DNA of 64,000 nt. Origin: Falsiroseomonas tokyonensis. GTDB lineage: Bacteria > Pseudomonadota > Alphaproteobacteria > Acetobacterales > Acetobacteraceae. Shown here piece by piece: positions 1 to 64,000 of this stretch; within the stretch, counting starts at the first letter, position 1, and the number at the start of each line of letters is the position of its first letter. The DNA is taken from NCBI RefSeq assembly GCF_019024325.1, contig NZ_JAFNJS010000006.1, forward strand, positions 124,001 to 188,000, given 5' to 3'. The notes below the pieces were generated by a model that was not told the origin of the DNA, did no database searches, and saw only the letters and a program-made list of their open reading frames with translations. The translations under genes and the position numbers were made by a program.

Positions 1-107
1 GCGGTGGGGTCGAAGGAACACGTCGCGCTCCTGTGGGGGACAGGTGCTGACTTACCTTTTCGATCTTTCCCGCCACTTAATTTTCCGACCTTACAGCTTG
101 GTCATTG
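1..107. other. non-coding left edge
   Basis: This is the short stretch left of the amidase stop codon. It is more AT-rich than the rest of the window, with a TTAATTTT patch near position 77. No ORF with the local codon signature and no clear hairpin terminator is visible here, and anything to the left lies outside the window. Confidence 0.4.
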
Positions 108-1379
108 TCACCCGTCCAGCGCCGCCTGCAGCCAGCGCGCGGTGGCGATCAGCGCCGGATCCTTCGCGATCCGCCCGACCAGCTGCACCCCCAGCGGCAG
201 GCCGGCCGGGCCCGTGCCCGCCGGGATCGTCACATTCGGCCCGTAGAGCAGGGTCCAGAGCAGGTTGAAGGTGGCCTCCCCCGTATGGCCCAGCCCCTGC
301 GGCGCCTCCCCGGGGGCGGAGGGGGTCAGCACCGCGTCGAAGCCGGCGGTCCAGTCGAGGAAAGCCGCACGGGCGGCCATGGCTGCGCGGCGGGCCTCGC
401 CCAGCTTGGCGGGCGGGAAACCGCCCGCCCAGTCCAGGCGGTCGAGCAACACGGGGGAGATCTGCGCGCGCGCCTCGGCGTATTCCCAGGCCAAGCCCTG
501 GCGGGTTTCCATGTTCATCAGGTAGGGGTGCAGCTCGGCGGCCTCGGCCAACGCGGCCGGAAGCGGCGCCTCCACCACCTCCGCCCCGGCCTTGCGGGCG
601 GCATCCGCGGCGCGGTGCAGCAGCGCCACCGTCTCCGGCGCCGCGGCCTCAGGCGCCTGGCCCAGGCTGAGCAGCAGCCGCGGCGGGCGGTCGCGCTTCG
701 CCTCCGGGTCCGGATAGTCGCGGCCGGTCATCGCACCCATGGCCAGGGCGCAATCGGCCAGGCTGCGGGCCATGAGGCCGATGGTGTCCAGGCTTTCCGA
801 ACACACCTTCATGCCGCCGCGGTGGAAGGTGCCGTAGCTGGGCTTGAAGCCGACCACGCCGCAATAGGCCGCCGGGCGGACGATGCTGCCCGCGGTCTGG
901 GTGCCGAAGGCGATCGGCAGCATGAAATCCGCCACCGCCGCAGCGGAGCCGGAGGAGGATCCGCCCGGCGTATGCGCGACATTGTGGGGATTGGCGGTGG
1001 CGCCTGGATGGCGGGTGGCGAATTCCGTGGTGACGGTCTTGCCCATCACCACGCCGCCGGCGGCGCGCGCCGCGGCGACGGCCGCCGCATCGCCGCGCGG
1101 CCGATGCCCGGCCCAGATGGGCGAGCCATAGGCGGTGGGCATGTCCGCCGTATCCAGCACGTCCTTCACGCCCACGGGGATGCCGGACAGCGGGCCCGGC
1201 CGGGCGCGGGCGGCATTGCGCCGCGCCTGGCCGGGGTCGAGGTGGATGAAGGCCCGCACCGCCGGCTCCCGCGCCGCGGCGCGGGCCAGGCAGGCCTCCA
1301 TCAGTTCGGATGTGGACAGGCGGCCGGCGGCGATGGCGCGGGCGGCCTCGGTGGCGGTCAGGCGGCTGGGATCGGTCAT
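108..1379 (-). CDS. amidase (amidase-signature family)
   Basis: Amidase-signature hydrolase, about 423 residues, near the usual family length. It probably hydrolyses a carboxamide or aryl/acyl amide in the cytoplasm; the substrate cannot be read from the sequence. The Ser-cisSer-Lys triad is visible: Lys72 in GIPVGVKDVLDT, the serine run in PGGSSSGSAAAV (141-143), and the nucleophile Ser165 in TQTAGSIVRPA. No signal peptide is present. I chose the ATG at 1379 (MTDPSRLTATEAA), which begins like family members; an in-frame ATG at 1400 adds only seven residues. The gene is divergent from the unknown gene at 1442. It is not GatA by context, since no gatB or gatC is nearby. Confidence 0.9.
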   Translation of the reverse strand: MTDPSRLTATEAARAIAAGRLSTSELMEACLARAAAREPAVRAFIHLDPGQARRNAARARPGPLSGIPVGVKDVLDTADMPTAYGSPIWAGHRPRGDAAAVAAARAAGGVVMGKTVTTEFATRHPGATANPHNVAHTPGGSSSGSAAAVADFMLPIAFGTQTAGSIVRPAAYCGVVGFKPSYGTFHRGGMKVCSESLDTIGLMARSLADCALAMGAMTGRDYPDPEAKRDRPPRLLLSLGQAPEAAAPETVALLHRAADAARKAGAEVVEAPLPAALAEAAELHPYLMNMETRQGLAWEYAEARAQISPVLLDRLDWAGGFPPAKLGEARRAAMAARAAFLDWTAGFDAVLTPSAPGEAPQGLGHTGEATFNLLWTLLYGPNVTIPAGTGPAGLPLGVQLVGRIAKDPALIATARWLQAALDG

Positions 1380-1441
1380 CCCCGCATCACGCCACGCCAC
1401 GGATGGTTTGCGAAGCGCCCGCGCGATGCCAAATGGAGCCG

Positions 1442-1951
1442 ATGCCTGAAACCGCGATCACCCTGGCCGCCGCCGATGACGGCAGCCTGTCCTATGCCAT
1501 CCCGATCTCCCCCGAAGCCCTGCCCGCCGTCGCCCCCGCCGCGCTGCTGAATGCCTGGGACGCGGCGCGCGCCCATGCGCAATCCGGCCAATGGGGCCCG
1601 GTGCGTCGCCTGCTGTTCCGCGGGCCGCAGGGGGCGGCCATCGTGCTGGCCATCGCCGATCGCGATGCGCGGTCCTGGGCCGAGGCGGTGGACCGCCGCG
1701 CCGACCTGGCCACCCTGCCGGGCCTCGCGCTGTGCCTGCGGCTGCTGGCGCTGGTCGAGGTGATGGGTCGCAGCGCCTGGATGGCCGGGCTGTTCAGCGT
1801 GACGGCCGAAGGCGTGGAACTGCATCCCGCTTTGGTGCGGGCCGCGGCCGTGATGCCGCTGGATACCGCAGCCAGGTTCGACGCGGATAGGATTCGCGCG
1901 CTATTGTCCCGCGCCCTGCCCGCTTCCCGCGCTCCGGCCCCGATGGCCTGA
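1442..1951 (+). CDS. hypothetical protein
   Basis: A protein of about 169 residues that I do not recognise. It is soluble, alanine- and leucine-rich and mostly helical in appearance, with one cysteine and no signal peptide or membrane segment. Third codon positions are almost all G or C, which supports real coding. Two ATGs nine bases apart (1433 and 1442) are possible starts; the longer frame back to 1310 reads through the amidase promoter and antisense of its 5' end, so I reject it. The lipoprotein gene follows after a 22-base gap and could be co-transcribed. No function can be assigned. Confidence 0.65.
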   Translation: MPETAITLAAADDGSLSYAIPISPEALPAVAPAALLNAWDAARAHAQSGQWGPVRRLLFRGPQGAAIVLAIADRDARSWAEAVDRRADLATLPGLALCLRLLALVEVMGRSAWMAGLFSVTAEGVELHPALVRAAAVMPLDTAARFDADRIRALLSRALPASRAPAPMA

Positions 1952-1973
1952 CGCGCCGACCGAAAGTCCCGAG

Positions 1974-2351
1974 ATGTCCCCGCTCCGCGCCCTGACGCTG
2001 CCCGCCCTCCTGGCCCTGGCTGGCTGCAACCTGCCGCTGCCGCAGCCGATCAGCGCCCCGCCGCCGCCGGCGGCGGGCCAGCGGGACGCCGCCTATGAGG
2101 CCTGCCGGGCGGAAGCGACGCGCATCGTGCAGTACCGGGAGCGCGGCCAGCAGATGCGGACGGATGAGACCGAATCGAGCCTCGGCACGCTCTCCGTCAC
2201 CCCCTTCAGCCGCCTGCAGGCGGATCGCGGCGCGGCGCAGATCGACCGGGACCGGCTGGTCGCCGAATGCCTGCAGCGCAACGCAACGCCCATCGCCACC
2301 CCCGCCCCCGCTCCCGCCCCCGCGCCCGGCGCGCCAAGCCGGCGACGCTGA
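1974..2351 (+). CDS. small lipoprotein
   Basis: A precursor of 125 residues with a lipoprotein signal: MSPLRALTLP, a short hydrophobic core, then the lipobox LALAGC with the lipidated cysteine at residue 18. Mature sequence starts with a proline-rich linker, then a charged helical segment (EACRAEATRIVQYRERGQQM) and ends in an Ala-Pro repeat with an SRRR tail. It is expected to be anchored in the outer or inner membrane facing the periplasm. It is six bases upstream of the MFS gene, so the two are probably co-transcribed. No enzymatic motif is seen. Confidence 0.75.
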   Translation: MSPLRALTLPALLALAGCNLPLPQPISAPPPPAAGQRDAAYEACRAEATRIVQYRERGQQMRTDETESSLGTLSVTPFSRLQADRGAAQIDRDRLVAECLQRNATPIATPAPAPAPAPGAPSRRR

Positions 2352-2357
2352 CCGGGG

Positions 2358-3611
2358 GTGGCATCCTCCGGCGCGCTGGCGCGCGCCCTTTCCACCCGTG
2401 ATTCGCGGCTGTTCTTCAGCGGATCCATGGTCGCCTGGACCGGGCTGTGGATGCAGCGCATCGCCGTCTCCTGGCTCGCCTGGCAGCTGACCGGCAGCGC
2501 CTTCTGGGTCGGCATGGTCGCCTTCTGCGACCTGGCGCCGGCGGTCTTCATCAGCCCCATCGCCGGCGCCATCGCGGACCGGGTGGACCGGGTGAAGCTG
2601 GCGATGTGGACGCAGCTGGCCATCGCCCTGCAATCGGCGCTGGTCGCCGGCTTCACCTTCAGCGGCCATATGACCATCACCCTGCTGCTGGTGCTGGAGG
2701 TGTGTGGCGGCGTCGCCGCCAGCTTCGCCCAGCCGGCGCGGCAGACGCTGATGCCCGGCATCGTCGCCCGTCCCGACCTGCCGGCCGCGGTCGCCGCCAA
2801 TTCGCTCTGTTTCGCCACTGCCCGCTTCATCGGCCCGGCCATCGCCGGCCCCGTCATCGCCGCCTGGGGCGTGGTGCCGGCCATTGCCGGCAATGCCGTG
2901 GGCTATCTTTTCGCCTGCCTGTCCATCTACCTACTGCGCGTCGATCCGAAGGAGCGGCACGGCCACCCGGTCTCGAAAAGCCTGGGGGCGGAGGTGGTGG
3001 AGGGGTTGCGCTATGCCTCCCGCCATCCGGGCCTCGGGCCGATCCTGCTCTATGCCGCACTGGGCGCGCTGCTGCTGCGCGGGGTGCAGGAGATCCTGCC
3101 CCCCTTCGTGGAGCGGCTGTTCGGCCGCGGCGCGGAAAGCCTGGCCATCCTGACCGCCTGCTTCGGCATCGGCGCGCTGGTCTCCGGCCTTTGGGTCGCC
3201 TCCCGCGGGCGGCTGGAGGGGACGACGCGGCTGGCGGTCTTCGCCGCCCTGGCGCAGGCGGTGGCGACGGTGGGCTTCGTCGCCACCAGCTTCTTCCCCT
3301 TCGGCATGCTCTGCGCGGCGCTGATCGGGGGCACCGCCTCGATCCACGGGATCAGCGTGCAGACCCTGATCCAGAGCGCGACGGATGCCAGCTATCGCGG
3401 CCGCATGCTGAGCCTCTGGGGGCTGATCACCCGCGCCTTCCCGGCGCTGGGGGCGCTCTCGCTCGGTGCGGCCGGGGAGATTTTTGGCCTGCAATGGCCG
3501 CCGTTGGTGGCGGTGGCGCTCTTCCTCGGCGTCTTCGCCTGGGGGGTGGCGCGGCTGCGCCGGATGGAACAGGCGCTGGAAGGGGAGCCGGCGACGCCGG
3601 AGACCCGTTGA
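2358..3611 (+). CDS. MFS transporter (EntS/MFS_3-like)
   Basis: Major facilitator superfamily permease of 417 residues in the inner membrane, with about twelve hydrophobic segments. The early part (STRDSRLFFSGSMVAWTGLW), followed by AIADRVDRVK, is typical of the MFS_3 group that includes enterobactin exporter EntS and many drug or metabolite exporters. The start is a GTG six bases after the lipoprotein stop, which indicates coupling. The stop is followed 14 bases later by the oxidoreductase start, so the four genes from 1442 to 4615 may form one transcript. The substrate is unknown. Confidence 0.85.
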   Translation: MASSGALARALSTRDSRLFFSGSMVAWTGLWMQRIAVSWLAWQLTGSAFWVGMVAFCDLAPAVFISPIAGAIADRVDRVKLAMWTQLAIALQSALVAGFTFSGHMTITLLLVLEVCGGVAASFAQPARQTLMPGIVARPDLPAAVAANSLCFATARFIGPAIAGPVIAAWGVVPAIAGNAVGYLFACLSIYLLRVDPKERHGHPVSKSLGAEVVEGLRYASRHPGLGPILLYAALGALLLRGVQEILPPFVERLFGRGAESLAILTACFGIGALVSGLWVASRGRLEGTTRLAVFAALAQAVATVGFVATSFFPFGMLCAALIGGTASIHGISVQTLIQSATDASYRGRMLSLWGLITRAFPALGALSLGAAGEIFGLQWPPLVAVALFLGVFAWGVARLRRMEQALEGEPATPETR

Positions 3612-3625
3612 GAGAGGAGTCGAGG

Positions 3626-4615
3626 ATGCTGAAGGCGGCGATCGTGGGCATGGGCCGCTGGGGCCAGGTGCTGGTGAACAGCGTGCAGGGCCAAGGGGCG
3701 CCCAAGCAGGGGGCGCCGATCCGCTTCGTGGCCGGCAGCACCCGCAGCCCGGACAAGGCCCGCGCCTGGGCGGCGGAGCAGCAGATCCGCATCCTGCCCG
3801 ACCTCGACGCCGTGCTGGCGGACCCCGAGGTGCAGGCCGTGGCGCTGGCCACCCCGCATGCCCAGCATGCGGAGCAGGTCGTGGCCGCGGCGCGGGCCGG
3901 CAAGCATGTTTTCGTCGAGAAGCCCTTCACCCTGGACCGCGCCAGCGCCGCCGCCGCGGTGGCCGCCTGCTGGGAGGCCGGGGTGGTGATGGCGCTGGGC
4001 CACAACCGCCGCTTCCTGCCGGCGGTGGCGCAGATGAAGCAGATGCTGGCGGATGGCAGCCTGGGCACGCTGCTGCATGTGGACGGCCAGTTCAGCGGCC
4101 CCGGCGCGCGCGCCTACCAGCCCGGCATGTGGCGGGCGGACCGGGCGGAAAGCCCGCTCGGCGGGATGGGCGGCATGGGCATCCATATGATCGACATGAT
4201 CATCAACCTGGCCGGCCGCTTCCGGCAGGTGAGCGTGCTGAGCCATGCCCAGGTGAGCCGGACGATCGACGACACCACGGCCATGCTGGGCCTGCTGGAG
4301 CGCGGCGCCACGGTGAATTTCGCCACCCTCGCGCTCAGCCCCTCCTTCTGGCGCGTGGCGCTGTACGGCACCGAGGGAATCCTGGTTCTTCAGGGACATG
4401 AGAACCTTTCCTTCACCCCGCGCGAAGGCGAGGGCTGGGTGAAAAACTTCCCGAAGACCGACATCGAAGCCGCGGAACTTGCAGCTTTCGCCACCGCGGT
4501 TGCCGGCGGCGCGGCCTATCCGCTGCCGGTGGAGGAGGCGATTCATGGCGTGGCGGTCTTCGAGGCGATGATCGGCGCCGCCGCCTCCAGCAGCTGCTAC
4601 GCCGTGGTGGCCTGA
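3626..4615 (+). CDS. Gfo/Idh/MocA family oxidoreductase
   Basis: NAD(P)-dependent oxidoreductase of about 329 residues. An N-terminal Rossmann fold opens with AAIVGMGRWGQVL, and the family EKP motif is present in HVFVEKPFTLDR; the C-terminal half is the Gfo/Idh/MocA substrate domain. Members oxidise or reduce sugars, inositols and related polyols. The ATG at 3626 is set by a good ribosome-binding site, AGGAG at 3615-3619. The frame stays open upstream across the MFS gene, but that extension is antisense-like shadow. The gene sits 14 bases downstream of the MFS transporter, so the pair may move and modify one compound; this is inference. Confidence 0.85.
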   Translation: MLKAAIVGMGRWGQVLVNSVQGQGAPKQGAPIRFVAGSTRSPDKARAWAAEQQIRILPDLDAVLADPEVQAVALATPHAQHAEQVVAAARAGKHVFVEKPFTLDRASAAAAVAACWEAGVVMALGHNRRFLPAVAQMKQMLADGSLGTLLHVDGQFSGPGARAYQPGMWRADRAESPLGGMGGMGIHMIDMIINLAGRFRQVSVLSHAQVSRTIDDTTAMLGLLERGATVNFATLALSPSFWRVALYGTEGILVLQGHENLSFTPREGEGWVKNFPKTDIEAAELAAFATAVAGGAAYPLPVEEAIHGVAVFEAMIGAAASSSCYAVVA

Positions 4616-4644
4616 CGGCTCGCACCTGCGATAGGCTGCGGCGC

Positions 4645-4944
4645 ATGACGACGCGCCGCCGCCTGCTGACCTGCCTGCCTGCCGGAAGCGCCCTGCTTCC
4701 GGCCGCCGCCGGGGCGTTTCGCCCCGAGGCGCCGTCCGCCGCCATCGCCGCCGATTACGCCAGCGGCTGCCCGGCGACACAGGCGCATGACGCCCTGCGG
4801 GCGGAGCTGGACCGCCTGCGGGAAGGCCGGCCGCTGCCGCCGGCCCTGGCGCCAGGGCTCGCCCGGCTGGCGCGCTGCCCCTTCTGCGGCTGCGCGGTGG
4901 CCAGCGCCGCGGATCATGGCGAGTCGCCCGCGCCCGGACGCTGA
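4645..4944 (+). CDS. small exported cysteine-containing protein
   Basis: A 99-residue protein with an arginine-rich, Tat-like leader (MTTRRRLLTCLPAGSALL) and an Ala-rich cleavage region. The mature part has two helical segments and a CPFCGC motif near residues 78-83, which could bind metal or form a disulfide. No homologous family is recognised. It starts 29 bases after the oxidoreductase, with no strong ribosome-binding site, and ends before the ridA-like gene. Third-position GC is consistent with coding, but the short length leaves some doubt. Confidence 0.55.
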   Translation: MTTRRRLLTCLPAGSALLPAAAGAFRPEAPSAAIAADYASGCPATQAHDALRAELDRLREGRPLPPALAPGLARLARCPFCGCAVASAADHGESPAPGR

Positions 4945-5018
4945 GCCGCCCGCCTTGCCGCCCAGCCTGACCCAGCCTAGGAAACGCGCGCCAAAAACCG
5001 CTCGAGGAGCAAAGCGCG

Positions 5019-5369
5019 ATGTCCAAGATCACCCGCCAGGGCAGCAACCAGATCCTGTCCTCCTCGGTGGAGTACCACAACTTCGTCTACCTGGCCGGCA
5101 TGACCGCCGATGACCTGTCGCAGGACATCACCGGCCAGACCCGCCAGGTGCTGGCGAAGATCACCGCGGCGCTGGAAGCCAACAACACGGACCATACCCG
5201 CCTTCTGCAGGCGCAGATCTGGCTGAAGGACATCCGCGACCGCGACGCCATGAACAAGGTCTGGATCGAGTGGCTGGGCGATGCCGGCCGCCCGGTGCGC
5301 GCCTGCGTCGAGGCGAACATGGCCGATCCGCGCCACCTGGTGGAGATCATGGTCACCGCCTGCCGCTGA
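5019..5369 (+). CDS. RidA family protein
   Basis: A 116-residue RidA/YjgF/YER057c family protein. Classical members are cytosolic trimers that hydrolyse reactive enamine or imine intermediates formed by PLP enzymes. The family arginine is present in GRPVRACVEAN, with the usual KIWLKD-like strand (QAQIWLKDIRDRD) before it. A ribosome-binding site AGGAG lies at 5005-5009. The gene stands alone, is followed by a clear hairpin terminator, and is not linked to an amino-acid pathway here, so its specific amine substrate is unknown. Confidence 0.88.
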   Translation: MSKITRQGSNQILSSSVEYHNFVYLAGMTADDLSQDITGQTRQVLAKITAALEANNTDHTRLLQAQIWLKDIRDRDAMNKVWIEWLGDAGRPVRACVEANMADPRHLVEIMVTACR

Positions 5370-5378
5370 CGCTATGGC

Positions 5379-5408
5379 ACCCCCGCGCCCAGGCGCGGGG
5401 GTTCTGTT
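5379..5408 (+). terminator. Rho-independent terminator after ridA-like gene
   Basis: A perfect GC-rich stem ACCCCCGCGC / GCGCGGGGGT with a CCAG loop begins ten bases after the RidA stop codon and is followed by TTCTGTT. It is the best intrinsic terminator on the plus strand in this window. Confidence 0.75.
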
Positions 5409-5707
5409 GCCAAAACCTTACCTATTCGGCAACGACATGACAGCCATGTGACTCGATACTGGCACCCCTCCATTCCGTGTTTCGGCTGTTGCATTCCTGC
5501 CGCAACACTGTGGCTTCGTGTTTCGCCGTGTTTCATTCTAGGAAGACGGTCTTGTCCTGACCGCTCATCCCCAGCAGGCCTCGACGAATTGCCGCGTATT
5601 TCGCCGTGTTTCATCACAGCGGCTTGCCCCCTCCCGCCGGCCACAGTTACCGCAGTGCTCAAGCAGGCCATGGGGGCTCTGCCGAAGGCGAAAACAGGGG
5701 TCACTCA
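5409..5707. promoter_or_regulatory. intergenic region with repeats upstream of CHAP gene
   Basis: This stretch of 299 bases (338 including the terminator) has no gene with the local codon signature. It holds an inverted repeat GTTGCC (5406-5411) / GGCAAC (5428-5433), four copies of GTGTTTC (5477, 5518, 5528, 5607), and a 16-base direct repeat TTTCGCCGTGTTTCAT at 5521-5536 and 5599-5614, 78 bases apart. A weak sigma70-like promoter, TTGCCC (5624) with 17-base spacing to TTACCG (5647), could drive the CHAP gene. Regulator unknown. Confidence 0.45.
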
Positions 5708-6595
5708 ATGCGGGCAAAAGGCACGCTGGCAGCACTCTGTGTCCTGATGGGCGCCACGGTAATGCATCTGCCGGCGGAAGCCGCGGAACGCGGCACCCGC
5801 TCGGCGCAGAAGCAATCCCGCCCCGCCCAGGCCGCCACCACGCCCAGCCCCGCCGCCCTGCGCCAGCAGGCCGCCCAGCGGGCCAGCGCCACCCGCCAGG
5901 CCGCCGCCGCGCAGCGCAATGCGCAGCGCGGCCATGCCAACCCAACCCGGCGTGCCGCCAGCCAGTCCCAGGAAGTGCGGCGCCTGTCCCAGCAGGATGC
6001 GCCGGCCGCCACCCGCATCGCCTCGCTCGGCGTCATGCGCCCGGCGCTCGCGGCCGGTGTCGGCGCGGGCACGCCGATCCTGCCGGTCTCCGTCACCTCC
6101 GGCCTGTCCTGCGTGCCCTTCGCGCGCATGGCGACCGGCATGAACATCAGCGGCGATGCCCGCATGTGGTGGCACAATGCCGCCGGCAGCTATGCCCGCG
6201 GCAATGCGCCGGAACGCGGCTCCGTCCTCGCCTTCACCGCCTCCGGCGGCATGTCGCGCGGCCATGTGGCGGTGGTCAGCCGCGTGCTCGGCCCGCGCAC
6301 CATCCATATCGACCATTCCAACTGGGGCGGCCCCGGCATCCGCCGCGGCAGCGTCATGCGCGGCGTGACCGTCATGGACGTGTCCGACCGCAACGACTGG
6401 ACCGCGGTGCGCGTCCAGGTCGGGCACGACAACTCCAGCTTCGGCCGGACCTATTCCACCTATGGCTTCATCTATAACCGGCCGGTCGGCACCCGCATGA
6501 TGACCGCCGAGGCGCCCGGCTACATGGAGGTCGCCCAGGCTTCCCCGCATGCGGCGCAGCACCAGCGCCTGGCCGCGCAGCTCTTCGGCCAGTGA
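5708..6595 (+). CDS. secreted CHAP-domain amidase/peptidase
   Basis: An exported protein of about 295 residues. A signal peptide (MRAKGTLAALCVLMGATVMH, cut near AEA at 23-25) is followed by a basic Ala/Gln/Arg-rich low-complexity linker (about 27-100). A C-terminal CHAP domain follows, with catalytic Cys135 in SGLSCVPFAR, His186 in SRGHVAVVSR and an acidic/amide partner in HIDHSNW (202-205). CHAP enzymes cleave peptidoglycan peptides or amidate/hydrolyse peptide bonds, so it likely acts in the periplasm or outside the cell on the wall. I chose the ATG at 5708, where the signal peptide begins; the upstream in-frame ATG at 5606 lacks coding character. It has its own repeat-rich upstream region and is followed by a small hairpin. 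Confidence 0.87.
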   Translation: MRAKGTLAALCVLMGATVMHLPAEAAERGTRSAQKQSRPAQAATTPSPAALRQQAAQRASATRQAAAAQRNAQRGHANPTRRAASQSQEVRRLSQQDAPAATRIASLGVMRPALAAGVGAGTPILPVSVTSGLSCVPFARMATGMNISGDARMWWHNAAGSYARGNAPERGSVLAFTASGGMSRGHVAVVSRVLGPRTIHIDHSNWGGPGIRRGSVMRGVTVMDVSDRNDWTAVRVQVGHDNSSFGRTYSTYGFIYNRPVGTRMMTAEAPGYMEVAQASPHAAQHQRLAAQLFGQ

Positions 6596-6602
6596 GGCGT
6601 CC

Positions 6603-6621
6603 CCCTCGCAGCTTGCGAGGG
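6603..6621. terminator. hairpin between CHAP and cupin genes
   Basis: A perfect 8-bp stem CCCTCGCA / TGCGAGGG with a GCT loop lies seven bases after the CHAP stop and seven bases before the cupin start. It has no T-run, so it may be an attenuator or a mRNA end rather than a full terminator. Confidence 0.4.
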
Positions 6622-6628
6622 TCCGCAG

Positions 6629-7135
6629 ATGCATGAACGCGGCGCCGATGGCGCGGAACGTCTGAGGCTCGGCGACTGCGCCGGCCAGGGCGGCCAGATC
6701 CCCAACAATCCGCGCCTGCCGGTGCTGCTGCACCGCGGCGCCACCCCGCCGGGCGATCCGGCGGCCGCCGAGGCGCTGTTTGCCCGGCATGGCTGGCCGC
6801 CGGCCTGGCGGAACGGGATCTACGACTTCGACCATTACCACCCGAACGCGCACGAAGCGCTGGCGGTTGCGCGCGGCCATGTGCGGGTGCGGCTGGGGGC
6901 CGAGGCGGGGGTGACGCTGGACCTCGCGGCCGGCGATGTGGTGGTGCTGCCCGCCGGCACGGCGCATCGCAACCTCGGCCAGTCCGAGGATCTGCTGGTG
7001 GTCGGCGCCTATCCGCCCGGCGACCCGCCCGAGCAGTTCACCACCCGGCCGGGCGAGCGCGAGCGGGCGCTGCATGCCATCCCCGCCACGCCCGACCCGC
7101 CATGCGATCCGGTGACGGGCCTCGCCTACCGGTAG
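6629..7135 (+). CDS. cupin-domain protein (YjlB-like)
   Basis: A 168-residue cytosolic single-domain cupin. The segment GGQIPNNPRLPVLLHRGA is characteristic of the YjlB group, and the cupin histidines appear in FDHYHPNAHEAL and PAGTAHRNLG, the expected metal-binding strands. YjlB-type cupins have no firmly established reaction; they are assumed to bind a metal and a small metabolite. The gene starts 33 bases after the CHAP gene beyond a small hairpin, and its TAG stop touches the stop of the convergent acyltransferase gene. Confidence 0.8.
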   Translation: MHERGADGAERLRLGDCAGQGGQIPNNPRLPVLLHRGATPPGDPAAAEALFARHGWPPAWRNGIYDFDHYHPNAHEALAVARGHVRVRLGAEAGVTLDLAAGDVVVLPAGTAHRNLGQSEDLLVVGAYPPGDPPEQFTTRPGERERALHAIPATPDPPCDPVTGLAYR

Positions 7136-7143
7136 CTACCGGT
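7128..7143. repeat. perfect palindrome spanning two convergent stop codons
   Basis: The 16-base sequence ACCGGTAGCTACCGGT is its own reverse complement. It contains the TAG of the cupin gene on the plus strand and the TAG of the acyltransferase gene on the minus strand, which are directly adjacent. The two 3' ends therefore carry identical sequence. Confidence 0.8.
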
Positions 7144-8101
7144 CCGGCTGGAAGACGTGGGCCATGAACCATTGTTCGGGATGGGCGCGCACCACGCCCT
7201 CCACCACCCGGTCCAGCGCCGCGATATCCTCCAGCACCGCCGCCCGCCCGCGCCCCTGCGGGCCGATCGGCACGGGGGGCAGGAAGTGCAGCCGGAAGCG
7301 GGCTGCCTCGCCCAGCCGCTCGGCATAGGCCGGCACCAGCGCGGCGCCGGTGGAGGAGGCCAGGCGCACGGCGCGCATGATGTTGCCGTCCATCCGCAGC
7401 GGGCGGCCGAGCGAGGGGGCATGCACCCGGCCCTCCCAGAATTCGTCCACATAGTACAGCAACGCCGCCTCGCGGCTCTCCAGCACGCGATGCGCCTCGA
7501 AGACCGCGCCCAGCGTCGGCGCCACGGCAACGGCGGCCTGCGGCACGCCGGCGCTGCGGCTGCGCCCCCGCGCCCGGTCGGCGATGCGCATGCGAAAGCG
7601 GTTGGGCAGGCGCTGGTAGATGGCGTGAAAGGGAATGCCGAGCTGGGCGAGGCCGGCATGCACCACCTCCCAATTGCCGACATGCAGCCCGGCCACGATC
7701 AGCGGCTGGCCGCCCCCCCGCGGGCCCAGCACATGCTCGGCGCCCACCACCTCGATGCGGCCCTCGGCGCGGAAGCGGGACAGGGCGGCGAACTCGCCAA
7801 AACAGCGGCCGACATGGGACCAGTGGGCGGCGAGCAGCGCCTCCACCTCCGCCGGGCTCGCCTCCGGCCGCAGCTGGCGCAGCAAAGCGCGGACGCGGTC
7901 GGAGCCGACCTGCCGCTTGCGCCCGGCCCGCAGCCCCATGCGGGCGCCGAAGGCGGAGGCCGCCTCGGTCGGCAAGGCGCGCATCGCCTGGTGCGGCAGC
8001 CAGTCGGCCAGGCCCTGCAGCGGGTCGCGCAGCCAGTAGCGCAGCAGCGCCTGGCGTTCGGACCAGCGCCAGGGGGGGGCGGGGTAGAGGTGGTCAACCA
8101 A
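7136..8101 (-). CDS. LpxL/HtrB family lysophospholipid acyltransferase
   Basis: A 321-residue acyltransferase of the lipid A lauroyl/myristoyl transferase family. The acyl-binding HX4(D/E) motif is present as GLHVGNWE, and the family end FMAHVFQPDR is intact. Members transfer an acyl chain to a lipid at the cytoplasmic face of the inner membrane; unlike most, no long N-terminal membrane helix is visible. Translation probably starts at TTG 8101, overlapping the P450 stop by eight bases, so it is coupled to the P450. Lipid A need not be the substrate: the pairing with P450 and alcohol dehydrogenase suggests a lipid or secondary metabolite (inference). Confidence 0.82.
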   Translation of the reverse strand: MVDHLYPAPPWRWSERQALLRYWLRDPLQGLADWLPHQAMRALPTEAASAFGARMGLRAGRKRQVGSDRVRALLRQLRPEASPAEVEALLAAHWSHVGRCFGEFAALSRFRAEGRIEVVGAEHVLGPRGGGQPLIVAGLHVGNWEVVHAGLAQLGIPFHAIYQRLPNRFRMRIADRARGRSRSAGVPQAAVAVAPTLGAVFEAHRVLESREAALLYYVDEFWEGRVHAPSLGRPLRMDGNIMRAVRLASSTGAALVPAYAERLGEAARFRLHFLPPVPIGPQGRGRAAVLEDIAALDRVVEGVVRAHPEQWFMAHVFQPDR

Positions 8102-9491
8102 GCGGCGTGATCCGCATCGGCAGGGTCTCGCCCGGGCGCAGAGTGAGGCGCGCCACCGGCATCACCTGCGTCCCCGGCGCAAGCTCCAGCCGGAAATGGC
8201 CGGCCAGCGCGGCGAGGCAGATGGTCGCCTCGGCGAGGCCGAGATGCATGCCCGTGCAGATGCGCGGCCCGGTGCTGAAGGGGATATAGGCATGCCGCGG
8301 CGGTTTCGGCGCGCCGGGCAGGAAGCGGTCGGGGATGAAGGCATCCGGCTGGTCCCAGAGGCCGGGCTTGCGGTGCAGCAGCCAGGGGCTGACCAGGATG
8401 ATGGTGCCGCGGCGCACCGGGCGGTCGCCGATCCGGTCCGGCCCCAGCGCCTCCCGCGACAGCAGCGGCACGGGGGGGTAGAGGCGCAGCGTCTCCTCCA
8501 CCACGGCGCGGGTGAAGGGCAGGTTCGGCAGGTCGGCGAGGGTCGCCACGCGGTCGCCCAGCGCGCCGCGCACCTCCTCGACCAGCCGCGCGGCATTGGT
8601 TGGATCCTGGGACAGGATGAACAGCGCCCAGGCCAGGGTATTGGCCGTGGTCTCGTGGCCCGCCATGAACAGCACGATGGCCTCGTTGCGGAAGGCGCGG
8701 CGGTCCATCGGGCGGTCCGTGCCGGGGACTTTCGCTTCCGACATGGCGCGGATCAGCGAGGCCTCGCCGGCATCCTGCCCGTCCAGGATGCCCGCGATCA
8801 GCCCATCCACCACATGGTGGATGCGCCGCGCCGCCTGCCTGACGCCGGGGCTGCGGTAGCGCGGGAACCAGTCCGGCAGGCCGAGCAGCGACAGAAGGTC
8901 GGTCTGGCCGATCAGCGCCTGGTATTCGGCGAAGGCGGCCACCACTTCGCCTGCCGCATCGCGGCCCAGGGCGCGGCCGAAGATGGTGCGGCAGATGATC
9001 TCGGCCGTCAGATGGCCCATCTCGGCCAGCACATCCACGGGGCCAGGCGGCAGGGCGCGCCATTGCGCCTGGCGCTCCGCAGCCGCTTCCGTGATGGCGG
9101 GCGCCAGTTCCGCCAGGCGGGAGACATGGGTGACGGGCGCCACCACGCGGCGCCGCTCGCGCCACAGCGGGCCGTCGCTGACAAACAGCCCGTCGCCCAG
9201 CAGCGGGATCAGCGCATGGCGGTGCTGCGGGCTCTTGCGCTGGAAATTCTCGTGCCGCTCGACGAAGACGTAGTGGACCGAGTCCGGGCTGTTGCAGACC
9301 ACCACATCCCGCAACAGCAGCCGGCTGCCATAGACGTCCCGCTCGAAGGAGGATTTCGCCCAGATGGCGAGCCAGTTCTCCCGCGCCACCTGCAGCATCT
9401 GGCGCAGCGGCAGTCCCCGGTCCGGCCGTGGCGGATAGGGCGGCACATAGGGCGCCAGGGTGGTTGGCGGGGCAGCCGGTTCGATCAGCAT
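8094..9491 (-). CDS. cytochrome P450
   Basis: A soluble bacterial cytochrome P450 of 465 residues. The I-helix oxygen-binding motif AGHETT, the K-helix EETLRL and the heme-ligand loop FSTGPRICTGMHLG (cysteine ligand) are all present and correctly ordered. It would oxidise a hydrophobic substrate using electrons from a ferredoxin/reductase pair that is not encoded here. The size and motif form resemble the CYP102/CYP4-like and fatty-acid type bacterial enzymes more than camphor-type, but the substrate is not certain. It lies 28 bases after the alcohol dehydrogenase gene and overlaps the acyltransferase gene, so the three are probably one transcript. Confidence 0.93.
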   Translation of the reverse strand: MLIEPAAPPTTLAPYVPPYPPRPDRGLPLRQMLQVARENWLAIWAKSSFERDVYGSRLLLRDVVVCNSPDSVHYVFVERHENFQRKSPQHRHALIPLLGDGLFVSDGPLWRERRRVVAPVTHVSRLAELAPAITEAAAERQAQWRALPPGPVDVLAEMGHLTAEIICRTIFGRALGRDAAGEVVAAFAEYQALIGQTDLLSLLGLPDWFPRYRSPGVRQAARRIHHVVDGLIAGILDGQDAGEASLIRAMSEAKVPGTDRPMDRRAFRNEAIVLFMAGHETTANTLAWALFILSQDPTNAARLVEEVRGALGDRVATLADLPNLPFTRAVVEETLRLYPPVPLLSREALGPDRIGDRPVRRGTIILVSPWLLHRKPGLWDQPDAFIPDRFLPGAPKPPRHAYIPFSTGPRICTGMHLGLAEATICLAALAGHFRLELAPGTQVMPVARLTLRPGETLPMRITPLG

Positions 9492-9519
9492 GCCCCGCAG
9501 CTTACATGGCCCTGGCGGG

Positions 9520-10587
9520 CTACGCAGCCTCCGCCGTCAGCACGATGCGGCCGGTCACCTTGCCCTCGCGCAGGCGCTGCAGGGCGCTGTCGGCGTTGCG
9601 CAGCGGCTCCCGCGTCACCGGGATGCCGGGAAGGCCGCCGCCCTGGGCGATCTTCACCAGCTCGCGCAGCTCCTTCGGATTGCCGACATAGCTGCCGCGC
9701 ACGGTCAGCGCGCGCATCGCCATGACCGGCAGCGGCACCGTCAGCTCCCCGCCAAACAGCCCCACCTGGATCAGCGTGCCGCCCTTGGTCAGCGCGTCGA
9801 AGCACATGCGTGCGGTCTGGCTGCCATTCACCAGGTCGATGATCGCCTCCACCGGCCCGCCGCAGAGCGCCACCAGCCGCTGCACCGTGTCGTCCCCGCC
9901 CGGCTGGAAGGTGTCGGAGGCCCCGGCCTCGCGCGCCGCCTCCAGCTTCTCCGCGCTCAGATCGACCGAGACGATGCGCTTGTGGCCCATGGCCTTCAGC
10001 ACCGCGATGGCCTGCAGGCCGAGCCCGCCGGCGCCGACCAGCACGATCGGCACCTCGGGCGGCATCGGCATGATCTTGTTGATGGCGGAGAAGACCGTAA
10101 TGCCGGAACAGGCATAGGTGGCGGCCAGCGCCGGGTCTAGGTCGCCGGGATCGACCAGGTGGCGCGGCTCCGGCACCAGGATGTGCGTGGCGTAGCCACC
10201 ATTCTGGAAGATGCCGAGCGCCTTGCCCTGGAGGCACATATTGTCCTCCTCCGCCCGGCACTTGGCACAGGTGCCGCAGCCGACCCAGGGGAAGACGATG
10301 CGGGTCTGACCCACGGCGAGCCCCTGTCCCTCGGCTTCGGGTCCCCATTTCACCACGCGGCCGACCGTCTCATGCCCCATGGCCAGCGGCAGCTTCACGC
10401 CGCGGTCGCTGAGCTTCATCTTGCCGCGGCTGCCGAGGTCCCATTCGCCTTCCCAGACATGGATGTCGGAATGGCAGACGCCGGCATGGGTGACCTCGAG
10501 CAGCACCTGCTTGCCGGTCGGCTCCGGCGTCGGCAGCTCGATCTCCTGCAGCGGTTGTCCGGCTGCGACGACGGCCCAGGCTTTCAT
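9520..10587 (-). CDS. zinc-dependent alcohol dehydrogenase
   Basis: Medium-chain zinc alcohol dehydrogenase of about 355 residues. Catalytic zinc ligands are Cys38 (HAGVCHSD), His72 (MGHETVG) and the cysteine in TYACSG; the structural zinc cysteines are at 104, 107, 110 and 118 (CGTCAKC then C). The NAD site is VLVGAGGLGLQ. It oxidises an alcohol to an aldehyde in the cytoplasm. The start at 10587 (MKAWAVV) is supported by a GGGGAA ribosome-binding site; the ATG 36 bases upstream adds a non-family leader. Placed between the Bug receptor and the P450, it may oxidise an alcohol made by the P450 (inference). Confidence 0.92.
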   Translation of the reverse strand: MKAWAVVAAGQPLQEIELPTPEPTGKQVLLEVTHAGVCHSDIHVWEGEWDLGSRGKMKLSDRGVKLPLAMGHETVGRVVKWGPEAEGQGLAVGQTRIVFPWVGCGTCAKCRAEEDNMCLQGKALGIFQNGGYATHILVPEPRHLVDPGDLDPALAATYACSGITVFSAINKIMPMPPEVPIVLVGAGGLGLQAIAVLKAMGHKRIVSVDLSAEKLEAAREAGASDTFQPGGDDTVQRLVALCGGPVEAIIDLVNGSQTARMCFDALTKGGTLIQVGLFGGELTVPLPVMAMRALTVRGSYVGNPKELRELVKIAQGGGLPGIPVTREPLRNADSALQRLREGKVTGRIVLTAEAA

Positions 10588-10641
10588 GCGCGCGTTTCCC
10601 CGATTGCGTGCCGGGCATCGCAACAGGGGAAGGCGCTCCGG

Positions 10642-11613
10642 TCAATCCGGGCGTATGCCATTCTCCCGCACCACCTGCCCCCAGGTGGCGATCTGGCGGG
10701 ACAGGAAGGGCGCGAAGGCCGCCTCGCCCTGCGGGTCCAGGTCGATGCCGAGGGCCAGCACGCGCTGGCGCAGCTCGGGAATGGCCAGCGCCTCCCGCAG
10801 CGCCGCCTCCATCCGCTGCTTGATCGGCGCGGGGATGCCGGCGGGGCCGAGAAAACCCCAGAAGGCGCGGGCATCGATGCCCGGCACGCCGGATTCCGCC
10901 AGGGTCGGGATATCCGGCATGGAGGGGGAGCGCGTCGCGCCGGTCTGCGCCAGCGGCACCAGCGCGCCGCTGTCGATATGCGCGCCGATGGCGGGGCGCG
11001 TGGCGATGGGCAGGTCGACCTCCCCCGCCACGGCCGCGACGCCCAGCGGGCCGCCGCCGCGATAGGGCACATGCACCAGCTGCAGCCCGGTGGCCTTGCC
11101 GACCAGGGCCATGGTCAGATGCGCCAGGGACCCGTTGCCGATGGTGCCGTAGGTGACCGTATCCGGCTTCGCCCTGGCCGCCGCCGCCATCTCGCCGAAG
11201 GTCTTGAAGGGCCGCGTGCGGTGCGCGGTCAGCACCATGGGCGCGGTGCCGAAGAGCAGCAGCGGCGTGAGGTCCTTTTCCGTGTCGAAGCCGATATTCG
11301 CGATCAGCGCCGGGTTCACCGCATGGGTGTCGAAGACCAGCACCCAGCTGTTCCCATCCGCCGCGCTGCGCGCCACCGCGGCCGTGCCGATGGCGCCCGA
11401 GGCGCCGGTGCGATTTTCCACCACCACATTGGTGCCGAGGATGCGGTTCAGATGCGGCTGCAGCAGCCGCGCCAGCGCATCCGTGCTGCCACCCGGTGGA
11501 AAGGGCGCCACGATGCGGATCGGGCCGCTGGGCCAGGCGGGCTGCGCGCGCAGCGCCGGCGCGGCCAGCGCGGCGCCGGTCGCAAGCAGCAGGCGGCGCG
11601 AGAGCTGGGACAT
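10642..11613 (-). CDS. Bug/TctC family tripartite tricarboxylate receptor
   Basis: Exported solute receptor of about 323 residues, of the Bug family that feeds TctAB permeases. A Tat-like leader (MSQLSRRLLLATGAALA) ends near ALRAQ, then IRIVAPFPPGGSTDALARLL and PYRGGGP, the two family loops that bind carboxylates. The start at 11613 has a strong GGGAGGA site; the longer frame to 11667 adds a non-signal leader. It is upstream of alcohol dehydrogenase, P450 and acyltransferase genes on the same strand (54-base gap), so it could supply their substrate. No TctA/TctB permease is nearby. Confidence 0.9.
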   Translation of the reverse strand: MSQLSRRLLLATGAALAAPALRAQPAWPSGPIRIVAPFPPGGSTDALARLLQPHLNRILGTNVVVENRTGASGAIGTAAVARSAADGNSWVLVFDTHAVNPALIANIGFDTEKDLTPLLLFGTAPMVLTAHRTRPFKTFGEMAAAARAKPDTVTYGTIGNGSLAHLTMALVGKATGLQLVHVPYRGGGPLGVAAVAGEVDLPIATRPAIGAHIDSGALVPLAQTGATRSPSMPDIPTLAESGVPGIDARAFWGFLGPAGIPAPIKQRMEAALREALAIPELRQRVLALGIDLDPQGEAAFAPFLSRQIATWGQVVRENGIRPD

Positions 11614-11726
11614 GGTTCGATTCCTCCCTGGTCGTTCTTGCCGCGCATTAGGCCGGAGGGCGGCCACCGCCGCAACGCCGCCCTGCCCCGGGCGTTGAAG
11701 GGGCGGACCAGGAAGGAGACTGCGCG

Positions 11727-11975
11727 ATGATCAGGAAGCCCATCGACCTCGCCAAGCCGGCCGCGCCGCAGGAGGGGGGAAGGCTGGCCGGCGAGGATCT
11801 GACCGGCCTGGTCGACGGCCTGACCGGCCATCCCAAGGGCCTGGACCTCCGCGAAGCCGAGGAAGGCGCCGCCGCCGCCGACGCCGCCGAGGCCGCGGAA
11901 ATGACGGAGGAGGAGCGCGAGGCGGCCGAGGAGGCGGAGGCCCGCCCCAACCTCGGCTTCACCCCGCGGCGCTGA
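11727..11975 (+). CDS. small acidic hypothetical protein
   Basis: An 82-residue, very acidic protein: MIRKPIDLAKPAAPQEGG, then a run rich in Ala and Glu (about 40-72) that should form a charged helix, then a short basic tail. No family is recognised. A strong ribosome-binding site (AAGGAGA at 11713-11719) ahead of the ATG supports expression. It is divergent from the Bug receptor gene and its last 17 bases overlap the convergent hydrolase gene. Confidence 0.6.
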   Translation: MIRKPIDLAKPAAPQEGGRLAGEDLTGLVDGLTGHPKGLDLREAEEGAAAADAAEAAEMTEEEREAAEEAEARPNLGFTPRR

Positions 11976-12810
11976 CGGCGATCTCCGCCGCGCGTCGCGC
12001 CATGCCGCCATTGTCATGGCCGACGCCCGGCACCGTCTCCAGCCGCCAGCGGAAGGGCATTTCGAGCCGCCAGGCCTCGGCACGGGCGGTGGCGTAGAAG
12101 TTCAGGCCGCGCGCCAGGCGGTGCGGTCCCTGGGCGATGGCGCCGGGCTGGCGCGGCAGGGAGGGATGGCGCGGATCGGCGTCATCGGCCCCGAGCAGCA
12201 CGGTGACGGGGCGCGCGAAGGCGGCCTGCAGCCGCGCCTCCGGCACGTCGAGCCCGCCAAGTCCGAAGGGGAAGGCCACGTCGCGCACCGGCATGGTGTA
12301 GGAGCCGGCATTGGCGGTGATGATCGCCTCCGCCCGGCTGGCCTCGGCCAGCAGCAGGTAGCGATGGACGAATTGCGCGCCGGCGGAATGGCCGAACAGC
12401 GTGTAGCCGGCGCGCACGGCGCCGGTGCGCGCGCGCACCGCGTCCCAGATCCGGTCGATCAGCCCGAAGGTCCAGGCCTCCGGCGCGTTCGGACGGAGAT
12501 CCTCGGAGACCACATTGCCCCAGTTGTAGGAGGCGACGGTGGGGAACAGCGCGCGGGAAAATTCGGGCGCGACCAGCAGCAGGTTGGCGGCCTCCGCCTG
12601 CGGCGCCCATTCGGCCAAATAGCGATCGGCGTCGCGCCGCAGGCCGTGCAGGACGATGATGGCGCGGCCATCGGGGCGCCAGTTCGCGGGCCGGTGCAGG
12701 AAGACGCGCAGGCCGGCGGGGTCCGGCAGTTCGAAGATGGTCTGGGCCCGTGCCGCGCGCGGCAGCGCCGCCAGCGCACCCAGGGCGATCAGTCCGCGGC
12801 GATCCAGCAT
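11959..12810 (-). CDS. exported alpha/beta hydrolase
   Basis: A 283-residue alpha/beta hydrolase with a Tat-like leader (MLDRRGLIALGALAALPRAA, cut near ARAQ). The nucleophile elbow is FGHSAGAQ, an oxyanion-type HGL lies in IIVLHGLRRDADRY, and the late GVGHDNGG supplies the probable catalytic histidine. The fold and length recall esterase/PHB-depolymerase-like proteins that act in the periplasm on esters. The exact substrate is unknown. It is monocistronic and convergent with the small acidic gene. Confidence 0.82.
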   Translation of the reverse strand: MLDRRGLIALGALAALPRAARAQTIFELPDPAGLRVFLHRPANWRPDGRAIIVLHGLRRDADRYLAEWAPQAEAANLLLVAPEFSRALFPTVASYNWGNVVSEDLRPNAPEAWTFGLIDRIWDAVRARTGAVRAGYTLFGHSAGAQFVHRYLLLAEASRAEAIITANAGSYTMPVRDVAFPFGLGGLDVPEARLQAAFARPVTVLLGADDADPRHPSLPRQPGAIAQGPHRLARGLNFYATARAEAWRLEMPFRWRLETVPGVGHDNGGMARRAAEIAVSAAG

Positions 12811-12867
12811 GATGGTCCTCCCTGCCGGCGCAGCATCCGCGCGCCGGCAGGGCGATTCAAGCGGAAG

Positions 12868-14040
12868 TCAGACCGGCCGCGGCGCGGGCGGCGGCGGCTT
12901 CGCTGCCTTCAGCGCGCGGCGGATGTCGCCCTCCAGCTTTTCCAACTCCTCCGCCGCGCGCAGGCGCTGGCCGCGGGCCTCGTCGGCGATGCGGAGGCTG
13001 TCCTCGATGGTGGAGACCAGCGCGGCATTGGCCTTCTGCACGGCGGCGAGGTCGAAGACGCCGCGCTCCAGCTCCGTGCGGGCTTCCAGGTTGCCGCGGC
13101 GCAGGGTCTCGGCATTGGCGGTCAGCAGCTGGTTGGTCAGGTCGGTGGCGGCCTTCACCGCCTGGCCAGCCTCCCGCATCCGGTGGATCGCGAGCGCCTG
13201 GGCCAGCTGCTGGCGCCAGAGCGGCACCGTGTTCGCCAGCACCGAATGGATCTTGCTGGCCAGCGCCTTGTCGTTTTCCTGGATCAGCCGGATGGATGGC
13301 AGCGCCTGCATCGCCACCTGGCGGGTCAGCCGCAGGTCGTGCACGCGGCGGTCCAGCTCGTCCCGCGCGCTGCGCAGGTCCCGCAGCTTCTGCGGCGCCA
13401 GGTCGTCGGTGGCGGTGGCGACCGCGGCTTCCATGGCCGGGATCGATTCCGTATCCGTCCGGCGCAGCACTTCCTCGCCCGCCTGCACATGGGTGCCCAG
13501 GGCGTGGAACCATTCGAGCGTCGCCTGGTACAGCCGCTCCAGCCGCTCCACGTCCTCCAGCAACCGGGTGCGGTGAGTATCGAGCTTGTCGCCGATGCCC
13601 TCGATCTGGCCCTTCACCGTCTCATAGCGGCCGATGATCTCGGTCACCTCGGCGCCCGCCTTGGTGAACATCCGGGCCAGGAAGCCGGGGCGCTCATCCA
13701 GCTTGGTGACGTCGAAGCCGCGCAGCGTCTGCAGCAGGGAAGCGAGCGTGCGGCCCGCCTCCCCCGTCTCCTGGTTGCGGGCGCCTTCCAGCATGGCGTC
13801 CGCCGCGGCCTGGGCCTGGGTCTGGGTCTGCTGGCCGAATCGCAAGATCGAGCCGGGGTCGGAGAGGTCGATCTGCTGCGCCAGTTCGCTGAGCAACGCC
13901 TCCGGCACCGCGGCACGCGCCGGCGCGGCTTCGGACAAGTCGCGCTCCGCCGCGGCCTGCGCGGCGGCCACCGGATTGGCAGCCGGCGCGGCAGGGGGCG
14001 CGCCGTAGGGTTTTGGGCTGTTCGGCTTGGTCGTGCTCAT
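12868..14040 (-). CDS. TelA family toxic anion resistance protein
   Basis: A 390-residue TelA protein. After an Ala/Pro-rich N-terminus (to about 45), the sequence is long helical coiled coil: ERLERLYQATLEWFHALG, then RDLRSARDELDRRVHDLR and TVPLWRQQLAQALAI, the conserved family core. TelA proteins are cytosolic and linked to tellurite and cell-envelope antimicrobial resistance; the mechanism is not established. It overlaps the XpaC-like gene by four bases (ATGA) and the pairing of telA with xpaC-like genes is common. The window contains no other tellurite genes. Confidence 0.9.
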   Translation of the reverse strand: MSTTKPNSPKPYGAPPAAPAANPVAAAQAAAERDLSEAAPARAAVPEALLSELAQQIDLSDPGSILRFGQQTQTQAQAAADAMLEGARNQETGEAGRTLASLLQTLRGFDVTKLDERPGFLARMFTKAGAEVTEIIGRYETVKGQIEGIGDKLDTHRTRLLEDVERLERLYQATLEWFHALGTHVQAGEEVLRRTDTESIPAMEAAVATATDDLAPQKLRDLRSARDELDRRVHDLRLTRQVAMQALPSIRLIQENDKALASKIHSVLANTVPLWRQQLAQALAIHRMREAGQAVKAATDLTNQLLTANAETLRRGNLEARTELERGVFDLAAVQKANAALVSTIEDSLRIADEARGQRLRAAEELEKLEGDIRRALKAAKPPPPAPRPV

Positions 14041-14813
14041 GCGTAACCCTCCTGGCGCAGCCTTTCGGCCAGCACCTTCACCTGGATATCCAGCGCGACG
14101 CTTTCCTCGGCCCGCAGCTTCGTGCGCAGTTCGTCGGCCGCGGTCTGCATATCGGCCAGCAATTGTGGCAGGCTGGCGGGCGGCTCGGCGCCGGCATGCA
14201 GGCGCTGGGCGATTCGTTCCAGGCCATCGAGATGCACGGCCAGGAAGCGGCGGGCCAGCGGCAGGCGGTCCGGGCGGGCATCGAGATCGTCCAGCACCGC
14301 ATCCATCGCCTGGGCGATGCCGGCCATGCGCGGCTCCGCGCTGATCCGCGCCAGCCGGGCGCGGGCTTCCTCCAGCGGGCCGGGCGGGGGCGGCGGCGCG
14401 GCGGGGGCGGGCGGGTCCACCTCGACCTGCGCGCCGTCATACATCAGCCGCGTGCCGAGCCAGGCGCCGGCGGCCAGCAGCAGGGCGATGGGCACGCCGG
14501 TATTGGCGCCCATCCCGGCGACGAGACCGGTGGCGACGGCGGTCAGCACCGCGGCTCGGCGCGTATCGCCGCGCCGGCCGCGGCGCAGCGTGCGCACGGC
14601 CAGGATCGGCAGCAGGATGCCGAGGCCGGCGGCGACCAGGCCGCGCGTATTCCCGCGCACCACCTCCACCACCACGTCGAACAGCAGCGGCCAGGTGAAG
14701 AGCGGCAGCAGCAGTCCGCGCGTGCCGTTCCGGAAATGGCTGAAGGCGCCCTCGGCCCGGGCGCGCGCGCCGCGCCAAGGGTCGTTCTGCCAGAGCCCGC
14801 GATCCTCCGCCAT
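14037..14813 (-). CDS. XpaC-like 5-bromo-4-chloroindolyl phosphate hydrolysis family protein
   Basis: A protein of about 258 residues. The N-terminal part has two to three hydrophobic stretches (LLLPLFTWPLLFDVVVEVV, then GLVAAGLGILLPILAV and VPIALLLAAGAWLGT), followed by a Pro-rich linker (about 140-150) and a helical C-terminal half with conserved MAGIAQAMDAVLDDLDA-like sequence. This matches the XpaC family, named after hydrolysis of a chromogenic phosphate but of unclear role. Its start overlaps the stop of the small membrane ORF (TGATG), and its end overlaps telA, so three genes are translationally coupled. The upstream frame to 15224 has no coding signature. Confidence 0.75.
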   Translation of the reverse strand: MAEDRGLWQNDPWRGARARAEGAFSHFRNGTRGLLLPLFTWPLLFDVVVEVVRGNTRGLVAAGLGILLPILAVRTLRRGRRGDTRRAAVLTAVATGLVAGMGANTGVPIALLLAAGAWLGTRLMYDGAQVEVDPPAPAAPPPPPGPLEEARARLARISAEPRMAGIAQAMDAVLDDLDARPDRLPLARRFLAVHLDGLERIAQRLHAGAEPPASLPQLLADMQTAADELRTKLRAEESVALDIQVKVLAERLRQEGYA

Positions 14814-14932
14814 CAGCGGAACAGCGCCAGCGCGCTGGCCAGCCAAAGGCTGAGCGTCAGCAGCCAGAAGCCGGCGACGCGCCGCGCGGGCGCCGGCAGG
14901 GTGGGCAGCAGGATCTTCGGGGGTCGGGCCAT
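14813..14932 (-). CDS. 39-residue membrane peptide upstream of xpaC-telA
   Basis: A 39-codon ORF: a basic, proline-rich start (MARPPKILLPTLPAPARR) and one transmembrane segment (VAGFWLLTLSLWLASALALF) ending in arginine. Its stop overlaps the xpaC start as TGATG, which is typical of coupled real genes, and third codon positions are nearly all G/C. It is too short for standard ORF thresholds. It may anchor or regulate the TelA/XpaC pair. I do not recognise a family. Confidence 0.55.
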   Translation of the reverse strand: MARPPKILLPTLPAPARRVAGFWLLTLSLWLASALALFR

Positions 14933-15111
14933 GGCGCCCCATCAGATCGCCGCGCGGTGGCGCCGGATCAAGGGCTGCGGCCCGAGCAGCCCCCGCCGCA
15001 CGCCAAAAGTTCAGCACGCGTCTCCACCATGCCGGAATGTTGAGACGGCGCAGCGGGTCCGGACGCCGCTTCTGGCGTTGCCTGCACCCCAAGATTTGGA
15101 GACGCAGGCCC

Positions 15112-15552
15112 ATGGCGACCTGGACGATCGAGGATCTGGCCAAGGCCATGGGCCGGATCGACTTCACGATGCTCACCACCCGGACCGAGGGCGGCGCCTT
15201 GGCCACGCGGCCGATGAGCAACAATGGCGAGGTCGAGTACCGCGGCGATTCCTTCTATTTCAGCTGGGACAGCGCGCGCCTGGTACGTGATATCGAGGCC
15301 GATCCCATGGTTGGCCTGTCCTTCCAGGGCCAGAGCATCGCCGGGCTGCTCGGCAAGCCGCCGCTCTTCGTGGCGGTACAGGGCAAGGGCCGCATCATCC
15401 GGGACAGGGCCGCGTTCGCCGAACACTGGTCGGAGGACCTGGACCGCTGGTTCCCGCAGGGCATCGAGACGCCAGGGGTCGCCATGATCCATGTCCGCGC
15501 CACACGCATCCATTATTGGGACGGCGAGGATCAGGGCGAGATCACGCCCTGA
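15112..15552 (+). CDS. pyridoxamine 5'-phosphate oxidase-fold protein
   Basis: A protein of about 146 residues of the PPOX split-barrel flavin/F420-binding family, of the general-stress (GS26) type. Family segments are IDFTMLTTRTEGGALATRPM, FYFSWDSARLVRDIEADP and VAVQGKGRIIRD. Such proteins bind FMN, F420 or heme and reduce small molecules in the cytoplasm. The start at 15112 has GGAG about ten bases upstream; the longer frame from 15037 is antisense-like. It is divergent from the xpaC operon and convergent with the Dpp operon. The cofactor and substrate are unknown. Confidence 0.82.
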   Translation: MATWTIEDLAKAMGRIDFTMLTTRTEGGALATRPMSNNGEVEYRGDSFYFSWDSARLVRDIEADPMVGLSFQGQSIAGLLGKPPLFVAVQGKGRIIRDRAAFAEHWSEDLDRWFPQGIETPGVAMIHVRATRIHYWDGEDQGEITP

Positions 15553-15561
15553 TCCGGCGCC

Positions 15562-16443
15562 TCATTTCCGGTCGGCGCGGGGGTCCAGCGCGTCGCGCAG
15601 CCCATCGCCCATCAGGTTGAAGGCGAGCACCACCACGAAGATGGCGGCCCCCGGCGCGATGGCCAGCCAGGGCGCCGTTTCCAGGAAGCGCTGCGCGCTG
15701 TTCAGCATGGAGCCCCAGGAGGGCGCCGGCGGCTGCTGGCCGAGGCCGAGGAAGCTCAGCGAGGCCTCGGCGATGATCGCCTCCGCGATCGAGAGCGTGG
15801 ACTGCACCAGCAGCGGCGGGATGATGTTGGGCAGGACGTGCACGAAGGCGGTGCGCCAGGGCGGGTTGCCGAGGCTGCGCGCCGCCTCCACCCAATCGGT
15901 GGATTTCGCATCCAGCGCCATGCCGCGCGACAGCCGCACGAAGATCGGGCTGGCGGTGATGGCGATGGCCAGCATGGCGTTTTCGAGCGCCGGGCCCAGG
16001 AAGGCCGCGAGTGCGATGGCCAGGATCAGGAACGGGATCGACAGCATCGCATCCGCGACGCGGGAGATCAGCGCATCCACCCAGCCGCCCGCCAGCCCCG
16101 CCAGCAGGCCAAGCGGCACGCCGATCAGCACCGCGCCGACGACGGAGACCACGCCCGCCATCAGCGAGGCGCGCGCGCCCCAGATGACGCGGGACAGCAC
16201 GTCGCGGCCATTCTCATCCGTGCCGAACCAGTAGAGTTCGGAGGGCGGGCGGCGGATGCGGGACCAGCTGGTCTCGATCGGGTCGTAGGGCGCGATCCAG
16301 GGGGCGAGGATCGCCACCAGCACGAAGGTGAGCACCACGAGGAAGCCGGCCAGCGCCAGGCGGTGGCGGAGGAAGCGGCGGATGGCGCGGCGCGTCGGGC
16401 TTTCGCCGCGCGCCAGAACCGCGGGGGCTGCCGTCGCGCTCAT
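15562..16443 (-). CDS. peptide ABC transporter permease (DppC-like)
   Basis: Inner-membrane permease of about 293 residues of the DppC/OppC type. It has six hydrophobic segments, an N-terminal OppC_N extension (about residues 15-60) and the EAA loop DWVEAARSLGNPPWR that contacts the ATPases. It starts at 16443, overlapping the dppB-like stop by four bases, and is last in the operon DUF1028-dppD-dppF-dppA-dppB-dppC. It forms the translocation channel with DppB for di/oligopeptides or related ligands. Confidence 0.92.
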   Translation of the reverse strand: MSATAAPAVLARGESPTRRAIRRFLRHRLALAGFLVVLTFVLVAILAPWIAPYDPIETSWSRIRRPPSELYWFGTDENGRDVLSRVIWGARASLMAGVVSVVGAVLIGVPLGLLAGLAGGWVDALISRVADAMLSIPFLILAIALAAFLGPALENAMLAIAITASPIFVRLSRGMALDAKSTDWVEAARSLGNPPWRTAFVHVLPNIIPPLLVQSTLSIAEAIIAEASLSFLGLGQQPPAPSWGSMLNSAQRFLETAPWLAIAPGAAIFVVVLAFNLMGDGLRDALDPRADRK

Positions 16444-17387
16444 GCCTGCCTCAGACGCGGGTTGATGGCCATGTACAAAATGTCCGCCAGCAGGCTGAGG
16501 GCGACGAAGATCAGCGCGGTGGCCAGCACCACGCCCTGCACCACCGGGTAGTCGCGGTTGAAGACGGCATCCACCACCAGCTTGCCGAAGCCGGGGATGG
16601 TGAAGATCTGTTCTGTGAGGACCGCGCCCGCCAGCAGCCGGCCGAATTCGATGGTGCCGAGCGTGACCACGGGGATCAGCGCATTGCGCAGCGCATGCTT
16701 CCAGACCACCACCCGCTCCGTCAGCCCCTTGGCGCGGGCGGTGCGGACATAGTCCTGGGACAGCGCCGTCAGCATCGCCGCACGCGTGTGGCGCATGAGC
16801 ACGGAGGCAACGCCCGTTCCCAGCACGAAGGCCGGCATGATGGTGGTGGCGAGGCTCTGCACCGGATCCTCCCACAGCGGCACGTAGCCCGATGGCGGCA
16901 GCCAGCCGAGCTGCACGCTGAAGAACAGGATCATCATGATGCCGAGCCAGAAATTCGGCGTCGAAATGCCGAACAGCGCGATGCCGTTTGCCGCCCAGTC
17001 CCAGGCGCTGTCCTTCTTCACCGCGGACAGGATGCCGAGCGGCACGCCGATGGCGATGGCGATCAGGAAGGCCATGCTGGCGAGCTGCGCGGTGACCGGC
17101 AGCTTCTCCAGGATCAGGTCGGAGACCGGCATGCGGATGCGCCAGGAAAAACCGAAATCGCCCTGCAGGACATTGCCGATCCAGTAGAGGTATTGCGCCC
17201 AGATCGGCTGGTCGAGCCGCAGCTCCGCGCGGATCTGCGCGAGCACCTGCGGGTCGCCGCGTTCCTCACCCGCCAGGATCATCGCCGGATCGCCGGGCAT
17301 CAGCTGCTGCAACCCGAAGATCAGGAAGGAGAGGATCACCAGCGTCGGCAGCACCTGGCCGAGGCGTTTCAGAAGCCAGTTCCACAT
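16440..17387 (-). CDS. peptide ABC transporter permease (DppB-like)
   Basis: Inner-membrane permease of 315 residues, DppB/OppB/GsiC type, with six hydrophobic segments and the EAA motif YVRTARAKGLTERVVVWKHA. It pairs with the downstream DppC-like subunit, overlapping by four bases. A GC-rich palindrome separates it from the upstream receptor gene, so receptor and permease levels may differ. Confidence 0.92.
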   Translation of the reverse strand: MWNWLLKRLGQVLPTLVILSFLIFGLQQLMPGDPAMILAGEERGDPQVLAQIRAELRLDQPIWAQYLYWIGNVLQGDFGFSWRIRMPVSDLILEKLPVTAQLASMAFLIAIAIGVPLGILSAVKKDSAWDWAANGIALFGISTPNFWLGIMMILFFSVQLGWLPPSGYVPLWEDPVQSLATTIMPAFVLGTGVASVLMRHTRAAMLTALSQDYVRTARAKGLTERVVVWKHALRNALIPVVTLGTIEFGRLLAGAVLTEQIFTIPGFGKLVVDAVFNRDYPVVQGVVLATALIFVALSLLADILYMAINPRLRQA

Positions 17388-17407
17388 CTCAGGTCAGCTC
17401 CTGGCGA

Positions 17408-17490
17408 GACCCCCACCCAACCCTCCCCCGCTACGCAGGGGAGGGCTTAGTCTCCCTCCCCCGCCTGCGGGGGAGGGTCGGGGTGGGGGC
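17408..17490. repeat. GC-rich intergenic palindrome (receptor-permease gap, dpp operon)
   Basis: Nested inverted repeats lie in the 135-base gap between the dppA-like and dppB-like genes. The outer arms are CCCCCACCC-AACCCTCCCCC and its near-complement, GGGGGAGGGT-CGGGGTGGGGG, at 17410-17429 and 17469-17489. Inside are two smaller hairpins built on CCCTCCCCCGC. It could act as an attenuator or mRNA-stability element. Similar elements occur at 26309-26336 and 31910-31961. Confidence 0.7.
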
Positions 17491-17522
17491 CGTCGCACCA
17501 GCGCCCCCACCCCTGCCCTTCC

Positions 17523-19037
17523 TCAGTTCAGCCGCATGCCCTGCAGCCGCACCATCCCATCCGCGATCGGCTGGTAGCCGGTCAGCCGCGCCGAATGGAT
17601 CATCACGTTCTTCCGGTGCCACAGGTAGATCCGCATGCGGTCGCGGCCCAGCGCCAGTTCCATCACCTGGCGGTACAGATCCTGGCGCTTCGCCACATCC
17701 TGTTCCGTCCGCGCCGATTGCAGCAGCGCGTCCACCTCCGGGTTCGCGTAGCGGCCGTCATTCTGGCCGCCAGTGCTGTGCATGAAGGCGTAGATATTGC
17801 CGTCCGGATCGGTGCGGCCGGACCAGCCGAGCAGGAAGGTCTCGAATTCGCCGCGCACGGCGCCGGCGAGTGCGGAGGCGAATTCGGAAGCGCGCAGCGT
17901 CACCTCGAAGCCGGCCTCGCGCGCCATGGCCTGGATCACCTCGCCGGCCTGGCGCAGGTCCGGGTTGTTCGGCACGGTCAGCTCCACCGGCACCGGGGCG
18001 GTGTGGCCGGCTTCGCGCAGCAGGGCGCGGGCACGATCCACATTGCGCGGCTCCGGCTGGAAGCTGCGGACATGGAAACTGCTGGCCGGCGGCACCGGCT
18101 GGCGGGTCGGGGTGTACATCCCCTCATAGACCACCTGGTTGATGGCGGCGCGGTCCAGCGAGAGCTCGAAGGCCTGGCGCACGCGGGCGTCGCGCCCCAT
18201 GGGCGTGTTCGCGCGCGGGCCGTTGCCGATATTGATGGTGATGCCCTGGTAGCCCAGCTCCTCCACCGGCACGCCGCGCAGGTTGCGGTTGCGCTGGATG
18301 GAGCGCAGGTCGTCCGGCTCCATCCGCTCGCCGAACTCGACTGCGCCCGATTGCAGGTTCGCCAGCCGCACCGTGTTGTCCGGGATCGGCAGGTAGGTCA
18401 CGCGGTTGAAGTGAATGTTGGCGGCGTCCCAGTATTCCGGGAAACGCTCCAGCACGATGCGCTCCTGCGCCACGCGCTCCACGAAGCGCATCGGGCCGGC
18501 GCAGACGGGGCGGTTGCCGAAATTGCGGCCGGCGGCCTCGGCGGCCTTGGGCGAGACGATCATGCCGGCGCGGTCGGTCAGCGTGGCCAGGAAGGCGGCG
18601 TTGGGGGCGCCGAGCTTGATGCGCACGGTCAGCGGATCCACCACCTCGATCGAGGTGACATTGCCCATCTCGGACCGGCGGAAACTGCCCTGCAGGGTCA
18701 GGTGGCGGTTCAGCGAATAGCGCACCGCCTCCGCATCCATCATCTCCCCGTCATGGAAGCGCACGCCCTCGCGCAGCTTGATGGTGAGCGTGGTGGGATC
18801 GTCCCAGGTGTAGCCGGTGGCCAGCTGCGGGATGGGCTGCAGCTGCGCGTTGATGTCGAAGAGCTTGTCGCAGAAGCCCATATAGACGATGCGGCCGACA
18901 TAGGTGCGGGACAGGGTGGGGTCGAGGATGTCCGGATCCTCGCGCAGCGCGATGCGCAGATTCTGGGCCTCGGCGGCGGGTGCCGTGCCCAGGGCCGCGA
19001 GGGCCACTAGGCCCATGGCGAGGGTTTTGCGGATCAT
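17523..19037 (-). CDS. peptide ABC transporter substrate-binding protein (SBP_bac_5)
   Basis: Exported solute receptor of 504 residues, DppA/OppA family 5. A signal peptide (MIRKTLAMGLVALAALGTAP) is cut near AEAQ, and the mature protein starts with LRIALREDPDILDPTLSRTY. The conserved TLTIKLREGVRFHDGEMMDA segment follows. It binds peptides, nickel chelates, glutathione or other ligands in the periplasm and hands them to DppBC. It overlaps the dppF-like gene by four bases. Ligand not determined. Confidence 0.92.
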   Translation of the reverse strand: MIRKTLAMGLVALAALGTAPAAEAQNLRIALREDPDILDPTLSRTYVGRIVYMGFCDKLFDINAQLQPIPQLATGYTWDDPTTLTIKLREGVRFHDGEMMDAEAVRYSLNRHLTLQGSFRRSEMGNVTSIEVVDPLTVRIKLGAPNAAFLATLTDRAGMIVSPKAAEAAGRNFGNRPVCAGPMRFVERVAQERIVLERFPEYWDAANIHFNRVTYLPIPDNTVRLANLQSGAVEFGERMEPDDLRSIQRNRNLRGVPVEELGYQGITINIGNGPRANTPMGRDARVRQAFELSLDRAAINQVVYEGMYTPTRQPVPPASSFHVRSFQPEPRNVDRARALLREAGHTAPVPVELTVPNNPDLRQAGEVIQAMAREAGFEVTLRASEFASALAGAVRGEFETFLLGWSGRTDPDGNIYAFMHSTGGQNDGRYANPEVDALLQSARTEQDVAKRQDLYRQVMELALGRDRMRIYLWHRKNVMIHSARLTGYQPIADGMVRLQGMRLN

Positions 19038-20092
19038 GCCAGTTCTCCCTGTTTTTGTGTCTGGTCGGTGAAATAGGCCTGCAAGCGGCGCAGGCGTTCG
19101 CCCCCGGTCTCGGCATCCTGCCCCACCAGCGCGGGCGGCAGGTTTTGCTGGAAGTGGCAGGCGGCGAGGTGGCTGGTGCCTTCCATCGGCGGCACCTGCT
19201 CCGCGCAGAGCGGCTGCGCATAGGGGCAGCGGGTGCGGAAACGGCAGCCGGAGGGCGGGTTGATCGGGCTGGGGATATCGCCCTCCAGCAGCGGGGCATG
19301 GGCGTGGCCCTGCCCGGGGACGGCGGCCAGCAGCGCGCGGGTATAGGGGTGGCGCGGCGCGCCGAAAACCTGTGCGGTCGGCCCTTCCTCGACGATGCGG
19401 CCGAGATACATCACGGCGACGCGGTCCGCGATGTGCCGCACCACGCCGAGGTCGTGGCTGATCAGCACGAAGGTGAGCCCCAGCTCGCGGATCAGGTCCT
19501 GCAGCAGGTTCACCACCTGCGCCTGCACCGAGACATCCAGCGCCGAGACCGGCTCGTCCCCAATGATCAGCTTCGGCTCGCTGGCGAGCGCGCGCGCGAT
19601 CGCGATGCGCTGCCGCTGTCCGCCGGAGAATTCATGCGGCCAGCGCCGCGCGAGCTCCGGCCGCAGGCCGACGCGGGACAGCAGCTCCGCCACCCGCTGC
19701 GCCTCCTGCGCCCGCGGCACGATGCCATGCAGGCGCAGCGGTTCCGCCACCGCCTGCTCCACCGTCATGCGCGGGTCGAGGCTGGCAAAGGGGTCCTGGA
19801 AGATCAGCTGCATGTCGCGCCGCCGCGCCCGCAGCGCGCGGGCGGAGAGGCCGCGCAGGTCCTCCCCCTCGAACAGAATCTGTCCTTGGTCGGCCTCGAT
19901 CAGCCGCAGCGCCAGGCGACCGAGGGTCGATTTGCCGCAGCCGCTTTCGCCGACGATGGCCAGAACGCTGCCCTTCGGCACGATCAGCGACACGCCATCC
20001 ACCGCGCGCACCGCGCCGCGCCGGCGGCCCAGCGCGTCGCGCACCGGAAAGCCCTTCGCCACATCGCGCAGTTCCAGCAGGGGCGCGCTCAT
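19034..20092 (-). CDS. peptide ABC transporter ATP-binding protein (DppF-like)
   Basis: ABC ATPase of about 352 residues. Walker A is [12 protein letters not shown], the signature is FSGGQRQRIAIARAL, Walker B is LIIGDEPVSALDVS, and the C-terminal oligopeptide/dipeptide extension with its cysteine cluster (CRFRTRCPYAQPLC) is present. It powers import at the cytoplasmic face. Start at 20092 overlaps the dppD-like stop (ATGA); the longer frame to 20185 is a read-through of dppD. Confidence 0.93.
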   Translation of the reverse strand: MSAPLLELRDVAKGFPVRDALGRRRGAVRAVDGVSLIVPKGSVLAIVGESGCGKSTLGRLALRLIEADQGQILFEGEDLRGLSARALRARRRDMQLIFQDPFASLDPRMTVEQAVAEPLRLHGIVPRAQEAQRVAELLSRVGLRPELARRWPHEFSGGQRQRIAIARALASEPKLIIGDEPVSALDVSVQAQVVNLLQDLIRELGLTFVLISHDLGVVRHIADRVAVMYLGRIVEEGPTAQVFGAPRHPYTRALLAAVPGQGHAHAPLLEGDIPSPINPPSGCRFRTRCPYAQPLCAEQVPPMEGTSHLAACHFQQNLPPALVGQDAETGGERLRRLQAYFTDQTQKQGELA

Positions 20093-21075
20093 GCCGCCTG
20101 CTCCAGCAGGGTGTCGAGGGGCGCGCGCCAGCAGGCCGCCTGATGGCCTGGCGTGACCTCCGCCAGCGGCGGCTGTTCCGCGCATTGCGCAATGGCGAAG
20201 GGGCAGCGGGGGGCGAAGCGGCAGCCGGGCGGCGGGTTCATCAGATCGGGCACCGTGCCCTCGATGCTGGCGAGCCGCGCGGCGCCGCCTTCCAGCCGCG
20301 GCACGGCGCCCAGCAGCCCGATGGTATAGGGATGCTGCGGATTGGCGAAGAGGTCGGCCGCCTTGGCACGTTCCGCGATCCGGCCGGCATACATCACCAC
20401 CACCTCATCCGCATGGTCGCGCACCACGCCGAGGTCGTGGGTGATCAGCACCACCGCCGTTCCCGTCTCCCGCTTCATCTCGTCGATCAGCGCCAGGATC
20501 TGCGCCTGCACGGTCACGTCCAGCGCCGTGGTGGGCTCGTCGGCGATCAGCAGGCGCGGGCGGCAGGCCAGCGCCATGGCGATCATCACCCGCTGGCGCA
20601 TGCCGCCCGAGAGCTGGTGCGGGTAGCTGCGGGCGCGGCGCTCCGGCTCCGGGATGCGGACGCGGCGGAACATCTCGATGGCTTTGGCAAAGGCCGCGTC
20701 GGGGGACAGGCCCTGGTGCAGGCGCAGCGCCTCCGCCACCTGTTCGCCGGCGGTGAAGGCGGGGTTCAGGCTGGTCATGGGTTCCTGGAAGACCATGGCC
20801 ATCTCGCCGCCACGCCGCGCCCGGCGCTGGTCCGGCGTCAGGGCGAGCAGTTCCTCGCCCGCCAGGCGGATGCCACCGCCGACCTCGCCGCCCTGCGGCA
20901 GCAGGCCCATGATGGCGAGCGCAGTCACGGACTTGCCGCAGCCGGACTCGCCGACCACGGCCAGGGTCTTGCCGGCCTCCACGCTGAAGGAGACGCCATC
21001 CACCGGCCGCAGCCGCCCGCGGTCGGTGGGGAATTCGACGGTGACGCGGGCGAGCTCCAGGACCGGCGTGCTCAT
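20089..21075 (-). CDS. peptide ABC transporter ATP-binding protein (DppD-like)
   Basis: ABC ATPase of 328 residues. Walker A is [12 protein letters not shown], the signature is [15 protein letters not shown], Walker B is [14 protein letters not shown], and the C-terminal cysteine cluster is [14 protein letters not shown]. It works with the DppF-like ATPase as a heterodimer. It overlaps both neighbours by four bases, so the four genes from DUF1028 to dppA are tightly coupled. Confidence 0.93.
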
Positions 21076-21773
21076 TCGGATTGCGCCTCCAAGATCGCCG
21101 CCTGGATCACCGCGCGGTCGAAGACGCCCGGATGGTCCCGGCCCGGCAGGAACCGCCGGAAATGCCGCAGATAGCCGCGCCAGACGCCGTGCAGCCGGCG
21201 CAGTTCCGCCAGCGGGTCCGCATGGTCATCCACCCGCAGGTCGAGATCGGGATAGGGATCGGCCGAGGCCACCTGCATGGCCGCCGATTGCCGGCCGCGC
21301 TTGTCGCCGCCCGCCGCTTCGCCTGCCTCCATCGCCAGCAGCAGGCGCTCCGCCATCGGCAGGCCGGCGCTGGCCAGGGCGGAGTCGAGCGTCGCCCGCA
21401 CCACCTGCGGCCCCGCCAGCATATTGCCGGCCACCGAGATGTCCGGCGCCGAAACATGCCCGCACCAATCGACACAACCCTCGCCGGTATGCTGGGCGCT
21501 GGTCCCGTCCGCCGCCAGCACATGCGCCTGGCGCATCGCCTGGCCCGGATCGGCCTGCATGAGCTCGGACAGCGCCTGCACCGGCCCCTGCCCCGCGCGC
21601 AGCCGCGCCAGCGCATCCGGGGCCACGAAGGGGTTCACCAGGGCCTGGGTGCTGGCGGCGCCGATCCCGCCCTCGACACGCGGGCACAGCGCGCCCGCGG
21701 CCAGGAAGCGGCTGGCCACCGCGACACCGAGCTCCCCGGTCGTTGGATCGCGCATTAGGATCGACCACGTCAT
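21072..21773 (-). CDS. DUF1028 family protein
   Basis: A 233-residue DUF1028 protein, a family with an Ntn-hydrolase-like fold. The start MTWSILMRDPTTGELGVAVASRF is characteristic. It has no signal peptide. It is the first gene of the peptide transporter operon and overlaps dppD by four bases, an arrangement often seen for this family, so a role in cleaving or sensing the imported peptide-like compound is likely (inference). No operon promoter could be assigned with confidence. Confidence 0.85.
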   Translation of the reverse strand: MTWSILMRDPTTGELGVAVASRFLAAGALCPRVEGGIGAASTQALVNPFVAPDALARLRAGQGPVQALSELMQADPGQAMRQAHVLAADGTSAQHTGEGCVDWCGHVSAPDISVAGNMLAGPQVVRATLDSALASAGLPMAERLLLAMEAGEAAGGDKRGRQSAAMQVASADPYPDLDLRVDDHADPLAELRRLHGVWRGYLRHFRRFLPGRDHPGVFDRAVIQAAILEAQSE

Positions 21774-21967
21774 GCCCTGCTACATGACAGGCTGACCCAA
21801 TGGCGCAAGCCTGACCTGTGGCCCGATTGTCCAATCCCACGCCGCTGGCTGCCTGCCGCATGACCAGTCTGCCGCCCGGCGCGGCAGCCGGCGGGGCCCG
21901 CGCCGCGGATGATTCCCCCGCCCCCTCCGCCGATGATACGCTGCCGCAATCAGCAACCGAGGTCGCC

Positions 21968-22288
21968 ATGCCCAGGCCGATGCAGCTTTCCCTCGCCCCC
22001 GAGCAGCTCTGGCAGGCCATCAACCCCTGGAGCTTCTACCAGCAGGGCGCCCAGTTCGGGCTGGTGAACATCCAGCTCGGCCGCACCCCGAACCCGCAGC
22101 TGGAGCAGACGATCCTGGAGGAGGTCGGCAGCTATGGCCGCCAGATCGGCCGCCTCGGCGATGCGCTGGAGGTGCTGCTGCGCCATGTGAAGCTGGACGG
22201 GCTGACGCAGCAGGAAGCCGATGCCCTGGACATGCTGCGCGGCCAATTGGCCGAGATCCGCCGCATCAAGCAGCGCGGCCCGGCCTGA
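21968..22288 (+). CDS. hypothetical protein
   Basis: A 106-residue soluble protein that I do not recognise: [20 protein letters not shown], then an aromatic patch and a leucine/glutamate-rich helical second half ([19 protein letters not shown]). It resembles small phasin-like or adaptor helical proteins only superficially. GAGG six bases before the ATG at 21968 supports this start over the GTG at 21818, whose 50-residue extension is low quality. Its 3' end overlaps the convergent chemoreceptor gene by 23 bases. Confidence 0.65.
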
Positions 22289-24248
22289 CGGCTGGCTGGC
22301 CGGCCGCGACCAGGGAAGCCACCTCGGCCTCCGTCAGCCGCTGCGGCTGGAAGCGCAGGCGCAGCGCGCCCGCCTCCCGTCCCACCACCTCGGCCTGGCG
22401 GAGGCCCAGGCCGGGCAGGTCCAGCGCCAGCGCGCCGCCACGCGTCAGGCCGGCGGGCCAGTCCGGGCCGCGCGCCAGCCGGGCGCCACCCATCGAAACA
22501 TCCTTGACCTGCACCGCCAGCATCGCCTCGCCCAGTCGCAGCGTGGCGGCGAGATGCACGGCATGGCGCGGCGAGCCGCGGCGCTCCAGCTCCGGCGCGG
22601 CAGCGCGCATGGTGGCGACCACGGCCTGGCGCAGCCTGGCGAGGCCGGTCGTCACCTCCTCCGCCATGCCGCCCAGCGCCGCAGCGCGGGCGGAGACCTC
22701 CTCCCCCGCCTCAGTCACCGCGGCCAGCCTTCCGGTCATCTGCCGCGCCGCATCGGCGGTGCCGAGGACGGTGCGGGCGATGTCGGCCGTCGCCTCGTTC
22801 TGCTGCGCCATGGCGGCGGCGATGGTGCCGGAGATGCCGTCCAGCTCCCCGATCGTGCCGAGGGTGGCGCGCACCGCCAGCACGGCGGCCTCCGTCGCCG
22901 CGCCGACCTCGCTGATATGGCGGGCGATTTCCTGCGTGCTGCTGGCGGTCTGGCTGGCCAGGGCCTTCACCTCCCCGGCCACCACCGCGAAACCCTTGCC
23001 GGCATCGCCGGCGCGCGCCGCCTCGATGGTCGCGTTCAGGGCCAGCAGATTGGTCTGGCCGGCGATATCGCCGATCAGCCGGGCGACGGCGCCGATCCGG
23101 CCCACCGCCTCCTGCAGCCCCTCGATGGCGCGGCTGCCGGCCTCGGTCTCGGTCACGGCGCGGCCGGTGGCGGCGGCGGCGGCGGCCACCTGTTCGCTGA
23201 TGCTGCGGATGCTTGCGGTCAGCTGCTCGGTCGCCGCGGCGCCGGATTCGGCATTCTCCAGCACGCGATGCGCGGCTTCCGCCACCTGCGCCCCGGCGGC
23301 GGCGGAGGCGGCGGATTGGTCGCCCATGTCCACCGCTGCCTCCCGAATCCGGCCGAGGCCAGCCGCCATGGCCTGGCTGGCCGCATCGGCCTTCTGTTCC
23401 ACCGCGGCGGCCATGTCGCGCAGCGCGGCGATGCGGGCCTGCTGGGCGGCGGCGCGGGCGCTTTCCTGGTCGGCGCGCAGGCGCAGCGTCTCCGCACTGC
23501 GCTGGCGCAACACTTCCAGCGCCTCTCCCATCGCGCCGAATTCGTCGTGGCGCGGGCCGAGGGCGCGGGGTCCGTCCAGCCTTCCCTCCGCCACATCCGC
23601 CATGGATCGCGTCAGGTCGCGCAGCGGGCGGGCGACGCGCTGGCGCACCAGCCAGAGCGCGCCGAGGCCCGCCAGCAGCGCCGTGAGGGCAAGGCCCGCC
23701 AGCAGCCGGCCGAGCCAGAAGGCGCTGGCGCCGCTGGCCTGCAGCCGCGCATCGGTGCGGGCCAGGATGCGGTCGGACAGGCCGCCGATCGCTTCGCTCA
23801 GCGGGTCGATGTCGCGGTAGAGCGCCGTGCGCACCAGCCCGCTCAGCGCCGCGGAATCCTGCCGGCGCAGCGCCTGGGCGATGGCTTCCACCGTGGTATC
23901 GGCGGCCTGCTTGCGGCGCAGCACCTCGGCCCAGGCTTCCGCATCCGGCGGCGCGCGGCCCAGCCGGTCCAGGCTGGCGGCGATGGCGGCCTGGGCAGTG
24001 CCGAAGCCTTCCAGGGCCTCGGCCCAGGGAATGTTGCCGTTGCGCACCTTGTGGCTGGCATCGACGATGGCCACCGCATAGGCGTCCGACATGGCCTTCA
24101 GCTCGATCAGCGGGGCCACGGCCCGCTGGTTCAGATAGTCCAGATCCTCCTGGTTATTGCGCAGCGCCGACCAGCCGAGCAGGCAGGCCGCGCCCACCAG
24201 CAAGGCGAGCGCGAATTGGATGGCGGCAAGCAGATGCCGGATGGCCAT
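22266..24248 (-). CDS. methyl-accepting chemotaxis protein with C-terminal PilZ domain
   Basis: A 660-residue chemoreceptor. An N-terminal transmembrane helix (about 5-27), a helical sensor region of about 130 residues, and a second transmembrane helix (about 178-202) precede a HAMP domain ([19 protein letters not shown]). The MCP signalling tip is [20 protein letters not shown]. At the C-terminus is a PilZ-like domain: RRGSPRHAV then DVSMGGARL, the c-di-GMP motif. It therefore likely couples an external signal and c-di-GMP to the CheA pathway, though no che genes are in this window. It is monocistronic. Confidence 0.9.
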
Positions 24249-24313
24249 GCGGCGAAGGTCCTGGACCGAGGGGCCGAGGAGGCTAGGCCGATGCCGCTTA
24301 ACCAGCCCTGAAG

Positions 24314-24372
24314 TGGGGAAAGCGAGCTTTCCCTCACCCCCGCCCCCGCCCCCGCCCGCAGGTGGGGGAGGC
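24314..24372. terminator. GC-rich inverted repeats at the 3' end of the liv operon
   Basis: Two hairpins lie in the 138-base gap between the livM stop and the chemoreceptor start, which are on the same strand. GGGAAAG/CTTTCCC (24316-24333) is one; CCTCACCC with GGTGGGGGAGG (24331-24371), around a CCCCCG tandem, is the other. They are likely the end of the liv transcript. Confidence 0.45.
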
Positions 24373-24386
24373 CTTTCGTCTGGAGG

Positions 24387-25376
24387 TTAGAGCTTGACCT
24401 TCAGGATATTGCCGATCTCGCCCACCACGCCCCGGCGGAAGGCCAGCACGCAGGCGACGAAGATCACGCCCTGGATCACCGTGACCCAGGCGCCGAATTC
24501 GGCCAGGTAGTTCTGCATGGTGACGATCACCGCCGCCCCCACCACCGGGCCAAAAACGGTGCCGAGGCCGCCGACCAGCGTCATCAGCACCACCTCGCCC
24601 GACATCGGCCAGTTCACGTCCGTCAGCGTCGCGATGCCGAAGACCAGCGCCTTGGTGCCGCCGGCCACGCCGGCCAGCGCGGCGGACAGCACGAAGGCCA
24701 TCAGCTTGTAGTCGTCCGTGCGATAACCCAGCGAGGTGGCGCGCGGCTCATTCTCCCGCACCGCCTTCATCACCTGGCCAAAGGGCGAATGCACCACGCG
24801 GTGGATCAGCAGGAAGCCCGCCAGGAAAACGAAGGCCACCACCCAGTAGAGGGTGAAGTCCGAATCCAGCGGCACGGCGCCGAACAGCGCGCCGCGCGGC
24901 ACCTGCTGGATGCCGTCCTCGCCGCCGGTGAAGGGCGCCTGCAGGCAGAAGAAATAGACCATCTGCGCCATGGCCAGGGTGATCATGGCGAAATAGATGC
25001 CGGACCGGCGGATCGCCAGCCAGCCGATGCCCAGGCCCAGCACGCTGCCGACCAGCCCGCCCGCCACGATCGCCAGTTCCGGCGTCAGCCCCCAGACCTT
25101 GGCGGCATGGGCGGTGACATAGCCGCCCATGCCGAAGAAGGCGGCATGGCCGAAGGACAGCAGCCCGACATAGCCGATCAGCAGGTTGAAGGCGCAGGCG
25201 AACAGCGCGAAGCACAGCACCTTCATCAGGAAGACAGGGTACAGGAAGAAGGGGCTGATCAGCACGAAGGCGACCAGCACGCCGAAGGCCATGGCCTGCG
25301 CCCGGGTGAAGCCCAGGAAGCCCGCCTCCTCATGCACCGCCTGCGGCGTGCCGAGGGCAATGGTGGTATCGGCCAT
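24387..25376 (-). CDS. branched-chain amino acid ABC permease (LivM-like)
   Basis: Inner-membrane permease of 329 residues of the LivM type, with about nine to ten hydrophobic segments. Conserved NLLIGYVGLLSFGHAAFFGM and AVRENEPRATSLGY-like loop (EPRATSLGYRTDDYK) are present. It forms the channel with LivH and is the last gene of the liv operon, three bases after livH. Confidence 0.92.
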   Translation of the reverse strand: MADTTIALGTPQAVHEEAGFLGFTRAQAMAFGVLVAFVLISPFFLYPVFLMKVLCFALFACAFNLLIGYVGLLSFGHAAFFGMGGYVTAHAAKVWGLTPELAIVAGGLVGSVLGLGIGWLAIRRSGIYFAMITLAMAQMVYFFCLQAPFTGGEDGIQQVPRGALFGAVPLDSDFTLYWVVAFVFLAGFLLIHRVVHSPFGQVMKAVRENEPRATSLGYRTDDYKLMAFVLSAALAGVAGGTKALVFGIATLTDVNWPMSGEVVLMTLVGGLGTVFGPVVGAAVIVTMQNYLAEFGAWVTVIQGVIFVACVLAFRRGVVGEIGNILKVKL

Positions 25377-25379
25377 GTC

Positions 25380-26267
25380 TCAGCCCCTTCCGAACAGGCC
25401 CGCGGGCCGCGTCAGCAGCACGATCGCCATGATGACGAAGACGACGGTGGCAGAGGCCTCGGGGTAGAAGACCCGCGCCAGCCCCTCGATCAGCCCCAGC
25501 CCGAAGCCGGTGACGACGGAGCCCATGATGGAACCCATGCCGCCGATGACGACCACGGCGAAGACGGTGATGATGAAGTTGGCGCCCATGGCCGGGTTCA
25601 CCGAATAGATCGGCGCCGCCAGCACGCCGGCGAAGGCGGCCAGCGCCACGCCTGCCCCGTAGGTCAGCGTCATCATCCGCGGCACGTTCACGCCGAAGGC
25701 CTGCACCAGTTCGGGCCGCTCCGTCGCCGCGCGCAGATAGGCGCCGATCTTGGTCTTCTCGATCACCAGCCAGGTGGCCAGGCACACCAGGACGGAAGCG
25801 ATGACCACCCAGACCCGGTAGCCGGGCAGGAACATGATCGGGATGTCGATGTTCAGCGCATTGAAGGCCGCGGGCGGCGCATAGGGCAGGCCGGAGGAGC
25901 CGAAGCCGTTGCGGAAGATGCCCTCGATGATCAGCGCCAGGCCGAAGGTCAGCAGCAGGCCATAGAGGTGATCGAGCTTGTACAATCGCGCGATCATGGT
26001 GCGTTCGATCAGCACGCCGAAGGCGCCCACCAGCAGCGGCGCCAGGATCAGCGCGCCCCAATAGGGAATGCCGGCCCAGGCCAGCAGCATCCAGGCGACG
26101 AAGGCGCCCATCATGAACTGCGCGCCATGGGCGAAGTTGATGACGTTCAGCATGCCGAAGATGATGGCGAGGCCGAGCGAGAGCAGCGCGTAGAAGGCGC
26201 CGTTGACCAGGCCCAGGATCACCTGCGGCGCAGCCATCTCGAGTTCGAAGAGCAGGTTTTCGATCAC
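25380..26267 (-). CDS. branched-chain amino acid ABC permease (LivH-like)
   Basis: Inner-membrane permease of 295 residues, LivH type, with the conserved NGAFYALLSLGLAIIFGMLN start, where NFAHGAQFMMGAFVAW follows. It begins at a GTG (26267). A 12-bp hairpin separates it from the upstream receptor gene. Together with LivM it passes hydrophobic amino acids or amides across the membrane. Confidence 0.92.
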   Translation of the reverse strand: MIENLLFELEMAAPQVILGLVNGAFYALLSLGLAIIFGMLNVINFAHGAQFMMGAFVAWMLLAWAGIPYWGALILAPLLVGAFGVLIERTMIARLYKLDHLYGLLLTFGLALIIEGIFRNGFGSSGLPYAPPAAFNALNIDIPIMFLPGYRVWVVIASVLVCLATWLVIEKTKIGAYLRAATERPELVQAFGVNVPRMMTLTYGAGVALAAFAGVLAAPIYSVNPAMGANFIITVFAVVVIGGMGSIMGSVVTGFGLGLIEGLARVFYPEASATVVFVIMAIVLLTRPAGLFGRG

Positions 26268-26308
26268 CGGGCGCGGGCCTTCGTGGTGTTCAGGCGAGAT
26301 CGGGGGGT

Positions 26309-26336
26309 GCCCTCTCCCCCAGATGGGGGAGAGGGC
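26309..26336. repeat. GC-rich hairpin between receptor and livH genes
   Basis: A perfect 12-bp stem, GCCCTCTCCCCC / GGGGGAGAGGGC, with loop AGAT, located in the 75-base gap after the receptor stop. It matches the position and style of the elements at 17408-17490 and 31910-31961. Confidence 0.7.
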
Positions 26337-26342
26337 CTCGGA

Positions 26343-27587
26343 TCAGCTGCGGACCAGCGTGCAGCTGCCCTCAGACAGCGGGCGGAAGGCCTGGTCGCCG
26401 GCGGTGGTGCCCAGCAGCTTGTAGTAGTCCCAGGCGCCGCGGCTTTCGGAGGGCGCCTTCACCTCGAAGAGGTAGCAGGGGTGGATCTTGCGGCCATCGG
26501 CGCGGATCGTGCCCTCGCCAAAGGCATCGTCGCTGGTCGGCATCGCCTTCATCCGCGTCACCGCATCGGTGCCGGAGGCCTTGGCCGCCGCCACGCCCAT
26601 GTCGCCCGCCGCCTTCAGGTAATGCAGCACGGAGGAATAGCAGCCGGCCTGCACCATGGAGGGGCGGATATTGCCCGGCAGGGCACCAAGGCGCTGGGTG
26701 AAGGCGCGGGTCTTGTCGTTCAGGTCCCAGTAGAAGGTCTCGGACAGCACCAGGCCCTGCGCCACTTCCAGGCCCAGCGAGTTCACATCCGTGATGAAGA
26801 CCAGCAGCCCCGCCAGCTTCACGCGGCCGCCGCGGGTGATTCGGAATTCCGCCGCCTGCTTGATGGAGTTGATGGTATCGCCGCCCGCATTGGCCAGGCC
26901 GATGACCTGGGCGCGCGACCGCTGCGCCTGCTGCAGGTAGGAGGAGAAGTCGGTGGTGCCCGGGAAGGGCGTGCGGACGGCGCCCAGCACCTCGCCGCCC
27001 TGCGCCTTCACGAAATTGCCCGTGTCACGCTCCAGCGCATGGCCGAAGGCATAGTCGGCGGTGATGAAGAACCAGGACTTGCCGCCGGCGCGCACCATGG
27101 CGCCGCCGGTGGACTGCGCCAGCATCCAGGTGTCGTAGGTCCAGTGCACCGTGTTCGGCGAGCACTGCGCCCCGGTGAGGTCCGAGGTCGCGGCGCCGGA
27201 ATTCAGGAAGACCTTGTTCTTCTCCCGCACCAGCGTGTTCACCGCGAGCGCGACGGAGGAGGTGGGAACGTCCACCACCACGTCGATGCCGTCGCGGTCG
27301 ATCCACTGCCGCACCACGGTGGAGCCGACGTCGGGGCGGTTCTGGTGGTCCGCCTGCACCACCTCCACCGTCACGCCGCGCTGGGTGATGCCGGATTCCT
27401 GCACGGCCAGCTGCACCGCCTGGGTGGAGCCGGGGCCCGAGAGGTCGCGATAGGTGCCAGACTGGTCGTTCAGCACGCCGATGCGGATGGTATTGGCGGC
27501 CTGGGCGCGGGCGCTGCGGAAGGGCAGCCCGCCGAGGGCCGGAAGCGTGGCGGCGGCGCCCAGCAGGGTGCGGCGATTGAGCGTCAT
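26343..27587 (-). CDS. ABC substrate-binding protein, branched-chain amino acid type
   Basis: Exported receptor of 414 residues, Peripla_BP_6 (LivK/AmiC-like) family. A Tat-like leader (MTLNRRTLLGAAATLPALGG, cut near ARAQ) precedes IRIGVLNDQSGTYRDLSGPG, the family start. The later WFFITADYAFGHALERD and GLANAGGDTINSIKQA segments fit amino-acid or amide/urea receptors. It is the third gene of the liv operon. The ligand is not determined. Confidence 0.9.
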   Translation of the reverse strand: MTLNRRTLLGAAATLPALGGLPFRSARAQAANTIRIGVLNDQSGTYRDLSGPGSTQAVQLAVQESGITQRGVTVEVVQADHQNRPDVGSTVVRQWIDRDGIDVVVDVPTSSVALAVNTLVREKNKVFLNSGAATSDLTGAQCSPNTVHWTYDTWMLAQSTGGAMVRAGGKSWFFITADYAFGHALERDTGNFVKAQGGEVLGAVRTPFPGTTDFSSYLQQAQRSRAQVIGLANAGGDTINSIKQAAEFRITRGGRVKLAGLLVFITDVNSLGLEVAQGLVLSETFYWDLNDKTRAFTQRLGALPGNIRPSMVQAGCYSSVLHYLKAAGDMGVAAAKASGTDAVTRMKAMPTSDDAFGEGTIRADGRKIHPCYLFEVKAPSESRGAWDYYKLLGTTAGDQAFRPLSEGSCTLVRS

Positions 27588-27628
27588 GTCTTGGTTCTCC
27601 CCAAAAAGTTCAGACCCGGCCCGGGCTG

Positions 27629-28354
<726 letters not shown>

Positions 28355-28364
28355 GGTCGCGGCC

Positions 28365-29141
28365 TCATGCATGCTGCGTGCTCCCGGCGATGGCGGGGTC
28401 GGTGCCGAGATAGGCGGCCTGCACCTCCGGGTTCCGGGAGACGGTGGCATAGTCGCCCTGCGCCAGGACGCGGCCGCGCGTCAGAACCGTGATGGTGTCA
28501 CAGAGCCCCTCGACCACTTTCAGATTGTGCTCGACCAGCAGCACGGTGCGGCCGGCGGCCACGCGCTTCACCAGGGTGACGATGCGGTCCACATCCTCAT
28601 GCGTCATGCCGGCCGTGGGCTCGTCCAGCAGCAGCATCACGGGGTCCAGCGCCAGGGTTGTGGCGATCTCCAGCGCGCGCTTGCGGCCATAGGGCAATTG
28701 GCCGGCGGTGAGGCGCGCATAGCCGGTGAGGCCCACATCCTCCAGCAGTTCCATCGCCCGCGCGTCGTAGCGCTTCAGCAGGCTTTCGCCGCGCCAGAAG
28801 TCGAAGGACCCGCCGCGTTCGCGCTGCAGGGCCAGGCGAACATTCTCCAGCACCGTCAGGTTGGGAAACACCGCGGAGATCTGGAAGGATCGCACCAGGC
28901 CCAGCCGCGCGACCTCCGCCGGCTTCATGCCGGTGATGTCACGACCATCGTAGCGGATCGTGCCGCGCGTCGGCGGCAGGAATTTGGTCAGGAGATTGAA
29001 GCAGGTCGTCTTGCCGGCGCCATTCGGGCCGATCAGCCCATGGATGCTGCCGCGCGCGACCTGCAGCCGCACATCGCTGACCGCGGCAAAACCGCGAAAC
29101 TCCTTCGTCAGCCCCTCGGTCTCGAGGATCGTATCGACCAC
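28365..29141 (-). CDS. branched-chain amino acid ABC ATPase (LivG-like)
   Basis: ABC ATPase of 258 residues, LivG type. Walker A is GPNGAGKTTCFN, the signature is LPYGRKRALEIATTL, Walker B is VMLLLDEPTAGMTH. It begins at a GTG and is the first gene of the liv operon (livG-livF-receptor-livH-livM), divergent from the GAF gene. The 263-base gap before it should contain the operon promoter. Confidence 0.9.
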   Translation of the reverse strand: MVDTILETEGLTKEFRGFAAVSDVRLQVARGSIHGLIGPNGAGKTTCFNLLTKFLPPTRGTIRYDGRDITGMKPAEVARLGLVRSFQISAVFPNLTVLENVRLALQRERGGSFDFWRGESLLKRYDARAMELLEDVGLTGYARLTAGQLPYGRKRALEIATTLALDPVMLLLDEPTAGMTHEDVDRIVTLVKRVAAGRTVLLVEHNLKVVEGLCDTITVLTRGRVLAQGDYATVSRNPEVQAAYLGTDPAIAGSTQHA

Positions 29142-29344
29142 TCGCGGACGCCCCCAATTGTCTTGTTATGGCAAGGCCCCCGCCGGGTCGGTTGGTCCGA
29201 TCCTGGCGCATGGCCGATGCGCTTGTTCAGCATTCATGCCGGCTGCGCGCGGGCCGCGCAAGTGGCGGAAAGCATTGTCCCGATGACAGATACGGCCTGC
29301 CACAGGCATGCCAGTGGAACACCAGTCGAGCCGCCCCGCACGAT

Positions 29345-29386
29345 TTGACAGCCGAGGCGACCGGCCACGAGTATTTGTCCGGACAA
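29345..29386. promoter_or_regulatory. candidate promoter and operator upstream of the GAF gene
   Basis: In the livG/GAF divergent gap there is a consensus -35 TTGACA (29345-29350) with a loose AGTATT at 29370 and a perfect 12-base palindrome, TTGTCCGGACAA, at 29375-29386. The form TnGT-n-ACnA is that of GntR/FadR-type operators. It lies 19 bases before the GAF start codon. The regulator is not in the window. Confidence 0.45.
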
Positions 29387-29404
29387 GTAACGGAACCCCT
29401 GCCG

Positions 29405-30031
29405 ATGACCGCCCATCCGCCGGCCCAGGACTTCATGGCCGAGGGCTTGGCCATGCTGGAACGCGCCGGCGCCGAGGCCGCCGCCGCGGCGGGGCCGGAG
29501 GATGCGATGCGCGCCCTGGCGCGCGGCTGCTTCGATCTGCTGGGCGACCGGAGCGCGCATCTGCGGCCTGGCGCGCTGAAGCCCGGGGAGCGCGACTACT
29601 ACATCGCCGGAAGCTTCTTCCTGACGCCGGACCGGAAGTACCACATGCTGGTCGGCAACATCGGCTTCCCGGCGGAGCAGGAGCGGCTGATGGTGCCGGT
29701 GGATGGCGGCCATCCTGGCTGGGTCTTCGCCAACCGCCGGAAGCTTCTGCTGGAGAATACCGATGAGCACGGCAGCTTCCGCCAGTACCTGAAGACCTCG
29801 AAGATGGGGTCGAGCATCTTCGCGCCGATCCTGTTCCGCGGCGAATTCCACGGCATGCTGATCATGGCGGCGCAGGCACGCTACGCGCTGCGGCCGGTGG
29901 ACCTCTCGATCCTGGCCGCCTGCGCGCAAATCGCAGCCGGCGCCTGGATCGCGCAGGGCGGGCCGGACTGGCTCGCCGGCATCTACCCGCCTGCGAACGC
30001 CTTCCGGGTGACCCGCGAAGGCGTCAGTTGA
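29405..30031 (+). CDS. GAF-domain protein
   Basis: A 208-residue soluble protein with one GAF-like domain (about residues 70-190; segments GNIGFPAEQERLMVPVDGGH, GSSIFAPILFRGEFHGMLIM). GAF domains bind cyclic nucleotides, hemes or small metabolites. No output domain is attached, so it is a stand-alone sensor or a partner of a kinase elsewhere. The start at 29405 (MTAHPPAQDF) is favoured; the frame to 29168 crosses the promoter region. It overlaps the convergent dctM-like gene by eight bases. Confidence 0.75.
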   Translation: MTAHPPAQDFMAEGLAMLERAGAEAAAAAGPEDAMRALARGCFDLLGDRSAHLRPGALKPGERDYYIAGSFFLTPDRKYHMLVGNIGFPAEQERLMVPVDGGHPGWVFANRRKLLLENTDEHGSFRQYLKTSKMGSSIFAPILFRGEFHGMLIMAAQARYALRPVDLSILAACAQIAAGAWIAQGGPDWLAGIYPPANAFRVTREGVS

Positions 30032-31334
30032 ACATCAGCGTCAGGCCAGGCACCGCGACGATCAGCGCCAGCACCAGCAGCATCACCACGATGAATGGGA
30101 TGCAGCCGGCAAAGATCGTCTCCAGCCCGATGCGCCTGTCGTTCAATGTCGCCTTCACCGCGAAGGCGCCGATGCCAAAGGGCGGCGTCAGCAGCCCCAC
30201 CTCCACGGCGATCACGGTGATGATTCCGAAGTGGATCAGGTCCAGGTTGAAGGCCATGGCGATCGGCGCCGCGATCGGCGTGACGATCAGCAGGATCGAG
30301 GAACTGTCGATGATCATGCCGAGCAGCAGCACGAACAGGATATAGACGAAGAGGAAGCCATAGACGCCGAGCCCCAGCGCCTGGATCAGGTCGGCGATGG
30401 AGGCCGGGATGCCCGCCATGGTCAGCATGCGCGAATACATGCTGGCGGCGATCAGCAGGAACAGGATGCCGACCGAGACGAACCCCGTCTCCACCAGGAT
30501 GCGCCAGAATTTCTGCAGGTTCAGCCGGCGCCGGACCAGGGCGATGACGAGCGCGCCGAAGGCGCCGACGGCGCCGGCCTCGGTGGGCGTGAAATAGCCG
30601 CTGTAGAGGCCGCCCAGCACCAGCGCGATCAGCGTGGTGATCGGCACGGATTTCATCAGAAGGCTGCGCGCGGTTTCCTCCGGCGGCGGGGCGACGGTGG
30701 CGGAGACGGGCTGCACCCAATCGGGCCGGAAGGTCGCCAGCAGCCAGATCATCAGCATGAAGCCCGCCGCCATCACCAGGCCAGGCACGATGCCCGCCAG
30801 GAACAGCCGCCCGATCGAGACCTCCGCCAGCACGCCATAGATGATCAGCAGCAGGGAGGGCGGGATCAGCATGCCGAGGATCGAACTGCCCGCGACGCAG
30901 CCCACCGCGAAGCGCGGCGTATAGCCGAAGCGCATCATCTGCGGCACCGCCACCTTGGTGAAGACCGCGGCCGAGGCGATGGAGATTCCCGTGACAGCGC
31001 CGAAGACCGCGTTCGCCAGCACGGTCGCCATGCCGAGGCCCCCGCGCAGCCTCCGCAGCAGGTGCTGCGCGACCTCGAAGGTGTCCTTGCCCACGTCGCT
31101 GACGGACACCAGCAGTCCCATCAAGACGAAAAGCGGAATCGTGGCGAAGAGGTAGTCGGAAATGGCGGCATAGGAAGCGAGCGCCAGCAGCCGGCCGGCG
31201 AGGTCCCAATTCTCCCGGATCAGCCCGATGCCGATGAAGGAGAGGAACACCAGGCCGATGCCGATGGGCACGCCGGCCAGCACCAGCCCCGCCATGATGG
31301 CGATCAGCGCGAGGCCGATCTCAATCTCGATCAT
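30024..31334 (-). CDS. TRAP transporter large permease (DctM-like)
   Basis: Inner-membrane subunit of 436 residues with about twelve hydrophobic segments and the typical GVPIGIGLVFLSFIGIG and FEVAQHLLRRLRGGLGMATV stretches. It is the ion-coupled channel of a TRAP transporter, overlapping dctQ by four bases and ending the cyclase/molybdenum-hydroxylase/TRAP operon. Confidence 0.92.
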   Translation of the reverse strand: MIEIEIGLALIAIMAGLVLAGVPIGIGLVFLSFIGIGLIRENWDLAGRLLALASYAAISDYLFATIPLFVLMGLLVSVSDVGKDTFEVAQHLLRRLRGGLGMATVLANAVFGAVTGISIASAAVFTKVAVPQMMRFGYTPRFAVGCVAGSSILGMLIPPSLLLIIYGVLAEVSIGRLFLAGIVPGLVMAAGFMLMIWLLATFRPDWVQPVSATVAPPPEETARSLLMKSVPITTLIALVLGGLYSGYFTPTEAGAVGAFGALVIALVRRRLNLQKFWRILVETGFVSVGILFLLIAASMYSRMLTMAGIPASIADLIQALGLGVYGFLFVYILFVLLLGMIIDSSSILLIVTPIAAPIAMAFNLDLIHFGIITVIAVEVGLLTPPFGIGAFAVKATLNDRRIGLETIFAGCIPFIVVMLLVLALIVAVPGLTLMFN

Positions 31335-31891
31335 GCCGGCTGTCCCGTGAAGGCGCGCTTCAGGCCCATCGCCACCTGCATCAGGCTGGCCAGCGCCGCG
31401 CCCGCGCAGCCCACCAGGATGGCGAGGCGGATCGGCCAGGTCGGCAGCGTCCAGACGCCCTGCACGCCGAAGAACTCAGCCTGCTCCCAGGAATCGAGGA
31501 ATTGCGGCAGCGTGGCATCGAAGATCACCCAGAAGACGAAGACGCCTATGGCGGCGAAGACCGCTTCCAGCGCCTGCGCCGCACGCGGGCTGCGGGCCGC
31601 CAGGCGGTTGAGGAACATGTCCGCCCGCGTCATGCGCTGCCAGTGGATCGCCGCCGGCAGTTGCAGGAAGACGATGGCGACGATGAGCTTGGCGGAGATC
31701 TCGGCCACGCCATCCAGCGGCGCGTTGAAGAAGGACCGCCCCACCACGTCACTGACGATCAGCACCATCATCGCCGCGATCATCAGCGTGCCCAGGCTGT
31801 TCAGCAGCCAGAGCGTCAGGCCGAAGGCATCCCGCGGCGGCCGAGCCGCTTCCTCCTGCGCCGCATCGCTGATGCTATCCAATTCCGCCAT
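31331..31891 (-). CDS. TRAP transporter small permease (DctQ-like)
   Basis: Inner-membrane subunit of 186 residues with four hydrophobic segments, including LLNSLGTLMIAAMMVLIVSD and VGRSFFNAPLDGVAEISA, which are typical of DctQ. It partners DctM. A GC-rich inverted repeat lies between it and the upstream dctP-like receptor gene. Confidence 0.9.
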   Translation of the reverse strand: MAELDSISDAAQEEAARPPRDAFGLTLWLLNSLGTLMIAAMMVLIVSDVVGRSFFNAPLDGVAEISAKLIVAIVFLQLPAAIHWQRMTRADMFLNRLAARSPRAAQALEAVFAAIGVFVFWVIFDATLPQFLDSWEQAEFFGVQGVWTLPTWPIRLAILVGCAGAALASLMQVAMGLKRAFTGQPA

Positions 31892-31909
31892 GCGGCAAGT
31901 CCCATGAAA

Positions 31910-31961
31910 AGCCCTCCCCCCTTCTCAGGGGGGGTTGCGGCACCGCTGCAACGCCGAGGGC
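31910..31961. repeat. GC-rich inverted repeat between dctP and dctQ genes
   Basis: In the 90-base gap after the receptor gene, GCCCTC (31911) pairs with GAGGGC (31956), enclosing CCCCCC/GGGGGG and GTTGC/GCAAC smaller arms. It is less perfect than the other two but matches their position between a receptor and a permease gene. Confidence 0.5.
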
Positions 31962-31981
31962 TGGTTGGGTGGGGGGCGAGC

Positions 31982-33049
31982 TCAGGCCGTCCAGGCGCGC
32001 CCCGGCGTCGCGCCCCCGGCGCGCAGCCCGTCCATGTAGGCGGCCAGCACCTTCTTCGCCGGCTGGCCGCGGCCCTCATTCGTGCGGGCCCAATCGCCGG
32101 CGATGTCGGGCAAGCCGTCCACCCAGCGCTGCCGCTCGGCGGCCGGCAGCACGGAAAGCTCCGCGCCCTTCTCGACCATCTCCTTCATATTGGCCTCGCT
32201 GGTCTCCAGCACCCGGTTGGTCAGCGCGGCGGTATAGGCCTTGCCGCCGGTGCGGAAGGCGGCCTGCACCACCGGGTCCAGCCGGTTGAAGGTCTGCCGG
32301 TTCATGCCGATGCCGCCGACATACATGCAGCCGATGTTCACCTTGGTGATGTACTTCGCCACCTCATGCACCCGCACCGGGAAGATGCCGGAGGGGAAGG
32401 ACATGGTGCCCTCGGACACGCCGGTCTGGATATCGGTGTAGTAGGTGGTCAGCGCGCCATTCACCGGCACCGCGCCGGTGCCACCGAGCCAGGTGGCGGA
32501 GACGCCGGGCGCGCTGATCTTGCGGTTGCGCAGATCGTCCACCGTGCGCACCGGGAAGGTGGTCCAGAGGTCGTAGGTCTCGGTGCCGCAGGTGCCGAGA
32601 TAGACCATATTGTTGTCGGTCCAGGCCTTCTGCATCTCCGGCATCTCGGCCGTCATCTTCTCCATCACATCGACCTGCAGGCGCAGGTTGTCGGTGGCGA
32701 AGGGCGTGAAATACGTCACGTTCTGCAGCGGCATGGCGCTGCCTTCCCACAGCGTGCCGACGAAGCCGACATCGGTGATGCCGTCCTTCACCGCGTTGCG
32801 CGTCTCCGTGAAGCGATACAGCGTGCCGCCAAAGGCCTCGCGCCAGCGGATGCGGAATCGCGTGTTCTCCAGCGCCTGGTTGACCGCCGGCATCAGCGCC
32901 TGCTGCATCGCCCAGATCCAGGCGATGGTGGTGGGGTGAGAGGCCGCGATGGTGATGTTGATCTGTGTCTGCGCCGCCAGCACGGAGGGCGCGGCAAGCG
33001 GGGCGGCGGCGGCGGTGCCGAGCAAGGCACGGCGGGTAATGCTTTGCAT
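31982..33049 (-). CDS. TRAP transporter solute-binding protein (DctP family)
   Basis: Exported receptor of 355 residues. A Tat-like leader (MQSITRRALLGTAAAAPLAA) is cut near VLAAQ; the mature protein includes the family stretch NRKISAPGVSATWLGGTGAV. DctP proteins bind organic acids, with a conserved arginine. It lies 17 bases after the molybdenum subunit gene. The ligand may be the acid substrate of the hydroxylase encoded alongside (inference). Confidence 0.9.
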   Translation of the reverse strand: MQSITRRALLGTAAAAPLAAPSVLAAQTQINITIAASHPTTIAWIWAMQQALMPAVNQALENTRFRIRWREAFGGTLYRFTETRNAVKDGITDVGFVGTLWEGSAMPLQNVTYFTPFATDNLRLQVDVMEKMTAEMPEMQKAWTDNNMVYLGTCGTETYDLWTTFPVRTVDDLRNRKISAPGVSATWLGGTGAVPVNGALTTYYTDIQTGVSEGTMSFPSGIFPVRVHEVAKYITKVNIGCMYVGGIGMNRQTFNRLDPVVQAAFRTGGKAYTAALTNRVLETSEANMKEMVEKGAELSVLPAAERQRWVDGLPDIAGDWARTNEGRGQPAKKVLAAYMDGLRAGGATPGRAWTA

Positions 33050-33066
33050 GTTCGTTGCTCCCTGTC

Positions 33067-35442
33067 TCAGATCTTGCCGAGCGCCGTCAGGATGCGCGCG
33101 GGTGTGAAAGGTTGGGCGAAGACGCGGGCGCCGAAGGGGCGCAGCGCGTCGTTGATGGCGTTCTGCACGGCAGCGGGCGCGCCGGCGGTGCCCGCCTCCC
33201 CCGCGCCCTTGGCGCCGAGGGCGGATTCCTTCGTTGGCGTCTCCACATGCGCCACCTGGATATCCGGCATCTCGCCCGACATGGGCAGCAGGTAGTCGGC
33301 CAGGCTGCCGCTCAGCAGCTGCCCCTCCGGCGAATAGACGCAGTGTTCCAGCAGCGCGCCGCCGAGGCCCTGCACCACGCCGCCGCGGATCTGCTCATCC
33401 ACCAGCATGGGGTTGATGACCGTGCCGCAATCTTCAACGCACCAGTGCTTCAGCAGCGTGACGAAGCCGGTCTCGACATCCACTTCCAGGTAGCTGGCCT
33501 GCGCCCCGTTGGTGAAGGCGAAGGGATAGTCCTTCGGCGTGTAGTGCCGCGTCGCCACCAGCTCCCGCGGCAGGTCCTTGGGCAGCGTGTCACCGCGGAA
33601 ATAGACGATGCGGCCGAGCTCTTCCAAAGGCAGCCGCTCCGCCCCTGTCGCGCGATCCACCACGGCGCCGCCGCGCACATCCAACGCCTCCGGCGCCGCC
33701 TGCAGCATGGCGCCGGCAATCACCAGGATCTGCTCGCGCAGCGCATGGCCGGCCTGCAACGCGGCCTCCCCACCGATGCCCGCGCCACGGCTGGCCCAGG
33801 TGCCGCCGCCATAGGGCGTGGTCTCCGTATCGCCCGTGGTGACGCGGACGCGCGCAATATCCACGCCAACGGCACCCGCCACGATCTGCGCCAGCATCGC
33901 CTCCGTCCCCTGCCCCTGTTCCGTGACGCCGGAAGCGATGGCGACACTGCCATCGGGGTCGAGCCGCACCGTCGCGCCATCCATCGCGGAAATCCGCGCG
34001 CCGCCGATGCCGTACATGAAGGGGGATGGGTTGGTCAGCTCGATGAAGCTGGCGATGCCGATGCCGCGATACACACCCTTCGCACGCAACGCATCGCGCT
34101 CCGCCTTCAGCGCTTCGTAATCCATCATCGCCAGAAGCTTGGTCAGGCAGGCCTGGTGCGAGAGGCCCTCGAAGGACAGGTTCGCGTGGTTCTTGAAGGG
34201 ATAGACGTCATCGGCCAGCAGGTTGCGCCGGCGGAGTTCCGCGGGGTCCATGCCGATGGCCTCCGCCGCGAGGTCCACCAGGCCCTCGGTCACCGTCGTC
34301 GCGATCGGGTGGCCCACGGCGCGGTACTGGCAGGTCGGCGTCTTGTTCTGGAAGACCACCGTGGTGCGCGCCTTGTAGCCGCGCAGCGCATAGGGCCCGC
34401 CACAGAGGTTCACCACCTGGTTGCCCTCCACGGCGGAGGTGCGGGGATAGACGGAATAGGGGCCGATGCCGGTGAGGTCATCGATCTCCATGGCGGTGAT
34501 CACGCCGTCCTTCGTCACCGCGGCGCGTGCCGCGATGCGATGGTCCCGCGCATGGATGTCGGAGACCATGCCCTCCATCCGATCGGCACTGAACTTCACC
34601 GGCCGTCCCAGAATTTTGGACAGGGCCGCGGTCGCCATCTCGTCGGGATAAACATGCACCTTGATGCCGTAGCTGCCACCGACGTCGCGGCAGATCACGC
34701 GCACATCCCCCTCGCGCAGGCCCAGGTGTTTCGCGAACACCGTCTGCATCATGTGCGGCGCCTGGTTGGAGTGGTAGGCGGTGAGCCGCCCCTCCGCCGG
34801 GTTGTAGTCCGCCAGGATGGCGCGGCCTTCGAGACACACGCCGGTATGTCGCCCGGTGTGGAAGGTAGCCTGCACCACCACGCTCTCCGCATCGGCGAAA
34901 CAGGCGTCGGGCTCGCCGCCGACATGCTCGCGCATGAACGCAAGATTGTCGCCGAGCGCCGGATGGATGACCGGCGTCCCCTCGGCCAGCGCCGCTTCCA
35001 TATCGACGGTCGCTGGCAGTTCCCCCCAGGCCACCTCGACCAGCCCGACCGCATCCTCCGCCTCCGCGCGCGTCCGCGCGACCACGGCGACGACGGGTTC
35101 GCCCTGCCAGCAGGCGCGATCCACGGCCAGCGCGTGCTGCGGCGCGGATTTCAAGCCCTTCAGGTGGTGCAGCACACCGACCCAGGGCGTGCACACCTCG
35201 GCCATCTCCGCCCCCGTCACCACGCGCACCACGCCGGGTGCCGCGCGCGCGGCGGCGCTGTCGATGGACAGGATGCGCGCATGGGCGTGCGGGCTGCGCA
35301 GGAAGGCGACATGCACCATGCGCGGCAGGCGCAAATCGTCCACATACTGCCCGCGCCCGGCCACCAGCCGCTTCGCATTGGGCCGCGGGACGCTGCGGCC
35401 GATATAGGAATTGGGCCGATCGACGGAGGAAAGCTCGTTCAT
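33067..35442 (-). CDS. molybdenum hydroxylase large subunit (xanthine dehydrogenase/CoxL family)
   Basis: A 791-residue molybdopterin cytosine dinucleotide-binding subunit. The start fits the family (RSVPRPNAKRLVAGRGQYVDD). The CoxL-type active-site cysteine is replaced by QYRAVGHP, as in aldehyde/aromatic hydroxylases rather than CO dehydrogenase, and the catalytic Glu lies near the C-terminus in KGAGEAGTAGAP. It hydroxylates an aldehyde or N-heterocycle in the cytoplasm with water as oxygen donor. It overlaps the 2Fe-2S gene by four bases. Cofactor-insertion and maturation genes are not in this window. Confidence 0.92.
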   Translation of the reverse strand: MNELSSVDRPNSYIGRSVPRPNAKRLVAGRGQYVDDLRLPRMVHVAFLRSPHAHARILSIDSAAARAAPGVVRVVTGAEMAEVCTPWVGVLHHLKGLKSAPQHALAVDRACWQGEPVVAVVARTRAEAEDAVGLVEVAWGELPATVDMEAALAEGTPVIHPALGDNLAFMREHVGGEPDACFADAESVVVQATFHTGRHTGVCLEGRAILADYNPAEGRLTAYHSNQAPHMMQTVFAKHLGLREGDVRVICRDVGGSYGIKVHVYPDEMATAALSKILGRPVKFSADRMEGMVSDIHARDHRIAARAAVTKDGVITAMEIDDLTGIGPYSVYPRTSAVEGNQVVNLCGGPYALRGYKARTTVVFQNKTPTCQYRAVGHPIATTVTEGLVDLAAEAIGMDPAELRRRNLLADDVYPFKNHANLSFEGLSHQACLTKLLAMMDYEALKAERDALRAKGVYRGIGIASFIELTNPSPFMYGIGGARISAMDGATVRLDPDGSVAIASGVTEQGQGTEAMLAQIVAGAVGVDIARVRVTTGDTETTPYGGGTWASRGAGIGGEAALQAGHALREQILVIAGAMLQAAPEALDVRGGAVVDRATGAERLPLEELGRIVYFRGDTLPKDLPRELVATRHYTPKDYPFAFTNGAQASYLEVDVETGFVTLLKHWCVEDCGTVINPMLVDEQIRGGVVQGLGGALLEHCVYSPEGQLLSGSLADYLLPMSGEMPDIQVAHVETPTKESALGAKGAGEAGTAGAPAAVQNAINDALRPFGARVFAQPFTPARILTALGKI

Positions 35443-35900
35443 GCGCGCGAAACCTCCTCGATGGCGTCAACAATGGCGTGGTAGCCGGTGCAGCGGCAGT
35501 AGTTGCCGCTGATCCCCTCGCGGATCTCCTCCCGCGTCGGGCTCGGATTCGCCTTCAGCAGAGTCGCGGCGGCCACCAGCATCCCGGGCGTACAATAGCC
35601 GCATTGCAGGGCGTTGCGGGCCACGAAGGCCTCCTGCAGCGCGGCGATGGCGCCGCTTTCCGTCAGCCCCTCCACCGTCCAGACCTCGGCACCCTCCGCC
35701 TGCACCGCCAGCATCAGGCAGCCACGCACCATCTCGCCATTCACCAGGATGGAACACGCGCCGCAGACGCCGTGCTCGCAGCCGGCATGGCTGCCGGTCA
35801 GGTCCAGCACCTCGCGCAGGAAATCCACCAGATGCATGCGCGGCTCGACGCGGGCGGAGATGGCCTCCCCGTTCACCGTCAGGGACAGGTCCAGCTTCAT
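35439..35900 (-). CDS. molybdenum hydroxylase 2Fe-2S subunit (CoxS family)
   Basis: A 153-residue iron-sulfur subunit with two 2Fe-2S clusters: plant-type cysteines in CEHGVCGACSILVNG and the second set in CGYCTPGMLVA and CRCTGYHAI. It passes electrons from the molybdenum site to FAD. It lies between the FAD and molybdenum subunit genes, the usual order. Confidence 0.95.
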   Translation of the reverse strand: MKLDLSLTVNGEAISARVEPRMHLVDFLREVLDLTGSHAGCEHGVCGACSILVNGEMVRGCLMLAVQAEGAEVWTVEGLTESGAIAALQEAFVARNALQCGYCTPGMLVAAATLLKANPSPTREEIREGISGNYCRCTGYHAIVDAIEEVSRA

Positions 35901-35901
35901 C

Positions 35902-36726
35902 TCAATGCCCCTTCAGCGCAGCGGCGGCGCGGCCGAGCAGCACGCGGGCCAGGTGCAGGCGCAGCGCCGGCGGGCCGTGCAGATCCTCGGGCGGGTCCAG
36001 CTCCCCGGCCAGTGCCGCCTGCGCGCCCGCAACATCGCCGGCGGCCAGCGCGGCCTCCGCGCGCGGCGTGCGCAGCGGCGTGGCGCCGACGCCGAACCAG
36101 GCGAGGCGCAGCGCCCCGCGCGCGGACTGCGCGGCCAGCCCCACAATGGCGTAGTCGCCATGCCGGCGCGCCAACTCCTGCAGCGTGCAGGGCACATCGG
36201 CCTGGCTGGCGATCTCGACCGCCGCCAGCACCTCATCCCCGCGCAGCGCGGTCTGGTACAGGCCCTGGAAGAAGTCGCGCGCCGCCACGCGCCGCTCCCC
36301 TTCCCGGCTCGCCAGCACCAGTACCGCCTCCAGCGCCAGGATGCAGGCCGGCAGTTCCGCTGCCGGATCGGCCAGCGCCAGCGAGCCGCCGATGGTGCCG
36401 CGGTTGCGGATGGCGGCATGCGCGATATGCGGCACGGCCTGCGCCAGCAGCGGCGCGTGCTGGGCCACCAGCGGATCGGCGCCCAGCTCGGCATGCCGTG
36501 TCAGCGCGCCGATGCGCAGCCGGCCATCCGCGAAGCTGATGCCGCGCAGCGCCGCGACACCGTTGATATCCAGCAGCACGGACGGGCTGGCGAGGCGCAG
36601 GTTCAGCGCGGCGACCAGGCTCTGCCCGCCGGCCAGCAGCCGCGCCGAATCGCCATGGGTCTCCAGCAGGTCGAAGACTTCGGCCAGCGTGGTGGCGCGC
36701 GCATAGGCGAAGGGGGCTGGTTTCAC
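35902..36726 (-). CDS. molybdenum hydroxylase FAD-binding subunit (CoxM family)
   Basis: A 274-residue flavin subunit. FAD-binding motifs are ARLLAGGQSLVAAL and IRNRGTIGGSLALADP; the C-terminal CO_deh_flav_C domain follows (about 175-270). It begins at a GTG (36726), one base upstream of coxS order. It oxidises the electrons out of the iron-sulfur subunit. It is the first subunit gene of the hydroxylase group. Confidence 0.92.
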   Translation of the reverse strand: MKPAPFAYARATTLAEVFDLLETHGDSARLLAGGQSLVAALNLRLASPSVLLDINGVAALRGISFADGRLRIGALTRHAELGADPLVAQHAPLLAQAVPHIAHAAIRNRGTIGGSLALADPAAELPACILALEAVLVLASREGERRVAARDFFQGLYQTALRGDEVLAAVEIASQADVPCTLQELARRHGDYAIVGLAAQSARGALRLAWFGVGATPLRTPRAEAALAAGDVAGAQAALAGELDPPEDLHGPPALRLHLARVLLGRAAAALKGH

Positions 36727-36823
36727 CGCTCCGATACTCTCCCTGGACGTCCGCCGCGGTCCGGGCCACGGCTTTGTTATCCGCCAGAGTTGTCGCGCCC
36801 GAGGCGTTTGTCCAGCGCCCGCC

Positions 36824-37600
36824 TCAGCTCTCGAAGATCGCCACCGCCCGGCACCAGCCGCCGGAGGCGCGGGTGATCTTCACCGGCAGGCAGCTGACGG
36901 TGAACCCGGTGGGCGGCAGCTTGTCGAGGTTGGTCAGCTTCTCGATCTGGCAGTAGCCGGCCTCCCGCCCCGCCTTGTGGCCTTCCCAGATCAGGCTGGC
37001 ATCGCCGGTGGCCGCCACCCTGGCCTTGGTGTGGACGAAGGGCGCGTCCCAGGACCAGCCATCGGTGCCCACCATGCGCACGCCGCGCGCCGTCAGCCAC
37101 AGCGTCGCCTCCCGCCCAAAGCCGCAGCCGCGGGCGACATAGTCCGGCCGGCCATAGGCGGCGCCCGCCGAGGTATGCGCCAGCACGATATCGCCCGGGC
37201 TGAGGGTATGGCCGATGGCGTCCAGCGCCGCCCGGACCTCCGCCGCCGTCACCACATGGCCGTCGGGGAATTCGGAGAAATCCAGCCGCACGCCGGGGCC
37301 GATGCACCAGTCGAGCGGCACCTCGTCGATGGTCAGCGCCGGCGCGCCGCCATCCATGGTGCTGGCATAATGCCAGGGCGCGTCCAGATGCGTGCCGTTA
37401 TGGGTGGAGAGCTTCACCCATTCCATCGCCCAGCCCTCCCCATCCGGCAGCTGGTCCGGTGTGATGCCGGGGAAGAAGGCCACCAGCTCCCCGGCCGAGT
37501 CCTTGTGGGTGCGGTATTCGATGGCGGGACCGTAGCCAGGCGGGTCCTGCACCACGTCATTGTCGAGCGAGATCGACAGGTCGATGATCCGGCGTGGCAT
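36824..37600 (-). CDS. cyclase family protein (kynurenine formamidase-like hydrolase)
   Basis: A 258-residue metal-dependent cyclase-family hydrolase. The metal motif HNGTHLDAPWH is intact and the later GTDGWSWDAPF is typical. Members hydrolyse N-formylkynurenine, isatin or related amide/lactam bonds. A GGGGGA site six bases before the ATG supports this start. It is the first gene of the operon that continues with the molybdenum hydroxylase and TRAP genes, after a 97-base gap, so a lactam or formamide step in heteroaromatic breakdown is plausible. Confidence 0.88.
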   Translation of the reverse strand: MPRRIIDLSISLDNDVVQDPPGYGPAIEYRTHKDSAGELVAFFPGITPDQLPDGEGWAMEWVKLSTHNGTHLDAPWHYASTMDGGAPALTIDEVPLDWCIGPGVRLDFSEFPDGHVVTAAEVRAALDAIGHTLSPGDIVLAHTSAGAAYGRPDYVARGCGFGREATLWLTARGVRMVGTDGWSWDAPFVHTKARVAATGDASLIWEGHKAGREAGYCQIEKLTNLDKLPPTGFTVSCLPVKITRASGGWCRAVAIFES

Positions 37601-37781
37601 CTTGATCCCCCCATTTCGCGGGTGGCGAGCCTAGCGCGGGATCTCGCGGCGGAGGAAACCCCCCAAACCTCTTCCCTGGGCGAATGGCCGGGTCCGGCAA
37701 TCGGCGTTGGCGCCCGGCGGCCGGCTCCGGCATGGTCCGCCCCCAGGCGCGGCGGCGCCCGTCCTCCTCCCCAGGATCGTC

Positions 37782-38945
37782 ATGCCCACTTGGCTTCCCC
37801 TGCTGCTCGGCTTCCTCACCGCCGTCGGGCCGCTTTCCACCGACATGTACCTGCCCGCCTTCCCGGCGATCGAGGCCGAGCTCGGCCGCGGCTGGGGCGG
37901 GGTGGAGGTGACGCTGTCCGCCTGGTTCCTGGGCCTGGCGGTCGGCCAGCTGGTGCAGGGCACGCTGGCGGACCGGCTGGGCCGGCGGCGGCCGCTGATC
38001 GTCGGCACGGCCATCTACACCCTGGCCTCGGTCGGCTGCGCCCTGGCCAGCGACATGGCCATGCTCTCCATCTTCCGCTGCATCGCGGCCTTCGGTGGGG
38101 CGGCCAGCGCGGTGATCCCGCGCGCCATGGTGCGGGACCTGGCGACCGGGCTGGATGCCGCGCGGCTGATGTCCAAGCTGATGCTGGTGATGGGCGCGGC
38201 GCCGATCCTGGCGCCGACGCTGGGCGGGCTGCTGCTGGAATCGGGCGGCTGGCGGTCGATCTTCTGGGTCTCGGCCTGCTACGGCTTCGCCTCCTGCCTG
38301 CTGGCCGCGCTGCTGCTGCCGGAGACGCTGCCGCCGGACCGCCGGCAGCGCCAGTCGCCGATGAAGCTGCTGGGCGATTTCGGTCGCATCGCGCGGGAAC
38401 GCGGCTTCCTGACCCATGCGGTGATGGGGGGTGCGGCCATGTTCATGGTCTTCGCCTTCATCGGCGGCGCGCCGGAGGTCTATATCGCGCAATACGGCAT
38501 CGCGCCGGCGCGCTTCGGCCTGCTGTTCGCGGTCAGCGCCATCGGTTTCATCGGGCTGACCCAGTTCAACCCCTGGCTGCTCGGCCGCTTCGGCGCCCTG
38601 GTGCCGCGGGTGGCGCTGCGGGTCAGCTTCGGCGCCGTGCTGCTGATGGCGCTGGCCGCCTTCACCGGCTGGGGCGGCTTCCTGGGCCTGTACCTGCCGG
38701 CCTGCCTGGCCCTGGCCTGCACCGGGCTGGTGATGCCGAATGCCGCGGTGGGCGCGCTGGCGCGGCATGGCATGCGCGCGGGCAGCGCCTCCGCCCTGCT
38801 GGGCACGCTGCAATTCGGCCTGGCGGCGCTGGGCGCGGGGCTGGTGGGCGCGCTGACGGTGGATACGGCGCAGCCCATGGTGCTGCTGATGCTGGCCGGC
38901 GTTTCCGTGGCGCTGCTGGCGGAAGCGCTGCGCCAGCGGGGCTGA
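37782..38945 (+). CDS. MFS drug resistance transporter (Bcr/CflA type)
   Basis: Inner-membrane MFS permease of about 387 residues. The motif LGFLTAVGPLSTDMYLPAFP is characteristic of Bcr/CflA efflux pumps, and ADRLGRRRPL is the MFS loop A. It probably exports bicyclomycin-like drugs or other compounds. The start at 37782 (MPTWLPLLLGF) places the first transmembrane segment at the N-terminus; AGGA is five bases upstream. It is divergent from the cyclase gene and convergent with the M28-like gene. Confidence 0.9.
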   Translation: MPTWLPLLLGFLTAVGPLSTDMYLPAFPAIEAELGRGWGGVEVTLSAWFLGLAVGQLVQGTLADRLGRRRPLIVGTAIYTLASVGCALASDMAMLSIFRCIAAFGGAASAVIPRAMVRDLATGLDAARLMSKLMLVMGAAPILAPTLGGLLLESGGWRSIFWVSACYGFASCLLAALLLPETLPPDRRQRQSPMKLLGDFGRIARERGFLTHAVMGGAAMFMVFAFIGGAPEVYIAQYGIAPARFGLLFAVSAIGFIGLTQFNPWLLGRFGALVPRVALRVSFGAVLLMALAAFTGWGGFLGLYLPACLALACTGLVMPNAAVGALARHGMRAGSASALLGTLQFGLAALGAGLVGALTVDTAQPMVLLMLAGVSVALLAEALRQRG

Positions 38946-38948
38946 GGC

Positions 38949-40091
38949 CTACCCGGCCTCGGCCAGGGCAAGCGCCGCCACCGCGCGGGCGATGGCCTCG
39001 GCGCGGGGCAGGTCCACGCTGTGCGGCCAGCGATCCTCCGGGGCGTGGAACCAGGGGTTGCTGCCGATCAGGGACAGGTAGCGGCCGCCGCGCTGCTCGA
39101 TCTCATGCGCCTCCCCATTCGCCTTGCCGCCGGTCTCGGCGGCGATGGCCTCCGCCGGATAGCCTTCCGCCGCCAGACGCGCCGCCATGGCCGGGGCCAG
39201 GCCCGCGACATTGCTGCGCACGGTCAGCCGCGCATCCTCCGCCGCGCCGAGATTGGCGCCCAGATGGATCACCAGCCGCGACTCCCGCGCCAGTTCCGGT
39301 TCCTGGTCGAAGGCGGCGCGGGCGCCGAAATGGCCGAGCTCATGGCCGCAGCTGGCCAGCGCCACCACCCCGCGCGACCGTGGCGCCCCGGCCAGCGCGC
39401 GCAGTGCCGCGAGCCAGGCCAGGATGCCCCCCGCCCGCTCCGCCGTGCTGGTCCACCAGGAGGTGCGCGGCGTCAGCAGCACAAGATTCGGCCCCGCGCC
39501 CGGCAGTTCCGCCCGCACGGAGTCCGAGACATCCGGCGCGCGCGTCCCCTGCACCACCAGCCGCGCCGATGCCCCGGCCTCCGCCAGCGCCATCAGCCGC
39601 GCCGCGTCATGCCCGGCCAGTTGCAGCACCGGCGGGCCGAAGGGGTGGTCCTGGTCATGCGCATTCAGCGGCGCCAGCCCGTCCGACCGCGTGCGCAGCG
39701 CGATCACCAGCCCCTGGTGGCGGCTTTCCGCCCGGGCGCGCGCGAAGGCATTGCCCGGCAGGCTGGCCGCGCCGGGATGCATTTCCGCCACGCCAATCTC
39801 GGCCGCGGAACCGATCGGGCCCAGCCGGCCGGCGATCCCCTCCGCCCCGGTCAGCCCGCCATCGAACAGCGGCAGCCCCTCCAGAATCCCCGCCGCCGTC
39901 TCCAGCCGCGCCGGGCCGGGGGTCAGCCGCGCAAAAGGGGTGGGCAGCAGCCGGGCGCTGGCGCCGGCCTGTTCCGCCAGGTCGCGCAGCCAGCTTGCGG
40001 AGGCGCGGTCGCCCGGGCTGCCGGCGCGGCGCTCGCCGAAGGCGTCGTAGGCGGCGAAGAAACCCGGCGCCGAGTGAAGCTGGCCGCTCAT
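38949..40091 (-). CDS. M28-family-like protein with altered metal site
   Basis: A protein of about 380 residues with the M28 zinc aminopeptidase fold by sequence: SCGHELGHFGARA aligns with the catalytic EE/GS region and NPWFHAPEDRWPHSVD with the last metal ligand strand. The region where M28 enzymes have HxD and the later Asp reads TPRTSWWTSTAERAGG, so the usual first metal ligands are not recognisable. It has no signal peptide. It overlaps the upstream Bug receptor gene by four bases (ATGA). It may be a degenerate or repurposed hydrolase; function is unsure. Confidence 0.6.
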   Translation of the reverse strand: MSGQLHSAPGFFAAYDAFGERRAGSPGDRASASWLRDLAEQAGASARLLPTPFARLTPGPARLETAAGILEGLPLFDGGLTGAEGIAGRLGPIGSAAEIGVAEMHPGAASLPGNAFARARAESRHQGLVIALRTRSDGLAPLNAHDQDHPFGPPVLQLAGHDAARLMALAEAGASARLVVQGTRAPDVSDSVRAELPGAGPNLVLLTPRTSWWTSTAERAGGILAWLAALRALAGAPRSRGVVALASCGHELGHFGARAAFDQEPELARESRLVIHLGANLGAAEDARLTVRSNVAGLAPAMAARLAAEGYPAEAIAAETGGKANGEAHEIEQRGGRYLSLIGSNPWFHAPEDRWPHSVDLPRAEAIARAVAALALAEAG

Positions 40092-41062
40092 TCCACCGTC
40101 ACGCCGGACAGCTGCACCAGGCGCAGCAGCCGCTGGTGCTCCTCCGGCCATTTCTCGGCATAGGCGGCGGGGCTGGGCGAGAGGATGATCTCCCCGCCGT
40201 CGCGCACCAGCGATTCGCGCAGCGGCGCATCGCCCTGCACCGCCTGCCGCACCGCGGCATGGATGCGCGCCACCACCGCCGGCGGCAGGTTCGCCGGCCC
40301 GACGAGGGAGGCGATGCTGGTCACCACCGGCCCGCCTTGCACCACCTCCGCCAGCGTCGGCACGTCGGGCATCACCGGCATGCGCCGCGCGCCGCCGGTG
40401 ACCAGGATGCGGATCAGCCCGTCCTGCGCGCGGGGCACGGCGATGTTGCTGATGGCGAAGGACCAGTCGACCTCGCCCTGTTCCACCGCCAGCGCCGCCT
40501 GGTTGGCGCCGCGATAGGGCACATGCACGCCCTGCGCGCCGATCAGCTTCAGCATGGCGGCCGCGGCCATATGCGCCGGCGTGCCGACGCCGCCCGAGCC
40601 ATAGCGCAGCCCGTCCCTGCTTTCGCGGCAGGCGGCCAGCAGCGCCGCCGCGTCCCGCCAGGGCGCCGCCTGGCGCACGCACAGCACGGCCGGCTGCTCG
40701 CCGATCTGGGTGATGGGGGTGAAGTCGCGCGCCCAGTCATAGCCGGGATTGCGCTGCATCACCGCCTGGGTGATGGCCGTGCCACCGCTCCACAGCAGGG
40801 TGTAGCCATCGGGCTCGGCGCGGGCCACGGCCTGGCTGGCGATCAGCCCGCCGGCGCCGGCGCGGTTCTCGATCACCACCTGGCCGCCGAGATGTTCCTG
40901 CGCCCGCGCCATGACCTGGCGCGCGACGGTGTCGGAGGAGGAGCCGGCGGCGAAGGGCACCACCACCCGCACCGGCCGGCGCGGCCAGTCCGGCGCCTGG
41001 GCGCGGGCGCCGCGCAGCAGCAGGATCCCCGGTGCAGCCAGAAGCAAGCAACGGCGCAGCAT
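40088..41062 (-). CDS. Bug/TctC family tripartite tricarboxylate receptor
   Basis: Exported receptor of about 324 residues. A short hydrophobic signal (MLRRCLLLAAPGILLLRGARA) is followed by VRVVVPFAAGSSSDTVARQV and VHVPYRGANQAALAV, the Bug ligand loops. The start at 41062 follows a GGAGGAAG site. It overlaps the M28-like gene by four bases. No tctA/tctB permease is nearby. Confidence 0.9.
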   Translation of the reverse strand: MLRRCLLLAAPGILLLRGARAQAPDWPRRPVRVVVPFAAGSSSDTVARQVMARAQEHLGGQVVIENRAGAGGLIASQAVARAEPDGYTLLWSGGTAITQAVMQRNPGYDWARDFTPITQIGEQPAVLCVRQAAPWRDAAALLAACRESRDGLRYGSGGVGTPAHMAAAAMLKLIGAQGVHVPYRGANQAALAVEQGEVDWSFAISNIAVPRAQDGLIRILVTGGARRMPVMPDVPTLAEVVQGGPVVTSIASLVGPANLPPAVVARIHAAVRQAVQGDAPLRESLVRDGGEIILSPSPAAYAEKWPEEHQRLLRLVQLSGVTVE

Positions 41063-41112
41063 GACGCTTCCTCCGCCTTGTTTTGGCGGAAGGCTGGCCC
41101 CTTCGTCGCGGC

Positions 41113-41413
41113 GCGTCAACGCGGCGGGCGGCCCAGCCGACCTTCATCCCGAAGACCTCGAAGCGGCGCGCCGCGGCGGTGCCGATGCGGCCGAGCCCGA
41201 CCAGGCCGACGCGCAACCCGCGGAGCCGCTTCACCGTCTTCAGCTGGCGCGCAGCCCGCTGTCATTGGACCGGCGCAGCCGGCGGTCACAGGCCTTCACG
41301 CCGCGCAGCAGCGTCAGGGCCAGCGTGACCGCATGGTCCGCCACCTCCGTCGTGCCGTAGTCCGGCGTGTTGATCACCGGGATGCCGGCATCGCCCGCCG
41401 CCGTCAGCGCGTC
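41113..41413 (-). pseudogene. D-2-hydroxyacid dehydrogenase remnant
   Basis: About 100 residues of a D-isomer-specific 2-hydroxyacid dehydrogenase remain of a usual 310-330. The first fragment reads GIPVINTPDYGTTEVADHAV and stops at SNDSGLRAS; one frameshift later RGLRVGLVGLGRIGTAAARR continues with an intact GxGxxG NAD motif, ending near GMKVGWAARR. The N-terminal quarter and the C-terminal half are missing. It lies between the TetR stop and the Bug receptor start on the same strand, and the TetR stop overlaps its edge, so a deletion joined the genes. Confidence 0.7.
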
Positions 41414-42039
41414 CGCCCGGCGCCGCCGCAAAGCCCGTGCAGGATATAGCCGGCGAAGACCTCTCCGATCTCGCGCCCCGTCATCGGCCCATCCGGCGCA
41501 TACCAGCGCGCGATGTGGTTGATCGCGCCCATGAAGAAGGCGACGGCGAGCTTCGGATCGCCCGGCTGCAGGCCGCCCGCATCCATGGCGGCCTGCACCA
41601 TCTCCCGCAGCCTGCGGTCAGTCTCGCGCAGCCTGGCGCGGATCGGCTCGGCGTATTCCGGCGGCAGCGAGGTCACGGGCTCGGCCAGCACGGCATAGGA
41701 CCCGAGCTCGCTCGTCAGCAGGTCGATGTAGTGGATGACATAAAGGCGCAGGCGCTCCAGCGGATCCTGCGTGGCCGCGGCGGCCAATTCCCGCGCCTTG
41801 GCGCCGGCATCGAAGGCGATGATCTTCGCCTCGTAGAGGATCTCGTGCTTGGTCCGCACGTAGCGATAGAGCGCGGGCTTGGTGACGCCCAGCGCCTCCG
41901 CCACCTCATCCAGCGAGGTGTTGTGGAAACCACGCCGGCCGAAGGCGCGCGCGGCCTCTCGCACCAGGGCGCGGCGCTTCTGCGCGAACTGGGATTCCCG
42001 GTCCGGCACGGCGTCCGCCCAGCGGGCCGGCTTCCTCAT
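41404..42039 (-). CDS. TetR family transcriptional regulator
   Basis: A regulator of about 211 residues. The N-terminal helix-turn-helix is clear: AFGRRGFHNTSLDEVAEALG then VTKPALYRYVRTKHEILYEA. The C-terminal ligand domain is longer and helical. It starts at 42039 by homology; an ATG at 42060 is possible. It is divergent from the Bug-CoA operon with a dyad in the gap, so it likely controls that operon and itself. The ligand may be an acyl-CoA or the carboxylate (inference). Confidence 0.88.
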   Translation of the reverse strand: MRKPARWADAVPDRESQFAQKRRALVREAARAFGRRGFHNTSLDEVAEALGVTKPALYRYVRTKHEILYEAKIIAFDAGAKARELAAAATQDPLERLRLYVIHYIDLLTSELGSYAVLAEPVTSLPPEYAEPIRARLRETDRRLREMVQAAMDAGGLQPGDPKLAVAFFMGAINHIARWYAPDGPMTGREIGEVFAGYILHGLCGGAGRTR

Positions 42040-42117
42040 TGAGATGGTCCTGCTGCTCATCGCGATGGCCGCCTTCCTGCCCGCAAAGCCAGGCCGCGCC
42101 AAGGGCCGGTCGCGGTG

Positions 42118-42150
42118 TTGACTCGCCGGTAACTTCCAATACCATGAAGT
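42118..42150 (+). promoter_or_regulatory. sigma70-like promoter and dyad of the Bug/CoA operon
   Basis: TTGACT (42118-42123) and TACCAT (42140-42145) with a 16-base spacer form a good promoter about 70 bases before the first Bug start. Overlapping it are the dyads ACTTC-n9-GAAGT (42132-42150) and TGACT/AGTCA (42119-42123 / 42148-42152), plausible operator half-sites for the divergently encoded TetR. Confidence 0.5.
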
Positions 42151-42215
42151 CACGCGCCACGTCTCGGCGCGCCGCCAGCGGCGGTCAACGCCGCGGAGAG
42201 GGAGGGAACAGGTTC

Positions 42216-43202
42216 ATGATCATTCCTCGTCGCAGGGCGCTTGCCGCGATCGGCGCCGCCCTGTCCGCGCCTGCCATCGCCCAGACGCAGCCGAGTTCCA
42301 CGCAGCCGGCCTCGACGCAGCCGATCCGCTGCGTCTGCGGCTCCTCGCCCGGCAGCATCACCGACCTCATCGCGCGCATCGTGCAGCCCGGCCTGTCGCG
42401 GCGGCTGGGCCAGCCCGTGGTGGTGGACAACCGCCCGGGCGCCGGCGGCAACCTGGCCGCGGAAGTGCTCGCCCGCGCCGCGCCGGATGGGCAGACCATC
42501 ATGGTGATCTCCGGCGGGATCATGACGCTGAACCCCTATCTGTACCGGGAGCTGGCCTTCGACCCGGCGCGGGACATCAAGCTGGTCTCGCGCATCACCG
42601 CGGGCGGCTTCCTGCTGGCGGTGCCGGCCTCGATCGGCGTGGAGGATGTGGATGGGCTGATCGCCCATCTGCGGCGCAAGGGCGATGCGGCGAATTACGG
42701 CTCGCCCGGCATCGGCTTCGCCATGCATGTGGGCAGCGAGGTCTTCCTCAATGCCGTCGGCGCCAAGGCCGTGCACATCCCCTATCGCGGCAGCGCCGCG
42801 GCCATCAATGCGCTGGTGGCGGGCGAGGTGGATTTCGTCTTCGACAGCCGCGGCCCGCTGCTGCCGCATCTGCAATCGGGCAAGGCGAAGGTGATCGCCA
42901 ATGGCGGATCGCTGCCCGATATCGTCCATCCCGACCTGCCGCGCCTGGCCGATCGCTGGCCGGAGGTGGTGGTGCAAAGCTGGACCGCCGTCGCGGCCCC
43001 GGCCGCCCTGCCCGCCCAGCTGGTCCGCCGCCTGGACGATGCGATGCGCGAGACGCTGGCCGAGCCCGAGGTCGTCGCCCAGCTGCGCCGCGTGGGCAAC
43101 GGCCCCGCCTATATCGGGCCCGAGGACTTCGTCCGCTTCTACGCCGAGGAACGCGAACGCGCCGCGCGCGGCGTGCGCATCGCCGGAGTGCAGCCGCAAT
43201 GA
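42216..43202 (+). CDS. Bug/TctC family tripartite tricarboxylate receptor
   Basis: Exported receptor of about 328 residues. The leader MIIPRRRALAAIGAALSAPA ends near AIAQTQ and is followed by an odd threefold TQP repeat (TQPSSTQPASTQPI). The family core starts at CVCGSSPGSITDLIARIVQP rather than the usual VPFPPGG, so the first ligand loop differs. HIPYRGSAAAINALVAGEV is conserved. It is the first gene of the operon, with a GGGAGGGAA site, and it overlaps the second receptor by four bases. Confidence 0.88.
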   Translation: MIIPRRRALAAIGAALSAPAIAQTQPSSTQPASTQPIRCVCGSSPGSITDLIARIVQPGLSRRLGQPVVVDNRPGAGGNLAAEVLARAAPDGQTIMVISGGIMTLNPYLYRELAFDPARDIKLVSRITAGGFLLAVPASIGVEDVDGLIAHLRRKGDAANYGSPGIGFAMHVGSEVFLNAVGAKAVHIPYRGSAAAINALVAGEVDFVFDSRGPLLPHLQSGKAKVIANGGSLPDIVHPDLPRLADRWPEVVVQSWTAVAAPAALPAQLVRRLDDAMRETLAEPEVVAQLRRVGNGPAYIGPEDFVRFYAEERERAARGVRIAGVQPQ

Positions 43203-44176
43203 CCGCCACCCGCCGCAGCCTGCTCGCTGTACCCGCCCTGGCCGCGCTGGCCGCGCCGTACCAGCCGGCGCGTGCGCAAAACTTCCCGAGCCGCCCGATC
43301 CGCCTGCTGGTGGGCTTCGCGCCCGGCGGCGCCACGGATATCGCCGCCCGCCTGCTGCAGCCCCTGCTGGGCGAGGCGCTGGGACAGTCGATCGTCGTGG
43401 AGAACCGCTCCGGCGGCGGCGGCAATGTCGCCACCGAGCTGCTGATGCAATCCGCGCCGGACGGCCACACGGTGATGCTGGCCAGCCCCGGGCAGCTGGT
43501 GGTGAACCCCGTGCTGAACCCGCGCTTCGACTTCGATGCGGTGCGCGACACGGCGCCGATCGGCCAGACCACCAGCAGCCCGCTGATCCTGGTGGTGCCG
43601 GCTGCCTCCCCGTATCGGGACGCGCAGGCGCTGGTGGCGGCGGCGCGGGCGCAGCCGGGGCGGCTGAACTACGCCTCCGCCGGTGTCGGCAGTTCCATGC
43701 ATATCGCTGGCGAGATGCTGAAGGCCTTCGGCGGGCTGCAGATCGAGCATGTGCCCTATCGCGGCAGCGGGCCCGCGGTGACGGATCTGATCGCGGGCAA
43801 GGTCGATTTCATGATCGACAGCGTCTCCACCACCGCCACGCATATCCGCAACGGCGTGCTGCGCGCGCTGGCCCAGACCGGCAGCGAGCCCTTCGAACAT
43901 TTCCCCGGCATTCCCCTGCTGGCCGATGTCGTGCCGGGCGTGGTGCTGACGACCTGGCTCGGCCTGGTCGGGCCCGCCGGCCTTCCCGCGCCGGTGCTGG
44001 CGCGGCTGGCTTCGGTGCTGGGCGATGCCGTGCGCTCGCCCGGCTTCGCGCAGCGGCTGCGCGACCTCGGCAGCCAGGCCTATTGGGCGGGGCCCGAGGC
44101 CTTCGCCGCGCATCTGGTGGCGGAGCGTCGGCGCGCCGCGGATGTGGTGCAGCGCGCCGGCATCCGGCTGGAGTAG
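43199..44176 (+). CDS. Bug/TctC family tripartite tricarboxylate receptor
   Basis: Exported receptor of 325 residues. The signal MTATRRSLLAVPALAALAAP ends near ARAQ, followed by the classic IRLLVGFAPGGATDIAARLL and HVPYRGSGPAVTDLIAGK. It is the second receptor in tandem; the two share the fold but differ in loop one, so they may bind different acids. Six bases separate its stop from the DUF35 TTG start. Confidence 0.9.
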   Translation: MTATRRSLLAVPALAALAAPYQPARAQNFPSRPIRLLVGFAPGGATDIAARLLQPLLGEALGQSIVVENRSGGGGNVATELLMQSAPDGHTVMLASPGQLVVNPVLNPRFDFDAVRDTAPIGQTTSSPLILVVPAASPYRDAQALVAAARAQPGRLNYASAGVGSSMHIAGEMLKAFGGLQIEHVPYRGSGPAVTDLIAGKVDFMIDSVSTTATHIRNGVLRALAQTGSEPFEHFPGIPLLADVVPGVVLTTWLGLVGPAGLPAPVLARLASVLGDAVRSPGFAQRLRDLGSQAYWAGPEAFAAHLVAERRRAADVVQRAGIRLE

Positions 44177-44182
44177 CCCCCC

Positions 44183-44575
44183 TTGGACCTGCGCGACCCC
44201 GCCCTTTATGCGCCCGCCGGCCACGGCGACGCCGCCGTGCTGCTGGCGCTGCGCGACCCCGCCACGGGCGCGCTCGCCTTCCCGCGCACGCCCTATGGCA
44301 TCGGCGCCAGCGGCACGCCGGCCGAGGCCGCGGAGCCGGTGGAGCTCAGCGGCCGCGCCACGCTGCTGGTCTGCGTCACGGTGCACCAGCCGCTTTCGCC
44401 CGGCATGCAGGTGCCGCTGGTGGTGGCGCGGCTGCGGCTGGAGGAAGGGCTGGTGATCGACGGCGTGCTGGAAGGCACGGAGGAACCACCACCGGGCAGC
44501 GCGATGCAGGCGGTGCTGGTGATGCAGGGCGAGAGGCGCGCCTGCCGTTTCCGCCTTGTGGGGGGCGCGGCATGA
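44183..44575 (+). CDS. DUF35 OB-fold protein, thiolase partner
   Basis: A 130-residue DUF35-type protein: the OB-fold part (ELSGRATLLVCVTVHQPL, VPLVVARLRLEEGLVIDG) is present, but the N-terminal Cys4 zinc ribbon typical of DUF35 is absent. Translation probably starts at TTG 44183, with GGAG nine bases upstream. DUF35 proteins bind thiolase-like enzymes and acyl-CoA. It overlaps the thiolase-like gene by four bases. Confidence 0.75.
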   Translation: MDLRDPALYAPAGHGDAAVLLALRDPATGALAFPRTPYGIGASGTPAEAAEPVELSGRATLLVCVTVHQPLSPGMQVPLVVARLRLEEGLVIDGVLEGTEEPPPGSAMQAVLVMQGERRACRFRLVGGAA

Positions 44576-45720
44576 GCGGGCTCGCCTCCATGCGGCCGGT
44601 GCGCGTCGTCGGCATCGGCATGCATCCCTACCAGTTCCCCTCCGAGACACCCTATGTGCATCTCGGCCTGACCGCGCTGCGCGGCGCGCTGGCCGATGCC
44701 GGCCTCGCCTGGCCCGACATCACCTTCGCCGCCATCGGCACCGGCGCCATCGGCATGGCGGCGGGGCGCGTGATGCTGCGCCATCTGGGCTCCACTGGGC
44801 TCGAGGTGGTGCAGGTGGAGAATGCCTCCGCCTCCGGCTCCTCCGCCTTCCGCACAGCCTGCCTGATGGTGGCCAGCGGCCAGCATGAGATCGCGCTGGC
44901 GCTGGGCGTGGACAAGTTCGGCAGCGCCCAGCGCGCGGCGAACAAGGACGGCGTGCCGCGGCTGACGCCGGAAGCCGAGATCCCCGCGGTGAAGTTCGCG
45001 ATGATGGCGCGCGCCTGGCGCGACCGCTTCGGCCTGACGCGGGAGGATCTGGCCCGCGTCGCGGTAAAGAACCACGGCAATGCCGCGCGCAATCCCTATG
45101 CCCAGTTCCGCAAGCCGCGGACGCTGGAGCAGGTGCTGGCCGCCAACCCGGTGGCGGGTGACCTCACCTCCCTGCAATGCACGCCGCGCGGCGACGGCGC
45201 GGCGGCGGCGATCGTGGCCAGCGAGGAGGCGATCCGTCGGCACGGGCTGGACCGCCGCCGCGCGGTGCGCGTGCTGTCCTCCGTCTCCTCCTCCGAACAC
45301 CAGGTGGCCGACGAAGGGTGGAGCCTGGTGGAGATGGTGCAGCGCTCGGGCCTCGCGGCGCTGGAGGCCGCCGGCCTCGGCATGGCGGAGATCGACATCA
45401 TCGAGCTGCACGACGCCTTCACCATCGAGGAGATCGTCTATGCCGAGGCGCTGGGCCTCTGCCCGCTGGGCGAAGGCGCGGCGCAGCTGCGCGCGGGGCA
45501 GTGGGATATCGGCGGCGGGCGCTGCGCGGTGAATCCCTCCGGCGGGCTGCTCGGCATGGGGCATCCGATCGGGCCCACCGGCATCGGCCAGGTGACGGAA
45601 ATCGTCCGGCAGCTGCGCGGTGAGGCGGAGGGGCGGCATCATCCCGGCGCGCGCACCGCACTCGCGCATATGATCGGCCTCGGCTCCGTGGCGGTCGGCC
45701 ACGTGCTGCAGCGGGATTGA
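44572..45720 (+). CDS. thiolase-like protein without the usual nucleophilic cysteine
   Basis: A 382-residue thiolase-fold protein of the SCP-x/acetyl-CoA acetyltransferase type. The C-terminal motifs are intact (ELHDAFTIEEI, NPSGGLLGMGHPIGPTGIGQ), but the acylation site ENACASGS is here QVENASASGS: Ser86 replaces the expected Cys (codon 44827-44829). It may act without a thioester on Cys, or be non-catalytic, as in DUF35-paired thiolase-like aldolases. It is coupled to the DUF35 gene. Confidence 0.85.
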   Translation: MSGLASMRPVRVVGIGMHPYQFPSETPYVHLGLTALRGALADAGLAWPDITFAAIGTGAIGMAAGRVMLRHLGSTGLEVVQVENASASGSSAFRTACLMVASGQHEIALALGVDKFGSAQRAANKDGVPRLTPEAEIPAVKFAMMARAWRDRFGLTREDLARVAVKNHGNAARNPYAQFRKPRTLEQVLAANPVAGDLTSLQCTPRGDGAAAAIVASEEAIRRHGLDRRRAVRVLSSVSSSEHQVADEGWSLVEMVQRSGLAALEAAGLGMAEIDIIELHDAFTIEEIVYAEALGLCPLGEGAAQLRAGQWDIGGGRCAVNPSGGLLGMGHPIGPTGIGQVTEIVRQLRGEAEGRHHPGARTALAHMIGLGSVAVGHVLQRD

Positions 45721-45730
45721 GGAATTCGGG

Positions 45731-46525
45731 ATGCGCGAGGACTTCGAGACCCTGATCTACGAAAGCGCCGGCGGCATCGCCACCGTCACGCTGAACCGGC
45801 CGGATCGGATGAACGCTATCGGCGGCAGCATGAAGGACGACCTGGCGCGCGCCTTCTTCCAGCTGGCACGCAGCGACACCACGCTGCGCTGCGTGGTGCT
45901 GACCGGTGCCGGCGAGCGTGCCTTCTGCGCCGGCGCCGATATCAAGGAACGCGCGGACAGCCGCCGGACGGGGCCGGAGTATTTCATGGCGCAGCGCGCA
46001 ACCCACCAGCTGATCCGCGGCCTGATCGAGTTCGAGCGGCCGGTGATCGCCGCGATCAATGGCGTGGCGCTGGGCGGCGGGCTCGAACTCGCCCTGACCG
46101 CGGATATCCGCTACGCCGCGGCCCATGCCCGGCTCGGCCTGCCGGAGGTGAAGCTGGGCGCCATACCCGGCGCCGGCGGCACGCAGACGCTGACGCAGCT
46201 GATCGGCGCCAGCGCGGCAAAGGAGCTGCTGTTCACCGCCGAGCACCTGACCGCCGAAAAGGCGCTTTCCCTCGGCCTTGTCAGCAAGGTGGTGGAGCGC
46301 GACGTGCTGGGCGCGGCGCTGGAGACGGCGCGGAAGATCGCCGAGATGCCGCCGCTGGCCGTGGCCTTCGCCAAGCGCGCCGCCAATGCCGCGATGCTGG
46401 CCGGGCTCGACGCCGCCTTCGAGGCGGAGCGCTACGCCGCCGCCATGATCATCGACAGCGAGGACAAGCGCGAGGGCTTCCGCGCCTTCGTCGAGAAACG
46501 CAAGCCCGTCTTCACCGGGCGCTGA
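45731..46525 (+). CDS. enoyl-CoA hydratase/isomerase family protein
   Basis: A 264-residue crotonase-family enzyme. The oxyanion-hole sequences FCAGADIKER and ALGGGLELAL and the glutamate in GLPEVKLGAIPGAGGTQ are present. It hydrates or isomerises an enoyl-CoA in the cytoplasm. It lies ten bases after the thiolase-like gene in the same operon, so it probably acts on the same CoA intermediate. Confidence 0.92.
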   Translation: MREDFETLIYESAGGIATVTLNRPDRMNAIGGSMKDDLARAFFQLARSDTTLRCVVLTGAGERAFCAGADIKERADSRRTGPEYFMAQRATHQLIRGLIEFERPVIAAINGVALGGGLELALTADIRYAAAHARLGLPEVKLGAIPGAGGTQTLTQLIGASAAKELLFTAEHLTAEKALSLGLVSKVVERDVLGAALETARKIAEMPPLAVAFAKRAANAAMLAGLDAAFEAERYAAAMIIDSEDKREGFRAFVEKRKPVFTGR

Positions 46526-46534
46526 GGGACAGGC

Positions 46535-47350
46535 ATGGAACTCCATCTGCAGGGCAAGGTCGCGCTGGTCACCGGCGGCGGCCAGGGCGTGGGACGCGCG
46601 ATCTGCCGCGAATTGGCGGCGGAGGGGGCGAAGGTCGCGGTGAACGACCTGTTTCCCGATCGCGCGGAGGCGGTGGCGCAGGAAATCCGCGCCGCCGGCG
46701 GCCAGGCCATCGCCGCGCCCGGCGACATCACGAAGCCCGAGGCCGTGGCCGCCTTCGTCGCGAAGGTGCGCGAATCCCTCGGCCAGATCTCCATCCTGGT
46801 CAACAATGCCGGCGTCACGCCGGAACGCCGCGCCAAGGGCGGCATGCCGCCGCTGTTCATCGATACGCCGGAACGCGAGATGCATCAGACGGTGGAGCTG
46901 AATGTCTTCGGCACCATGTATTGCTGCCGCGCCGTGCTGCCCGACATGGTCGCGCTGGGCTGGGGCCGCGTGATCTCCATCGCCTCCGAGGCCGGTCGCA
47001 TCGGGGAGGCGCGGCTCGCCGCCTATTCCGGCGCCAAGGCCGCGATCATCGGCCTGACCAAGGCGCTGGCGAAGGAACATGGCCGCGACCGCATCACCGC
47101 GAATGTCGTGGTGCTCGGCGCCGTCTCCCACGAAGGGATCGCGCCGGGCCAGGCGACCAGCGCGGATGCGACGCCGGAAACGAATGAACGCCTGGCCAAG
47201 ATGCTGAACGCCTATCCCTCCGCCAAGGGGCTCGGCCGGCTGTCGCGGCCGGAAGATGTCAGCGGCGTCGTCGCCTTCCTCGCCTCCGACCGCGCCGCCT
47301 TCATCACCGGGCAGCATATCGGCGCGAGCGGCGGCTACGCGATGCCCTGA
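46535..47350 (+). CDS. SDR family NAD(P)-dependent oxidoreductase
   Basis: A 271-residue short-chain dehydrogenase. The cofactor motif is VTGGGQGVGRAICREL, NNAG is in ILVNNAGVTP, and the catalytic YxxxK is AAYSGAKAAIIGL with the serine in ISIASEAGRIG. It would oxidise a 3-hydroxyacyl-CoA or related alcohol. It lies nine bases after the enoyl-CoA hydratase. Confidence 0.92.
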   Translation: MELHLQGKVALVTGGGQGVGRAICRELAAEGAKVAVNDLFPDRAEAVAQEIRAAGGQAIAAPGDITKPEAVAAFVAKVRESLGQISILVNNAGVTPERRAKGGMPPLFIDTPEREMHQTVELNVFGTMYCCRAVLPDMVALGWGRVISIASEAGRIGEARLAAYSGAKAAIIGLTKALAKEHGRDRITANVVVLGAVSHEGIAPGQATSADATPETNERLAKMLNAYPSAKGLGRLSRPEDVSGVVAFLASDRAAFITGQHIGASGGYAMP

Positions 47351-47360
47351 GGATCGCGCC

Positions 47361-48377
47361 ATGCACGCCCCCGCCTTCCGCACCCGCGTCACGGAGCTGT
47401 TCGGCATCCGCCACCCGATCCTGGCGGGCGGGCTGATGTGGCTTTCGGATGCCGCCTATGTCGCCGCGGTGGTGCGCGCGGGCGGCATGGCCTTCCTGAC
47501 GCCGCGATCCTTCCCCGAACCCGGCGCCTTCGCGCGGGAGCTGGAACGCTGCCACGACTTGGCGGGCGGGATGCCCTTCGGCGTGAACCTGAATCTGTCC
47601 CGCGTGCCGGCGCGTAACCGGCTGCTGGAGGAATGGCTGGACCTGGCGCTGCGCGCCGGCGTGCGGCATTTCGAGACGGTGGGCCACGCGCCCGGCGACC
47701 TGATCCAGCGCATCCACCAGGAAGGCGGCATCGCCATTCATAAATGCCCGCTGCTGCGCCATGCGCTGAATGCCGAGAAGGCCGGGGCGGACGCCGTCTG
47801 CATTGTGGGGCCCGAGGCCGGCGGGCATCCCGGCAATGCCGCGCTGGGCTGCATGGTGGTGGCGCCAATGGCACGCCGCGCCTTGCGCGTGCCGCTGGTG
47901 ATCGGCGGCGGCATCGGCACGGGCGAGAGCATCCTGGCCGCGCTGGCCAGCGGCGCCGATGGCGTGGTGATGGGATCGCGCCTGCTGGCGGCCGAGGAGG
48001 TCTGGGCGCATCCCGCCTACAAGCAGCGGGTCGTCGCGGCCGGCCAGGACTCCACCGCCGTCGCCTTCGGCGGCGCGCATCCGCTGGGCACCTGGCGCGT
48101 GCTGGAGAATGACGCGGCGCGGGAGGTGCTGCGCCGTCAGGCCGCCGGCGCGCGCGAGCATGCCGATTTCGCCGAGGTGATCGCCGGCACCGAGGCGCGC
48201 GACCATGCCTATCGCCGCGGCGAGGTGGAGCGCGGCATGCTCTCCTGCGGCCCCGCCGCGGCCTTCGTGGAGGAGGTGGAGCCGATGGAGCGCATCATCG
48301 ACGGGCTGGTGCAGGGCGCCGTGGCGGCGCAGCGCCGCCTGGCCGCGCTCGCCGTGCCGCAGGCGGTGCCGGCATGA
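47361..48377 (+). CDS. nitronate monooxygenase family protein
   Basis: A flavin enzyme of about 338 residues of the NPD/2-nitropropane dioxygenase group. Segments PILAGGLMWLSDAAYVAAVV, VCIVGPEAGGHPG and VPLVIGGGIGTGESIL are characteristic. Besides nitronates, relatives act as enoyl reductases or on CoA esters, which fits the operon better. The start at 47361 follows GAGGA; the frame to 47256 is a shadow of the SDR gene. It overlaps the CoA ligase start (ATGA). Confidence 0.88.
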   Translation: MHAPAFRTRVTELFGIRHPILAGGLMWLSDAAYVAAVVRAGGMAFLTPRSFPEPGAFARELERCHDLAGGMPFGVNLNLSRVPARNRLLEEWLDLALRAGVRHFETVGHAPGDLIQRIHQEGGIAIHKCPLLRHALNAEKAGADAVCIVGPEAGGHPGNAALGCMVVAPMARRALRVPLVIGGGIGTGESILAALASGADGVVMGSRLLAAEEVWAHPAYKQRVVAAGQDSTAVAFGGAHPLGTWRVLENDAAREVLRRQAAGAREHADFAEVIAGTEARDHAYRRGEVERGMLSCGPAAAFVEEVEPMERIIDGLVQGAVAAQRRLAALAVPQAVPA

Positions 48378-49897
48378 CGGGGCAGCAGATCCTGTTCGGC
48401 ACGCAGCGGGAAGACGGCGCCGCGCTGCGCCAGCGCGCATCCCGCGCGGCGGCGGGCCTGGCCGCGCTGGGCGTGGCGGCCGGCGACCGCGTGGCCGCGA
48501 TGCTGCGCAACGAGCCCGTCTATCTGGAGGTGATCCTGGCCGCCGACCGGCTCGGCGCGCCGCTCGTCGCCATCAACTGGCATTTCCGCGCCGACGAGGC
48601 CGGCCATGTGCTGGCCGATAGCGGGGCGCGCGTGCTGGTCGTGCATGCCGACCTGCTGCCACAGATCGCGGCGCTGGTGCCGGCGGGTGTCACCGTGATC
48701 GTCGTGCCGACGCCGCCCGAGATGATCGCGGCCTATGGCATCGCCGAGGTGCAGCCCGTGCCGCCCGGCCTGCTGTCCTGGCCGGACTGGCGTGATGCGC
48801 ATGCGCCGTGGACGGCGCCGGCGCCGCCATCGCTCGGCATGATGCTCTATACTTCCGGCACCACGGGCCGCGCCAAGGGCGTGCGGCGCCTGCCGGGCAC
48901 CCCGGAACAGCACGATGCCGCACGGCGCATCCGCACGCTGGTCGGTGGCGCCAAGAAGGGGATGCGCACGGCGATCGTCGGGCCGATGTACCATGCCGGC
49001 CCCGCCTCCAACGCGCGCATCGCGCTGGCCGAGGCCTCGCTGATCCTCGTCCTGCCCCGCTTCGATGCGGAGGAGCTGCTGCAGGCGATCGAGGCGCATC
49101 GGCTGACGCATCTGGCGCTGGTGCCCATCATGCTGGTGCGGCTGCTGAAGCTGCCGGAGGCGGTGCGGGCGCGCTACGACGTCTCCTCGCTGGAAGGCGT
49201 GACGCATGGCGGATCGGCCTGCGCGCCGGATGTGAAGCGCGCGATGATCGCCTGGTGGGGGCCGATCCTGTCCGAGACCTACGGCTCCACCGAGGCCAGC
49301 CTGATCACCTCGGTGGGCGCGGCGGAATGGCTCAGCCATCCCGGCACGGTGGGCCGTGCCTTGCCCGGCACCTCCATCCGCATCCTGGACGAGGAGGGCC
49401 GGATGCTGCCGCCGGGCAAGGTCGGCGAGATCTTCGTCGATTCCGGCCCGAATGCCCTGCCCTTCACCTACCACAACCTGCCCGGCGAACGCGCGAAGGT
49501 GGAACGCGATGGCCATGTCACCAATGGCGATGTTGGCTATCTCGATGCCGAGGGCTACCTCTATGTCACCGACCGCAAGCGCGACATGGTGATCTCGGGC
49601 GGGGTCAACATCTACCCGGCGGAGATCGAGGCGGTGCTGATCACCCATGCGGATGTCGCGGATTGCGCGGTCTTCGGCGTGGCCGATCCGGAATATGGCG
49701 AGGCGCTGGTCGCCGCCGTGCAGCCGCGGCAGGGCGCGGCGCCGGAGGCCGCGGGCATCGCCGCGTTCCTGCGCGCCAGGCTCGCCGGCTACAAGGTGCC
49801 GCGCCGGATCTGGATGGTGCAGGACATGCCGCGCGACAGCATGGGCAAGGTGTTCAAGCGGCGCCTGCGCGAGGCCTTCGCCGGCACGGCGGCGTGA
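48374..49897 (+). CDS. AMP-dependent acyl-CoA ligase
   Basis: A 507-residue acyl-CoA synthetase. ATP loop is LYTSGTTGRAKGVRRLPGT, the adenylation motif is SETYGSTEASLITS, the hinge region is KRDMVISGGVNIYPAEIE, and the catalytic Lys is in DSMGKVFKRRL. It charges the imported carboxylate with CoA, the first catabolic step in the operon. It overlaps both neighbours by four bases. Confidence 0.93.
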   Translation: MTGQQILFGTQREDGAALRQRASRAAAGLAALGVAAGDRVAAMLRNEPVYLEVILAADRLGAPLVAINWHFRADEAGHVLADSGARVLVVHADLLPQIAALVPAGVTVIVVPTPPEMIAAYGIAEVQPVPPGLLSWPDWRDAHAPWTAPAPPSLGMMLYTSGTTGRAKGVRRLPGTPEQHDAARRIRTLVGGAKKGMRTAIVGPMYHAGPASNARIALAEASLILVLPRFDAEELLQAIEAHRLTHLALVPIMLVRLLKLPEAVRARYDVSSLEGVTHGGSACAPDVKRAMIAWWGPILSETYGSTEASLITSVGAAEWLSHPGTVGRALPGTSIRILDEEGRMLPPGKVGEIFVDSGPNALPFTYHNLPGERAKVERDGHVTNGDVGYLDAEGYLYVTDRKRDMVISGGVNIYPAEIEAVLITHADVADCAVFGVADPEYGEALVAAVQPRQGAAPEAAGIAAFLRARLAGYKVPRRIWMVQDMPRDSMGKVFKRRLREAFAGTAA

Positions 49898-50922
49898 TCG
49901 CGCCACCCGCCACCCGGCCGGCGCCCGGCGAGGTGGCGGAGGTCGCGCCGGGCCTGCTGCGCGCCTGCATGCCCCTGCCCGGCCCGCCATCGCATGTGAA
50001 TTGCTGGCTGATCGCGGATGGCGCGGGCTGGCTGCTGGTGGATACCGGCCGTGGCGATGCCGCGACGCGCGGCTGGTGGGAACGCATCTTCGCCGAGGTG
50101 CTGGGCGGCCGGCCGGTGACGCGGGTGCTCGTCACGCATTTCCACCCCGACCATGTCGGCCTGGCCGGCTGGGTCTGCGCCACCTGGCAGGCCCCGCTGC
50201 TGATGCCGCGCAGCGAATGGCAGCGCACCCGGCTGCTGCTGGCCGAGGATGACGCGGTGCTGCTGCAGGGCCTGCTCGCCCTGCTGCGCCGCGCCGGCGC
50301 CAGCGACGCGCATCTGGCCTGGGTGGCGGCGGAGGGGCTGATGTATCGCCGCTCCGTCCTGCCGCCGCCCGCCACCTACCGCCCGATCGCGGAAGGCGAT
50401 GTGCTGCGCATCGGCGGGCGCGACTGGCAGGTACGGATCGGCGCCGGCCATGCGCCGGAAATGGCCTGCCTGCACGATGCCGCGCGCGGCATCCTGATCT
50501 CGGCCGACCACATCCTGCCGCGCATCTCGCCGCATGTCGGCATCCAGCCGAACGAGCCGGAGCATGATCCGCTCGGCGTCTTCCTGCGCGACCTGGCCCG
50601 CTTCGCTCTGCTGCCGCAGGGCACCCATGTGCTGCCCTCGCATGGCGAGCCCTTCGACGGGCTACATGCGCGGATTCGGGCGCTGCAGGACCATCACGCG
50701 GCGGCGCTGCATCGGCTGGAGGACGGGCTGGCCCCGGGCTGGACGGCGGCGGAGGCCATCCCCCTGCTCTTCGGACGCCGGATCGAGACCGGGCGCCAGC
50801 ACAGCTTCGCCCTGGCGGAGGCGCTGGCGCATCTGCGCCACCTTGCGGCGACCGGGCGCATCGCCTGCGCGCTGGCGGCGGATGGAAGCTGGCGCTTCGG
50901 CCCCCTGGGCGGGGCTGTCTAG
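49894..50922 (+). CDS. MBL-fold metallo-hydrolase
   Basis: A hydrolase of about 342 residues. The zinc motif THFHPDHVGLAGW is intact, with later metal ligands in ILISADHILPRI and THVLPSHGEPF. It probably cleaves a CoA thioester, lactone or ester as a late or salvage step of the operon. It starts at GTG 49894, overlapping the ligase stop. It is the last gene of the run. Confidence 0.88.
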   Translation: MIAPPATRPAPGEVAEVAPGLLRACMPLPGPPSHVNCWLIADGAGWLLVDTGRGDAATRGWWERIFAEVLGGRPVTRVLVTHFHPDHVGLAGWVCATWQAPLLMPRSEWQRTRLLLAEDDAVLLQGLLALLRRAGASDAHLAWVAAEGLMYRRSVLPPPATYRPIAEGDVLRIGGRDWQVRIGAGHAPEMACLHDAARGILISADHILPRISPHVGIQPNEPEHDPLGVFLRDLARFALLPQGTHVLPSHGEPFDGLHARIRALQDHHAAALHRLEDGLAPGWTAAEAIPLLFGRRIETGRQHSFALAEALAHLRHLAATGRIACALAADGSWRFGPLGGAV

Positions 50923-51023
50923 CTGCTTAGCCCGTCCGGCTGGTGAAGCCGGAGGCGATCATGCCGTGGATTGGCGCCGGCCGCGTCTGACACGCGGGCT
51001 TGGGCGGGGGCTGGCAAGGTAGA
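50923..51023. other. gap between MBL gene and tRNA-Pro
   Basis: No gene is seen here. It contains a 6-bp hairpin CCGGCT/AGCCGG (50936-50952) just after the operon and a second, CCGCGT-GTCAG-ACGCGG on the minus strand, near the tRNA 3' end; neither has a T-run. Confidence 0.35.
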
Positions 51024-51100
51024 TGGTCGGAGCGGCGGGATTCGAACCCACGACCCCCAGTCCCCCAGACTGATGCGCTACCAGACTGCGCTACGCTCCG
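51024..51100 (-). tRNA. tRNA-Pro (anticodon GGG)
   Basis: A complete 77-base tRNA with encoded CCA. The acceptor arm is CGGAGCG / CGCTCCG with discriminator A, the anticodon arm is TCAGT-CTGGGGG-ACTGG giving anticodon GGG with G37, and the T arm contains GTTCGAATC. GGG anticodon and G37 identify proline. Confidence 0.95.
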
Positions 51101-51182
51101 ACTGGCCCGTGTCTTAGGTTTCCTGCCGTTTCCGCGCAAGCCCCCCGGGCAAGATCGGGTCGAAGGGGGGAACAAAATGGCA

Positions 51183-51216
51183 TTCCGCGCCACGCTGGCG
51201 TCACAGTGGCGCGGAA
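51183..51216 (-). terminator. hairpin terminator downstream of the capsule-like gene
   Basis: A perfect 11-bp stem TTCCGCGCCAC / GTGGCGCGGAA with a 12-base loop. Read on the minus strand it is followed by TGCCATTTTGTT, so it could end transcription coming from the capsule-like gene before the tRNA. Confidence 0.45.
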
Positions 51217-51290
51217 ACGGCGCAGAAACCGGCGCGCGCGCGTTCGGCGCCTGTTCCAGAAAATCACCGCGATAGGAAAGGAGGGAGGGG

Positions 51291-51515
51291 ATGGAGGATC
51301 GCGCCAGCGCGCTGGCCTTCGCGCGCACGATCGCCCCGGGCATCACCGATGCCGAGCTCTACAGGATCCATGATTGCTGGGGCGGCTACTGGCAGATCAG
51401 CGTGGACCTGCCCGGCCTGGGCCGCGTGCCCTATCAGTTCGGGGCGCCGGTCAGCGCGGCGCTGTCTCCAGGAAATTCCAGCACAGCGCCCGGAGCACCT
51501 GGCGCTGCACGGTGA
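51291..51515 (+). CDS. small hypothetical protein, possibly truncated
   Basis: A 74-residue ORF with a very strong ribosome-binding site (AAAGGAGGGAGGGG before the ATG). The first 57 codons are aromatic- and acid-containing (ITDAELYRIHDCWGGYWQIS) with high third-position GC; the last 17 (from about 51465) lose this, where the ORF runs into the end of the convergent capsule-like gene. It looks like the 5' part of a gene cut at a junction. No family is recognised. Confidence 0.5.
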   Translation: MEDRASALAFARTIAPGITDAELYRIHDCWGGYWQISVDLPGLGRVPYQFGAPVSAALSPGNSSTAPGAPGAAR

Positions 51516-52545
51516 GCGGGTCGCGCAGGTCGGCCTGGAATTGCCCCACGGCCAGCGTCAGGAACCGCTTCACGCGCAGAGCGTCGAAGCCGGCGATCGC
51601 CTCCTCCATCGCCGCGCCGGCCTCGGCCGGATCGGCTAGGTTCCGGCTCGCCACCGCATATTCGGCCTTCCCCATGGCGAGCACCGGGCGGAGGTAGATC
51701 AGCGCCTCGAAGCCCACCCCGGAATTCAGGACCGCCACGCCGCGACAGGCCGGCAGGAGCGAGTGGACGGAGGCCTTGCTGACCTCCACCCCAGGCGGCA
51801 GCTCGGCCAGCATCTGCCCGACCGCCTTGTCGTCGCAGAGCGGGTGCCGCTTCACCACCACGCGATGGCCGGCCGCGGCCAGGGAGGCGATGGCCTGGGC
51901 CATGCCCTCGACATAGGGCTGGCTGAACAGCTTGTGCGCGATGACCGCGTCCGCGCGCAGCTGCAGCGGCACCAGGATGAAGCCGGGCGCCGGCACCGCG
52001 GCCTTTTCGTCCTGCGGGTATTTGGATTTGCGGCGCCCGGCATAATCCGCGGCGAGCGCGGCATGGAAGGCCTCGGCCTCGGCCGGCTGCACCTCCTCCA
52101 GCCGGCGCGGCTCGAAGCCGAAGATTTCGGAGGAGCCGCCGTATCCATCGCGGTCGATGGCGATGTGGTCGGGCAGGGCCGCGGCCTTGAAGTGCCATAC
52201 CTGGCGCCGCCGGCCGCCGCCGTGGTGGGCGAATCGGATGAGGTTGGGCGCCTCCACCACCTCGTAGGGCGAGTGGATGATGAGCCGGGCCTGCGCGCCG
52301 CGCAGCACCGGCAGCAGGGCATTGGTCAGGCCGAGCACGTCCCTCGAACCCTCGCGGTGGGCAATCGCCCATTGCGGGCGCTGGACCAGCTGCAGAAAGC
52401 GGATCAGGGGAAGGGGCTCGGGGACGCGCCAGGTCTGCTCGAACAGCTTCTTGATGGTGGCCCGGAAGCCCGAGGCCGTCTTCCAATAGACCGCTTCCAC
52501 TTGCGCCGGGGTCAAGCTCAGGGCGGTCGGGTCGATGATCGGCAT
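51451..52545 (-). CDS. capsule polysaccharide synthesis/export-like protein (PF05159-type)
   Basis: A 364-residue protein. The late segment LVPLQLRADAVIAHKLFSQP, the basic GHRVVVKRHPLCD and the nucleotide-sugar-type loop AVLNSGVGFEALIYLRPVLA resemble the KpsC/LipB-type capsule proteins. No signal or membrane segment is seen. It probably modifies or makes a surface polysaccharide. Placed beside phage DNA, it could be a prophage cargo gene that alters the host surface. The start at 52545 (MPIIDPTALSL) lies 13 bases after a dyad; the frame to 53676 is a shadow of the giant gene. Confidence 0.65.
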   Translation of the reverse strand: MPIIDPTALSLTPAQVEAVYWKTASGFRATIKKLFEQTWRVPEPLPLIRFLQLVQRPQWAIAHREGSRDVLGLTNALLPVLRGAQARLIIHSPYEVVEAPNLIRFAHHGGGRRRQVWHFKAAALPDHIAIDRDGYGGSSEIFGFEPRRLEEVQPAEAEAFHAALAADYAGRRKSKYPQDEKAAVPAPGFILVPLQLRADAVIAHKLFSQPYVEGMAQAIASLAAAGHRVVVKRHPLCDDKAVGQMLAELPPGVEVSKASVHSLLPACRGVAVLNSGVGFEALIYLRPVLAMGKAEYAVASRNLADPAEAGAAMEEAIAGFDALRVKRFLTLAVGQFQADLRDPLTVQRQVLRALCWNFLETAPR

Positions 52546-52593
52546 GCAGCACAAATATCGTATTGCGATACGGAGTGCTACGCCCGGAACGCA
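52546..52593 (-). promoter_or_regulatory. AT-rich leader with CGTAT dyad upstream of the capsule-like gene
   Basis: CGTAT-TGCG-ATACG (52559-52572) is a perfect palindromic dyad, 14 bases before the start codon and in an island clearly more AT-rich than its surroundings. It could be an operator or overlap the -10. The consensus elements cannot be fixed. Confidence 0.4.
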
Positions 52594-52625
52594 AACCGCC
52601 CGCCCTGTTGCCAGAGCGGGCGGTT
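52594..52625 (-). terminator. hairpin terminator downstream of the giant gene
   Basis: A perfect 10-bp stem AACCGCCCGC / GCGGGCGGTT with a 12-base loop, about 115 bases after the giant gene stop on the minus strand and followed by TTTGCG. It likely separates the giant gene from the capsule-like gene. Confidence 0.5.
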
Positions 52626-52739
52626 GCCGAGGCCGGGGTCGAAGCCCGTTCTCGTCGTCACACCGATTTAACAAACCGCTGACGTCTTGGGAGCCAGAAC
52701 CGACGAGGCATTGGTAGGACAACGTCTCGTCACGCCAGC

Positions 52740-55700
52740 CTACTGAACGCCGCTCCGCTCGTCCAGCGCCCTCATGCGGCGCTGCAGCTCGCCGCGATCC
52801 TGGCGCGGCGCCGCCCGGGTCGCCCGGTCGGTGCGGTCCATCGTGCTGTTCCGCAGCGCCTCCCGGATCCGGTTGGGCGCAAGCGTGAGGCCGGCCCGCG
52901 CCGCCTCCGCGCGGATCTCGGCGATTTCGGAGGACCGCCCTTCCCGGTTGGCCTGGATCATGCGCGTCAGGTAGCGATCCTCCTGCCGCCGGCGCTCGGC
53001 CTGGCGGGCCAGCTGGCGCCGCTGCACCGCGGACTGCTCTGCCCACCGGGTCGGCTGGAGGCCGGCGGCGCGGGTCGCCAGCTCGCCCGTGGTCGGCTCG
53101 ATCGGCGACTGCGTCGGGCGGCGCGGGTTCGTCCAGACGGCCCGACCGTCGCCGAAGCCCTCCATGCTCCAGAACCGGCTGCTGGTGATGCTGGCGCCGT
53201 TGGCCGCGGCCTCCAGCGCCTTCAGCGGCATGGCGGCCGGCGAGACCATGGTGAGGGTGTCCACGAGCTGGGCGCTCTGCTGCTCGGCCTGCCGCAGCGC
53301 CTGGAGGGTGCCCCAGGCCGGGCCGGTGAAGTCGCTGCCCTGGTCCGGCAGGAAGCCGGCGCCCATGCCCACGCGCTCCGAGATGGCGGCGCCGAACAGG
53401 CCAGGCAGCCCGCGCGCCAGGGCCTGCACCGTGCCGCCGACCGCGTCGCCAAACCCCTGCGCATCGGCCACGAGCTCGGCGACCGCGTCGGACGGCTTCA
53501 GCTTGAAGACCAGCTCCGCGAGCCAATCCAGCAGCTGCAGCCCCGGCAGCGCCAGCGCGCCGCCAATCAGGAACAGCGCCAGCAGGAAGCGGCCGATCTC
53601 CGCCCCCCGCAGGCTGAACATAAAGCCCAGCTGCTGGAGCATGAAATTCTTGAACTGCAGGGGGATGCGCGCCCACTGGGCCCGCAGCAGCTCCGGCTTG
53701 TTGGCGTTCCCCTGGTGGAACTGGGTGCGGGTCAGGATGGCGGTGGCCTCTGCCTGCGCCGCGGCCGGCGACGCGCCGCGCGCCTCCGCCCGGTGGTAGG
53801 CGCCCAGATAGGCCGCAGCCCGGTTCAGCCGCTCAGCCGTCTCGAAGGGCAGCATGGAGAGGCGCTTGATGGTGTTCTCCGCCTCCGCCAGCAGCGGGTT
53901 GTCCTCGGCGAATCGGAACCGAGTGCGGATATCGGCCCGCATCAGCAGCTGCGCGTCGCTCGACATGCGGCCGGGCGTGTCCTGGTTCCGCGCCTGGCTG
54001 ACCAGCGCGGCCGCGGCCCGCTGCACACCAATGCCGGTCCACTTCGCGCCGAGCACGGGGAAGGTGTTCACCATGGTCTGGGACAGGTTCACCAGCGCCG
54101 AGCCCAGGTTGAACAGCGCGCCCAGCTTGAGGTGCGCCATGTCGGAGGTGATGCCGGACACCACGGATCGCGTGGGGAAGGCGCCCCCCTTCTCGCGCGC
54201 CTGATACATCCGCCAGCCCAGATAGCCGGCCATGGCGGCGCCCGTGATGGGCGTGCCCGCGGCGCCAACCAGCAGCCCGGGCGTCATGGCGTAGATGACG
54301 GAGCGCGAAACCGGCATCGAGGAGAGCCAGGCGTCGATCTGCTCCTCGCCGCCCTGCTTGGACCCGTTCACGTCCCGCCACCAGGCTTCGAGCGCGTCCT
54401 GCAGGTTCTTTTTGCCCTCCAGGCGGAGGCTGGTCGCCCGGGTCGGGGACAGGCCTTCGGCCTCGGCCGTCTCGACATAGGCGAACTTCAGCTTGTCCAT
54501 CTCGACGTAGCGCACCGTCTGGCCGATGTGGGTCCGCATCACCTTTGCCAGATCCTCGGAGAAGCCCTCCGCGCCCTTGCGCTGCATGCCCGGAGCGAAG
54601 GTGCGGCGGCGGCTCCGGCGGCGCGCGACGCCGCGCAGCAGGTCCACGGTGCTGGCGGTGATGCCCTCCTCCGCCGCGGCGGCCTCCAGCCCCCGGCGCA
54701 GCCGTGCATAGGCCGCATCGGAGAGGGTGGCGCCGCCATGGGTGGAGGGGAAGACGACCGTGCGGGGCTCGACGGTCAGCGTCGCATCCGGGTTCTCGCG
54801 CAGATAGTCGGCCGCCGCGGCGATCGCGCGGTCCTTCGAATCGTAGAAGCCCTGGTCGGATGTGATCTCCACCCGGATCGGCTCGCCGTTCTCGTCCACG
54901 CCCTCCTGCACGAACAGCCGCCAGGAGCCATAGAACTTATGCGGGGCGTAGCCCTGTAGGCGCCGCACGCTGGTCGCCTGCAGCCGGGCCTCCAGGTCAT
55001 CGTATTCATCCTGGAGCTTGGTCATCGTGGCCTGCAGGTCCGGGTCAGCCAGGCGCATGCCGCGGAGCATGTCGTTGATCTGCTCCACCTCGGCCGCCTG
55101 CGCGGTGAGGTCGCCCTTCCCCGCCTTGATCCGGCCGGTCAGGTAGGTGCGGCGGCGGTAGGCCTTGGCGTATTCCTCGCTGGGAACGCTCCCGCCGGCC
55201 ATGGCGCGCTGCATGCGGCGCCAGACCTCGGCCTTCCGCGCCTTCACCTTCGGCATCATGGCCCGGCGGTGCTGGTCCACCAGACGCGCCTGCTTCACGA
55301 AGAGGCGGTTGATGGCGCCGGCGGCGCGCGCCTCCGCGGGGTTCAGCCCCATCTCATCGAAATAGGCCCGGGCGCTTTCCGGCGTCTCCAGGTCGATGCC
55401 CTCGGCGTCGGCCTGCCAGATGGTGGCCTGCACCTTGGCCCAATCGCCCCTTCCCTTCGACAGGGCGGCGCGGATCCGGTCGTATTCCTCGGTGAGCCGG
55501 GTGATCCACACGGATTGCCGCTGCTCGCTGCGGATGCCCTGCTGGATCAGCGCGGCCAGCGCAGGGAAGCGGCGGAACAGCTTGTCCGGGGTGCGGAGGT
55601 AGCGGCCGAACATGGTCAGGTCGCTCGCGACCTCCATGTCCTTCACCGTCACGCCGGCCGGCGTCGGCGCGCCGCGCCACAGGCGCAGCATCACCTTGAT

Positions 55701-58700
55701 GTTTTCCTCCCGCACCGCGGCCGCCATGCGAGCGAGAGCGCCCTGCCCGCCCACCGCCCGGGTCAGCGGGTCCCACAGAAAGCGCCGGAAGGCCGCCGGG
55801 TCGAAGGGGGTGGAGTAGAGCGGGCTGCCGCCGCCGGCGGGCATGCGCCGCCCCTCGCCCTCGCGCCGGGTTTTCACCCATTCGGCGGCCTGCGGCGTCT
55901 TGGAGATGACGCGCTGCTTCTGGTCGGCGGCGATGCTGTAGAAGGCGCGCAGCGCCTCCGGCAGCAGATACCGGTCGAACCGCTTCCGCATGTCCTTGCC
56001 GGAGCCCGCGAGGTCGCCGATGGCGCGGCGCAGGTCGCGGTTCAGGAACCAGACCGCCCCCTCCTTCTTGCTGGAGGGGGCGGTCATGACGAACTGGCCT
56101 TCGGTGTCGCGGGCAATGCGCGCCGCGCCGTCGCTGGTCTCGATCATCGGCAGGTCGAGCGAGGAATCCAGCAGGAAGGCCTGGGCTTCGTCAGCGGCGA
56201 CGCTCGGCGCTTCTGCCGCCTCGAAGGCTTCCGGATCGAAGCCAGCCGGCAGGATGATCCCCTGCCGCAGGTCGCCCTCTGCCGTGTAGAAGTTGGCGAT
56301 CTGGCCGCGGCGCTTGGCGAAACCGGCCAGCAGGTTGCCGGTGACAATGAACCGCTCCTCGCGCACCTCGCGCGCCGCGCGCTCCAGCCGCTCCAGGAAC
56401 GCAGCGTGGTGGTCATCCGGCGCGACCAGGCCGCGGATGATGATGTCGTCTCCGCCCTTCAGGTCCTTCCCGCTCTGCGGCTGGTTGGTGGGCGTGAAGA
56501 CGCCGGCGAGGCTGGTCTCGATCCGCCTTCCGTCCTCCAGCATGACGGACAGATCCCAGCCGCCCGGGGCCAGCGGGTTGCCCTTGTCCGGCGGCGACAG
56601 GTTCACCACCAGCCCTTCCTCCGGGAAGGCGTCCCCCACCTGCACGCTGGCGAAGTTGCCGGGGGTGATCTGCATGACGACGGCGGTGACGGCGTCGCGC
56701 TGCTGGTCCAGGCGGTCCCTGGCCTTCTTCGCGGTGTCGGCTTTCTTGACCTTGCCGCTGATTTCGGAGGCCGCGGCAGCGTGCCACTCCTCGATCTGGT
56801 CCAGCATGTCGCTGCGCCAGGTGTCGGCTGGTGCGCCGGCGGCCTGCTGCAGCGCCGCGGCAATCTCCTCCCGCTTCATCGTCCTGAACCGGTCGGCCGT
56901 CCCCAGGCCCAGCGACTCGGCCACCCGGGCGCCGATGGTGTCGAGCGCCGGCGGCTGCACCTGCTTCCGCACATCATAGCGGCCGATGACAGAGGGGCCG
57001 GCGAACAGGCTGCCGGCCTTGCCCTTGCCCTCCGTCCACGGCTTCTCGTCGAGCAGCTTGGCGTCCAGTTCCAGGGTCTTCGCCTCCAGCGCGTTCGTGC
57101 CCTGGGCGTCGGCCTGCTCGATTGCGCGCCGATACTGTGCCTCGATCTCCGCATAGACCTCCTCCTGGCGCGCCAGCGGCAGCAGGGGGATGCGGCCGGT
57201 CACGCGGCGCGCGGCGTCGGTCGGCTGGTCGTAATCGTCGCGCACCTTCGGCTCGCCCAGGGCCCGCCACAGCCCGCCGTCCTCCTCCACGATGCGGGCA
57301 ACCACCTCGTCGCCATACTGGTTCATGAAGTCCGGGCTGTTTTCCGCCCCCAGCGCGCCGCGGCGGTTGGCAGTCGTGGCCGCGGCCAGGCTGGCCATCT
57401 TCTTCGCCAGCACCGCGGCGGGGCGCTTCTCGGCCGGCACGCCGGCGACCAGTTGCAGATAGCCGGGGGCGATGACCTGGCCGGTGCGATGCACGCGGCC
57501 CAGCATCTGCATGAAGGTGTCGATGTTCGCCTCGGCCTGGGCGATCAGCATGATCCGCCGGCGGCGATCGCCGAAGGTCGCGTTCGCGTGCAGGGACAGG
57601 CCCGTGGCGCCGCTCTGGTTCAGGATCATGGCGTCGATCCGCTCGCTATCCGGGAGCGGGCGCTGCGCCGTGCCGCCGTTGAAGCGGCGGATGGCGTCGA
57701 GGCGGCCTGCCGTGCTGGTCTCCTTCTGCGGGCGCCGCCGGTAATAGACCTTCCCGTCAGCCCGGTAATCCGCCGCCTCGGTGCGGCCGGTCACCTCGCC
57801 CACCTTGTAGCCGGCGCGCATCAGCTCCGACCGGATATAGTCGATCGGCGAAACCGGGAACTGCTCCAGGTCGATCTGCGCGATGCGGCGCTCGGCGGCG
57901 AGGTATTTGGCCCTGCCCTCGGCGCCCAGGCTTTCGGGGGTCAGCCAAATCTCCTCGGCCTTCTCGCCCTTCTTCATGAAGGGCCGCTTCATGGCCAGCC
58001 GCAGCTGGCGCCGCAGATAGCGGTTCAGCAGGGAGTTGAAGGTTAGGTCCAGCACGTCGCCGCTGGCCGCGTTGTTCTGCTCGGCGAACTCCTCGATGAA
58101 GCTGCCCATGGTGTTCGCCACCGCGATGACGGGCTTCTCGCCGCGCTTCAGCGCGTCGATCGCCAGCCGCGCGGTGCCCGGCGCCTTGGACGCGAGCAGC
58201 AGCTGGTTGATGAGGTTGTGCATCACCGCGCCGAAATTGGCGCTCTCGACGCCAGCGCCGGCCGAGCCCTCGCCGCCGGTCAGCCGCTTGCCCTCCGCCT
58301 TGGCCTCCTTGTCCATCTCCTTCGCGACCGCGGCCACGATCTGCGAAATCTCGAAGATGTCGGCCAGCGCGCGGGAGACGGCGTCATAGGTGGCCTGGTT
58401 CACCTCGATGGGCTCCAGGTCGTATGTGACGCCGGCGAAGGACCGCTCGCGCCGGATGTATTGCCCGCTCTCGGCCATCATGGCGGAGACGATCTGCTGC
58501 ATGGGCACGCCGCCGGTGGCGATGGCATTGGCCAGGGCGGACAGCTTCGGCACCGCCAGGCGCATGTCCGTCTTGATGCCGTAGAGATCCATCACGTCGG
58601 GGCGCTTCGCCCAGGTCGCGGAGGAATAGACCGCGGAGCGGGCGGCGGAGAGGAAGCCGCGGAAGATGGTCCCGCGATCGCGCCCCGCTGGCTTGCTGTC

Positions 58701-61700
58701 GGCGTCGCCGGCATTGTGGGACTCGTCCAGGATCAGGAAGGCCTGCGGGGCGATTCGCTGGAGGAACGTGATCCGCGCGGTATCTGCCTCGGCGATCTGC
58801 TGCATCTGCGAATAGCTGGTGAAGACGATGCGCCGGTCCCGCTGCAGCGCGCGGGCCTCCATCTCCGAAAGGGCCTGGTTGTGCCGCTTCGGGTCCGGGG
58901 TCCGCAGGCGCGGGCCGTCCGGCTCGTCGTTCAGCGCCAGGCTCAGGCCGGCATTGGTCGGGAGGATCTGGCCCAGCGCATCGGGCATGCCGATGTCGGT
59001 CAGGTCGCGCGCCATGTCGGCATAGAGGTTCGGCTTCTCCGTCACGAAGACGGGGATCAGGTTCTGCTTCAGCGCATAGCGGATCATGGCCGCCACGAAG
59101 CGGCCCTTGCCCACGCCGGTCTGGTCGCCGATGACGAAGCCCGCGTCGTCGTCCAGGTTGTGGATGCCGAGCGCGATGGCGTCGATCTGCTCCGCCGAGA
59201 AGTAGCGGCGCACCTCGTCCGGGGAATAGTCGAGGCGGTCGGCCACGAACTCCACCAGGGGCATGCCGGCGCGCTGCTCGGCGCGCTCCAGTGCCTTCGC
59301 CACCGCGGTCTGCATGTTGACCGGCACCAGGGTGCCCACGCCGTTCGCATCGGCCCGGGGCTTGTAGGCCACCTGGCGATCCGTCTCCTCGTCCTGCGGC
59401 TGGTCGCGGCGGGCTGGCGCCGGCGATTCCGGCAAACCCCCCCTATTTCCCGGAACCGGGGTCTGCTCGGGCGCATCCTCCAGCGTCTCCCGCCCGGCCT
59501 GCAGGTCGCCGGCGAAGCGGGTGATGTAGGGGCGCAGGGCCTCGGCGAACTGCCGCCGGCGCTCCGCCGGGATGGCCTGGGTGATGGCCTGCACCAGGCG
59601 GCGCAGCAGCTCCTTGGTGTCGGCCCAGGCCTCGCGGAAGTTGGCCGCCGCCTCGCGCAGCAGCGGCAGCACCCGGGAATACTGCTCCGGGTCGAACAGC
59701 GGGTTGCTGCTGATCTTCCCGCCCTTGGGCAGCAGGATGGATTCGAGCGCGGCCGCGATGTCGCCGATGCCGCGGGCGGTGCTGGCGGCGGCGGAGGCGG
59801 CGACGGTGGAGGCGGGGCGGGGTGCCGGCTCTTCCCCGGCTCGGGGCGTTATTTCAGCCCGTGGTGCGGGCGCCGGCGCGGGCCCGAACTCCTCGTCCAG
59901 AACCTCGCCGAACAGCGCGTCTAGGTCAGCTTCTCCATCGGCAGGAACGCCGCCGCCAGCCACTGCTCCAGGCTGGTTGCCTTGATCGCCTCCACGGCCT
60001 CCGGCATCAGCCGCGGCTGCATTTTCGCCGGCAGGTCCAGCACCAGGTTCAGATAGTCCGGCCACGCCGGGTTCTCCGCCAGCAGCTCCCACACCTGCCG
60101 GTGCGGCTCCTCCCGCTGCGGCTCGCCCGCCAGCCACAGGCCGCGGGCCTCGAGCTCCTCCTGCAGCAGCGCGACCGCGGCCGCCGGCTCCGGGTGCCGC
60201 GCCACCAGCCACTCCACCCGGTCGGTCAGCCTCTCCCGGTAGTCCTGCCGGGTCAGGCCGGCCGCCATCTGCGCCTGCGTCAGGGCGATCGCCCCGGCTG
60301 CCGGGTTCGCCCCCGGCGGCGCCCAGGCCAGCATCCGCCCCGGCATCGGCCACGGGCTGTCCGCGATCTCCATTCAGCACCTCCTCCAGCGCGTCCCACG
60401 CGCTGTAGATCCGCGGGGCTCCCTGGGACGGCAGGCGCCGGTCGCTGCGCCCGCGTCCCTCGATGACCACCACATCCACCGGCCAGGCCGCGCCCTGCTT
60501 CGCGTAGAGCTCGCCGGCCACCGTGAAGTGGTCCGTTACCCGATAGTTTCGGTAGAGCGTGAGGAAAAACTCGCGCTTCGCCTTGCCATTGTAGGCATCG
60601 GCCCGCTTCTGCGGGTCGGTGACGGTCTTCGCCACACCGCCCAGGATCAGCACCGCCCGGCCGTCGTCGGCCATGCCCTCCAGGGCGCGCAGCGCGATGG
60701 CGTGGTCGATCTCGCCCGTCTCGTAGCCGTCCTGGATGAAGCTCATATCGAAGCGCCGGGTGCGGCCGTCCTCGCCACGCACGGCGCCGAAGGGCGGATT
60801 CGCGATGACCGCGTCGACGTTCTCGCCCGCGAAGCTGCCCTCCCCCTCCCCGCCGGCGGCGTCGGCGGAGGTGGGCCGGAAGCCCTGCTCGATCAGCGCC
60901 GCGGCGCGCTCGGGGTCAAGCTCATTCACCACGGCCCGGTCCGGCGTGGCGCCGATCAGCAGCATGCCCGTGCCGGCGGTGGGCTCCAGCACCGTGCTGC
61001 GCGGCGTGATGCCGGCCAGCTCGGACGCCAGCCATGCCAGCGGCGCGGGCGTGCTGTAGGCCTGCCGCTCGATGCTGTCGGAGGTCCGGGTGCCCAGCCG
61101 CGGCTGCCGGCCATACAGGTCCACCAGGCGGCGATAGACATGGAGGGGGCCGCGGCTGCGGCCGTTGCGCACCAGCGCGCGCGCCGCCAGCACCACGCCA
61201 AGCTCGGCCGCCTCGTCCACCATCTTCGCGTCAGCGGTGCCGGGCTCGACCTTCCGCCCCAGGATGCCGGCGGCGAAGGTGCGGGCCTGGCCGATCGAGG
61301 CGAAGGCGCGGTCGCCGGAGAAGGCCTCGCCGAACTGGCGTGCGAGGCGGATGCCTTCGGTGCCCAGCGCAGGCTTATCATCCATGGCTGGGGCGCTATC
61401 AGCCATGGCTGGCGCCTTATCTGCCATGGTCGCCTTGGGCTGGCGCACGCCCGGCATGTCCATGAAGTCGGGCTGCTGCGTCGCGCCCGGGTCGAACAGC
61501 CCACCCGCCGGCGGCGGCGCGGCGCCCCCGCGCAGGGGCTTGTCTGCCATGACGCCGAGCCGGTCGCGGTCGGTGACCGGCGCAACACCTGGGATCAGGC
61601 TCTGCTCGCCCGTCCCGTCCAGCGTCCTTACGGTTTCGGTTTGGACCTGCGGCGGTCGGCTTCCGCCCCCACCTTTTCCACCGCCGTCGACAGTCGGCGA

Positions 61701-64000
61701 AGCTCCTGCTTCTGGCTCGATGTCAATCCAGTCTGGGAGGCCGCCCGCTTCCGGCCGTCCTTCACCAGCTTCGCCCGGTCCTGCGGCGGCAGGGGCTTCC
61801 TCATCCCACGGGATCTCCCATTCGCTGCCCTCGGGCGCGGCGTCGGCGGCCTCATCTACCGCATCCACCAAGTTGCGTTCCAGCACCATCACCAGCGCGT
61901 CGGCGATGTCCATCTCCTCGGCCGCCGCCATCGCGGCCGCCGCCTCGGCCTCGCCGGGCCGCAGCTTCGCGCCCAGCTGCTCCGCCATGTCGCGGATCTG
62001 GACCAGGCGCGCCGCATACTTCTCCGCCTCGGCCTCGGCCTGATACTCCTGCTGGCGCTGCCCCTTCCGCGTCTCGGGGTCCACCCCGCGGCCCCGCAGG
62101 TTGTTGTCGATCTCGGCCAGCAGGTCGGTGATCGTGTCGCCATCCTGCATCCAGCCGGATTCGACGGCTGCTTCCAGCGCGCGGTCGAAGGCCATGCCGG
62201 TGGGGCGGATCAGGCGGCCGAAGCCTGGCAGGAAGGGGTTGGCCTGGCCGGCCATGAACCGCACGTCGCCCCGGTCGTCGCGCAGCCCGCCGCGGGAGGC
62301 GATGAACTCGGAGAGGTTGTCGGGGGCGCGGCTGCCGCTGGCTTCGAACCCCTCGCGCTGCCTGCGCTCGGCGCGCCGCTGCTCGCGCTCGCCGCGCTTC
62401 ACCGCGGCGGCGGCCTCGGCCCGCCACCGCATGCCCTCGGCGATCGCGCCCGGGTTCAGGGGGTTGCGGGCCCGGCCGGCCGCCAGCCAGGTGCGCAGCT
62501 CGTCGAGCGGCATGCTGGTGATGGCGCCCATGCGCCGGTCGCCGCTGCCGTCGTTGAAGGCGGCGCGGTAGGCCGCCTCTGCCGCCTGCTGGCTGGGGAA
62601 GCCCATCAGGGCCTTGTGCTCGTCGAAGCGGCCCGTGTCCGGGGCGACCTGGTCCACGACGAAGACCGGCAGCGCGGCATTCTCCGCCTGCGGCCCCAGG
62701 TAAACGTCGACCTCGTCGCCGTCTTTCCCCTCGCTCCGGGCGAAATAGCCATAGTGCGCCGGCATGGCGACTGACCACGGCCGGCCGTCGCGCCCCACGC
62801 CGGTGCGGTTCTGCCCGCGCGGCGTCTCGATCGCGACATCCAGGCCGTGCAGCCGCACCCGGCCCTTCGCATAGTTGCCGGCCTGGGCCTGCGCCGGGGT
62901 TGGCGCCGCGGTCACGCCGGCGGCGGCGTCCACATCGCCCGGCCGCTGGGCCTGCACCGGCGCGGCGCGCGTGCCGTCCCCCTCCCGGGTGATCTGCGGA
63001 TAGAGGCCCTGCTGCAGGCGGCCATTGGCCTCCTCGATGCTGGCGGCGATCGCGGCGTCGCTCGGCGTGTCGGTCTGGTCGATCCAGTCGCCATCGGGGT
63101 CGAGCACGGAGAACACGCCGTCCTCCTCCACCACGGTGAATCCCTGCGGCAGCTGCTGCTGCCAGCGCGCCACGTCGGCGGCGCGCTGCCGCGCGATGAC
63201 CTCGGGCGACGGCGCGGCCAGGGCCGCCTCCAGGGACATGCGGCCGCCGGGCGGCGGCGGAGGGGCAGCGGGCGGCGCCACAGGAGGAGTCGCACCAGCC
63301 ATCGCAGAAGGCTGTTGTGGCGCCGCCACGCCCGCACCCGGACCCGCCGCAGGCTCGGAGCCTTCGGCCGCGGGCACCCCGGGCGCAACTTGGTCGGGTG
63401 GTGCCGCCGCCCCCGCCGGCGCAGCCTGGGCACCCGGGGAGGCGGGTGCCGGCGCAGCAGCAGCAGGGGGCGGCGGCGTCCCCGCGCCGGCCGGGACCAA
63501 CGGCGGCGACGGGGATTCGAAGGTCGGGGCCAGCGTCTCGCGCAGGATCTGGGTTCCGCGAGACGGAGCAGACGGGGCCTCGCCGGCCGGCGGCCGGCGC
63601 ATCTCCTGGATGGTGCCGAACGCCGTGGTGCCGGCTGCCTGCGGCGCAGCCCCCAGCATCTCGAACAGCACCTCGGAAGGGGTGATCTCGCCGGTGCTCG
63701 CGACCTGCGCGCCGGCCTCGCCGAGCCCTTCGGTTCCGACCTCGATGCCGACGTTGCGCGCCACCCGGCCGGCATTGCGGAGCGCGCCAGCGCCGCGGCG
63801 CAAGCCGGCGGCCGTGCCGAACGACGCCACATCCGCCCCCGCGACCACCGCCGCGCCACGCGAGGCGTCCTGGCGCGCCTGCGCCACCATGTCGGGATTC
63901 GCCCGCACGAAAGCGGTCACCGCGGCGCCGTCCATCGGGTCCACGCCCGCGGCCTTCAGCCGGTCGCCCAGGATCTCGGCGAAGCGCGGGCCCGCATCGG
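52740..64000 (-). CDS. giant phage polyvalent protein, 5' end outside window
   Basis: An uninterrupted frame of at least 3,734 codons, numbered from GTG 63944, that stays open to the window edge. Visible parts: helical Ala-rich start; Pro/Ala linker (about 110-215); pyrophosphatase-like domain (about 355-495; HYGYFARSEGKDGDEVDVYL); a GEQSLIPGVAPV motif (780); adenine-type methylase with VLEPTAGTGMLLIG and IANPPFGA (965-1190); low-complexity linker (1190-1341); strawberry-notch NTPase/helicase with DQTGVGKGRF (1607), DESHNAGD (1736) and GRVHRTGQ (2148); long helical region; RIPLQFKNF (about 3427), like the PLxRFG region of phage proteins; and a hydrophobic segment near 3455. Such proteins (DarB-like) are packaged and injected to protect incoming phage DNA. 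Two linkers hold nested ORFs. Confidence 0.85.
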   Translation of the reverse strand, partial: DAGPRFAEILGDRLKAAGVDPMDGAAVTAFVRANPDMVAQARQDASRGAAVVAGADVASFGTAAGLRRGAGALRNAGRVARNVGIEVGTEGLGEAGAQVASTGEITPSEVLFEMLGAAPQAAGTTAFGTIQEMRRPPAGEAPSAPSRGTQILRETLAPTFESPSPPLVPAGAGTPPPPAAAAPAPASPGAQAAPAGAAAPPDQVAPGVPAAEGSEPAAGPGAGVAAPQQPSAMAGATPPVAPPAAPPPPPGGRMSLEAALAAPSPEVIARQRAADVARWQQQLPQGFTVVEEDGVFSVLDPDGDWIDQTDTPSDAAIAASIEEANGRLQQGLYPQITREGDGTRAAPVQAQRPGDVDAAAGVTAAPTPAQAQAGNYAKGRVRLHGLDVAIETPRGQNRTGVGRDGRPWSVAMPAHYGYFARSEGKDGDEVDVYLGPQAENAALPVFVVDQVAPDTGRFDEHKALMGFPSQQAAEAAYRAAFNDGSGDRRMGAITSMPLDELRTWLAAGRARNPLNPGAIAEGMRWRAEAAAAVKRGEREQRRAERRQREGFEASGSRAPDNLSEFIASRGGLRDDRGDVRFMAGQANPFLPGFGRLIRPTGMAFDRALEAAVESGWMQDGDTITDLLAEIDNNLRGRGVDPETRKGQRQQEYQAEAEAEKYAARLVQIRDMAEQLGAKLRPGEAEAAAAMAAAEEMDIADALVMVLERNLVDAVDEAADAAPEGSEWEIPWDEEAPAAAGPGEAGEGRPEAGGLPDWIDIEPEAGASPTVDGGGKGGGGSRPPQVQTETVRTLDGTGEQSLIPGVAPVTDRDRLGVMADKPLRGGAAPPPAGGLFDPGATQQPDFMDMPGVRQPKATMADKAPAMADSAPAMDDKPALGTEGIRLARQFGEAFSGDRAFASIGQARTFAAGILGRKVEPGTADAKMVDEAAELGVVLAARALVRNGRSRGPLHVYRRLVDLYGRQPRLGTRTSDSIERQAYSTPAPLAWLASELAGITPRSTVLEPTAGTGMLLIGATPDRAVVNELDPERAAALIEQGFRPTSADAAGGEGEGSFAGENVDAVIANPPFGAVRGEDGRTRRFDMSFIQDGYETGEIDHAIALRALEGMADDGRAVLILGGVAKTVTDPQKRADAYNGKAKREFFLTLYRNYRVTDHFTVAGELYAKQGAAWPVDVVVIEGRGRSDRRLPSQGAPRIYSAWDALEEVLNGDRGQPVADAGADAGLGAAGGEPGSRGDRPDAGADGGRPDPAGLPGEADRPGGVAGGAAPGAGGRGRAAAGGARGPRPVAGGRAAAGGAAPAGVGAAGGEPGVAGLSEPGAGPAGENAAAADAGGRGGDQGNQPGAVAGGGVPADGEADLDALFGEVLDEEFGPAPAPAPRAEITPRAGEEPAPRPASTVAASAAASTARGIGDIAAALESILLPKGGKISSNPLFDPEQYSRVLPLLREAAANFREAWADTKELLRRLVQAITQAIPAERRRQFAEALRPYITRFAGDLQAGRETLEDAPEQTPVPGNRGGLPESPAPARRDQPQDEETDRQVAYKPRADANGVGTLVPVNMQTAVAKALERAEQRAGMPLVEFVADRLDYSPDEVRRYFSAEQIDAIALGIHNLDDDAGFVIGDQTGVGKGRFVAAMIRYALKQNLIPVFVTEKPNLYADMARDLTDIGMPDALGQILPTNAGLSLALNDEPDGPRLRTPDPKRHNQALSEMEARALQRDRRIVFTSYSQMQQIAEADTARITFLQRIAPQAFLILDESHNAGDADSKPAGRDRGTIFRGFLSAARSAVYSSATWAKRPDVMDLYGIKTDMRLAVPKLSALANAIATGGVPMQQIVSAMMAESGQYIRRERSFAGVTYDLEPIEVNQATYDAVSRALADIFEISQIVAAVAKEMDKEAKAEGKRLTGGEGSAGAGVESANFGAVMHNLINQLLLASKAPGTARLAIDALKRGEKPVIAVANTMGSFIEEFAEQNNAASGDVLDLTFNSLLNRYLRRQLRLAMKRPFMKKGEKAEEIWLTPESLGAEGRAKYLAAERRIAQIDLEQFPVSPIDYIRSELMRAGYKVGEVTGRTEAADYRADGKVYYRRRPQKETSTAGRLDAIRRFNGGTAQRPLPDSERIDAMILNQSGATGLSLHANATFGDRRRRIMLIAQAEANIDTFMQMLGRVHRTGQVIAPGYLQLVAGVPAEKRPAAVLAKKMASLAAATTANRRGALGAENSPDFMNQYGDEVVARIVEEDGGLWRALGEPKVRDDYDQPTDAARRVTGRIPLLPLARQEEVYAEIEAQYRRAIEQADAQGTNALEAKTLELDAKLLDEKPWTEGKGKAGSLFAGPSVIGRYDVRKQVQPPALDTIGARVAESLGLGTADRFRTMKREEIAAALQQAAGAPADTWRSDMLDQIEEWHAAAASEISGKVKKADTAKKARDRLDQQRDAVTAVVMQITPGNFASVQVGDAFPEEGLVVNLSPPDKGNPLAPGGWDLSVMLEDGRRIETSLAGVFTPTNQPQSGKDLKGGDDIIIRGLVAPDDHHAAFLERLERAAREVREERFIVTGNLLAGFAKRRGQIANFYTAEGDLRQGIILPAGFDPEAFEAAEAPSVAADEAQAFLLDSSLDLPMIETSDGAARIARDTEGQFVMTAPSSKKEGAVWFLNRDLRRAIGDLAGSGKDMRKRFDRYLLPEALRAFYSIAADQKQRVISKTPQAAEWVKTRREGEGRRMPAGGGSPLYSTPFDPAAFRRFLWDPLTRAVGGQGALARMAAAVREENIKVMLRLWRGAPTPAGVTVKDMEVASDLTMFGRYLRTPDKLFRRFPALAALIQQGIRSEQRQSVWITRLTEEYDRIRAALSKGRGDWAKVQATIWQADAEGIDLETPESARAYFDEMGLNPAEARAAGAINRLFVKQARLVDQHRRAMMPKVKARKAEVWRRMQRAMAGGSVPSEEYAKAYRRRTYLTGRIKAGKGDLTAQAAEVEQINDMLRGMRLADPDLQATMTKLQDEYDDLEARLQATSVRRLQGYAPHKFYGSWRLFVQEGVDENGEPIRVEITSDQGFYDSKDRAIAAAADYLRENPDATLTVEPRTVVFPSTHGGATLSDAAYARLRRGLEAAAAEEGITASTVDLLRGVARRRSRRRTFAPGMQRKGAEGFSEDLAKVMRTHIGQTVRYVEMDKLKFAYVETAEAEGLSPTRATSLRLEGKKNLQDALEAWWRDVNGSKQGGEEQIDAWLSSMPVSRSVIYAMTPGLLVGAAGTPITGAAMAGYLGWRMYQAREKGGAFPTRSVVSGITSDMAHLKLGALFNLGSALVNLSQTMVNTFPVLGAKWTGIGVQRAAAALVSQARNQDTPGRMSSDAQLLMRADIRTRFRFAEDNPLLAEAENTIKRLSMLPFETAERLNRAAAYLGAYHRAEARGASPAAAQAEATAILTRTQFHQGNANKPELLRAQWARIPLQFKNFMLQQLGFMFSLRGAEIGRFLLALFLIGGALALPGLQLLDWLAELVFKLKPSDAVAELVADAQGFGDAVGGTVQALARGLPGLFGAAISERVGMGAGFLPDQGSDFTGPAWGTLQALRQAEQQSAQLVDTLTMVSPAAMPLKALEAAANGASITSSRFWSMEGFGDGRAVWTNPRRPTQSPIEPTTGELATRAAGLQPTRWAEQSAVQRRQLARQAERRRQEDRYLTRMIQANREGRSSEIAEIRAEAARAGLTLAPNRIREALRNSTMDRTDRATRAAPRQDRGELQRRMRALDERSGVQ
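59921..60373 (-). CDS. nested ORF 1: 150-residue protein inside the giant gene, +1 frame
   Basis: A complete 150-codon ORF within the giant gene, same strand, shifted frame. It has a near-ideal site (GGAGGAGG, six bases before ATG), an in-frame TGA directly before the ATG, and a TAG stop. By eye 146 of 150 codons end in G or C, against about 40-50% in the giant frame over the same bases; the giant frame is normal on both sides and the switch falls at this ORF's start and stop. The product is soluble, helical and tryptophan-containing (DYRERLTDRVEWLVARHPEP, SLEQWLAAAFLPMEKLT). No family recognised. Confidence 0.7.
   Translation of the reverse strand: MEIADSPWPMPGRMLAWAPPGANPAAGAIALTQAQMAAGLTRQDYRERLTDRVEWLVARHPEPAAAVALLQEELEARGLWLAGEPQREEPHRQVWELLAENPAWPDYLNLVLDLPAKMQPRLMPEAVEAIKATSLEQWLAAAFLPMEKLT
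61628..61804 (-). CDS. nested ORF 2: 58-residue basic protein inside the giant gene, +1 frame
   Basis: A 58-codon ORF in the same shifted frame as nested ORF 1, over the linker between the pyrophosphatase and methylase parts of the giant protein. MRKPLPPQDRAKLVKDGRKR is followed by SSQKQELRRLSTAVEKVGAE and a basic tail. About 49 of 58 codons end in G/C, against about half in the giant frame, whose product here is Gly/Pro/Glu filler. GGGAG lies ten bases before the ATG; the stop is TAA at 61628. An upstream in-frame ATG (61855) has no coding signature. Function unknown. Confidence 0.5.
   Translation of the reverse strand: MRKPLPPQDRAKLVKDGRKRAASQTGLTSSQKQELRRLSTAVEKVGAEADRRRSKPKP

Follow-up and report, generated by a model that had tools for sequence, protein, structure and literature searches.

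Comparative evidence for a small gene overprinted on the methylase–helicase linker of a giant polyvalent-protein gene

Introduction

Among the closest described systems to the locus reported here is one from actinobacteriophages, whose DNA methylase genes harbour an out-of-frame HNH endonuclease with the ShiLan domain (PMC11855218, as far as the accessible part of that paper goes). By that account, the ShiLan HNH gene is fully nested out of frame in the phage methylase gene, the host frame is free of stop codons and the folded protein comes from the nested frame, and in these three respects it resembles the present case. It is also described there as mobile, patchily distributed and a known nuclease with a GTG start lacking a detectable ribosome-binding site, whereas the family presented here has no known domain, mostly uses ATG behind a strong Shine-Dalgarno sequence and is near-universal in its clade at a fixed position between two domains. 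In Bacillus subtilis, the very large enzyme gene srfAB contains, out of frame, the small regulatory gene comS of its own operon (PMC8160284, available portion); according to the same portion and unlike the nested family, comS belongs to one bacterial operon. Phage spanin genes likewise place one gene inside another, Rz1 within Rz, an overlap that is annotated in the BcepIL02 record, though unlike the nested family this pair is already known and annotated. Rz and Rz1 are lysis proteins and both products act as one complex, which makes them a model for the partner idea discussed below.

The host of the nested gene carries the same kind of methylase–helicase dyad as P1 DarB and falls in the same class of giant proteins (PMC5512222, in the part accessible), although the helicase of P1 DarB is SNF2-type and that of the present giant is strawberry-notch-type. 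The available text of PMC5512222 on the polyvalent dyad contains no mention of overlapping genes, an alternative reading frame or a frameshift. P1 DarB was considered as a family member and rejected, as its longest +1 frame is 177 codons and has no strong Shine-Dalgarno start in the first 250 bases; this length was reached by 66 of 2000 codon shuffles.

The window analysed here is a 64,000-nucleotide stretch from Falsiroseomonas tokyonensis. On the evidence of comparative sequence analysis, its minus-strand open reading frame at 59921–60373 is very probably a real protein-coding gene that lies wholly within the methylase–helicase linker of a giant gene and is overprinted on it in the +1 frame. 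This high confidence covers the gene and its mode of encoding and excludes the partner role proposed for its product.

Organisation of the locus

The giant gene and the nested gene comprise the following features, listed in the direction of transcription:

52740–63998, minus strand: giant polyvalent-protein gene, extending beyond the window; its open frame has 4075 codons in the assembly
62484–62894, minus strand: InPase domain of the giant (PF18823, 9e-47)
60381–61157, minus strand: adenine-methylase region of the giant, with an NPPF motif and 48–63% identity to 12 aligned relatives
60380–60387, minus strand: Shine-Dalgarno sequence GGAGGAGG, six bases ahead of the nested ATG (GGAGGAGG-N6-ATG)
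60374–60376, minus strand: TGA stop in the nested frame, abutting the nested ATG (comparable stop at 39 of 107 loci)
59921–60373, minus strand: nested gene of 150 codons, overprinted on the giant in its +1 frame and encoding P0001
59925–60374, minus strand: giant-frame reading of the nested-gene bases, a Gly/Ala/Pro-rich linker that is neutral among relatives, kept open and predicted to be unstructured
59921–59923, minus strand: TAG stop of the nested gene
58389–59147, minus strand: AAA_34 half of the strawberry-notch-type helicase/translocase (PF13872, 6.1e-21, above cut-off)
57288–57806, minus strand: Helicase_C_4 half (PF13871, 3.1e-22, above cut-off)

The giant open frame had been described from the window as 3,734 codons long; the frame itself stands and the length does not, as the window edge cuts an open reading frame that begins in the assembly at about window position 64967. 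As predicted, a methylase region lies on one flank of the nested gene and the helicase on the other; the methylase region has the NPPF motif and a weak match (0.03, below cut-off) to N6_Mtase. One giant chain here joins an adenine methylase to an SF2 helicase behind it, the arrangement of the methylase–helicase dyad of polyvalent proteins. The InPase domain is among those shared by polyvalent proteins. The PHROG matches in this stretch include a DarB-like family, and portal, major head protein and head closure genes adjoin the giant, which places it in a phage context.

Recomputation from the sequence reproduced the nested open reading frame as first described, with its ATG start, TAG stop and 146 of 150 codons ending in G or C, and both the GGAGGAGG motif and the in-frame TGA at the start are present. 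The duplex energy of the Shine-Dalgarno sequence with the 16S tail is -13.4 kcal/mol. In the nested frame, the first, second and third codon positions have GC contents of 0.77/0.49/0.97. Over the same bases the third-position GC (GC3) of the giant frame falls, as had been noted by eye, to 0.60/0.44/0.48 in three 50-codon blocks mainly inside the nested frame, against 0.90 for the whole giant frame. The accompanying claim that the giant frame regains normal composition directly from the nested stop does not hold fully, as the block at 59745–59894 has a GC3 of 0.84 with 0.76 at position 2 and is still Ala/Pro-rich. Eight minus-strand open reading frames of at least 100 amino acids are nested in the giant, and high position 3 with low position 2 occurs only in 59921–60373. 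It is the comparative data, rather than the single sequence, that lift this frame above chance. P0001 is acidic (net charge -8, pI 4.8) and mostly helical by prediction; the comS peptide is much shorter.

Conservation of the nested frame

When P0001 itself was searched against phages, plasmids, IMG/VR and genome contigs, no relative was returned; related loci were collected through the neighbouring methylase and helicase. A weak match to P0001 in one relative genome (E 2.3e-4) contains one internal stop. After duplicates with identical linkers were removed, 109 non-redundant loci remained; seven non-member loci (L018, L019, L023, L026, L027, L031 and L033) were left out of this count. The +1 frame is open for at least 80 codons in the same methylase–helicase linker in 107 of the 109, the two exceptions being L058, which is a contig end, and L148 from Pleionea, which has a short linker without the nested frame. 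The original prediction had pointed to homologues with a broken nested frame as counter-evidence, and none was found beside a like linker among the 109 loci. The gap between the end of the nested frame and the helicase match has a median of 21 bases across loci. A hidden gene is kept at this site in roughly a hundred related viruses and mobile elements.

A family profile built from 60 loci matched, at 1e-3, 23 of the 49 loci outside the model, bringing the loci with significant sequence homology to 83 of 109. The remaining 26 fall short of this threshold and include L058, L148 and phage BS-TP4 (L032); membership there rests on place, frame and, in most of them, start. Among 385 genomes of the host class, a profile search matched only the window itself. 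Six of 14 bacterial methylase–helicase loci (L018, L019, L023, L026, L027 and L031) gave no profile match, and Acinetobacter phage MD-2021a is without the nested frame, its longest +1 stretch at the site being 34 codons. Codon-position values for such loci, which may be out of phase, play no part in the analysis. A complete Chroococcidiopsis plasmid carries the nested frame with a family-profile match of 9.7e-16, and one host gene containing it encodes only methylase and helicase in 1515 amino acids. The nested gene accompanies the dyad even in such a two-domain host gene or on a plasmid, and so does not depend on phage head genes; its fixed position suggests a tie to the dyad. Beyond the original prediction, a free-standing relative of the nested protein with its own ATG exists in a cyanobacterium.

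Across 699 pairs, the rank correlations are 0.71 for nested–helicase identity, 0.63 for nested–methylase and 0.81 for methylase–helicase, and the first two, lying below the third, do not show co-evolution. The pair L080/L092 combines 96% nested identity with 68% methylase identity, indicating that the nested segment can be exchanged.

Predicted fold and possible function of the nested product

AlphaFold2 analysis of 60 loci predicts a confident fold for the nested frame (pLDDT 90, pTM 0.84), while the giant-frame reading of the same loci is predicted to be unstructured (pLDDT 57.4, pTM 0.15); a confident model is thus obtained in the nested frame only. The nested family fits no Pfam, PHROGs, NCBIfam, PADLOC or PDB family, and none of the matches points to a function. 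Foldseek with the nested product returned nothing at 0.001 or better among 34 PDB matches to E 10 or among 70 from BFVD, and the best hits of a PDB profile search were GCN4 constructs at E 0.72. No family was found in Pfam and PHROGs for 60 members; the best single-member matches (7.3e-4 in Pfam, 3e-3 in PHROGs) were taken as chance since each concerns one member of 60. No fitting NCBIfam family was found for nine members, and three nested proteins run against PADLOC matched none of its models.

The methylase–translocase module may, by analogy with P1 DarB, shield injected DNA from restriction. The nested product is probably, as a tentative reading, an acidic helical partner of this antirestriction methylase–translocase. 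Such a small cis-encoded partner could serve as a subunit, a chaperone or an on-off regulator of the module. In favour of a partner are the presence of the nested gene with the dyad even in a two-domain host gene or on a plasmid, and the net negative charge of 98 of 106 products.

The nested protein could instead act independently of the giant, as a DNA mimic of the Ocr/ArdA type or another inhibitor of host restriction or defence enzymes. Its small size, its acidity (median pI 4.6, with 98 of 106 products net negative), its location inside an antirestriction-type gene and the existence of a free-standing copy are compatible with this role. We nevertheless regard it as rather unlikely, given the lack of a PADLOC match for the three proteins or of any significant Foldseek or Pfam match, and the fixed position, which points to a link with the dyad. 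Many small phage proteins are acidic.

A selfish homing-type insertion, of the kind represented by out-of-frame HNH genes in phage methylases, is improbable. The layout is the same, with out-of-frame coding in a phage methylase gene and a stop-free host frame (accessible part of PMC11855218), and the L080/L092 pair shows that segment exchange is possible. Against this, neither an HNH nor any other nuclease was matched in the nested frame in Pfam and PHROGs (60 members) or NCBIfam (nine members), the nested frame is present in 107 of 109 loci rather than patchy, and most starts have a Shine-Dalgarno sequence where the same part of PMC11855218 reports none detected for the HNH cases.

Translation start of the nested frame

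Starts were picked by Shine-Dalgarno score in 107 loci (L058 and L148 left out), and 100 of the chosen starts are ATG. In a fixed-window scan with a score of -5 or lower as the criterion (energy plus a GTG/TTG penalty), 95 of 109 loci have a strong Shine-Dalgarno start close to the methylase end; the same scan gives such a start in 6.6% of 1941 control windows. These starts bear directly on a programmed frameshift near the methylase end, by which the nested reading would be an alternative C-terminal tail of a short methylase. Consistent with a frameshift, the nested frame directly follows the methylase, and in 24 of 107 loci it is already open for more than 10 codons ahead of the chosen start. 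We consider it highly improbable, because the starts are mostly ATG with strong Shine-Dalgarno sequences, a nested-frame stop abuts the start codon in 39 of 107 loci and is at most 10 codons away in 83 of 107, and the free-standing relative has its own ATG. Moreover, a slip-site scan, which covered -1 heptamers, found X_XXY_YYZ in 8 of 107 loci only, and these lead to the -1 frame and not to the nested one.

For the overprinted gene, ribosomes would start the small protein at its own Shine-Dalgarno sequence and ATG inside the giant message, as read from the start region. Given such an internal start, both products would come from one mRNA.

Selection on the two frames

Rates of change were compared in 24 disjoint locus pairs, chosen and aligned by linker DNA alone with the frame ignored; no locus is shared between pairs, and some pairs come from the same close group. 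A count method without a transition/transversion model gave a dN/dS of 0.51 (95% 0.47–0.56) for the nested frame and 1.07 (0.96–1.20) for the giant frame, with the nested value lower in 24 of 24 pairs. The pattern is reversed in the adjacent methylase, where a mock +1 frame gave 0.87 (0.79–0.98) and the giant frame 0.25; since this mock value is 0.87 and not 1, the method reads slightly low. A stricter set of 17 pairs gave 0.45 for the nested and 1.07 for the giant frame. Choosing pairs by methylase identity alone admits pairs with barely alignable linkers, and the contrast weakens to 0.70 against 1.19 in nested-frame alignments and to 0.75 against 0.89 in giant-frame alignments. Nested identity exceeded giant identity in 234 of 244 linker-DNA pairs (equal in 1, lower in 9) and in 229 of 311 methylase-identity pairs (equal in 3, lower in 79). 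Purifying selection acts on the nested frame, and over the linker the giant-frame sequence evolves neutrally.

Openness was evaluated in 105 loci, leaving out L013, L058, L143, L148 and products shorter than 85 amino acids. All 105 have a higher GC3 in the nested frame than in the giant frame on the same bases. Across the nested frame, the giant frame is free of stops in 105 of 105 loci, where synonymous resampling of the nested codons predicts 4.3; this expectation, like the one for the +1 frame given below, is not a p-value, as the loci are related. The giant frame is therefore selected to stay open over the linker, a result that goes beyond the original prediction. This openness argues against the reading that the locus really consists of the nested gene plus separate methylase and helicase units, with the linker never translated through in the giant frame. 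The neutral giant-frame linker agrees with separate units, as do three loci: in L128, which has no helicase match, the giant frame stops 11 bases past the nested stop codon, and in L137 and L152 its stop falls inside the helicase. Such a split is nonetheless most improbable, as 105 of 109 loci have a helicase match further downstream in the giant frame, the remainder being three contig ends and L128, and a DarB-like giant was detected in JC1 virions by mass spectrometry (PMC9144972, in the part available).

With the nested gene and the continuous giant both retained, a giant frame that is neutral yet free of stops points to a linker that serves as a tether. The nested frame bears the protein-level selection, and the giant frame over the same bases acts as a stop-free tether.

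Compensating sequencing errors had been named as a possible refutation; the same arrangement recurs in unrelated assemblies, including the complete Chroococcidiopsis plasmid, so that such errors are no explanation. An artefact has a negligible probability, whether as a frame left open by chance at high GC or as a pair of indel errors that cancel out within one assembly. Long spurious frames are expected at high GC, and resampling codons with giant amino acids fixed leaves a mean of 37.5 of 105 loci open in the +1 frame. Yet 105 of 105 are open, the mean expectation for the 31 of these loci below 50% GC is 0.11, separate assemblies agree, and codon-position pattern, starts, selection and fold all favour the nested frame. 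The open +1 frame, its own starts, selection and predicted fold agree with the first reading of an independent gene whose shadow forms the methylase–helicase linker.

Overprinting in giant polyvalent proteins

Gene callers commonly reject long overlaps on the same strand, which accounts for the absence of the family from the protein family libraries searched. The giant alone is listed in the phage BS-TP4 record, and the same is true of the Chroococcidiopsis plasmid in PLSDB, whose gene table is incomplete. The locus is an unusually clear natural example of overprinting, in which one frame is under protein-level selection and the other only avoids stops. It also provides the antirestriction methylase–helicase giants with a candidate missing subunit, which is testable as the nested start can be removed without altering the giant protein sequence.

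It is conceivable, though somewhat doubtful, that phages and plasmids repeatedly use the disordered linkers between domains of giant polyvalent proteins as a platform for whole small genes read out of frame, with products that would be missing subunits of injected DNA-protection machines; the family in the window would be one case and an independently arisen Lessievirus open reading frame a second. The DarB-like giants of Burkholderia Lessievirus contain this second nested +1 frame, of 107–112 codons, upstream of the methylase.

The nested gene and its host gene

The original prediction placed an ORF with its own start, stop and GC3 pattern inside the giant phage gene, in the linker between the methylase and the helicase.

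59921-60373, minus strand: nested ORF of 150 codons with an ATG start and a TAG stop, in the +1 frame relative to the giant
52740 to beyond 64000, minus strand: giant gene, continuing with its prophage past the window (see also loci L178 and L179)

This description is borne out, as 146 of the 150 nested codons end in G or C and the giant-frame GC3 over the same bases is down to 0.44-0.60. The sequence GGAGGAGG is located six bases upstream of the nested ATG, which is directly abutted on its upstream side by an own-frame TGA. Among the eight minus-strand ORFs of at least 100 aa inside the giant, the nested ORF alone exhibits a coding-like codon pattern. The giant is a polyvalent protein featuring an InPase, an adenine-methylase region that contains an NPPF motif, and a helicase of the strawberry-notch type; its open frame comprises 4075 codons in the assembly and is truncated by the window edge. 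The surrounding region looks like a prophage because portal, major head protein and head closure genes adjoin the giant. Tail spike and primase/terminase-like genes are also encoded by the prophage beyond the window edge. By eye, a short acidic DLDALF-like motif immediately follows the nested stop in the giant reading (window about 59877-59927), and it recurs there in several relatives.

Relatives and distribution

The nested protein as query identified no relatives in phages, plasmids, IMG/VR or GTDB contigs. Relatives were found with the neighbouring methylase and helicase as queries and from phage records, giving 109 loci including the window, with duplicates and seven loci outside the clade left out. 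Directly after the methylase, the +1 frame is open for at least 80 codons in 107 of the 109 loci, two of which (L013 and L143) end at a contig edge; the other two are L058, in which the frame is cut at 44 codons, and the Pleionea locus L148, with a short linker and a +1 frame of 55 codons. The helicase follows in the methylase's frame in 105/109 loci, and the four loci lacking an in-frame match are three contig ends and L128. A median of 21 bases separates the nested ORF end from the helicase match. The giant frame soon stops after the linker in L128, L137 and L152.

A profile built from 60 nested proteins attains 1e-3 in 83 of the 109 loci; 23 of the 49 loci that did not contribute to the model are recovered, with the match in the +1 frame at the nested position. 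The remaining 26 loci, L058 and L148 included, share place, frame and mostly the start. From record titles, the loci belong to seven phyla (Pseudomonadota, Cyanobacteriota, Acidobacteriota, Thermodesulfobacteriota, Planctomycetota, Bacteroidota and Moraniibacteriota), many being metagenome bins whose phage contigs may be misassigned. Among named bacterial records, Pseudomonadota, Cyanobacteriota and Acidobacteriota hold the significant profile matches. Documentation is best for the complete plasmid pB of Chroococcidiopsis sp. CCNUC1 (profile E 9.7e-16), where the record, with a gene table known to be incomplete, lists the giant only. The complete genome of Bacteroides phage BS-TP4 carries a 121-codon +1 frame at the nested place that the profile does not recognise, and its annotation there contains only the 5391-aa giant.

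L032:10032-10391, BS-TP4: +1 ORF in the methylase-helicase linker, lacking a Shine-Dalgarno sequence

No sign of the family was found in P1 DarB, Acinetobacter phage MD-2021a or six bacterial methylase-helicase loci. In L080 and L092 the nested proteins are 96% identical, with methylases at 68% and helicases at 88%, which suggests that recombination inside the giant gene has exchanged the linker segment.

Start signal

Within a single window, fixed around the end of the methylase, a start with a Shine-Dalgarno score of -5 kcal/mol or lower is present in 95/109 loci, compared with 6.6% of 1941 control windows from the same genes in the same frame. The commonest bases around the nested start are GAAGAACTGAAGGAGAAGCTAAATG; ATG is the start codon in 100/107 loci, and a nested-frame stop immediately precedes the start in 39/107. 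No Shine-Dalgarno sequence was found at the first ATG codons of the BS-TP4 ORF; Bacteroidota starts usually lack one. Part of the Shine-Dalgarno conservation could stem from the giant, since these bases encode a Glu/Lys/Leu-rich peptide in its frame. Judged from sequence, translation of the nested gene would start on its own.

Selection in the two frames

Values of dN/dS were obtained by a count method in which changes are sorted by their effect in both frames. The main set consists of 24 disjoint pairs (identity at least 0.62), selected and aligned solely on linker DNA. Nested dN/dS is 0.51 (0.47-0.56) and giant dN/dS 1.07 (0.96-1.20); the nested value is the lower in 24/24 pairs, and the giant value is below 1 in 10/24. 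In the methylase control, run with the same code, the mock +1 frame comes out at 0.87 (0.79-0.98) and the giant frame at 0.25 (0.24-0.28). For 17 closer pairs the values are 0.45 (nested) and 1.07 (giant), with 0.90 (mock) and 0.25 (giant) in the control. Across all 244 candidate pairs, amino-acid identity is higher in the nested than in the giant frame in 234, equal in 1 and lower in 9. Selecting pairs by methylase identity alone lets in linkers that hardly align, and the contrast is weaker: 0.70 (nested) and 1.19 (giant) with nested-frame alignments, 0.75 and 0.89 with giant-frame alignments, and nested identity higher in 229/311 pairs and lower in 79.

The nested frame has the higher GC3 in 105/105 loci. 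The stretch under the nested ORF is free of giant-frame stops in 105/105 loci versus 4.3/105 after synonymous resampling of nested codons, so the giant's linker must stay readable while its sequence hardly matters. With giant codons resampled, the nested frame is open in 37.5/105.

Predicted structure and possible function

AlphaFold2 on 60 nested sequences gives a pLDDT of 90 and a pTM of 0.84, with nine helices of at least 4 residues and two short strands in the modelled product; for the giant-frame reading of these 60 loci the values are 57.4 and 0.15, with no secondary structure. No convincing match was identified in Pfam or PHROGs (60 members), NCBIfam (9) or PADLOC (3), nor for the family in PDB profiles or PDB and BFVD folds.

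At this comparative level, the nested gene, its frame, start signal, selection and predicted fold are established. One message would yield both proteins, and the small protein is tentatively a partner of the methylase-translocase. The gene is kept with the methylase-helicase dyad where the host gene is the dyad alone (1515 aa) and on a plasmid. In L128, which comes from a bin of Acidobacteria bacterium 28-1 and may be chimeric, the methylase frame ends just past the nested gene.

L128:88-7191: nested-gene region

Here the methylase gene that has the nested gene at its 3' end also carries a zeta-toxin-like domain; upstream are a gene for a DNA methylase and one that includes a type III restriction helicase domain, and no strawberry-notch helicase was matched in the locus. 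Because the nested gene stays with the dyad-only host gene, the plasmid and the L128 methylase, its role points to DNA modification, not head assembly. P1 DNA is reported to be protected in cis by DarB, with the ATPase argued to be needed (PMC5512222), and JC1 virions contain a DarB-like giant (PMC9144972). The nested products are acidic (98/106 net negative, median pI 4.6), and a DNA mimic is an improbable alternative to the partner role. A further, speculative rival would be an unrelated takeover protein.

Out-of-frame nested genes are a known kind (PMC11855218, PMC8160284, PMC8227390). Among the matches listed from the open PMC literature, judged by listing and passages, no paper describes a gene nested within polyvalent or strawberry-notch giants. 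We rate the protein family as new; it occurs almost throughout its clade, encoded on a linker kept open by selection but otherwise hardly constrained.

A free-standing relative and a second nested ORF

A single free-standing relative is encoded in Coleofasciculus sp. LEGE 07092, on the opposite strand some 4 kb from the nested copy of the same locus.

L129:2265-2783, minus strand: free-standing 172-codon ORF

It matches the full nested profile at 4.9e-8 and a profile without cyanobacterial members at 4.5e-6 (best of 2000 shuffles, 0.12). At four sampled points, the other frames on its strand have no open stretch above 69 codons. The ORF was not among the matches listed in a separate whole-genome search of this assembly.

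A second +1 ORF of 107-112 codons is present in the DarB-like giants of Burkholderia Lessievirus phages JC1, DC1, CSP3, BcepIL02 and BcepMigl (8 records, 5 phages).

L180:6304-6642 (JC1 49303-49641), plus strand: second +1 ORF

It is located upstream of the methylase, has a strong Shine-Dalgarno sequence, and lies where the records annotate the giant only. Ten pooled, non-independent pairs give dN/dS of 0.38 (nested) and 0.68 (giant); the giant frame here is not neutral. The nested value is lower in 9/10 pairs and both are 0 in the tenth. A downstream control is reversed (0.57 and 0.14). These values favour a putative gene, with weaker support than for the window's family, whose profile scores the ORF at no more than 6.6 bits, which falls short of significance whatever the search size. 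The ORF exhibits a weak match to PHROG 6126 (virion structural, 8.1e-4).
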